Positions 1 through 30,494 of a DNA stretch of 30,494 nucleotides are shown here, piece by piece. The DNA comes from a virus. The stretch lies in the IMG/VR virus record IMGVR_UViG_3300037193_001395, positions 1-30,494 of that record; one strand, 5' to 3'. Numbering within the stretch: the stretch's first letter is position 1; every line of letters starts with the position of its first letter. The notes under the pieces were generated by a model. That model searched no databases, had not been told where the DNA came from, and saw only the letters and a list, made by a program, of their open reading frames with translations. The translations under genes and the position numbers were made by a program.

Positions 1-801
1 ACGCGGGGGGCCAGTGGCAAAGAGCCGCTGCCCCCCGCTTTTGCGTCCTGGGTCGCGCAGGGGATCAAGTTCCGGCGGGCGTCGGTGTCGATGCTCGCCG
101 GGGTCCCCGGCTCTCACAAGACCAGGATCATGCTCAATGCCGTGGTGAACATGGGTGTCTCGACACTCGGCTTCAGCACGGACTCCGATCAGGACACCAT
201 CGCCTCCCGACTTCTGGCGAAGGCGACGAACACGCCGACGACAGTTACCGAGGAGTGGCTGAGGACCGAGCCAGCCAAGTGCCAGCGGCTGCTGTCCGCC
301 TACGACTTCATCCGCTGGGACTTCCGCCCGGACCCCACGCTGGATGACATCTGGCACGGGCTGTACGCCTACCACGAGACCGAGGGCCGCTACCCGGACC
401 AGACGGTCATCGACATCGCTTCGGACGTCGGGCACGACGTCGGCGACGAATGGGCGTCCCTGCGGGACCTGATGCGCCAGGCGAAGGTGATCGCCCGCGA
501 GACGGGCACGCACCTGCTGCTGGTACACCACTGCGCGGACTCGCCCAGCACGAAGAAGCCGTGCCCCAGGCGCTCGGACATCCACGGCAAGGTCGCCGCG
601 ATTCCCGAGCTGATCATCACCTGTGGCCTGGACGCCTCCGGCGGCCTGCATGTGGCGCCGGTCAAGAACCGGCACGCCAAGGCGTCTGCGGACGCCGAGA
701 TCCGCATTCCCATGACGCTGAACGCAGAGACCAGCTTCGTGGGCGACTACGTAGACCAGCACGCTTACGCGAGCTGGAACCAGCCAGGAGAGGACTGGTA
801 G
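1..801 (+). CDS. DnaB-like replicative helicase, C-terminal part (5' end outside window)
   Basis: RecA-fold ATPase of the DnaB type, expected to unwind DNA at the phage fork with the primase encoded downstream. The frame is open from base 1, and the first possible starts inside the window (GTG 85, ATG 91) fall directly before the P-loop AGVPGSHKT, so the true start must lie upstream; 266 residues are visible. Other helicase landmarks are FSTDSD after the P-loop, a hydrophobic Walker B stretch TVIDIASD, LLLVHHCAD, and the DnaB-like segment DIHGKVAAIPELI followed by VKNRH. The invariant-looking Lys-Thr of the P-loop is kept although a Ser-His replaces the usual Gly-x. It heads the + strand replication cluster; the next gene begins 3 bases after its TAG. 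A RecA/RepA-like single-domain ATPase is the main alternative. Confidence 0.8.
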   Translation, partial: TRGASGKEPLPPAFASWVAQGIKFRRASVSMLAGVPGSHKTRIMLNAVVNMGVSTLGFSTDSDQDTIASRLLAKATNTPTTVTEEWLRTEPAKCQRLLSAYDFIRWDFRPDPTLDDIWHGLYAYHETEGRYPDQTVIDIASDVGHDVGDEWASLRDLMRQAKVIARETGTHLLLVHHCADSPSTKKPCPRRSDIHGKVAAIPELIITCGLDASGGLHVAPVKNRHAKASADAEIRIPMTLNAETSFVGDYVDQHAYASWNQPGEDW

Positions 802-804
802 CTG

Positions 805-1344
805 ATGGAAATCAAGATCGTGGTGGACGAGGTCACGCTCAACACTGTCGTTGGGGACGTCATCCGCGTGGACGAGGACGGCGACGAGTACGTGGACGGC
901 CAGTCGACGGTGGCGGACAAGGTCGCCGCGCTGATCAAGGACGCAGTGGTCAAGAGCCCGGAGTACGCCGGCCTGCGGGAGCGGGTTACGGAGATCCGTA
1001 ACCAGGAGATCCGCGAGGCCGTCAAGCCGCTGATCCGGGAGGCGTTGGAACGCCCGATACGGCGGACCAACACCTGGGGAGAGCAGGTGGGCAAGGAAAC
1101 CACGCTGTCCGAGATCATCATGGAAGAGGCGAAGGGCGTTTTCGCCGCGACGCGGGACGGCTACGACCGAAACCGTCCCTCCTTCGTCCGGCAGGTGGTG
1201 GCGGAGGAGGTCCAGAAGGCGTTCAAGGCGGACATCCAGGAGCAGGTCAAGAAGGCCCGTGAAGCCATCGCCACGCAGCTCGGGACCGCCGTATACCAGG
1301 ACGTCGTAAAGACGGCCCTTCAGGCCCTCCAGGGGGCGAAGTGA
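805..1344 (+). CDS. hypothetical protein in replication cluster (179 aa)
   Basis: I do not recognise a named domain. The protein begins MEIKIVVDEVTL and is charged, with an acidic N-terminal third (DEDGDEYVDG) and a largely helical remainder rich in Glu, Lys, Arg and Ala. Similar opening sequences occur, from memory, in other actinophages next to helicase or recombination genes, but no activity is known to me. The ATG at 805 follows the helicase stop by three bases, with an AGGAGAGG Shine-Dalgarno sequence inside the helicase end. Its stop overlaps the GTG of the next gene (GTGA). A DNA-binding or helicase-accessory role is only a guess from position. Confidence 0.7.
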   Translation: MEIKIVVDEVTLNTVVGDVIRVDEDGDEYVDGQSTVADKVAALIKDAVVKSPEYAGLRERVTEIRNQEIREAVKPLIREALERPIRRTNTWGEQVGKETTLSEIIMEEAKGVFAATRDGYDRNRPSFVRQVVAEEVQKAFKADIQEQVKKAREAIATQLGTAVYQDVVKTALQALQGAK

Positions 1345-1526
1345 ACCCCTTGACCCTGGCCGAACTGCGGCTGAAGCACGCGCAACTGACCGAGCGCGCC
1401 GAGCGCCTGGAGCTGAAGTGGCGCACGCTGCCCCCCACCGCCAAGGCGGTGGCCCTGGGCAAGGAGATCAGGGCGCTGCGCGAGCAGGCCGCCGACTACG
1501 GCCGGCTGCTGGAGGCCCAGACGTGA
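1341..1526 (+). CDS. small coiled-coil hypothetical protein (61 aa)
   Basis: The GTG at 1341 overlaps the preceding stop as GTGA, and AGGGGGCGAA just upstream serves as the ribosome site. The product is a short Leu/Ala/Glu/Arg-rich helix (for example AELRLKHAQLTERAERLELKW and later KEIRALREQAADYGRLL) with heptad-like spacing, so a coiled coil or helical hairpin is likely. No function can be assigned. It lies in the gapless early operon, and its own stop again overlaps the next GTG. Confidence 0.6.
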   Translation: MNPLTLAELRLKHAQLTERAERLELKWRTLPPTAKAVALGKEIRALREQAADYGRLLEAQT

Positions 1527-1702
1527 ACCTCCTTCAGACCATTGCCAGGTCGAGGACCTGCCGGCTCCGGCATCGCTTCTCCCGCTGGTCGTACAACAAG
1601 GTCGACTACGGCGATGGCTACATGGAGTTGGACCGCGACGTCCAGATACGCATGTGCCTGCGGTGCGGGCACCAGGAGATCCGGGAGCGCGTATGCGAGT
1701 GA
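1523..1702 (+). CDS. small zinc-knuckle-like protein (59 aa)
   Basis: A GTG start at 1523 overlaps the previous stop (GTGA), so this start is preferred over upstream in-frame codons buried in the preceding gene. The product begins with a basic segment (ARSRTCRLRHRFSRW) and ends with CLRCGHQEIRERVCE, a CxxCGH knuckle plus one more Cys. This suggests one bound zinc and nucleic-acid contact. Small basic knuckle proteins of this kind are frequent in early operons of actinophages but are uncharacterised. The 3' end overlaps the next gene by ten bases. Confidence 0.55.
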   Translation: MNLLQTIARSRTCRLRHRFSRWSYNKVDYGDGYMELDRDVQIRMCLRCGHQEIRERVCE

Positions 1703-1860
1703 TCAGGCGCTGCCGTTCATGGCGTATCCGAGCCTGGCGCGTCGTGCGGTGCTCGTGGCCGGCAGAGCACGTAGCCAGATCCAAGTGGCACTGCGCCGAG
1801 AACAGCACCGGCCATATCTGGCTGGTGCGTGACTGCGAGCGGCCCAGGGAGCGGGCATGA
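1693..1860 (+). CDS. small basic hypothetical protein (55 aa)
   Basis: The ATG at 1693 lies ten bases before the end of the previous gene, and the stop overlaps the next start as ATGA (1857-1860). The product is very Arg/Trp-rich (RRCRSWRIRAWR) and carries four Cys and two His, so a metal site is possible. The longer in-frame start at 1654 is less likely because it would overlap the previous gene deeply. Gene status rests on the start/stop coupling and the absence of any other reading of this interval. Confidence 0.45.
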   Translation: MRVIRRCRSWRIRAWRVVRCSWPAEHVARSKWHCAENSTGHIWLVRDCERPRERA

Positions 1861-2222
1861 GAGTGATCGTGACCGGCTCCAGGGCCTGGCCCCAGCCCTC
1901 GAAGGTCCACTTCGAGCTGGGGCTTCTGTTTTGCCAGCACGGGCCCTTCACGCTCGTGCACGGTGCCTGCGCCACGGGCGCGGACGCTGCGGCGCACCAC
2001 TGGTACGAGGTGGCCGGGCAGACGCTCGGGTGCATCGAGATTCGGTTCCCGGCCGACTGGGAGCAGTTCGGCAAGAGAGCCGGGCCGATACGCAACGCCG
2101 AGATGGTGAAGGCCGGGGCCGATCTGGTCCTGGCCTTCTTCTCTGGCGACAGCAGAGGCACCCGCCACACCGTCAGCCTGGCCGAGGAGGCCGGAATCCA
2201 AGTCAGGAGCGTGGTCGTATGA
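1857..2222 (+). CDS. SLOG-superfamily (DUF2493/YspA-like) nucleotide-binding protein
   Basis: This 121-aa protein shows the hallmarks of the SLOG Rossmann-like fold in its short DUF2493 form. It has an N-terminal strand MRVIVTGSRAW, a central LVHGACATGADAAAHHW (the gGA.TGAD loop that grips nucleotide-like ligands), and GPIRNAEMVKAGADLVLAF followed by SRGTRHTVSLAEEAGI. SLOG proteins are known as sensors or handlers of nucleotide-derived ligands, and some family members act in phage-host conflict, but the ligand of phage DUF2493 proteins is unknown to me. The ATG at 1857 overlaps the upstream stop. Family confidence is high; function is open. Confidence 0.8.
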   Translation: MRVIVTGSRAWPQPSKVHFELGLLFCQHGPFTLVHGACATGADAAAHHWYEVAGQTLGCIEIRFPADWEQFGKRAGPIRNAEMVKAGADLVLAFFSGDSRGTRHTVSLAEEAGIQVRSVVV

Positions 2223-2437
2223 CCGACAATCACCGCGGCCTGCCGCACGATCTGCCGCCGTACAGACCCAACTGGCCCTTGCCCATCAAGGTCAGAGCGA
2301 AGGTCGTCAAGGGCGGGGATGGCTGGGCGTGGGTGCATAACTGCCCGCGCAGGTGGCTCTGGCAGATGGCCTTCGGCTATCCGACCCAGCCCGAAGCCTT
2401 CGAGGCTGCCCTGAAGCACGCCAGGGGGTGCTGGTGA
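2219..2437 (+). CDS. hypothetical protein (72 aa)
   Basis: The ATG at 2219 overlaps the SLOG gene stop (ATGA), and the stop overlaps the next GTG. The product is rich in aromatic residues and proline: an N-terminal RGLPHDLPPYRPNWPLP, then VRAKVVKGGDGWAWVHNC, suggesting a small beta domain, and a C-terminal helix ending in GCW. No family recognised. It is kept because it fills the interval exactly, with coupled ends on both sides. Confidence 0.55.
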   Translation: MTDNHRGLPHDLPPYRPNWPLPIKVRAKVVKGGDGWAWVHNCPRRWLWQMAFGYPTQPEAFEAALKHARGCW

Positions 2438-2733
2438 GCACGTACAACGTCCTGTGCGTGGGCGGCCCTGCCGATGGCCAGTGGAAGGTTGTCGAGGACC
2501 GCACCTTCGAGGTGGCGGAGCTGCCGAAGATCGAGTTCACCACCGCCATGACGGACGCGATGATCGAGCCCTTCATCAGACACCGCTACTACGTCGATCA
2601 AATCGCCATGCTCGACTTCCGGCTGTGGATCGCCGTCTGTGAGCGGCAGTTCAAGGGCTCCACCGAACGTAACAAGGCCGTGCTGCGGGCCATCCTGCAA
2701 CGCGATGTGGCGAACCACCTGGAGGCGCCGTGA
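2434..2733 (+). CDS. hypothetical protein (99 aa)
   Basis: The GTG at 2434 is preferred over the in-frame GTG at 2428 because AGGGGG at 2423-2428 then sits at a normal distance and the start overlaps the previous stop as GTGA. The product opens with TYNVLCVGGPADGQW and continues as a mixed alpha/beta chain, with RHRYYVDQIAMLDFRLWIAVCE in the middle and a helical end. The opening CVGGPADGQ resembles small conserved phage proteins of unknown role. No catalytic motif is visible. Confidence 0.6.
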   Translation: MSTYNVLCVGGPADGQWKVVEDRTFEVAELPKIEFTTAMTDAMIEPFIRHRYYVDQIAMLDFRLWIAVCERQFKGSTERNKAVLRAILQRDVANHLEAP

Positions 2734-3131
2734 GCACCAAGAGCAAAGCGAAGGGCACCGCCGCGGAGCGGGAGGTGGTCCGCTACCTCCAGACCTGGTG
2801 GCCGAACGCAGAGCGGCGGGCCCTGTCCGGCAACAAGGACAAGGGTGACGTCGCTGGAATTCACGACCTCGTCGTGGAGGTCAAGGCCGCAGCCACCTTG
2901 CAGATCCCCGCCTGGAAGCGGGAGACGCTGAAGGAGATGGAGAACGCAGACGCCGGTAACTGCATGCTGGTCGTCAAGCGGCCTCGCAAGGCTGTCGGCG
3001 AATGGGACGCCTACATGCCCATCGGTGCCCTGGGCTACGACCAGCGGCAACACCTGCCTCAGGAGGCGCCGGAATGGGTGCGTATGGATCTACTCGTGGC
3101 CGTCCTGACACTTCGGGGCGAGGGGTACTGA
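2730..3131 (+). CDS. Holliday-junction-resolvase-like PD-(D/E)XK nuclease
   Basis: The 133-aa protein has the compact resolvase pattern: KGTAAEREVVRYL at the N terminus (Glu13), then SGNKDKGDVAGIHDLVVEVKAA, giving Asp40 and the Glu50-x-Lys52 pair of the PD-(D/E)XK fold. This matches archaeal-Hjc-like and phage resolvases that cut branched DNA during recombination and before packaging. The GTG at 2730 overlaps the previous stop. The gene lies between helicase and primase, as expected for a replication/recombination module. A related nuclease of the same fold (VRR-NUC-like) is the alternative; the fold assignment is the firmer part. Confidence 0.75.
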   Translation: MSTKSKAKGTAAEREVVRYLQTWWPNAERRALSGNKDKGDVAGIHDLVVEVKAAATLQIPAWKRETLKEMENADAGNCMLVVKRPRKAVGEWDAYMPIGALGYDQRQHLPQEAPEWVRMDLLVAVLTLRGEGY

Positions 3132-3490
3132 TTCCCATCGCTCCCGTCCTCGCCCACTACGGCGTCGACCTGAACCAAGGTCGCTGGGGCAACGAGCTGG
3201 TCTGCTGCCCCGTGCACGGCGAGCGCCGTGCATCCATGTCCGTCAACACCGAGAAGGGCGTAGCCCACTGCTTCGCATGCGGCTTCGGAGGAGGCGCGCT
3301 GAAGCTGATCATGGCAATGGAGGGCTGCGACCGTGCAGACGCTGAGCGAAGAGCAGCGGAAATACTTCGAGCAAGCGGCATCGATCTACCAGCAGGATCT
3401 GGCGGGCGATACCAGCGCCCAGGCCTATCTGGCGAAGAGGGGCCTGGGGCCCGCCGCACTCGGTACGTTCCGCCTGGGCGTCGTTCATAG
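3074..3490 (+). CDS. primase zinc-binding subunit/domain (CHC2 zinc finger), separate ORF
   Basis: This 138-aa ORF encodes a DnaG-type CHC2 zinc finger: CCPVHGERRASMSVNTEKG, then HCFACGFGGGALKLIMAMEG and a helix ending ILRASGIDLP, the usual end of this domain. It recognises template DNA for primer synthesis. The chosen ATG (3074) has a perfect AGGAGG at 3061-3066, 7 bases upstream, and overlaps the nuclease gene by 58 bases. An ATT start at 3131 directly after the nuclease stop is possible but unusual. After about base 3391 the sequence becomes low-complexity (RRTRYVPPGRRS), as expected where it runs out of frame over the Toprim gene. The catalytic part is in the next ORF, frame +1, overlapping from 3333. 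Confidence 0.7.
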   Translation: MGAYGSTRGRPDTSGRGVLIPIAPVLAHYGVDLNQGRWGNELVCCPVHGERRASMSVNTEKGVAHCFACGFGGGALKLIMAMEGCDRADAERRAAEILRASGIDLPAGSGGRYQRPGLSGEEGPGARRTRYVPPGRRS

Positions 3491-4004
3491 GCCACTGGTC
3501 GGCCACGAGGGCTACGCCGGCCGCCTGGCCATCCCGTACCTGACCCCCGCCGGGGTGGTCAACCTCCGCTTCCGCTGCCTCCAGTCGCACGACTGCGGTG
3601 AAACCGTCCTGTGGACCGACAAGAACGGCAAGCCGCACACCTGCACCAAGTACCTGTCCATCGACGGGGCGGGGACCAACCTCTACAACGTGCTGGACCT
3701 CAAGAAGGACTCGCCCTCCATCGTCGTAGCCGAGGGCGAGATCGACGCCATGTCCTGGTCCCTGGCCGGTGTCCCGGCCGTGGGACTGCCCGGCGTGGAC
3801 GCCTGGCAGGAGCACTTCGGGCGCTGCCTGGAGGACTTCGACGTGATCTATGCCGCCGGAGACAGCGATACGGCCGGGCGCAAGCTGAACAGCTTGCTGG
3901 CCAAGAAGACCAAGGCCCGCCCGCTGCGCTTCCCGCCGGGCGAGGACAGCAACAGCATCTACGCAAGGGAGGGAGCCGATGGGCTCCGCCGACTCATCGA
4001 ATGA
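3333..4004 (+). CDS. DNA primase catalytic (Toprim) subunit/domain
   Basis: 223 aa with a DnaG-like RNA polymerase core: AYLAKRGLGPAALGTFRLGV near residues 31-50 (the usual entry into the catalytic domain), GRLAIPYLTPAGVVNLRFR at 63-81, then Toprim motifs AEGEIDAMS (Glu134) and AAGDSDTAG (Asp177, Asp179) that bind the metal ions. Cys82, Cys88 and Cys104 could form an extra metal site. There is no zinc finger here; that lies in the preceding ORF. The GTG start at 3333 has its own GGAGGG at 3319-3324, so separate translation is plausible and the two products may assemble. The C terminus is short, without an obvious helicase-binding domain. Confidence 0.8.
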   Translation: MQTLSEEQRKYFEQAASIYQQDLAGDTSAQAYLAKRGLGPAALGTFRLGVVHRPLVGHEGYAGRLAIPYLTPAGVVNLRFRCLQSHDCGETVLWTDKNGKPHTCTKYLSIDGAGTNLYNVLDLKKDSPSIVVAEGEIDAMSWSLAGVPAVGLPGVDAWQEHFGRCLEDFDVIYAAGDSDTAGRKLNSLLAKKTKARPLRFPPGEDSNSIYAREGADGLRRLIE

Positions 4005-4623
4005 CCTGTGCCGGTGCGGGCACATCCGCTTCCGCCATCAGCGCGAGGACGCCGACGATCGACACTGCGCGATCCCATCGTGCAGGTGCACGGACTTCCA
4101 GCAGCGGGTCACGGACCAGCCCGCCATGGAGACGGTGGAGCTGCCCGAAGGGCCCAAGCCCTGCACATGCGGCCCTAACGAGGCCTGCGGGGACCCCTGC
4201 GTCCCCGCGCCCGAGGAGCCCCCCCTGACGCCCGAGGAGGAAGAGCAGGCGCCTCCAGACACGCATGACTGGCACCACGCCACGCCGGAGGCGGGGCTGA
4301 CGTGCAAGGCCTGCGGCCTGGCTCACAAGAACTGGTCGGGCGAGGACTGCCCTGAGGCGCCGGAGAACGAGGGCGTGTGTGCCCATCCCAACTGCACGTG
4401 TGCGCCCGAGGCGCTGTGCCCGGGGGTCGCGAAGCCCCCGCCTCAACCGCAGCGACGGCCACCGTTCGCCGTCGCCTACTCCGTCCAGGGCCACCTCTAT
4501 GAGGTGGCCCTTCCTGGTGACGCCACCGTGAAGGCCGTGGACGGAGCCCTGGTCATCCAGCACCACCTGGGCCCCGTGGCTGGCATCGTCCAGGTGCTGC
4601 CCGTGATCGGAGAGAGCACATGA
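3979..4623 (+). CDS. cysteine-rich multi-zinc-knuckle protein (214 aa)
   Basis: The ATG at 3979 follows AGGGAGGGAG and overlaps the primase end by 26 bases. Several metal-site-like clusters are visible: LCRCGHIRFRH with CAIPSCRCTDF, CTCGPNEACGDPC, CKACGLAHKNW followed by C, and CAHPNCTCAPEALC. They are separated by acidic, proline-rich linkers (PEEPPLTPEEEEQAPP). The C terminus is different, a small beta domain FAVAYSVQGHLYEVALPGD. The architecture suggests a string of independent zinc knuckles, perhaps contacting nucleic acid or a host protein; no named family is recognised. Its TGA overlaps the next ATG. Confidence 0.65.
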   Translation: MGSADSSNDLCRCGHIRFRHQREDADDRHCAIPSCRCTDFQQRVTDQPAMETVELPEGPKPCTCGPNEACGDPCVPAPEEPPLTPEEEEQAPPDTHDWHHATPEAGLTCKACGLAHKNWSGEDCPEAPENEGVCAHPNCTCAPEALCPGVAKPPPQPQRRPPFAVAYSVQGHLYEVALPGDATVKAVDGALVIQHHLGPVAGIVQVLPVIGEST

Positions 4624-4859
4624 GCAAGCGAAGCTTCATCACCCGCGTGGCAGTAGCCGCTGGCTACTCCCATGAGTCGGCTGAACAACTCGTTCAGGAA
4701 GCGCTGGACGAGCACGCCCACGAACTCGCCGAGAAGGTCTTGGCGCTGCGCGCCAACATCCCCGACTACGCGGCTTCCGCCGCCTGGAAGCGCGGCTACG
4801 AGGCGGCCCTGACGATGGCCGCCCTGGAGATCGAGAACCCCCAGAAGGAGGGGCAGTGA
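4620..4859 (+). CDS. hypothetical helical protein (79 aa)
   Basis: The ATG at 4620 overlaps the preceding stop (ATGA). The N-terminal half, FITRVAVAAGYSHESAEQLVQEALDEHAHELAEK, looks like a short helical bundle, reminiscent in pattern of small DNA-binding helices but without a clear helix-turn-helix. A second helix EAALTMAALEI follows. Function unknown. The stop overlaps the next GTG. Confidence 0.55.
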   Translation: MSKRSFITRVAVAAGYSHESAEQLVQEALDEHAHELAEKVLALRANIPDYAASAAWKRGYEAALTMAALEIENPQKEGQ

Positions 4860-5194
4860 CGCTGAACCTGAAGCTCGGCAAGGCCGCCGTGACCTTCGAG
4901 TACACCGACGACAACATGACGGCCTCCTGGACCGTGAAGGCGGACGAGGGCGAGGACAGGCTGCTGAGCATCATGCGCTTCGTCATCGCCTTTGTGGAGT
5001 CGCAGAACGGCCACCCGCCTCTTCCGGAGCGCATCCCCGGCATGGCGCTGGGCATGGCCCAGACGCAGTATCCGGACCCGGATGCGCCGGTGCCGTTCGT
5101 ACCCACCACGCCAGCCGTCGGCAACGGCTGGGCCATGCCCCAGATCCCCGAGGGCGCGGACTATGAGCTGATCCCCCCGGAGGAGCAGGGATGA
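4856..5194 (+). CDS. hypothetical protein (112 aa)
   Basis: A GTG at 4856 overlaps the previous stop, with AGGAGGGGCA just upstream as a strong ribosome site. Residues 1-50 alternate in the way of a small beta sheet (LNLKLGKAAVTFEY, MTASWTVKAD) followed by an amphipathic helix LLSIMRFVIAFVES. The last half is proline-rich and probably unstructured (PDPDAPVPFVPTTPAVGNG). No family recognised; the beta-then-helix plan could be a small oligomeric regulator, which is inference only. Confidence 0.55.
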   Translation: MTLNLKLGKAAVTFEYTDDNMTASWTVKADEGEDRLLSIMRFVIAFVESQNGHPPLPERIPGMALGMAQTQYPDPDAPVPFVPTTPAVGNGWAMPQIPEGADYELIPPEEQG

Positions 5195-5496
5195 GCGCCG
5201 AAGTGCCGGCTGTCGGCGCCAAGTACGTGAAGCGTGATGCCCCCGACCAGGGGCGCGTCGTCACCGTAACCCGCGTCTGGAAGGACGACGACGGGCGCAC
5301 CGCCGTCGCGTACGAGTGGCGCGACGACAAGCCCGGACACAACTTCAGCGCGTGCCCGCTGGGCGTATTCCAGCGCACCTACCGGCCCGAAGGGGAGGGG
5401 GCGAGCGCCAGGGAGGAGATCTTCAAGCGCCTGGCGGGTGCCTTCATCGCCGAGGAGAGGGCGAACGCCCTGATCGACCCGGAGGTGTCGACGTGA
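5191..5496 (+). CDS. hypothetical protein (101 aa)
   Basis: The ATG at 5191 overlaps the previous stop and is preceded by GGAGGAGCAGGG. The first two thirds (VGAKYVKRDAPDQGRVVTVTRVWKDDDGRTAVAYEW) have the alternating pattern of a small SH3-like or Tudor-like beta barrel, ending in CPLGVFQRTYRP. A charged helix (REEIFKRLAGAFIAEERANAL) closes the protein. Many actinophages carry small barrel proteins of this type in early operons without known role. Low functional confidence. Confidence 0.55.
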   Translation: MSAEVPAVGAKYVKRDAPDQGRVVTVTRVWKDDDGRTAVAYEWRDDKPGHNFSACPLGVFQRTYRPEGEGASAREEIFKRLAGAFIAEERANALIDPEVST

Positions 5497-5753
5497 GAAT
5501 CGACCGCCTGCGAGTCGACGGCGAACCGGTACGCCGGTTTTTCCTGATCGCAGAGGTCACCTTCGCGGACCGCGAGGCGGAGCCCCGCCACGAGTACGAC
5601 CACAACTACTACGAGGACTCCGAGCTGCGCTCTGTCGTCACTGGCTGGATGCGTGACGGGGTCTACGACCGGGACGACTCCCCGGCCGTCACCTTCAGGG
5701 ACGTGCCCGACGCGTGGCACGAGGAACTGACGAGGAAGGATGGCGATGGCTGA
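5493..5753 (+). CDS. hypothetical protein (86 aa)
   Basis: The GTG at 5493 is chosen because GGAGGTG (5481-5487) lies 5 bases upstream and the start overlaps the preceding stop; the longer in-frame ORF beginning at 5316 is a shadow of the neighbour. The product opens VRIDRLRVDGEPVRRFFLIAEVTF, then carries an acidic/aromatic stretch (EYDHNYYEDSELRSVVTGW), and is strongly acidic. It looks like one small beta-alpha domain. No recognised family. Confidence 0.55.
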   Translation: MRIDRLRVDGEPVRRFFLIAEVTFADREAEPRHEYDHNYYEDSELRSVVTGWMRDGVYDRDDSPAVTFRDVPDAWHEELTRKDGDG

Positions 5754-5973
5754 CGCCGCCTGGCACGAGATCCCCGGAGAGGGGAAGTTCACCAACCTGG
5801 AGAGCGCGCTGGAGCACGCCCGCAAGGTCGCCAAGGGCACGGACACGACGCTGGAGATCTACGAGTGCACGCGCACGCTGGTGCGCACCGTCCAGCGGAA
5901 AGTCACGATCGAGGAGACGCCGGTCCTGCCGGCCCCGGCGTACGATGGTGAGGCCGCTCCGGACCCGGCGTAG
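5740..5973 (+). CDS. last gene of the + strand cluster, hypothetical (77 aa)
   Basis: Two ATGs are possible, 5740 and 5746. The GAGGAAGG at 5732-5739 is better spaced for 5746, which would shorten the protein by two residues. The product starts ADAAWHEIPGEGKF, has a helix LESALEHARKVAKGT and strands TLEIYECTRTLVRTVQRKVTIEE, a simple alpha/beta unit, and ends in a Pro/Ala tail. No family recognised. It is the final gene before the terminator at 6062. Confidence 0.55.
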   Translation: MAMADAAWHEIPGEGKFTNLESALEHARKVAKGTDTTLEIYECTRTLVRTVQRKVTIEETPVLPAPAYDGEAAPDPA

Positions 5974-6020
5974 CCGGACCTCTCCCCGGGGCGGCACCTA
6001 TGAGCGGGTGCGCAGCGCCA

Positions 6021-6034
6021 GGGCCGTCAGGCCC
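6021..6034 (+). other. small GTCA-loop hairpin ahead of the terminator
   Basis: GGGCC and GGCCC form a 5-bp perfect stem closed by a GTCA tetraloop, in the 3' untranslated leader to the main terminator. No T tract follows, so by itself it is not an intrinsic terminator. The same GTCA loop recurs in hairpins near the right end of the window (stems 30137-30143 and 30148-30154). Confidence 0.45.
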
Positions 6035-6061
6035 TCGGAAACGTGGTCCACCCGAAAGGAA

Positions 6062-6094
6062 GCCCCCCGCCTCACGGCGGGGGGCCCTTTTTTT
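6062..6094 (+). terminator. Rho-independent terminator of the + strand cluster
   Basis: A 10-bp perfect G/C stem (GCCCCCCGCC at 6062-6071, GGCGGGGGGC at 6076-6085) with a TCAC loop is followed by CC and seven T (6088-6094). This is a textbook intrinsic terminator for the rightward replication operon. Read on the other strand, the same stem is followed only by a weak T-containing stretch, so it may also help stop the converging late transcript. Confidence 0.92.
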
Positions 6095-6110
6095 GTGTCC
6101 ACGTGGACAC
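6095..6110. repeat. 16-bp perfect palindrome at the convergence point
   Basis: GTGTCCACGTGGACAC is its own reverse complement and begins directly after the terminator T tract. It may be a protein-binding dyad (CCACGTGG core) or a stem contributing to termination of the leftward transcript. No partner copy was found elsewhere in the window by eye. Confidence 0.6.
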
Positions 6111-6157
6111 GTGGCTGCCAAGCCACTTCTGACTGTAAGTGCCACCTATGACAATCG

Positions 6158-6183
6158 GGTCACGAGTGCATCACTCTGTGACC
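6158..6183 (-). other. strong hairpin spanning the holin stop codon
   Basis: GGTCAC-GAGTG (6158-6168) pairs with CACTC-T-GTGACC (6172-6183), an 11-bp stem with one bulged T and a three-base loop. The TGA stop of the last late gene (6171-6173) sits in the loop/stem. No T tract follows on the - strand, so it may protect the mRNA 3' end or assist termination rather than be a classic terminator. Confidence 0.5.
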
Positions 6184-6434
6184 GAGCCTTCACGCTTAGC
6201 CAACGCCTTGAGCACACCTTCTTCGATCCTCTTGTCAAGGACGCCGTTGGTCTGCTCCTTGATCTGCGTCAGCGTCTCGTCCTGTTTGCCCAGCCGGCCC
6301 TGGAGAATGACCACGGCCAGGACGGGGCCGATCAGGGCCACGAACTCCGCCGTGGCCGTGCCGGTCATCGCCAGCGGGACGTAGCCGGCCACACAGATGG
6401 CGAAGATCAGTACCTGCATCAGCTTGTCGCTCAC
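6171..6434 (-). CDS. holin-like two-transmembrane protein (87 aa)
   Basis: The small protein has two hydrophobic segments, about residues 5-25 (LMQVLIFAICVAGYVPLAM) and 29-48 (EFVALIGPVLAVVILQG), then a charged coiled-coil-like tail (RLGKQDETLTQIKEQTNGVLDKRIEEGVLKALAKREG). Length, two-helix topology and charged C terminus fit class II holins, which make the inner-membrane lesion that triggers lysis. It is the last gene of the late block, directly after a peptidoglycan-binding protein whose stop overlaps its start (ATGA), which supports a lysis role. A non-holin small membrane protein remains possible. Confidence 0.7.
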   Translation of the reverse strand: MSDKLMQVLIFAICVAGYVPLAMTGTATAEFVALIGPVLAVVILQGRLGKQDETLTQIKEQTNGVLDKRIEEGVLKALAKREGSVTE

Positions 6435-6667
6435 ATGTCCTCCCTCAGGGACGGGTGCTTCAGCCGGTCCAGGGCCTCTGCGGTGGCCCTGTCCAGCACT
6501 CCCGTCATCGGGAGCTTGAAAAGGTGCTGCACGCCCCTTAGGGCGCTCTTCGTGGCGTCATCGAGCTGCCCGGTCACGTCGATGCTCAGCGCCCGCTGAG
6601 CGGTGCGCACAGCCTCTCGTTCGCCCTCGTTGGCGGGGGCGATGATGACCCTGTCAGGAGGCCACAT
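6431..6667 (-). CDS. stand-alone peptidoglycan-binding (PG_binding_1-like) protein
   Basis: 78 aa, almost entirely one domain with the PG_binding_1 pattern: VRTAQRALSIDVTGQLDDATKSALRG, then VQHLFKLPMTGVLDRATAEAL. The repeated G-x-(L/V)D-x-(A)T signatures and the Q-rich helix are typical of modules that anchor cell-wall hydrolases to peptidoglycan. No catalytic domain is attached. It sits directly before the holin-like gene, while the amidase lacks such a module and is 20 kb away. It may be the targeting half of a two-part lysin, or a tail-tip wall anchor. No signal peptide is visible. Confidence 0.72.
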   Translation of the reverse strand: MWPPDRVIIAPANEGEREAVRTAQRALSIDVTGQLDDATKSALRGVQHLFKLPMTGVLDRATAEALDRLKHPSLREDM

Positions 6668-6668
6668 C

Positions 6669-8579
6669 TCACATCACCACGTCTGCGATAGTCCGAAGCT
6701 CCACCCACAGCACGCCGCCATAGGTGGACGAGTTCGAGCCCGGCTGTGCCGCCTGCTCGAAGCGGTAGTCGTCGATGACGACGAGATCGCTTGTCTCATT
6801 GCGCAGGTCTTGCCAGGCGACCGCGTCACCGCGGGCGAAGATCTGCTCGAACGCGTTCAGGCGGGCGAGGGCGCGCCCCTCGTAGCCCACGCGCTGCCCT
6901 GACTGGGTCTGCTCGTGGTCCCAGCACGCCAGCGGCACCGTGAAGACGCGCTGCCGGGCCGAGCCCGGCATGGCCTTGAGCTGCCAGGCGTTGACCTCGC
7001 CGCCCTTGGTGGTGTCGGTGCTGGAGCGGGTCAGCGTCAGCTTCAGGGCCACCCACTCCACGGCCGTGGCCGGCGCGGGCAGCACGATGTTCTCAATGGT
7101 CTGGCTGGCGCTCTGCGACACCGTGAGGATCGAGGTATCGCCGCCGCCGGGGTCGAGTACGGAGACGCCCACGGAACCCCAGAGCGGGCTCGGGGTCTTG
7201 ACCGTGACGAACTTGAAGATCTTGTTTTCGATGGTGTTGTACCGGACCCGGCCCGTGGTCAGCGTCCCCGACGCCTCCAGCGTGGACGCCGACTCCAGAT
7301 AGGACCCCCGGCCGACCACGGCCAGGACCATGCGGTCGCTGTTGCCGAAGCTGGTCACGCTGGTGACCTCGCCCGTGACCTTCGCCTGGAGGTCCGTGGC
7401 GTACGCGAAGCGCACTGACGGGGAGACGTCGCCGCTCTGGAGCGGCTGGCCCAGGTCCACCCGGTACAGGCCTGAGGAGCCGCTGATACCGTTCGTCGCC
7501 GCGACGAAGAAGAACCTGTCGTACGCCGCGATGGCCTTGACGCCGGAGGAGTTGGTGAAGAGCAGCGGCCCGTACTGGATATCGCCGTTGTCGTCGATCT
7601 GTCCGACGCGGAAGCCGCGGTTCGTACCGATGCCCACGAAGCTGCCCAGGTACGTGGTGATCGCGTAGACGATCTCACCGCGAGGCAGCTGGGCGGCCAG
7701 CACGCCGCCGGAGGAGAGCACCGGCACGGCGCCGGAGGTGTCCAGGCCGAACTTCAGGATCTCGCCCTGGGAACCGGCGTAGCCGGCCGCATAGATGGCG
7801 TTGGTGCCCTCTGCGAAGTCGGTGAAGACGAAGCTGGAGTTGAGATGCGTGAACCGCAGGTTCTTCGCCGGGGTGTTGTCGCACTCGTAGACCTGGTGGC
7901 CCAGGGCCAGCATCAGGCGGCCCTTCACCCAGCGGCACACCACGTTGGTGGTGCCCGTGGTGACGAAGGCTGCTCCGGCGCCGTTCCCGGCGCCCTTGTA
8001 GACGTTGACGTTGTCCGCGGCAAAGTAGTTCGTGCCGTCGCTCGTCAGGCTCCTGATGGTATTGGCCCCGCCCCACGTGATCGTGGTCGTGGCGGAGCCG
8101 GTGTCGGACTTCAGCGCGGTGCCGACGGCGGACCAGTAGCGGTCCGTGCCGTCATTCCAGCCCACCACATGGTGGGCGTTGGCCGAGACATCGGCGATGC
8201 GCTGCGTGGTCTCACGCAGCAGCGTCAGCTTGCCGTTCGTCCAAGGGTTCACGCCGACGGACTCACTGAAGCGGATGGCGTACTGGTTGTCGTTGCTCGG
8301 GTCCTGGTACAGCAGGCCCGCTCCGCCGATGAAGGACGACTGGGAGCGCAGCCACCAGCTCGCCAAGCTCTGCTCGCCAGGGATGTTCTGGTTGTCGAAC
8401 TGCTCCTTCTTGATGGGAGCCCCGCTCCGCATCATCTTGCGTTCGTCGCTGATGGCGGACAGCCATGGCATGCCGCCCAGGGCCCAGTGGTACTGCACGC
8501 CGTCTAGGGCGTACGACGACGCAGAGGCAGCCGTGCGCCCCGACAGGGCGAACGGTATCCGGCTGACAACGTCGGCCAT
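6669..8579 (-). CDS. large tail protein with beta-propeller-like body
   Basis: The 636-aa protein starts at ATG 8579, which overlaps the fibre gene stop (TAATG); the longer upstream reading is a frame shadow. It is strongly beta-rich, with repeating short strands and aromatic/gly turns (ADNVNVYKGAGNGAG, GTNAIYAAGYAGSQGEILKF, GLYRVDLGQPLQSGD), resembling a propeller or the nozzle/hub proteins of short tails. The last 150 residues differ (LACWDHEQTQSGQRVGYEGRA, then DDYRFEQ and VLWVELRTI), like distal tail domains. Position after the fibre gene and before lysis genes supports a tail-tip role. Function is inferred from fold pattern and context only. Confidence 0.65.
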   Translation of the reverse strand: MADVVSRIPFALSGRTAASASSYALDGVQYHWALGGMPWLSAISDERKMMRSGAPIKKEQFDNQNIPGEQSLASWWLRSQSSFIGGAGLLYQDPSNDNQYAIRFSESVGVNPWTNGKLTLLRETTQRIADVSANAHHVVGWNDGTDRYWSAVGTALKSDTGSATTTITWGGANTIRSLTSDGTNYFAADNVNVYKGAGNGAGAAFVTTGTTNVVCRWVKGRLMLALGHQVYECDNTPAKNLRFTHLNSSFVFTDFAEGTNAIYAAGYAGSQGEILKFGLDTSGAVPVLSSGGVLAAQLPRGEIVYAITTYLGSFVGIGTNRGFRVGQIDDNGDIQYGPLLFTNSSGVKAIAAYDRFFFVAATNGISGSSGLYRVDLGQPLQSGDVSPSVRFAYATDLQAKVTGEVTSVTSFGNSDRMVLAVVGRGSYLESASTLEASGTLTTGRVRYNTIENKIFKFVTVKTPSPLWGSVGVSVLDPGGGDTSILTVSQSASQTIENIVLPAPATAVEWVALKLTLTRSSTDTTKGGEVNAWQLKAMPGSARQRVFTVPLACWDHEQTQSGQRVGYEGRALARLNAFEQIFARGDAVAWQDLRNETSDLVVIDDYRFEQAAQPGSNSSTYGGVLWVELRTIADVVM

Positions 8580-9883
8580 TACGCCTCCCGGTACCAGCCC
8601 TGAATGGTGATCAACGAGTTGGTCTTGATGTCCTGGCCCTGGAGGTTGCCGGAGCCGTCGCCGTCGGCATCGACACAGCGGATACGGTCGGCGGTCGCAC
8701 CGGAGCCTCCGGTGAAGAAGACGCACTCACCGCCACGCACGGTGGCGGCACCGGCACCGCTGAGCGTGACCGTCTCGGCATGCACGGTCAGGGCCTGCCG
8801 GGCGCTGCGGTCCACTGCGGAGGGCATGTCCACGGTGAGGATGCCCGTGCCCGAGCCGGCGCCGGAGGCGTCCAGGTAGACGACGACGAACACGACCTTG
8901 CCCAGCTTCCAGTAGTAGCCGGTGCGAGTCGTCCACGTTGCCGTACCGGCGTTGCCGACGGTCGGCGTGTAGGTGCTCCATGTCGTGCTGCCGCTGACCG
9001 TCAGCGCGCCGTCCACCACCAGGGCGCCGCTGGTGCGCAGCACGCCCGAGGCGTTGCGGTAGAGGAAGGTGTCCTGGGTGGCGCTGCCAGGGCCCCAGCC
9101 CTGCTGTCCGTCGGTGCGGACGTACCAACGGGCGTTGGCGTCCCCTGTCACCCGGGATTCGTACTGGCTGTCCGTGGACGAGGCCCTGGTGCCCCGTACC
9201 AGGTTCTGCGGCTGAAGCTCGCCGGCCACCACGAGGGCGTCATCCGTCTTCAGCGTGTTCGCCGCGGAGCGGTACAAGTTGGTGTCCCGGGCCGCGTTGC
9301 CCGGCCCCCACTCCATGTCGCCGTCCGCCAGCAGGCGGAAGCGGTCGAAGGTGTCGGCGGTGACGATCGTCGCCACGGATGTGTTCGTGGCCGCGGACTG
9401 AGTGGACGTGACAGTGGAGGTGAAGTTGACCCCGCCGGAGAAGGCCGGCGCGCCCGTGAAGGTGCCGCTGAGCGCGGCCCCGTTGATGGTCGGGCTCGTC
9501 AGCGTCTTGTTCGTCAGGGTCTGCACCTGCGTGGCGCCCACCAGGGCGCCCGTCACCCCGTGCACGTCCGAGGTCGCAGCCTCGTGCGTGCGGAAGTCGA
9601 TCAGATCCTGAGCGTTGACCACGTGCCGGATGACGGCGCCGATGGAGTGCGACTGCGCAGAAGTTCCGGAGAAGCCGCGGGTCACCGTCAGCGTGGTGCC
9701 AGCCACAGCGGTGACCACCACCAGCTCCTCTGTGGCTGCCCCGTAGTCCAGGGCCAGCACGTACGGCGTGGTGTTCGGAAAGCCGGTGGTGGCACCCACG
9801 GTGATGCTGGTCGCCGCCCCGGTGATGTTGCCGCCAAGCGTCGTCTGCTGGGCCGTGTTCGAGTAGTTGTACGCGTTGGCCAC
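8579..9883 (-). CDS. tail fibre / receptor-binding protein
   Basis: 434 aa, GTG start at 9883 with AGGGGAG six bases upstream; the much longer open frame upstream is a shadow. The N-terminal region (residues 1-100) is a beta-rich attachment domain, followed by the classic fibre motif TLTNKTLTSPTING near 122-135. Two imperfect repeats follow: residues about 181-223 (DGDMEWGPGNAARDTNLYR) and 253-294 (DGQQGWGPGSATQDTFLYR), each ending in ALVV. The C-terminal part from about 300 (YTPTVGNAGTATWTTRTGYY, later GWYREA) looks like a terminal knob and is the likely host-contact region. It should form trimeric fibres on the tail. Confidence 0.8.
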   Translation of the reverse strand: MANAYNYSNTAQQTTLGGNITGAATSITVGATTGFPNTTPYVLALDYGAATEELVVVTAVAGTTLTVTRGFSGTSAQSHSIGAVIRHVVNAQDLIDFRTHEAATSDVHGVTGALVGATQVQTLTNKTLTSPTINGAALSGTFTGAPAFSGGVNFTSTVTSTQSAATNTSVATIVTADTFDRFRLLADGDMEWGPGNAARDTNLYRSAANTLKTDDALVVAGELQPQNLVRGTRASSTDSQYESRVTGDANARWYVRTDGQQGWGPGSATQDTFLYRNASGVLRTSGALVVDGALTVSGSTTWSTYTPTVGNAGTATWTTRTGYYWKLGKVVFVVVYLDASGAGSGTGILTVDMPSAVDRSARQALTVHAETVTLSGAGAATVRGGECVFFTGGSGATADRIRCVDADGDGSGNLQGQDIKTNSLITIQGWYREA

Positions 9884-9885
9884 GG

Positions 9886-10791
9886 TCAGCTCCCCTGGAA
9901 GTACGCGTAGTTCGGGACCTCTTGGCGCTGGAGCGCCTTTTCCTGCTCCAGGCGCTCGGCGTACAGCGAGGCGAAGAGCTGGGCCGCCTTCGTGGCGGAG
10001 GTCGGAGGCACGAGCGGGGCGCGCTCGGTGGTCTCCACGGCCTGGAGCTGGAGGCGTGCGGCCTCCAGGGCGGGCAGCAGGCGCTTGCAGGCGCCGTAGA
10101 CCACCAGATCCGCGCAGCGCTCCGGGTAGCCGGTCAGGGTGAACTCGTCCGAGCCGGCGGACAGCGCCGTCGGCAGCTTGGTGTAGACGACCTTGATGGC
10201 CTGGCCTGGCGTGACGAAGTCGAAGAACTGAATGCTCTTGCCGGTGGCGAAGTTGGCCGTTCTGGCCTTGGGGTTGTACCGCCAGTTCGGCATCGGCTGC
10301 GCCACCTTGGACGGGCCGATGAGCTGGGCGACGACGTACCAGACGTCGTTGACCTCTGCCGGAAGCTCGTACTCGACAACGGGCGCCAGCTTGGTGATCT
10401 CGGTTTCGCCGAACACTACGAGGTCCGGGTGCAGACCCCGGATCGTCTCGTTGATGGCCTCCTTGATCCGCACGCGCGGGAAGGCAGGGTTCGAGCGGAT
10501 CAGCGCACTCTGGGCGTGGCTGGCAGCTGTGCTGCCTTCGTAGCCGCGGCCCGTCGTGCCGCCCATGACGGTCACCGTGCCGGAAGACTGGTCCCACTTC
10601 TTGACCAGGATCAGCTCGTCGTCGATCTCCACCAGGCCGCGGGAGAGGTTCATGATGGTCTCACCGTCGGCCTGGAAGGTGACGTCGTCCGCGTCCATGG
10701 CCACGGCCAGCTCGCTGACGCTCTCCTGGCTCATGGCGAAGCCCAGCAGTTTCTGGCGCACCTGGGAGACGAGCTGATCGAAGGTCGTCAT
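9886..10791 (-). CDS. putative head-tail connector (adaptor/neck) protein
   Basis: 301 aa. N-terminal helices (TFDQLVSQVRQKLLG) precede a beta region with ELILVKKWDQSSGTVTVMGG and GRGYEGSTAASHA, then RIKEAINETIRGLHPDL and KVVYTKLPTAL. The protein ends in a long helical section (GYPERCADLVVYGACKRLLPA and LFASLYAERLEQEKALQRQ). This beta-domain plus long helices recalls adaptor proteins that sit under the portal, and the gene lies between capsid and fibre genes. Similar proteins are frequent in short-tailed actinophages but usually left unnamed. It is the best adaptor candidate in this window; assignment is inference. Confidence 0.55.
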   Translation of the reverse strand: MTTFDQLVSQVRQKLLGFAMSQESVSELAVAMDADDVTFQADGETIMNLSRGLVEIDDELILVKKWDQSSGTVTVMGGTTGRGYEGSTAASHAQSALIRSNPAFPRVRIKEAINETIRGLHPDLVVFGETEITKLAPVVEYELPAEVNDVWYVVAQLIGPSKVAQPMPNWRYNPKARTANFATGKSIQFFDFVTPGQAIKVVYTKLPTALSAGSDEFTLTGYPERCADLVVYGACKRLLPALEAARLQLQAVETTERAPLVPPTSATKAAQLFASLYAERLEQEKALQRQEVPNYAYFQGS

Positions 10792-10792
10792 C

Positions 10793-11242
10793 TCAGCGTC
10801 CGCTCATCGCGATCTGGAAGGAGCAGGTGGTGGGGGTACCGGTGACGGTCCAGGAGAAGCGGTACTGGCCGCCGGCCATCAGCATGGATCCGTTGGTCAT
10901 GCCGACGCCCACGGAGAACTGAGCCGTGCCCACGGCGTTCAGGGCGCTGGTCGAAGCCAGCGTGTGCCAGACGAGGTTGCCGTCCCGCTGCTGGAGTGAC
11001 ACGGTCACGGCCGGCGTGGTGCCGCCCGACAGAGCGGTCAAGTTCACGCCCACCCAGCACTGGGTGGCGTTGGCCAGCCAGTCCTGCGTGGCAGTGTTCC
11101 CGGACGTGGTCCGGGCCGTGCTGGCCTCGGTGTACATGGTCGTGTTGACCTGGCCCACGGTCGAGACGGTGATCCGTCCGTCCGCGTCCATCTCCAGCTT
11201 GTGGCCGTCCTTGTCCTCGATGCCTACGCGCATCTCGGGCAT
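10793..11242 (-). CDS. minor virion protein, beta-rich (149 aa)
   Basis: The protein opens with VGIEDKDGHKLEMDADGRITVST, then alternates Thr/Val/Ser strands (GVNLTALSGGTTPAVTVSLQ, QYRFSWTVTGTPTTCSFQIAM), the look of a jelly-roll or Ig-like domain. It could be a head decoration protein or a tail appendage. It lies between the connector candidate and a small Cys-rich gene. No family named. Confidence 0.5.
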   Translation of the reverse strand: MPEMRVGIEDKDGHKLEMDADGRITVSTVGQVNTTMYTEASTARTTSGNTATQDWLANATQCWVGVNLTALSGGTTPAVTVSLQQRDGNLVWHTLASTSALNAVGTAQFSVGVGMTNGSMLMAGGQYRFSWTVTGTPTTCSFQIAMSGR

Positions 11243-11243
11243 G

Positions 11244-11537
11244 TCACACCGCCTCGTATCCGGCAGGCATGGGAGCTGCCGCCGAGAAGTCCTCGCCGTA
11301 GGCAGCGCCCGCGGCCTCCGAGGCCTTCAGCGCGGCCTCTATCTGGTGGGTCTTGGTGCCGTCGGGCTGAACGCCCTGACGGCGCGCAGCGCGGTACAGG
11401 TCCAGCTCCGCATCCCAGCGCTTCTGCTCGGTGGCGTCACCGCCACCGATGCCGCAGTACGCCACGCGCATGTTCGCCGCTCGGGCGCATTCGCCCCAGC
11501 TGGCGTGGTCCTGCGTCGGGCAGCCGGTTCTGCACAT
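11244..11537 (-). CDS. conserved small actinophage protein with CRTGCPTQDH motif (97 aa)
   Basis: The ATG at 11537 overlaps the previous gene stop (TGATG); the upstream extension is rejected as shadow. The N terminus MCRTGCPTQDHASWGECARAANMRVAYCG contains four Cys and one His suited to a metal site. It is followed by a helical segment (QKRWDAELDLYRAARRQGVQPDGTKTHQIEAALKAS). I recall similar N-terminal motifs in small proteins located among virion genes of many Streptomyces phages, of unknown function. The C terminus ends AAAPMPAGYEAV. Confidence 0.6.
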   Translation of the reverse strand: MCRTGCPTQDHASWGECARAANMRVAYCGIGGGDATEQKRWDAELDLYRAARRQGVQPDGTKTHQIEAALKASEAAGAAYGEDFSAAAPMPAGYEAV

Positions 11538-11692
11538 CAGTGACGCCCCGGCTCCTGCATGCCTTCGGCACGCGTCATGAGGCCCTGGGTGGTGGCCTCC
11601 AGGATCAGGCACTCGTCCTGATTGACGACCTGGCGGTCACCGCCGTCGCCCTGGGGACAGGCCTTGTCGTATGTCTGGCCGTAGTCAGCCAT
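11537..11692 (-). CDS. short hypothetical protein (51 aa)
   Basis: Between the genes ending at 11537 and 11702 (- strand) an ATG at 11692 follows TAGGAG by six bases and runs to a TGA that overlaps the next ATG (TGATG). Product: MADYGQTYDKACPQGDGGD, later QDECLILEATTQGLMTRAEGM. Two Cys are spaced 20 residues apart. The coupled ends and good ribosome site make it a probable gene despite its length; no function is known. Confidence 0.5.
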   Translation of the reverse strand: MADYGQTYDKACPQGDGGDRQVVNQDECLILEATTQGLMTRAEGMQEPGRH

Positions 11693-11701
11693 GGCCGGCT
11701 C

Positions 11702-11983
11702 CTACAAGATCTCGGTGAAGTTGGCTTCGGTGACGCCGACACCGGCCGCGATCAGCGCAGCCCTGGTGGCGTCGTCCACCTCGTACTCGTGGCCACCCAT
11801 GTAGAGGGCGGGCGCAGAGGCTGCCTGCTCGTCCTGGGTCGGGAACCGCACCGCCCGGTAAATGCCGGGCGGGCCCTCCAGGATCGTGATGCCACGAGCG
11901 ACCTTGACCCGGAGGAAGAGCGGGTCTTCCCAGGACGCCGGACCCTCGTCCACAGACGGGGTCCGGAACGTCCAGGTGGCCAT
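11702..11983 (-). CDS. hypothetical protein following the capsid gene (93 aa)
   Basis: The ATG at 11983 overlaps the capsid gene stop (TGATG). The product begins MATWTFRTPSVDEGPASWEDPLFLRVKVARGITILEGPPGIYRAVRFPTQDE in an alternating beta pattern and ends with a helix DATRAALIAAGVGVTEANF. Small proteins directly after the capsid gene often are decoration or completion proteins, but nothing in the sequence proves that here. Confidence 0.55.
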   Translation of the reverse strand: MATWTFRTPSVDEGPASWEDPLFLRVKVARGITILEGPPGIYRAVRFPTQDEQAASAPALYMGGHEYEVDDATRAALIAAGVGVTEANFTEIL

Positions 11984-12957
11984 CAGCTGGAGTTGATCGA
12001 GGAAGACGTCTCGGCCCTGATGAGGGCTTCGTTCCGGTAGATCTTCCAGCCCGCAACGCCGTACCAGCCGAGAGGCCGGAACCGCGCCAGCTTGTCCACG
12101 ATGGGGCCGGCGACGATGTGGAACTCGTCGGCCACGGCCTCCGCGAGAGCCTGCTGGCCTGCGTAGTACGTCCGGAAGCGGCGCACCGTGTTGTCACCGG
12201 TGCCGGCGTCCACGGCGTTGTAGCAGCGCGGCGACTCGATGTAGAAGGCGCCCTCGTAGGAGCCGATCTCGCCCGCCCAGATGTTCCCGGCCGCCGAGTA
12301 GTTGTGCGGGTCGCGCCAGGCAGCCGCGCCGGTCTCGGCGCGCAGGTCGTGGGAGACCTCGGGGTGGATGGCCGCCCAGTACAGCGAGCCCTTGCGGGGC
12401 ACCGCCTTGTTCGCCCGGAGCTTGGCCGTAGCCAGGCGCGCGATGGCGGAGTTGAAGGTGTCGGTGGCCGCCATGGTCGTGGCCACCGGAGTGGAGACGG
12501 TGCCGTTGGTGACGTAGGAGACCGTGCCGGCCTTGCGCTGGATCACGTTGGTGCCCGAGCGCAGCTCGGTCTGCACGATGGTGTCGACGCTGTCGGCCGC
12601 GTTGAAGGCGACGATGTTGGCGATAGCCGGGTCGACGTCGGTCAGCGAGTACAGGAACAGCTTCCGGGTCCGGAGGACGGGGTTGCCGTACTCGTTCAGC
12701 GTGATGGTGACCGTGGTCGGGTTGCCCAGGGCCACGGAGTCCGGGTCGGTGGTCTCGGTCAGCGCCGTGGTGGCGGTGGCCAGATCCTGGAAGCGCTCCA
12801 GGACGATGCTGCCGCCGGGGCCGGTCTGGTTGACCGGGCGCTTGTCCGCCACAGCCCGGAACATGGGCTGGCTGCGGAGAGCGAACTCGAAGCTCTTGTC
12901 ATATGCCGTTTGGACGGCATTGCTCATTGCCGACGTATCGGTGTAGGCGTTCGCCAT
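11983..12957 (-). CDS. major capsid protein (N4-gp56-like, HK97 fold)
   Basis: 324 aa, ATG at 12957 with AGAGG five bases before it. Family signs are a helical N terminus (MANAYTDTSAMSNAVQTAYDKSFEFALR), the E-loop-like region GGSIVLERFQDLATATTALTE, and TITLNEYGNPVLRTRKLFLYS, a pattern characteristic of N4-gp56 family capsid proteins. The later region contains LYWAAIHPEVSHDLRAET and GEIGSYEGAFYIESPRC, then RPLGWYGVAGWKIYRNEALIR. It builds the icosahedral shell around the scaffold encoded just upstream. No large delta domain or protease is visible, so assembly likely relies on the separate scaffold. Confidence 0.9.
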   Translation of the reverse strand: MANAYTDTSAMSNAVQTAYDKSFEFALRSQPMFRAVADKRPVNQTGPGGSIVLERFQDLATATTALTETTDPDSVALGNPTTVTITLNEYGNPVLRTRKLFLYSLTDVDPAIANIVAFNAADSVDTIVQTELRSGTNVIQRKAGTVSYVTNGTVSTPVATTMAATDTFNSAIARLATAKLRANKAVPRKGSLYWAAIHPEVSHDLRAETGAAAWRDPHNYSAAGNIWAGEIGSYEGAFYIESPRCYNAVDAGTGDNTVRRFRTYYAGQQALAEAVADEFHIVAGPIVDKLARFRPLGWYGVAGWKIYRNEALIRAETSSSINSS

Positions 12958-12960
12958 GGG

Positions 12961-13004
12961 GACCTCTCACCCCTTCCGGGGTGCCGTAGGGACGGGGAGA
13001 GGTC
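12961..13004 (-). promoter_or_regulatory. stem-loop covering the capsid ribosome site
   Basis: GACCTCTC (12961-12968) and GAGAGGTC (12997-13004) are perfect complements and enclose an inner hairpin CACCCC/GGGGTG with a TTCC loop (12968-12983). On the - strand the capsid Shine-Dalgarno AGAGG lies inside one outer arm and the scaffold TGA lies in the other. Ribosomes finishing the scaffold gene would open the stem, so translation of capsid may be coupled to scaffold. Confidence 0.6.
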
Positions 13005-13542
13005 AGGAGTTCGGGAAGCCCCAGTCGTACTGGTTGCCCTGCGACTGCATCAGCTGGGCGAACTGCTCGGGCGTCTGCGCGGCCCTGAGGGCCGCGGCCA
13101 GCTCGTTGTCCGTACCCGCGGGAGGGGCCACGCCCTGCGCGCCCTGCTCCTGCATGCGTCGCATCTGCTCCTGACCGTCAGCCGGCACGGTGGAAGGCGG
13201 GGGACCCTGCGGGGTCTGCTGCTCGCCCTGCTCCTGCCCGTCACCGGGCAGCTTGGCCAGGGCGGCGCCGTTCGCCGTCAGCCACTCGTCCAGCTTGTCG
13301 GGCTCCCCCGTGAACAGGCCTGCGGCCTGCGGGGCGTAGCCCTTCGCCTTGAGCGCGTCCGCTACGGCCTGCTGCTTCTTCTCGGCCTGAAGACGATCGT
13401 TCTCCGCCTTCAGGTCCTTCAGCTGTCCGGAGACCTTGTCCATGTAGTCGCGGAACCACTTGGGTCCCTGCTCCGTGGACGGCTGCTCCCCAGCTCCCGA
13501 CATCTCGTCGGGGTCGAAGCCACCGAAGCTGTACTCGCTCAC
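13003..13542 (-). CDS. capsid scaffolding protein
   Basis: 179 aa, GTG start at 13542 preceded by GGGAG. It is acidic, Gln/Pro-rich and predicted mostly disordered, with one central coiled coil (WFRDYMDKVSGQLKDLKAEN, then RLQAEKKQQAVADALKAKGY) and a Gln-rich C-terminal helix (PEQFAQLMQSQGNQYDWGF). This composition and its place directly upstream of the capsid gene are standard for scaffold proteins, which shape the procapsid and leave or are degraded. It is the first gene after the internal terminator at 13700-13727. Confidence 0.82.
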   Translation of the reverse strand: MSEYSFGGFDPDEMSGAGEQPSTEQGPKWFRDYMDKVSGQLKDLKAENDRLQAEKKQQAVADALKAKGYAPQAAGLFTGEPDKLDEWLTANGAALAKLPGDGQEQGEQQTPQGPPPSTVPADGQEQMRRMQEQGAQGVAPPAGTDNELAAALRAAQTPEQFAQLMQSQGNQYDWGFPNS

Positions 13543-13699
13543 TGCGCACTCCCGTTGCCTTGGCGCGGCCTACTCACCCTCCGGGGGAAGGGGTCGTGCT
13601 CCGCTACCGGCCTTCATCTGGGACGGGGCCGGTCGGTCCGTCGGTGCACGACTGTAAACCCAGCTAGCGAAAAAGTGCTATCACCTGCGGCAGAGCAGC

Positions 13700-13727
13700 A
13701 AAAAGCCCCCAGCCCGAAGGCTGGGGG
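13700..13727 (-). terminator. Rho-independent terminator inside the late block
   Basis: On the - strand a 9-bp perfect stem (CCCCCAGCC / GGCTGGGGG) with a very stable TTCG loop is followed by C and five T. It lies after the 397-aa virion gene (ends 13804) and 158 bases before the scaffold start. It should cut transcription between internal virion genes and capsid/tail genes unless read through. In the rest of the 13543-13803 gap I see no gene; an AT-richer patch near 13654-13680 could hold a promoter, but I could not make convincing -35/-10 boxes. Confidence 0.9.
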
Positions 13728-13803
13728 TGGGCCGACCTCAACCCCCCTTAATGGAACTCTCGGCACGGGGGGCCGACATCGAGGAGCCGAAGAATATCAG
13801 CCC

Positions 13804-14997
13804 TTATGTCTGCGAGTAGCCCGCATTGAGACCCTGGATGGTGGCCCCGCGGCCACCGGCGAACAGGGCCCGCTCCTGGGAGCGGAGCCGCTTGCCCTTC
13901 TCGCTGGCGGCCTCGCCGCCTGTCGTGGCGCCGGGCGTGAACATCTCCTGCTCCGCCTCGCGCTGGGACCAGCTGGAGCCGTAGCGGCCCGCGATGCCCA
14001 GCATGGTTTCGAAGCCGTCGGCGATGCGGGCGTAGGCCTCCTCCGCCTGGTCGGCGGTGATGCCGAGCGTGGCGTAGCCCTCCAGGTCAAGGACGTTGGC
14101 CGCGAAGCCGCGGCGGATGGCTGCCGCACCGATGGCTCCAGCGGCAGCCTGCTTCTTCAGGATGGGCTCAGCCTTCTTGCGGTCCAGGAAGTAAGCGGTG
14201 AGGTCGCCTTCCTGGATGCCGTACATCTGGAACAGAGCTTCCTTGTACTGCGGGTTGGCTTGGCCGGTGGCGGCCACGGCCAGGTCCACACGGGACTTGA
14301 TCTCCGTCGGAGAGACATCGTCGCTGATCCAGCGGGTGAAGTCCGCGGGGTTGTCGTAGAAGCCCTTCGGCAGCCCGGCAGAGCTGAGGATCTGCCGGTA
14401 GGCGGCCTCGGTCGCCAGGTAGTCCGCAGGACTCAGCACAGCCAGGCCGGCCTTCGCGCGGGCCTCGTTGCCCGCGAAGCGGGTCTTGTATTCCTTGGTG
14501 TCCTGAAGCAAGATCGCGATCGTGTCGGCCCCGTAGCCCTGCTTGACGTAGTCGTAAATCTTCCCGGCCAGAGACCCCAGGCCGTACTGGCCGAACAGCG
14601 ACTTCAGCGCCAGGAAGGCGTCCCGGTTCTCGCCGGACAGCAGCTTGTCGTACTGGCCCGTGACCTCATAGATCTTGTTCTGAAGGTTGGTCACCTTCGC
14701 GGCCGATGCCTTGCTCCCGGCGGTCTGCTTGGCGAGGTTGCCCTTCGCCTGCGCCAGCTCGGTCGTAAGACGCCGCCGGAGCGAGTCCGGCATCTTCTTC
14801 TTGAGCTTGGCTTCCAGCGACTTGACACGGGCCGTGGACGCCGCAATCTGGCTCTTGTACCGGGCGCCCACCGTACGCTCCCGGGCCAGGTCGGCCTTCG
14901 TCTTGGTGTAGGCACCTGTGTTGATCTGGTCCGGGGACGGAAGGTCGATCTCGTCCAGGAACTCGTCAGGGACGTTCTGCTCGACAGGAGTGCTCAT
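13804..14997 (-). CDS. internal virion / ejection-type protein (397 aa)
   Basis: The ATG at 14997 overlaps the previous stop (TGATG). Residues about 30-120 form a Lys/Ala-rich coiled coil (ARVKSLEAKLKKKMPDSLRR). Then follows a helical domain with IAILLQDTKEYKTRFAGNEAR, SPADYLATEAAYRQILSSAG, LPKGFYDNPADFTRWISDDV, a sequence style common in minor virion proteins of actinophages. Next come GDLTAYFLDRKKAEPILKKQ and the Ala/Gly-rich AAAGAIGAAAIRRGF, which could touch membranes. The C terminus (EAEQEMFTPGATTGGEAASE) is flexible. It belongs to the block between portal and capsid, where short-tailed phages keep proteins injected with the DNA; role inferred from this. Confidence 0.6.
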   Translation of the reverse strand: MSTPVEQNVPDEFLDEIDLPSPDQINTGAYTKTKADLARERTVGARYKSQIAASTARVKSLEAKLKKKMPDSLRRRLTTELAQAKGNLAKQTAGSKASAAKVTNLQNKIYEVTGQYDKLLSGENRDAFLALKSLFGQYGLGSLAGKIYDYVKQGYGADTIAILLQDTKEYKTRFAGNEARAKAGLAVLSPADYLATEAAYRQILSSAGLPKGFYDNPADFTRWISDDVSPTEIKSRVDLAVAATGQANPQYKEALFQMYGIQEGDLTAYFLDRKKAEPILKKQAAAGAIGAAAIRRGFAANVLDLEGYATLGITADQAEEAYARIADGFETMLGIAGRYGSSWSQREAEQEMFTPGATTGGEAASEKGKRLRSQERALFAGGRGATIQGLNAGYSQT

Positions 14998-16298
14998 CAG
15001 TACGCCAATCCGAAGTCCTTCGCCACCTGGCGAGCCACGGTCATCATCGACTCCCGCGCGTTGTTGGTCTTGCGCCAGCGCGGGTCATTCCGTACGTCGT
15101 TCTCGAACTGCCACAAAGGGTAGTTCTCGCCCGCCTTGCTGCCATTCATCGCCGAGTACACGTGCTTGTCGAAGAGATCGACCTCGGTCTCCGGCAGCTC
15201 CAGGAGCTGCGAGACGGTCTTGATGTACGGGGCTGCCAGGTCCAGCGCGTCCTGGCCCGCCAGGATCTGCTCAGAGAAGGCGCTGAAGCGTGCCGCCGCG
15301 CTCTTGCGGATCTGTGCCTCCAGGTTCTCGATCGTCGTCTTCCCTGAGGCCACGGCCACGGCGTTCTTCTTGTACCAGTCCTGCGAGTACCGCATGCCGT
15401 TCAGGTACGCCACCGTGTGCATCTTGTCGAAGGCCTCGCCGGCCTCGCCCCACATGACGCCGCCGTGCGTAGTCGCACGGGCACCCAGCCAGTCCTGCAC
15501 TCTGGCGTCCGACCAGCCAAGCGCAAGGCTCTTGTAGATCGCGTCCTTCAGCAGGGCGGACGACTTGCCGCCCTTGCCGATCTGGTTCCCCAGGCCGACC
15601 TGGACGGCCAACTGGTTGATCTTGTACTGGGCATTGCTCCAGTTCTGCTTGTGGGTCGCCGGGTCAGTGAACTTCGTGGTGATGTACTTCCGCAGCGTCG
15701 AAGACTGCGTCTTCCACCACTTCGAGTTCTTCAGGGCCGCCTGGAAGCGGGGCGCGCTCCAGCCCTGGGAGACGGCCTTGTTGAACAGGCTCTTCAGCTC
15801 CTTGGAGCTGTTGATCAGGGCAGACGACAGCCCGTACTGCTCCATCAGTTCTTCGCGGTCCAACTTGGGCACTGCGGGCGCCCCTCCTCCCGTGAATCCA
15901 CCCCCGCCGCTGTACGGCGTGCTTTGGCCTGCATAGTCACCGGCGTGACCCATCACGTCACTGACGTACTTGTAAACCGGCGGATCGCCGTATGTCTTGG
16001 ACGGGTCCGGCTGGCCCGAGTACCACATGGCGGCGGCGCCCTGAGGCCCGTACTGGTTGAAGTAGGCCTTCAGCTGGCCGCGGGCCACGGCCTCCTGGGC
16101 CTGCGGGTTGTTCAGGAACTGCTGGGGGGTCAGTGCCGTGCCCCAGTACTTCTTCGTCCAGGGCCCCACGTTGGGGGCCAGCACCTGGTACTTGCCGTAC
16201 GCGTGCCCGTACTTGGTCATCGGACCGATGGCTTTGTAGTTGTGGCCAGACTCCTGCGTGGCGATGGCCCAGAAGAACGCCTCGAAGCTAACAGCCAT
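14997..16298 (-). CDS. virion lytic transglycosylase with internal-protein C-terminal half
   Basis: 433 aa. Residues 1-100 form a lysozyme-like/SLT domain: AIATQESGHNYKAIGP with candidate catalytic Glu16, then GHAYGKYQVLAPNVGPW and GQLKAYFNQYGPQGAAAMWYSG. A Gly-rich linker (about 128-141) leads to a helical half (146-433) with LMEQYGLSSALI, LKNSKWWKTQSSTLRKY, DARVQDWLGAR and VRNDPRWRKT. This half is clearly related to residues 144-429 of the next upstream protein, which carries a different hydrolase. It presumably opens the host wall during DNA entry. The start is ATG 16298, one base after the neighbour's stop. Confidence 0.78.
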   Translation of the reverse strand: MAVSFEAFFWAIATQESGHNYKAIGPMTKYGHAYGKYQVLAPNVGPWTKKYWGTALTPQQFLNNPQAQEAVARGQLKAYFNQYGPQGAAAMWYSGQPDPSKTYGDPPVYKYVSDVMGHAGDYAGQSTPYSGGGGFTGGGAPAVPKLDREELMEQYGLSSALINSSKELKSLFNKAVSQGWSAPRFQAALKNSKWWKTQSSTLRKYITTKFTDPATHKQNWSNAQYKINQLAVQVGLGNQIGKGGKSSALLKDAIYKSLALGWSDARVQDWLGARATTHGGVMWGEAGEAFDKMHTVAYLNGMRYSQDWYKKNAVAVASGKTTIENLEAQIRKSAAARFSAFSEQILAGQDALDLAAPYIKTVSQLLELPETEVDLFDKHVYSAMNGSKAGENYPLWQFENDVRNDPRWRKTNNARESMMTVARQVAKDFGLAY

Positions 16299-16299
16299 C

Positions 16300-17589
16300 T
16301 CAGAACCCCAAGCCCATGTCTGCCAGCACCTGGCGGCCGATGTTCATCGTCTTCTCCGCCACGCCTGGCTGCTTGCGCCACTTCGGGTCGTTGCGAACGA
16401 GCTGCGTGAAGGCGTTCAGGTCCATGGGCTGCGGCTGGCCCTTGGCGTCAGCCCGGCCCAGGGCCTGGCGCACCTTCGGGGAGAAGGCGTCCACGTCCGT
16501 GGAGGGCACGCCAAGCTCCTGTGCCACCACCTGGACGTACGGCTGCGCCAGATCCTGGATGCTGGCCCCGGCCCTGATCTGGTCGGCGAACGCCGGGTAG
16601 AGTCCGGCGGACTGCTCGCGCATGCTCGCCGTGATCTTCTCCATGCTCGTCAGCCCGCGCACGAGGTACTGCGCGTTGTTCAAGATGGACTGCTCGGTGA
16701 CGCTGACGCCGTTCTTGTAGGCCTCCTCCTTGATGGCCTTGGCCGCAGCGCCGGCCATGCCTCCAAGGACGTGCTGGTCAGTGAACTTGATGTACTGGCC
16801 CAGGTAGTTCTGAACCTGGGCGTCCTGCCAGTCGAAGTGGACCATGTTGCGGGCCAGCTCGTTGACCTGCTTCTCCGAGAGGATGGCGCCGGCCTTCACG
16901 GCCATCTGCTGGGCCGCCACCCGGGCGGCCTCTATCGTCGCCTTGTAGGTCGCCGGGTCGGTCTTCTGGAGCACCTGCGCCTGGCGGACGGTGTCCGAGT
17001 TCTTCTTCCACCAGTTGCTGTTCTTGACCTCGGCCTGGAAGCGGTCGGGCGTCCACTGGCCTTCCACGGCCTTGTTCAGCATCTTCCACAGCTCGGGCTG
17101 GCTCTTGAAGAACGCGTAGCTCATGCCGTAGCGCTCTGCCAGCTCGTGGGCGTCGAGCTTCGGGGCCACCTCTTCGGCGTAGCCGCCGCCGGAGGACGGA
17201 TCGGCGCTGACGCCGGAGATCCGGCGCCCGCCCATCCAGCGGTCCATGTAGTACCCCTCCGCAAGGGAGGAGATCTTCACCGGCTGGCCCGTGCGGGCGG
17301 CATGGATGAACTTGCCGCCACCGATGTAGATGCCCACGTGATCTGGGCCGGACTTCGAGCGGTCGGTGTCGAAGAAAACGAGGTCGCCGGGTCTCAACTT
17401 GTTGGGGGGCACGCTCGCCCCCACGTTGATCTGGTTGTACGTAGTCCGGGGCAGCTCGATGCCGTGCTGGGCGTACGCCCAGGACACCAGCCCCGAGCAG
17501 TCGAAGCCGCTCATGGACGTGCCGCCCCACTGGTACATGACCCCGAGGGCGCCACGCGCCGTGCTGACGATGTCCTCACCGCGTGCCAT
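16300..17589 (-). CDS. virion NlpC/P60 peptidase with internal-protein C-terminal half
   Basis: 429 aa. Residues 1-125 are an NlpC/P60 cysteine peptidase, with GFDCSGLVSWAY (Cys31), GPDHVGIYIGGGKFIHA (His84, His96) and RPGDLVFF; the family cleaves peptide stems of peptidoglycan. A short linker (SADPSSGGGYAEE) joins it to residues 144-429: LAERYGMSYAFF, VKNSNWWKKNSDTVRQ, DAQVQNYLGQY, VRNDPKWRKQPG. These positions match the transglycosylase protein encoded next, so the two genes are sisters with exchanged enzyme domains. No signal peptide, consistent with packaging in the virion. The ATG at 17589 has GGAG upstream. Confidence 0.82.
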   Translation of the reverse strand: MARGEDIVSTARGALGVMYQWGGTSMSGFDCSGLVSWAYAQHGIELPRTTYNQINVGASVPPNKLRPGDLVFFDTDRSKSGPDHVGIYIGGGKFIHAARTGQPVKISSLAEGYYMDRWMGGRRISGVSADPSSGGGYAEEVAPKLDAHELAERYGMSYAFFKSQPELWKMLNKAVEGQWTPDRFQAEVKNSNWWKKNSDTVRQAQVLQKTDPATYKATIEAARVAAQQMAVKAGAILSEKQVNELARNMVHFDWQDAQVQNYLGQYIKFTDQHVLGGMAGAAAKAIKEEAYKNGVSVTEQSILNNAQYLVRGLTSMEKITASMREQSAGLYPAFADQIRAGASIQDLAQPYVQVVAQELGVPSTDVDAFSPKVRQALGRADAKGQPQPMDLNAFTQLVRNDPKWRKQPGVAEKTMNIGRQVLADMGLGF

Positions 17590-17592
17590 GGG

Positions 17593-18477
17593 CTACTCCG
17601 GAGATCCGTAGATCAGGTTCTCGAAGGCGTTCTGGTACGTCGTCACTGCCTGGGTGACGCCGTACTCCTTGCTCTTCTTGATCTGGTTCTCGCCGATCAG
17701 CGCCTTACCCTCGCCCGACAGACCGCCGCTCTGCTGGGTGGACGAGCTGAGCTGCTGCCCGGTCTCCATGTCGTACTGGGTGGTCGTGGTGGACACGACC
17801 GGGGCCGCCTGCTCCGCCTGGTGCAGGGCGCTGGCGAAGGCCGTCAGCTCGCCGGCTCCGGGGTCGCGGCCCATCATGTCCTGGAACAGGCGGGTGGCGA
17901 TGGCGCGGGCCGTATCCGGGTCAGTCAGGTCGACCCGGGTGTCTGTCACCTGAGCCTTGCCACCGCCCAGGTAGGTGCCGGGGCCGGTATACCGACGCTG
18001 CCCAGTCTCGACGTTGACCTCCCAGACGCCTTGCTGAACCCAGGCGTTGGCGCCACCAGAAGCCTGCACGTAGCTGGCCATCAGGTCCATGGGGCTGACC
18101 TTCTGGCCCACCTTGCCGTAGTTGGCCGCTTCCTTGACCAGCTTCTTCCAGAGTGCGGCACCTTCCAGGGGGCCGTCTCCAAGCTTGAGCATGCCGGTCA
18201 GGATGCCCTTGGAAACGAAGTCGGACTGCTGCTTCGCGGTCCAGTGGTAGAACTCGCTCTCAGCCTCCGCCTTGGTCGCCCACCTGGACGTCCCCTCGCG
18301 GCTGCTCAGCTCCTGAATGTTCTTCCAGGCCTGGTTGCTGGAGCCCTTGGGACGCTTGGGCTTCCACTCGCCCATGTAGACCTTGCCCGGGTCCTTCTCG
18401 CCGCCGCCAGAGCCGACCAGGCTCTGTAGGAACTCCAGCTCCGGATCCGGCTTCTTGCCGCTCGCCGAAATGGCCAT
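17593..18477 (-). CDS. minor virion protein (294 aa)
   Basis: The start ATG 18477 abuts the stop of the 1700-aa gene. The N terminus is basic and flexible (SGKKPDPELEFLQSLVGSGG), followed by helical sections with FYHWTAKQQSDFVSKGIL and KVSPMDLMASYVQASGGANAW. The C-terminal part has DPDTARAIATRLFQDMMGRD, PGAGELTAFASALHQAEQAA, then TQYDMETGQQLSSSTQQSGG. The last stretch resembles segments I recall from minor virion/tail proteins of many actinophages. No enzyme motif. Probably part of the internal core or portal-proximal assembly. Confidence 0.6.
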   Translation of the reverse strand: MAISASGKKPDPELEFLQSLVGSGGGEKDPGKVYMGEWKPKRPKGSSNQAWKNIQELSSREGTSRWATKAEAESEFYHWTAKQQSDFVSKGILTGMLKLGDGPLEGAALWKKLVKEAANYGKVGQKVSPMDLMASYVQASGGANAWVQQGVWEVNVETGQRRYTGPGTYLGGGKAQVTDTRVDLTDPDTARAIATRLFQDMMGRDPGAGELTAFASALHQAEQAAPVVSTTTTQYDMETGQQLSSSTQQSGGLSGEGKALIGENQIKKSKEYGVTQAVTTYQNAFENLIYGSPE

Positions 18478-21400
18478 CTACGCCTCCTCCAGCTCCAGAT
18501 CGATGCCCAAATCCCTGGACAGGTAGCGGTGGTACAGGTCTCCGAAGTTGGTGTCCGACTCCACCAGGCCGTCCACGATGCGCCCCCAGATGGTGGCCAG
18601 GTCTGAGTTCGACTTGGCCTTGAGGGCGGCGGAGCCGCCAGCCGCGTCCCGCTGCGCCAGCAGGGTGGTCATGGCCCTGCGGTAGCTCAGGTACTCCTGG
18701 AGGCGCCGCAGGTCGCTGCGGCTCTTCAGCTTCGCCAGCTCACTGTTCGCCACGGCCGTGAGGCCGGGTATCAGGCGGTCGTACCGCCTTGGGTCGATCG
18801 TGTAGAAGTCCTTCGACCACTCTTCGTTGTAGTACGGGTTCTCTTCGCCATTGGGCAAGAGCGGGTCACCCAGCAGGCGCGAGATGGCGCCGCGCATCGC
18901 CTTGAACTGTTCGGCCCCCTCGTCCTCGAAGCTGTTGAAGCCCGCGCTGTGCAGCTGGGCCGTCACCGCGTTGCGCAGCTGGGTGAACTTCGCCCAGCCC
19001 AGTCTCCGCTGGTTCTCCGCCATGGCCTCGTCCGCGCTCATGCGCGTGCGCTGCATCTCCGCCCCGCCGGGGACGAGCGGCACGGACAGCTGGTACGAGT
19101 ACGCCTCTGGCGAGAAGGGCCCATGCCCCTCAGGGCCCACGATCAGGGCGGCCAGCTCGGGGTTCTGGCCGATGATGTCCGCGTACTTCTGCGACAGCTC
19201 CACGGCCTTCTTGGTGGCCGGGATGCCGCCCTCGTTCTCCGTCGTCGCCTGGGCGAACACGAAGTAGCTCTCACCGAAGCGGGAAAGGAACTCTTCGTCC
19301 GCGGTGAGCGGGTTCCGCCTGCGCAGGTTGTTGTACTGGTCCCGATAGAACTGGTACTTATCCACCTTCGTCGTGGCCGCCGGCTGAATGAAGGCCGTGG
19401 TGGCGCTGAACAGCCAGTAGTTCCGCGTCATGTCGGCAATCTCCTGCGCCGACGGCATCGGCTTGCCGAAGTTCGCGTGCTCGTACGCCGCGCGCTGCAT
19501 GATCTGCAACTTGACCCGCTGGTACCGCTCGTCCGAGGTGTCCCAGGCGGACAGGAAGTTCCTGGCGTACAGCGGCAGACCCTGCTGGAGCACGGTGTCA
19601 CCGAAACCGCCGGGCGTCGGGCCGAAGGGCAGGACGCCCAGGTGCCGCAGCATCTCTGCCTGCTTGGGCTTGTCCTTCACCAGCAGGGAGGCGGGGATCG
19701 AGACCACCGGGCCGGTCCCCGGATTGAACCAAGGGTCGCCCTGCGTGATCATGTGCAGGCTGTCCTGTGAGACCTTCCAGTTCTTCAGCTGGTTGTCCAG
19801 GCTGTCCATGCCCAAGGCCTTGCCGACGTCGGACGTCACCAGGAACTTCGGCACCCGGGCAATGATCATGCGCTCGCCCTTGGGGACGAAGCGCTGCACC
19901 AGCTTGCCGCTCTCGTCGGTCGTGGTGACCGTACCGTCGCGGTTGATCTTGTTACCGTCGCGGTCCTGCATCCAGCCCGCACTGATCGGGGCGTTGAAGA
20001 ACATCGAGGCGTAGCCGACCGTCTGTGGCCGGTCGGCGATGATGCGTGCCCACCTTTGCCAGGATTCGGTGGTCGCAGCAAAAAACGGGCTCATGAAGCG
20101 CAGCCCCGCTGCCGCATCCGAACGGTGCGCAATGTCGAAGACCAGCTTGCGCGTGTCCTTCAGGGCCAGACGTCGCGCCGTCTCGGCGATGCGGTCAGCG
20201 TCCTTCTGCGCCACCGTCGCACCCTGCTTCAGTTCCTGGGACACGAGCGTGCGCGCGTGGCCTTCGTAAAGCTGGTTGAACAACGGGTGCCTTGACATGC
20301 GATCGGCCGGGATCGACGCCGCCCACTTGTAGAACCAATCCATTACCCGGTCCATGGACCGGCTGGCCGCGTTGGACCCGGCCAGGGCCTCGCCAAGCTG
20401 GGAGCTGTGGACGTATTGCGGGTAGACGCCCGTCTTGGCCATGTTGGTGAGGTAGTCCATGTCCGCCTCGCCCTTCAGGGCGGCCTCGCGGATGCCGGAG
20501 CCGGCGGGCATGTACTCGTCGATCTCGTGCCAGACCGCCGCTGCGATGCGGTCGGGAGTCGAGTACTTGATCCCCAGGCGCTTGCGGTACGCCCGCCCCG
20601 CGGGCGTGGACGTCAGCCACTTGGCCATGTCGTCGATCGATGCGCCCTTGACGGCCTGGAGCGCTAGTTGGTCCTGCATGATCTGGTGGTTGATGGCCTT
20701 GTGCCAGGCCTCCACGAAGGTCTTCTCCGTGCCCGGGTACGAGATCGGCGCCGCGGCCTTCGTGCTGCCTGCGCGCTGGAGGTTCGAGTGGATCAGCTGT
20801 TGGTTCCGCTGGAGCAGCGTGCGCAGCGAATCATCAGCGCTGATCATCTTCATGTAGTACTCGCCCTGCTCGCCCGCGAGGGCGGGCGGCAGCTTGATGC
20901 CGCCGACCGAGACGGTCTTGTCCAGCTGCGAGGACTGACGGAAGCCGCGCTCCTTCAGGGCCTTGGCCGCATCCGCGGCGGCCAGCTGGGCCTCGCGGCC
21001 GGCCATCAGCTCGTCCATCTGCTCGGTAAGGACCGCAAGGCGGTCGCGCCGAGCCGGGGAGTGGGTGGCCAGACGCCGCTCCGCTGCGGTCACCTGCTGA
21101 TCCAGCTTGGCCGCCAGCTGCTCCATCGCCTTGTACTTAGCCGCGCTGACGACCGACCCAGCGAAGGCCGGCGTCGTACCGGCGTTCAGGTGAGAGATGA
21201 CATCTGCGATGTCCTGCTGCCCCAGGCCGTGCTTCGTCTTCAGCAGAGACTCGATCATCCAGTCCGGATAGTTACCCGTGCGCAACCGTTGTGCCGCCTG
21301 CCAGGCGCCGCTGGTGATGCTGCTGACCTGCTGGCCCGGCTGCGCCGGAGACATGGTCTGCAATCGATTCCGCGCCTTGGTGGCCCTGGCCTTGGCCTTG

Positions 21401-23580
21401 CCCAGGTCAGCGCGATACACCGCGTTGGCTCGCTCCAGGCTGGTCGTGATCCGGTCCAGCTCGGGCTGGAGAGCCTTGATCTCCTCATCAGCGAACTTAA
21501 GGCCCTCGCGGGCCACGGCCTCCGCACCCTCGTAGTGGCTGGCGCGCTTCCAGTGGAACAGGTTCGTGGCCAGGTTCTTCATCCCGTACCCGGCGCGCGC
21601 GGCCATCGCCGCGGCGCCCAGGCGGGCCATCTGCCCGAGCAGGTCATCACCAAGCACGCGGGGGATGTAGCCCAACCGGAAGAGCTGGGCAAACTTCCAC
21701 AGGTGGCTGACATAGTCCAGGCCGTCAACGATCCAGTCGGGGTTGCCGACCTTCGACGTGCGCAGGGCCTTCAGCGCACTGGCGTGCCTGGCCAGCGTCT
21801 TGTCCAACATGGTCAGGTCGATCATCACGTGATCGTTCGCCAGCTTCGTGACCATGTTCGGGTGGATCTTGAGCCGGCCATCGGCTCCGGCGAAGATGTC
21901 GACGCTCTGCTTCTCGTCCGCGAAGTTGGCGGCGCTGTACCTGCGCAGCTCCTCCTGGCCGTGGGTGATGTTGGCCCGGTACTCGCGGTACAGGGCCATG
22001 CCCTCGTCGTACGTGAAGCCATGCTTCTCGGCGACCTTGGTCACGCCCATGCCCTGGATCTCCTCCAGGAGCTGCATGCGCTCGCCCTCGGTGGTGGTCG
22101 CCAGGTACCGATTGAGCATGTCGCCGCGGATGTCCGGGCCGATGCCCGGAATGCGGGCGATGTGACCCCGAAGCTCGTCGATCGCCTCCGGATGCAAATC
22201 GTCTATGGCAATCAGGCCGTTGGGGTGCGACTCGGCGAAAGAGCGGATAAAGGTGGCGGAGCTGCCGAACATGTCGTTGGCGTAGATGCGCGTCTTGGCG
22301 AGGCCCGGCGCCTTGGCGGCGGTGCCGCCGCTGGACACGGTGCCCAGGGCCGGGCCGGTGCGGAAGAGTCTCTGGTTCGCCGTGCGGGTGTAGGCCCGGG
22401 ACGGTGAGTACCGCGTCAGGTTCAGCGCGTCCAGCTCGGCGTAGTGCGCCAAGGTCGCGTCGTACCGAGCGACCAGGTCATCATCGGCCTGGTGCAACGC
22501 GCGCAGCTCATCCATGCGGGCGGTGATCATGGCTTCTGCTGCCGGGTTGGCCTGGGCCCGCACCCGTGGCAGGGCCTCCAGCTCCAGCGTGCTCAAGCGC
22601 TCGTCGACCTGCGCCATGCGCAGCTCGGCCGCGGCGTTCGCCTCCTTCAGCTGCGCCCTGGCCGCCACGTCGCCCAGCGTCGTGCGGAGGAAGAGGCCCA
22701 CCTCTTCGGGGCTCTGCAACTTGGAGATGATCGAGCCGGCCCGGGGGCCCAGGGCGCTCTTCTTGAACATCGAGAGGTTGTTGATCAGCTGCGGATTGTC
22801 CTTGTTGGCCCAGATGAAGCCCTGGACCTTGGCCATCCGGCTGGAGGCCATCATCGAGTCGATGTCCCCGGACGTCCAGCCGCCCTGCGGGCGCGGCGTT
22901 ACCACGTACTTCCGTCGTGCGGCGCCGATGCCCTTGCCGGCCAGGACGGCCGGGTCCAGCCACCAGCGGGCGGCGAAGTCGGAGGCGCCGCTGGAGAAGG
23001 AGAACATGGCGTTGTCCCGGCGCAGCCGCTCGACGGTCCGGTTGCCGATGACCGGCATCCCGGCGCCCTTCAGCAGCTCCTGCTGCTCGTCCTCCGACAG
23101 CTCGTCCCACCCTGCGGGCAGGTACGACTGAGCGGGCGTGGCATACAGGGGCTTGCCTTCGATCAGCTCCTGAGCGGACGCGGGCCCGTACTCCTGGCCC
23201 GTAAGCTGCTCGGCCTGCGAGTAGGCCCGTGCGGCAAAGGCCTGGCCCGGCGAGATGTGGTTGGCGGCCCTCCAAGCCTTGGCCCACTCGCTGCCCGAGA
23301 AGATCTTCCCGAAGTCCTGCTCTCCGGACGAGCTGCCCATCAAGATGGCCGTGCTCAAAGGCTGGCTGATGGCGTTGTCGTACGTCCAGTTCAGCCCGTG
23401 CATCAGGCGTTCCACCGGCACTGAGCCGGGCTTCAGGAAGTGCTCCTCCACCAGTTGGGACGTGTGGCTGTGCTCGGGGTCGCGCTCACCGACCGCCAGG
23501 CCGATGTACGTACCGACGATGGGGAGGTTCCTGCCGAAGTCCCCGACCTCCTTCAGGAAGCCGCCAAGCCCGTCTCCCAC
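18478..23580 (-). CDS. giant internal virion (ejection-type) protein, 1700 aa
   Basis: By far the largest gene, GTG start at 23580 with GAGGGGG five bases upstream. The protein is mostly helical: coiled coils near residues 297-380, 683-747 and 810-877, an amphipathic/hydrophobic patch near 627-667 (LFRLGYIPRVLGDDLLGQMA, ARLGAAAMAARAGYGMKNL), and an aromatic segment near 1157-1177 (RFMSPFFAATTESWQRW). Size, position between portal and capsid, and neighbours with wall hydrolases suggest the counterpart of the large ejected proteins of T7- or N4-like phages. No polymerase, protease or methylase motif was recognised, nor regular tape-measure repeats. Alternative: a large polyvalent protein carrying effectors into the host. 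Confidence 0.65.
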   Translation of the reverse strand: MGDGLGGFLKEVGDFGRNLPIVGTYIGLAVGERDPEHSHTSQLVEEHFLKPGSVPVERLMHGLNWTYDNAISQPLSTAILMGSSSGEQDFGKIFSGSEWAKAWRAANHISPGQAFAARAYSQAEQLTGQEYGPASAQELIEGKPLYATPAQSYLPAGWDELSEDEQQELLKGAGMPVIGNRTVERLRRDNAMFSFSSGASDFAARWWLDPAVLAGKGIGAARRKYVVTPRPQGGWTSGDIDSMMASSRMAKVQGFIWANKDNPQLINNLSMFKKSALGPRAGSIISKLQSPEEVGLFLRTTLGDVAARAQLKEANAAAELRMAQVDERLSTLELEALPRVRAQANPAAEAMITARMDELRALHQADDDLVARYDATLAHYAELDALNLTRYSPSRAYTRTANQRLFRTGPALGTVSSGGTAAKAPGLAKTRIYANDMFGSSATFIRSFAESHPNGLIAIDDLHPEAIDELRGHIARIPGIGPDIRGDMLNRYLATTTEGERMQLLEEIQGMGVTKVAEKHGFTYDEGMALYREYRANITHGQEELRRYSAANFADEKQSVDIFAGADGRLKIHPNMVTKLANDHVMIDLTMLDKTLARHASALKALRTSKVGNPDWIVDGLDYVSHLWKFAQLFRLGYIPRVLGDDLLGQMARLGAAAMAARAGYGMKNLATNLFHWKRASHYEGAEAVAREGLKFADEEIKALQPELDRITTSLERANAVYRADLGKAKARATKARNRLQTMSPAQPGQQVSSITSGAWQAAQRLRTGNYPDWMIESLLKTKHGLGQQDIADVISHLNAGTTPAFAGSVVSAAKYKAMEQLAAKLDQQVTAAERRLATHSPARRDRLAVLTEQMDELMAGREAQLAAADAAKALKERGFRQSSQLDKTVSVGGIKLPPALAGEQGEYYMKMISADDSLRTLLQRNQQLIHSNLQRAGSTKAAAPISYPGTEKTFVEAWHKAINHQIMQDQLALQAVKGASIDDMAKWLTSTPAGRAYRKRLGIKYSTPDRIAAAVWHEIDEYMPAGSGIREAALKGEADMDYLTNMAKTGVYPQYVHSSQLGEALAGSNAASRSMDRVMDWFYKWAASIPADRMSRHPLFNQLYEGHARTLVSQELKQGATVAQKDADRIAETARRLALKDTRKLVFDIAHRSDAAAGLRFMSPFFAATTESWQRWARIIADRPQTVGYASMFFNAPISAGWMQDRDGNKINRDGTVTTTDESGKLVQRFVPKGERMIIARVPKFLVTSDVGKALGMDSLDNQLKNWKVSQDSLHMITQGDPWFNPGTGPVVSIPASLLVKDKPKQAEMLRHLGVLPFGPTPGGFGDTVLQQGLPLYARNFLSAWDTSDERYQRVKLQIMQRAAYEHANFGKPMPSAQEIADMTRNYWLFSATTAFIQPAATTKVDKYQFYRDQYNNLRRRNPLTADEEFLSRFGESYFVFAQATTENEGGIPATKKAVELSQKYADIIGQNPELAALIVGPEGHGPFSPEAYSYQLSVPLVPGGAEMQRTRMSADEAMAENQRRLGWAKFTQLRNAVTAQLHSAGFNSFEDEGAEQFKAMRGAISRLLGDPLLPNGEENPYYNEEWSKDFYTIDPRRYDRLIPGLTAVANSELAKLKSRSDLRRLQEYLSYRRAMTTLLAQRDAAGGSAALKAKSNSDLATIWGRIVDGLVESDTNFGDLYHRYLSRDLGIDLELEEA

Positions 23581-23769
23581 TCAGACCCCCTCAGCGAAGA
23601 AGTCCTCGGAGGGGTAGACGTCGATGGGCGTGGCGGTGGCCTGGAGGCCGTACGCCAGGCCATAGCCCACGTAGTTGGCATTGGGGCCATTCATGGCCAT
23701 GTCGAAGGCCAGGGCCGGCGTGTCGCCGAAGAACGACGCGTAATTGCCCAGCGTCTCCCACCAGTCCAT
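23581..23769 (-). CDS. small hypothetical virion-region protein (62 aa)
   Basis: The ATG at 23769 overlaps the previous gene stop, and the stop TGA is followed at once by the GTG of the 1700-aa gene. The product is aromatic- and acid-rich (MDWWETLGNYASFFGDTPALAFDMAMN, later YVGYGLAYGLQATATPIDVYPSEDFF). One moderately hydrophobic helix is possible but not a clear membrane span. No function known; perhaps a partner or cap of the giant protein, from adjacency only. Confidence 0.5.
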   Translation of the reverse strand: MDWWETLGNYASFFGDTPALAFDMAMNGPNANYVGYGLAYGLQATATPIDVYPSEDFFAEGV

Positions 23770-24221
23770 CAGGCCATCCCCTTCAGCTGACGCACGAGGT
23801 TGCGGGCCGCCTTGCTCGAACCCGGCTGATTCGCCATGTGCTCGAAGACCGGCAGATACATCACGAGCCTGCGCATGTCCTCGTCCGGCTGGTTCGGCAG
23901 GCCCAGGGCCTCCAGGCCCGGCCCGTCACCCATGGCCGCGCCGGCCGTGACCGGCTCGTCCGGCATCTGCGTGGGCGCGTCGAAGCCCACCAGCCCCGCC
24001 GTGATGTCGGCCATCTGCGGGGCGCCGACGTCCCCGCCGGGGGACGCCGAGACGGGCGCCGCCTGCTGCATCTGCTCCAGCTCCTGGCGCTCGCCGTACG
24101 CGCCGCCACTGGGTACGCGCACCGGCTGCTTCCCCGGTCCGCCGTCGGTGCGCTTCGACAGCGCACCCGGCCCGCTGACGGGGGCCGGGTTGCCCGGCTG
24201 TCGGTATCCGCCGCGGGCCAT
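23769..24221 (-). CDS. conserved portal-region protein, MARGGYRQPGNPAP type (150 aa)
   Basis: It begins MARGGYRQPGNPAPVSGPGA and LSKRTDGGPGKQPVRVPSGG, a Pro/Gly-rich start that I recall from proteins near portal genes in many actinophages. A short helix (GERQELEQMQQAAP) and an acidic middle follow, then a helical end (DMRRLVMYLPVFEHMANQPG, SKAARNLVRQLKGMA). The first two thirds are likely disordered. Function is unknown; a portal- or core-associated structural role is inferred from position. Confidence 0.6.
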   Translation of the reverse strand: MARGGYRQPGNPAPVSGPGALSKRTDGGPGKQPVRVPSGGAYGERQELEQMQQAAPVSASPGGDVGAPQMADITAGLVGFDAPTQMPDEPVTAGAAMGDGPGLEALGLPNQPDEDMRRLVMYLPVFEHMANQPGSSKAARNLVRQLKGMA

Positions 24222-24224
24222 CAG

Positions 24225-24458
24225 TTAGTGCGCCTTGTTCTTGTCGTTGCTGCCGGTGGTCGGCCGGCCCGGCTGGAGGCTGGTGGAGTTCCAGCTACCG
24301 GTCCCCGGCGCGGTGTCGTTGGCACCGCCCTGCGACTTCCCGCTGTTCTCGCTCGCCATCGGCTGCTGGGTGTGGGGCTGCTCCATGCCGCCCTTGAGGT
24401 GCGCCATGGGCTGGCTGCCGCCCTCGTGGAACGGGTCGCCCGCGAATCCTTCGGACAT
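24225..24458 (-). CDS. small disordered hypothetical protein (77 aa)
   Basis: The ATG at 24458 lies 5 bases after the upstream gene's stop, with AGGAAG upstream. The longer in-frame ORF to 24683 is a shadow of the zinc-ribbon gene. The product is hydrophilic and low-complexity, rich in Gly, Ser, Asn, Gln (MSEGFAGDPFHEGG, ENSGKSQGGANDTAPGTGSW, GRPTTGSNDKNKAH), so it is probably unstructured. No function inferred. Confidence 0.45.
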   Translation of the reverse strand: MSEGFAGDPFHEGGSQPMAHLKGGMEQPHTQQPMASENSGKSQGGANDTAPGTGSWNSTSLQPGRPTTGSNDKNKAH

Positions 24459-24463
24459 CCTGA

Positions 24464-24688
24464 TCACTTCCTGTTCTTCGGGTCGCTGTGCTTCTCGCAG
24501 TACTTGGGCTTGGCGCCCTTCCCGAGCCATGGCTTCTTGGGCTGGGGGCACTCGCCGTGCTCGCAGATCACGACGGGGTCCATATGGACCTTCTTGGCCT
24601 CGAAGTCCTGCTCGGTGATCTCGTCGCAGCCCAGCCAATGGGTGGGCTGGCCGTTCTCGGCCGGACGGCCGCACGTCGGGCACGTCAT
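24464..24688 (-). CDS. small zinc-ribbon protein (74 aa)
   Basis: MTCPTCGRPAENGQPTHWLGCDE carries a CxxC pair, and CEHGEC with KPKYCEKHS at the other end supplies further Cys/His, a plausible double zinc ribbon. The ATG at 24688 overlaps... the portal gene's TGA by four bases (ATGA). Small zinc-ribbon proteins near portal genes are common in actinophages; some resemble HNH-like remnants, but no catalytic HNH pattern is visible here. Role unknown. Confidence 0.6.
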   Translation of the reverse strand: MTCPTCGRPAENGQPTHWLGCDEITEQDFEAKKVHMDPVVICEHGECPQPKKPWLGKGAKPKYCEKHSDPKNRK

Positions 24689-26508
24689 GCCGGAACGCTC
24701 CTCTTCACTGATGCGGACATAGACGGCCGTCCGCCGCTGGTAAGCCCGGCCAGCAGGCTCATCACGTCAGGCTGGCCGCCGGGGCCCATCTGGGCCTGGC
24801 CCGGGGCGGTGCCGCCCGGCAGGCCGGTGGACGGGTTCATGCCGAAGGGCACCCCGGGCCCGCCCTCGGTGGGGCCCGGGGTGCCAGGAGCGCCAGCTGC
24901 GGACGTGGGGGACGCTGGCTGGGGCTCCGGCTGGAAGGCCTTCAAGATGGCCTCGTGCATGGGCATGCGCTCGCGCAGCTCGATCAGCTTCGCGGCCTGC
25001 ATCAGGATCATCGTGGGGTCCATGCCCTGCTGGGCCATGATCCCCATCGAGCTGAGCAGCGAGAAAACGCCCTGCTTCAAGGCGTCCGTCGCCTGCTCCT
25101 TGTCCACCTCGGCCTGGAGCTGCGCCACATCCACGTCCATGGGCAGCTGGCGCTGGACGAAGTCCCGGCTGACCAGCTGGTCTCCGCGGAGCTGGAGAAG
25201 GAAGATCAGGGCCTGGTTCGGGTTCATGCCCGAGGCGAAGCCGTACGAGACGGACACCCTGTAGTCGCCCTTGATGTCCCGGGCCGGGATGTAGGACTCC
25301 TCGAACGGCGTGCCGTTGATGACGCCGCTGATGCTTTTACGGGCCTCCGGCCAGAACTTCTCATCCATCTCGAAGGCCAGCTCGATGGCCTCCTCAAGGG
25401 CGAGGCCGATCATCATCTGGCCGGTGGCCACCTGGATGTCGTAGCCGCCGTTCAGGGCGTCCACGCCGCGGCCGGTGATGATCGAGGCGTCCACGTCGCC
25501 GGTCGCGCTCGCCGGCGTACGCGTGCCACGCATGACTTCCTGCTGGAGCAGGGCGTCTTGCTGCCAAGCGGCCTGCGGCATGTCCGTACCAACCCGGCGG
25601 ATCTTCTCCGGGCTATTGGTGCGAATCACTGCATCGTCACCGAAGGGGATCTTCTGCACATCGGTTGGGATGGCCAGCGGCGCCCGGACCGTCTGCTGCG
25701 TGGCCTGAAGGCCCAGCATCGCCATCCGGTTGCGGGCCAGCATCGGCCAGACAACGTCATCGAACTGGCCACGCTGCTGGTCATCCCACTTCGGCTTCTC
25801 AGCCACGGCCACCGGGACCTTGCCGAAGCGGTTCGGCGTCACCAGGAGCACGAGGTTCTTCCGCTCCGGCATGTAGAGCACGTACTGGCTGGCGTCGCAG
25901 AACTTGACCAGCTCCAGCTCGGTGTCCCCCTGCACCTGGCGGCCGTACGGCTGGTCGGCGCCCAGGATGGCCTGGGAGTGCTCGGGGAACTTCGCGGCCA
26001 GCTGGCGCGCGGACTCGCGCCAGACCTTCGAGTACGAGCGGACCCGGCCGTTCAGGTCGTACTCGACATAAGTCTTCATCGGGCTGTCGATGCGCAGCCG
26101 CGGGCGGCCTGCCGCGAAGTCCGGCTCGACCACGATCGGCATCGCGCCGTACGTCAGGTACCAGTCGCAGCCGGTTGGCATCGACTTCTTCAGCTTCGAG
26201 TCGATGATGTAGCTGTACGCGATCTTCGTCTTCTTGGCGACGCGCTTCTTCTGGCGCTCGGAGGTCACAACCCCCGGAGCGCAGTTGATGGACGGCAGCG
26301 GCGCCAGGTTCTCGGCGAGCTGCCGGGCCGCGGTGTCGATGACGTTGGCCGTGATCGGCCGCGGCCACGCGTCCGGCATGCTCCCGGGCGCAATGTTGTC
26401 GATCTTCTGCGCGCGGGCGTCGAAGACCGTCTGGTGCCGCGCGTCCCGCTCGTGGGCGTCACGGCGCAGCGCCTCGACGCGGCGCGCTATCTGATCGATT
26501 GTCGCCAT
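24685..26508 (-). CDS. portal protein
   Basis: 607 aa. The ATG at 26508 with GGAGG five bases upstream is preferred over the TTG four codons earlier. Portal-like signs are the N-terminal helices (IDQIARRVEALRRDAHERDARH), PITANVIDTAARQLAENLAP, the strand-rich wing SPMKTYVEYDLNGRVRSYSK and ELVKFCDASQYVLYMPERKN, then the long stem/crown region (GVFSLLSSMGIMAQQGMDPT), and a Pro/Gly/Ala-rich disordered C terminus. Position shortly after the terminase supports it. As a dodecamer it forms the DNA channel of the head vertex and docks the terminase. Confidence 0.85.
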   Translation of the reverse strand: MATIDQIARRVEALRRDAHERDARHQTVFDARAQKIDNIAPGSMPDAWPRPITANVIDTAARQLAENLAPLPSINCAPGVVTSERQKKRVAKKTKIAYSYIIDSKLKKSMPTGCDWYLTYGAMPIVVEPDFAAGRPRLRIDSPMKTYVEYDLNGRVRSYSKVWRESARQLAAKFPEHSQAILGADQPYGRQVQGDTELELVKFCDASQYVLYMPERKNLVLLVTPNRFGKVPVAVAEKPKWDDQQRGQFDDVVWPMLARNRMAMLGLQATQQTVRAPLAIPTDVQKIPFGDDAVIRTNSPEKIRRVGTDMPQAAWQQDALLQQEVMRGTRTPASATGDVDASIITGRGVDALNGGYDIQVATGQMMIGLALEEAIELAFEMDEKFWPEARKSISGVINGTPFEESYIPARDIKGDYRVSVSYGFASGMNPNQALIFLLQLRGDQLVSRDFVQRQLPMDVDVAQLQAEVDKEQATDALKQGVFSLLSSMGIMAQQGMDPTMILMQAAKLIELRERMPMHEAILKAFQPEPQPASPTSAAGAPGTPGPTEGGPGVPFGMNPSTGLPGGTAPGQAQMGPGGQPDVMSLLAGLTSGGRPSMSASVKRSVPA

Positions 26509-26545
26509 GACCACCTCCAACGGGGGCGAAGGCTACGGCCAGCTG

Positions 26546-27283
26546 CTACTTTTTCGCGCGCAGCGCCTTCACAGCCGCCTCCAGGGCGGCCACGCGCTGC
26601 TCCAGCGTCAGCTTCACCACGGTCGTGGTGCCGCCCCACTTCCCGGCCGGCTTGGCCAGGCAGGCGGCCACGTCGCGACGGAACTTGACCATGTCGATGC
26701 CCTTAGGGTCGGACTTCCAGTCGGACCACTCGGCATGCGAGATGGCGGACTTCTCGCCCCACTTGTCGCCCTTGGCGCGGTGGGCGCGCAGGACGGCGGC
26801 CTGCGCCTTGACCATGGCCACGTACTGCTTTGCTGGCCAGGCCTCCTTGCCGTCGCCCCGGTTGACGCACTCCCAGCCATAGAAGTGGGCGTTGCCGTCC
26901 ACGGCGCCGGAGCTGCCCTGGTGCTCATGGGTGGCGGGCGGCCTGTCGCCGTAGTCCTCGGCCTGCACCGCGGCCAGGACGCGCGGGTCCCCGCCGCCCG
27001 CGTGGTTGGCCCGACCCATCCCGACGAGGTAGACGGTCCCGGCCTTGCCGATGACGCCCGTGCACAGCGGGCCCGGAAGGTCCGGGCTGCCGCCGTAGCA
27101 GTACTGCACGATCGCGCCCTCGGAGGTGTACGGCCCGGTGTGATGCACCATCGTGCCGTTGACCGGGCCCCAGGCGCCCTTGTGGTTGCGGTTGTGGCTG
27201 CGCCAAGCGCCATGTTCCACGACCCGCAGACCCTCGGCCTTGAGGGCGGTCAGCAGCTTGTCCGCGTTCAGGGGAGTGGCCAT
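26546..27283 (-). CDS. N-acetylmuramoyl-L-alanine amidase endolysin (Amidase_2-like)
   Basis: 245 aa, ATG at 27283 overlapping the previous stop (TGATG). The Amidase_2 zinc site is visible: GTMVHHTG (His47/48), SHAEWSDWKSDP (His183, Asp192) and YGWECVN (Glu138) in the usual strand; RANHAGGG lies near the active cleft. It cuts the bond between muramic acid and the stem peptide. After residue 222 only a short coiled coil follows (LTLEQRVAALEAAVKALRAKK), likely for oligomerisation, and there is no wall-binding domain. No signal peptide, so a holin is needed for release. Its place between terminase and portal, far from the holin, is unusual. Confidence 0.85.
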   Translation of the reverse strand: MATPLNADKLLTALKAEGLRVVEHGAWRSHNRNHKGAWGPVNGTMVHHTGPYTSEGAIVQYCYGGSPDLPGPLCTGVIGKAGTVYLVGMGRANHAGGGDPRVLAAVQAEDYGDRPPATHEHQGSSGAVDGNAHFYGWECVNRGDGKEAWPAKQYVAMVKAQAAVLRAHRAKGDKWGEKSAISHAEWSDWKSDPKGIDMVKFRRDVAACLAKPAGKWGGTTTVVKLTLEQRVAALEAAVKALRAKK

Positions 27284-27498
27284 CACGCACCTGCCCGAGC
27301 GATCGCAGCGTTGGCCCAGAACATGACCTCTTCGAGCTTGGTCATGACCACGGCCTTCTCCCGGCCCTCCGGAAGCGCTTCGTTCAGTGAGTCGGCCAAC
27401 TGACGGCACTGCTGCCGCACGCTGGTGTGCTCGTCCCGCTTCTCCTGCGTTGACGCCGCGTGGAACGCGAAGCGGTGCTCGATGTCCTTGGGGTCCAC
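27283..27498 (-). CDS. Acb2/Tad1-hairpin-like protein, candidate anti-CBASS/anti-Thoeris sponge
   Basis: 71 aa, GTG start at 27498 with GGGAG six bases upstream. The sequence is a two-helix hairpin: RFAFHAASTQEKRDEHTSVR near the N terminus, then CRQLADSLNEALPEGREKAV and MTKLEEVMFWANAAIARAG. The LPEGREK...TKLEE.MFWANAAIAR signature is, from memory, that of the Acb2/Tad1 hairpin family, whose studied members bind cyclic di- and trinucleotides or cyclic ADP-ribose signals and so blunt CBASS or Thoeris defence. It lies in the late block between terminase and amidase. Family recognition is from pattern only; ligand and activity here are untested. Confidence 0.72.
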   Translation of the reverse strand: MDPKDIEHRFAFHAASTQEKRDEHTSVRQQCRQLADSLNEALPEGREKAVVMTKLEEVMFWANAAIARAGA

Positions 27499-27509
27499 GT
27501 CCTACTCCC

Positions 27510-29453
27510 TCACCAGTTCAGGGCGCCATCCCAGGCGCCCGCGCCCTGCTGCTGCAAGGCGAAGTCCAGGTCCACGACCATCTGTCCCGAGGCATCGCGC
27601 TGCGATGTGAACTCGCTGTTGTTTACGTGCCAGCCCGAGAAGTCCGTCACCATCAGCTCCCGACAGCGGATCTCCGCGAACCACAGAGCCATGACCGTGT
27701 CGGTCAAGCCCTTGGTCTCCGGGAACCAGCTACACAGCTGCTCGATCAGGGCCCGAACGCCCTCAGAGCGCGTCTGTGACGGCAGGCGGATCAGGTTCCG
27801 GCCGTCGCGCCAGCCCTCGAAGAGCAGGGCCATCGAGGCCACGCCGAAGTCCGGGTCCCATTTGTTGCTGTTCGTGTGATGCGGCGAGATCAGGCAGCCG
27901 CGGGCGTTCAGGTACGTACGGATCTCGGCGTCCTGGGTAATGGACGCCTGGTAGGCGTTCTTCTCGATCCGCCACTCGGAGATGGAGAACTTCTCCGTCA
28001 AATCCTTGATCTTCTGCCGCATCTCGTGCGGTGGCATCCCCCGCTGGTTGACGACGTCCAGCACCCAGCGCTGCCCCGTGCGGCGGTCGAGGCCGACCAC
28101 CACCATGGCCGTGCACCCCGCGGCGGCCGGGTCGAGGCCGGCGACGACCAAGAGGCCGTCCATGCCGTAGCGGCGATGGTCGGACTGGCCGTCGAACATC
28201 CGGCCCGGATAACGGGCCCGGTCTATGCAGCCCTGCACGTCGGCCTGCTTGAAGATGGCGTCATCCGCCACCTGGTCCTGCATGTAGACCATGCTCCAGT
28301 TGCGCGGCGTCATCTTGCGCCGCTTCCTGGCCAGCGCCTCGCCGTGCCACATAGGCCAGAGGCCGTCCTTCGGCCAGCCCTCGGCTTCGGCGAGCTTGCG
28401 GGCCTGGATGGTGACCGGCGGCCGGTTGGTGGCCGGCCACAGCGTCTCCCAGTCCTTCGGGTCGTCGGCGAAGGACAGCACCGCAGGCTGCGTCAGGTAC
28501 GTCCAGGGCGAGTTGCCCTCGGAGTAGTACTGCGGCTTCAGAATCTCGGAGTACAGGTCCGTGGTCGCCATGCGGGTGCCGATGAGCAGCATCCGGCCGC
28601 CAACGTCGGCGACGCGGGAACCGACGATGTTCTGGATCCAGTCGATCTGGGCTTCGAAAGCCTGGTGGTTCGTGTTGTCGACGCAGTCGTCCATGATGAC
28701 CAGGTCCGTACGCGTGCCGTAGATCTGGCCGCCGATACCGACGGCTTCGACCGTGTACTCCTTCTCGCCGGAGTCGGCTCCGGCCACACGGATCTGCGTG
28801 GAGGACCAGGTGGAGGCACCCTCGGCGAAGCCGCCGGGCGGGCCGAAGTGCTGCTGCAACTCCAGGTAGGTCTCGGACTCTGCCAGCCGCTGCTTGATGC
28901 TGAACAAGAACTTGGCGGCCATCGACTGGGTCTTCGACACCAGCAGGATGCGGATGTTCGGGTCCTGCACGATCCGCCACACCACGTAGTTCACGGTGAG
29001 CGTGGTCGACTTCGCATGCTCCGGCGGCGTGTTGACCACGATCTGGTCCTCGTCGCCCTTGACGAAGCGCTGCGCCGGGTGCAGGTCCCGGGGCTCCCGG
29101 CCCTCAAGCAGGTCGTACCACTGCAAGTGGTGCCAGAACAGCTTCGTGTTCAGGTACTTCTCGCAGAACTCCGGGAAGTCGGGGACCTCCCGCTGCTGGC
29201 CGCCCGACTTCTCGATGTTGGCCTGCAAGGCCCGGTCGATCAGGTCCCGGAAGTCCGGGTCCGTCCGGCGGTAGTAGTCGTACGTCGACCGTACGATGCC
29301 GGCCTGGTGGCAGCCCTCGGCGATGGTGTGCCCCATGCGCACCGTCGCCAGGATGATGTTCTTCCGGTCCTTGGACGAGGCCTTGGAGACACGGCGGTCC
29401 CGCGGGGAGCCGCTGCCCAGCTTGCCGTCCTTGTTGACCGTCAGGCGGGCCAT
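27510..29453 (-). CDS. terminase large subunit with N-terminal helix-turn-helix
   Basis: 647 aa, ATG at 29453 overlapping the previous stop. Residues about 36-75 (VRMGHTIAEGCHQAGIVRST, YDYYRRTDPDFRDLIDRAL) form a small-terminase-like helix-turn-helix. The ATPase follows: the P-loop variant NTPPEHAKST (141-150), LLVSKTQSMAAKFLF, Walker B LVIMDD (251-256), LIGTRMATTDLY as coupling motif. The C-terminal nuclease has VVAGLDPAAAGCTAMVVVGLD, WRIEKNAYQ and GLTDTVMALW. It pumps DNA through the portal and cuts it. No separate small terminase is recognisable in the window, so the N-terminal domain may do part of DNA recognition. Confidence 0.92.
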   Translation of the reverse strand: MARLTVNKDGKLGSGSPRDRRVSKASSKDRKNIILATVRMGHTIAEGCHQAGIVRSTYDYYRRTDPDFRDLIDRALQANIEKSGGQQREVPDFPEFCEKYLNTKLFWHHLQWYDLLEGREPRDLHPAQRFVKGDEDQIVVNTPPEHAKSTTLTVNYVVWRIVQDPNIRILLVSKTQSMAAKFLFSIKQRLAESETYLELQQHFGPPGGFAEGASTWSSTQIRVAGADSGEKEYTVEAVGIGGQIYGTRTDLVIMDDCVDNTNHQAFEAQIDWIQNIVGSRVADVGGRMLLIGTRMATTDLYSEILKPQYYSEGNSPWTYLTQPAVLSFADDPKDWETLWPATNRPPVTIQARKLAEAEGWPKDGLWPMWHGEALARKRRKMTPRNWSMVYMQDQVADDAIFKQADVQGCIDRARYPGRMFDGQSDHRRYGMDGLLVVAGLDPAAAGCTAMVVVGLDRRTGQRWVLDVVNQRGMPPHEMRQKIKDLTEKFSISEWRIEKNAYQASITQDAEIRTYLNARGCLISPHHTNSNKWDPDFGVASMALLFEGWRDGRNLIRLPSQTRSEGVRALIEQLCSWFPETKGLTDTVMALWFAEIRCRELMVTDFSGWHVNNSEFTSQRDASGQMVVDLDFALQQQGAGAWDGALNW

Positions 29454-29728
29454 CAGCGCCTCGGAGGCATCGCGGCAGTGGCCGCGCGAAGCCGGTCGTA
29501 CTTCACCGCGGTGGAGTGGCCGTCCCAGGTGTTGATCTGAGACACCGGCACGTGTTCGAAGAGGTCCATGTCGTCCGGTGCGATGTGCCAGGACATCTGC
29601 CCCTTCGGCCCGTCGACGATGACGACGGCCCAGTCCGGCTCGGCCGGATCGTGATACCCGATGGTCGCCGGGTAGATGGCGGCCAGGTGCGCCACGAGGT
29701 GCGCCCGCTCCCGGTACACGCTGTCCAT
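29453..29728 (-). CDS. WDGH-motif conserved phage protein, first gene of the late block
   Basis: 91 aa, ATG at 29728 with GGGAG upstream. The protein has a beta-rich first part (PATIGYHDPAEPDWAVVIVDG, GQMSWHIAPDDMDLFEHVP) and ends with the signature INTWDGHSTAVKYDRLRAAT, the WDGH motif shared by small proteins in many phages. The function of WDGH proteins is unknown to me. Being just upstream of the terminase, it is the first open reading frame behind the TTGACA promoter candidate, with about 60 bases of leader including a dyad. Confidence 0.72.
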   Translation of the reverse strand: MDSVYRERAHLVAHLAAIYPATIGYHDPAEPDWAVVIVDGPKGQMSWHIAPDDMDLFEHVPVSQINTWDGHSTAVKYDRLRAATAAMPPRR

Positions 29729-29743
29729 GGCCTGCTCCCGCGT

Positions 29744-29760
29744 CCTCAGGGCCCCTGAGG
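29744..29760. promoter_or_regulatory. operator-like dyad in the late leader
   Basis: CCTCAGGG and CCCTGAGG form an 8-bp perfect inverted repeat around a single central C, 16 bases upstream of the first late ATG. Such a compact dyad between promoter and gene could be a repressor site, or an RNA hairpin in the leader. Confidence 0.5.
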
Positions 29761-29793
29761 GACCCGACCGGGGGCGGAGGCTACGTCCACCAG

Positions 29794-29823
29794 GGCATAT
29801 TCCGCGAGCAGTTCAATTGTCAA
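29794..29823 (-). promoter_or_regulatory. candidate late promoter with consensus -35
   Basis: On the - strand a perfect TTGACA (29823-29818) is followed after 17-18 bases by ATATGC/TATGCC (29800-29794). The -35 is consensus for vegetative sigma factors; the -10 is weak. Transcription would start near 29787, about 60 bases ahead of the WDGH gene and terminase, and could drive the whole leftward late block. The local AT content is higher than around it. Confidence 0.5.
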
Positions 29824-29828
29824 CCAAA

Positions 29829-30067
29829 CAGCCCGCGAAAACTAGAACAGGTTCCATTCTGCACGCGGATTACGGGCGTTTCTCGTAGCCTTCGCACCGC
29901 CGGGTCGAGCACGCTCCCCGGTCGCCGGATCTGAAATCCGACGCAGGCCGTCAGAGGGCGCCGCACAATCGCGCCCGGATTCGGCCGGCGCATCCACGAG
30001 CAGCAGGCGTCCGGAGGTCGGAACGCCGTGGCGGACACATACAAGACCTGCTGCTGATAGCCGCGTT
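29829..30067. other. non-coding stretch with scattered inverted repeats
   Basis: No convincing gene. Dyads seen: CGGAT/ATCCG (29926-29940), GGGCGC/GCGCCC (29956-29961, 29971-29976) and a long-range 9-bp pair AGCAGCAGG (29999-30007) with CCTGCTGCT (30047-30055), which could enclose a branched structure. No tRNA-like cloverleaf was found. The stretch separates the late promoter from the dense hairpin chain to the right. Confidence 0.55.
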
Positions 30068-30162
30068 GACCAGGAGTAATGCCCTGGTCCAGCCCCGTCA
30101 GGGCTACCCATGCCCCGGCCTGACGGCCGGACAGCTGCGCGCCGTCAGGCGCGCGCACAGCA

Positions 30163-30183
30163 CCGCGGCCACCAAGGCCGCGG
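30163..30183. repeat. 8-bp perfect hairpin in the array
   Basis: CCGCGGCC and GGCCGCGG are separated by the loop ACCAA. The arm itself contains the palindrome CCGCGG, so cruciform or dimer forms are possible. Confidence 0.7.
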
Positions 30184-30208
30184 ATATGCGGGCCCAATGG
30201 GCCCAGCA

Positions 30209-30229
30209 GGGCCGCCCATAAGGCGGCCC
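30209..30229. repeat. 8-bp perfect hairpin in the array
   Basis: GGGCCGCC and GGCGGCCC flank the loop CATAA. Its left arm can alternatively pair with GGCCC at 30200-30204 across an AGCA loop, so two exclusive folds exist. Confidence 0.7.
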
Positions 30230-30304
30230 AAGCACTGGGGAGTTTGCCACCGAGACCTGGGCGGAGACCAGGGATCGGGGGCCAAGGCTGGTTTAACACC
30301 GGGG

Positions 30305-30323
30305 GGTCAGACGTGGTCTGACC
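30305..30323. repeat. 8-bp dyad with GTG centre
   Basis: GGTCAGAC and GTCTGACC flank GTG. Its less GC-rich, odd-centred form looks more like a protein-binding dyad than its neighbours. Confidence 0.65.
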
Positions 30324-30438
30324 AGCACAGATGGGGACAATGCAGGCCCCAACAGGGGCCAGCTTGGCCCCCGATCAGGCGAGGGGGACACTCCCGAGCC
30401 TGACCATGGCTCGGTCGGTCCCAGCACTGCATATGCAT

Positions 30439-30458
30439 GTGAGGCCAGCAGGCCTCAC
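30439..30458. repeat. 8-bp perfect hairpin with AGCA loop
   Basis: GTGAGGCC and GGCCTCAC enclose AGCA. It follows directly on the palindrome TGCATATGCA (30428-30437), the only AT-containing self-complementary site in the array. Confidence 0.75.
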
Positions 30459-30466
30459 CCATACAA

Positions 30467-30492
30467 GGGCTGCGCCCCAGCAGGCGCAGCCC
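30467..30492. repeat. 10-bp terminal hairpin at the window edge
   Basis: GGGCTGCGCC and GGCGCAGCCC, loop CCAGCA, end two bases before the last base of the window. It is the longest perfect stem in the array, as would be expected of a terminal fold-back if this edge is a real DNA end. Confidence 0.75.
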
Positions 30493-30494
30493 AC

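Follow-up and report, generated by a model that had tools for sequence, protein, structure and literature searches.

The window analysed here is the complete 30,494-bp virus record IMGVR_UViG_3300037193_001395, and base 30494 is merely the end of that record. Because the gene for the terminase large subunit (TerL) lies on the minus strand, the right window edge corresponds to the left end of the phage map, and the minus strand of the window is referred to below as the TerL-sense strand. TerL, the small gene that precedes it and the features upstream of both are listed in Table 1. The nearest cultured phages were the Streptomyces podoviruses of cluster BF (Beephvirinae), with TerL about 50% identical, and IMG/VR contained many closer relatives (TerL 62–92% identical). 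Four further relatives were found in Streptomyces genomes, two of them in contigs of 7.86 Mb and 196 kb, respectively; Streptomyces sp. MP131-18, S. composti SBST2-5 and S. himalayensis PSKA28 are among the strains with a member of the clade in their genome. Several large records of the clade, in which such enzymes are common, carried a serine recombinase. Given the serine recombinases and the copies in Streptomyces genomes, the clade looks temperate and seems to live on Streptomyces. A search for tyrosine integrases was negative, and a search for extra contigs with an early regulator gene gained little. One of the serine recombinases (L093:9314–11320) had a C-terminal part matching the IS4/5-type transposase domain DUF4096, either a fusion or an insertion remnant.

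Table 1. Features at the right-hand side of the window (coordinates are those of the 30,494-bp record).
Feature	Position	Strand	Remarks
Terminase large subunit (TerL), 647 aa	27510–29453	-	PHROG 38, E 4e-75; Pfam Terminase_6C
Small gene before TerL, 91 aa, WDGH domain	29453–29728	-	
Visible hairpin array, 13 perfect hairpins	30068–30494	-	Truncated by the window edge; relatives continue about 400 bp further
Hairpins separating the border from the terminase operon, outside the predicted repeat	30068–30229	-	
Border hairpin CCTGGTCTCCGCCCAGG	30256–30272	-	Putative cut in this phage, placed by homology
Branched cruciform around the core	30273–30376	-	14-bp outer stem 30363–30376 / 30273–30286; compensatory changes in relatives
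Conserved core TGACCCCCCGGTGTTAAACC	30290–30309	-	
Array section on the far side of the core	30310–30494	-	Predicted to lie within the terminal repeat; strand-biased loops in relatives

An earlier note on this DNA had described a chain of about 15 inverted repeats of 5–10 bp between positions 30068 and 30492. The chain proved real, but the count came to 13 non-overlapping perfect hairpins (stems 5–10 bp, loops 3–8 nt), 11 of which had stems of at least 6 bp. As the note had stated, the longest stem (10 bp, 30467–30492) stops two bases short of the window edge and the stretch holds no convincing gene, the 97- and 159-aa ORFs that span the array being purely mechanical. The two controls that it had proposed, sequence shuffling and folding of both strands, agreed with the chain: dinucleotide shuffles of the same 427 bp gave 1.16 ± 1.02 stems of at least 6 bp (maximum 7 in 1000 shuffles), and folding of the array as DNA gave z of about -8.7 on both strands. 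The remaining 425-bp blocks of the window contained 0–6 hairpins each, and none contained more than 6. A DNA similarity search of phages and plasmids with the array itself returned nothing meaningful, and an exact search of IMG/VR for its longest hairpin returned no match.

Comparison with relatives revealed that the feature is bigger than first noted and is cut off by the window edge. All 34 relatives that had a TerL identity of at least 62% and sufficient DNA upstream of TerL, including the loci in Streptomyces genome contigs, had the array (34/34), with some 425-bp block upstream of TerL holding 10–14 hairpins; in the six relatives with TerL below 62% it was absent (0/6; at most 3–7 hairpins per 425-bp block). 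Among 11 large or complete genomes the array was the single highest hairpin peak (14–24 hairpins per 850 bp vs. a mean of 3–9). It is about 800 bp long, reaching from about 600 bp upstream to about 200 bp downstream of the conserved core, and perfect hairpins cover on average 44% of these 800 bp. Pairwise comparisons of close relatives showed turnover of single hairpins, with changes that often break a stem instead of being compensated; only hairpin density and loop bias are conserved, so that selection, if any, acts on density and loop type. The contigs of nine relatives (L006, L008, L009, L015, L016, L019, L033, L050, L057), like the window, end within the array, 40–460 bp before the core, probably through assembly failure at the hairpins and possibly through a coverage change at a repeat. 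Contig-end pile-up was dropped as a proxy for virion ends, such breaks being expected assembly failures.

Across loci the array surrounds a conserved core, TGACCCC-GGGTGTTAAACC (also TGACCCC-GGGTgTTAAACC), and the identical core was found in cultured BF phages. When the direct terminal repeats of the BF phages were recomputed, they measured 253–276 bp, and the distance between the first base of the core's GTTAA and the right border, at GAGTG|AGTCCC, was exactly 28 nt in six of the seven isolates. The ends of the seventh record, phage Abafar, are placed differently: this record (PP750865; L120, L121) starts within the usual start of the repeat and has 396 bp in common between its two ends, probably owing to a misplaced start or an assembly effect. 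For FlowerPower the recomputed repeat equalled the published 253 bp, and since that repeat was reported from sequencing data (PMC9753666), it anchors the border position deduced here. In the clade under study two marks of a BF-type repeat were found, the core motif upstream of TerL and, 27–28 nt past the core (± 1 nt), the border motif TG|GTCTCC or a close variant; the equivalent of the BF right border falls at about position 30269 (± 1) of the window. An alternative raised in the earlier note, that of a packaging site, is thus supported by an array surrounding the core and border that mark the end of the repeat in cultured BF phages. A broad scan of IMG/VR with the core pattern was discarded, true and chance matches being mixed.

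The core itself lies in a branched cruciform. Over 16 sequences, the outer stem of the cruciform and the border hairpin together showed two-sided, pair-keeping changes in 7 of 19 pairs, the outer stem had one broken cell, and the variable pairs of the core cruciform exchanged one Watson-Crick type for another and gave only 3 G-U cells. Two conserved elements, ATGAGGGTTGCCT and CCTGCCCGCATGACGAGTGAC, were observed just outside the array, 650–985 and 1070–1430 bp upstream of the core (examples in L010, L026 and L028), and may be promoters or mark the repeat's left border. In the BF terminal repeats, CGGACAT/ATGTCCG occurred several times (L002 and L003, first 275 bp); these copies are possible protein-binding sites where the studied clade has hairpins instead.

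The hairpins upstream of the core shared a foldback signature. Their loop-closing pair was C-G in 353 cases and G-C in 47, vs. 615 and 631 for control hairpins in coding DNA. C(GNA)G loops were found 46 times on the TerL-sense strand and 9 times on the opposite strand, and C(GNNA)G loops, which are stable in DNA without a purine rule, 33 and 6 times, respectively; the coding control had no strand bias for GNA (17 vs. 20). Counted by phage, 30 favoured the TerL-sense strand for GNA/GNNA loops and none the other (sign test p = 2e-9, somewhat optimistic as some of these phages are close relatives). Downstream of the core the bias was weak (5 vs. 3 and 10 vs. 3), and nearest-neighbour energies differed only slightly between the strands. 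The C-G closure and the strand preference of the GNA and GNNA loops therefore suggest that the TerL-sense strand, which in a direct repeat is the 3' strand at the right-hand virion end, has been selected to fold as single-stranded DNA.

The foldbacks of Streptomyces telomeres typically have GNA loops in which G and A form a sheared pair (PMC7205883, PMC4513846), and the two linear-plasmid ends that we examined had mostly TGC/TTC loops on the 5' strand, i.e. GCA/GAA on the 3' strand. The dense palindromes and the one-strand GNA loops are what the array would have in common with a linear plasmid-prophage whose telomeres are protein-capped like those of linear Streptomyces replicons. The earlier note had proposed such a cap, with base 30494 as a true end, but the array continues in relatives and is flanked by DNA on both sides: it lies within contigs some 45 kb long and within contigs of Streptomyces genomes (7.9 Mb in one case), and both flanks continue in complete contigs as well as in the Streptomyces genomes. 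The search for Tpg/Tap that the note had suggested, run with NCBIfam models, found no gene over the cut-off in 15 phage records, the window itself being incomplete, and was positive for the linear-plasmid control; the sole weak Tpg match scored 15 bits against a cut-off of 90 and covered part of the model only. As the core, moreover, sits at a terminase-type repeat border, we regard a capped telomere as extremely improbable. What stands of the likeness to Streptomyces telomeres is the single-strand foldback signature with GNA loops on one strand; the capped end does not.

The same loop data bear on whether the array acts as RNA. If transcribed towards TerL, it would form a long structured leader controlling elongation, stability or translation of the late mRNA, and the favoured strand is indeed the TerL-sense one, with G-T outnumbering A-C wobbles 11 to 2 in the array hairpins upstream of the core and GNRA loops biased 9:1. 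However, GNYA loops, which are not an RNA-type tetraloop, were biased too (27:10), UNCG-type loops were not enriched in the array hairpins, and the wobbles were very rare beside about 420 perfect hairpins; these three points make an RNA role less likely. A first wobble test over the whole zone found no strand bias (20 vs. 15), so that, with the array-only test biased, wobble pairs alone do not tell DNA from RNA. The array of the window and those of seven relatives had no Rfam match, no terminator-like sites were present, a search for consensus terminators and promoters found none, and the Watson-Crick switching in the core cruciform, with so few G-U cells, also speaks against RNA. Overall, an RNA leader is improbable and ranks behind the replication origin discussed below.

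The fast turnover of the hairpins without strict compensation would also fit an array lacking any selected structure, in which perfect palindromes pile up through template switching at a replication pause site. Conserved boundaries around the core, C-G closure and strand-specific loops are unexpected from copying errors alone, and we consider this explanation very improbable, although copying errors may supply new hairpins.

The main rival is a replication origin, at which the core and its branched cruciform would be melted or nicked and the hairpins would serve as single-strand priming sites. The array occupies a gap between divergent early and late genes, in most complete genomes the minimum of the cumulative GC skew lies a short way upstream of it, 8 loci contain inverted DnaA-box-like TTATCCACAG sites 310–480 bp downstream of the core, and the single-strand signature fits priming sites too. 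On the other hand, the skew is confounded by divergent transcription, the DnaA-like sites are absent from most loci (present in 8/46), a scan of ten early ORFs revealed no recognisable initiator gene, and the position of the core matches the terminal-repeat border in cultured relatives. An origin therefore seems unlikely, if less so than an RNA leader.

Two motifs were observed on the TerL side of the core. The DnaA-box-like sites formed an inverted pair TTATCCACAG...CTGTGGATAA ahead of the terminase operon, always offset by 15 nt, in L004, L015, L016, L017, L029 and L040 and were present as a single copy in L010 and L024, 314–482 bp downstream of the core. In 22 of 46 loci, GCTAGC palindromes, perhaps an operator, were located at +150 to +700 relative to the core, near the start of the late operon, and none was present in the downstream control stretch.

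The array most likely belongs to the site at which these phages process their genome ends. The terminal-repeat region is the most likely assignment because in BF phages the same core lies inside the repeat, 28 nt from its right border; in favour are also the confinement of the array to -600..+200 around the core, its split by TerL identity (34/34 vs. 0/6 relatives), the C-G closure and strand-biased loops, the covariation of the core cruciform and a core-to-border spacing that matches known direct-terminal-repeat ends. Against it, end formation in the cultured BF phages proceeds without a comparable array, hairpins turn over without strict compensation between close relatives, and the two strands have nearly equal energies. 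On balance, we consider it somewhat probable that this stretch represents the terminus (concatemer junction) of a temperate Beephvirinae-related Streptomyces phage, in which the displaced repeat strand folds during end processing.

From what was directly observed (where the array lies, its conservation, the homology of core and border, and the bias in loops and closing pairs), the following mechanism can be pieced together. The border would be the terminase cut, and core and border would direct cutting, as judged from homology. As the repeat is duplicated during concatemer processing, its TerL-sense strand would be displaced or remain single-stranded; a nick letting synthesis displace this strand would expose exactly the strand that carries the biased loops. 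The array could then fold the exposed strand at once, stopping it from re-pairing, and the folded form may shield the DNA from nucleases or present it to the terminase complex. A more specific version, in which the array is a telomere-like, strand-specific foldback array within the terminal repeat and a folded single-stranded TerL-sense intermediate is obligatory for making the ends, is put forward as a tentative proposal that we hold to be less probable than the terminus assignment itself. To our knowledge, how direct-terminal-repeat phages turn the concatemer's single repeat into two ends is poorly understood outside T7/T3, and a conserved array with a single-strand signature at the end-making site points to a particular intermediate. 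If true, telomere-like hairpin chemistry arises without a terminal protein. Our literature searches found no description of a conserved hairpin array with such a telomere-like DNA-folding signature.

With the Tpg/Tap telomeres of Streptomyces the array shares tightly packed palindromes and one-strand GNA loops, a likeness of form and not of membership; it differs in not lying at a capped end, in lacking Tpg/Tap, in its greater length and several loop types, in its fast sequence turnover and in being internal in genome and prophages. Streptomyces telomeres have in turn been likened to the rolling-hairpin ends of parvoviruses (PMC4513846). A branched, self-folding single-strand structure is common to those ends and the array, but the studied phage is an unrelated double-stranded DNA tailed phage and the likeness is again one of form only. 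We know of no dense hairpin array in T7, for which a hairpin-ended intermediate has reportedly been proposed. The T7/T3 concatemer junction resembles the present case in its single repeat copy per junction, which must be duplicated for packaging (PMC5923468). The direct terminal repeats of the BF phages differ in comprising 253–276 bp without a hairpin array, whereas the studied clade has about 800 bp of hairpins around the core, and serine recombinases are common among its members; the site before TerL, the core and the 27–28-nt core-to-border spacing are the same in both.
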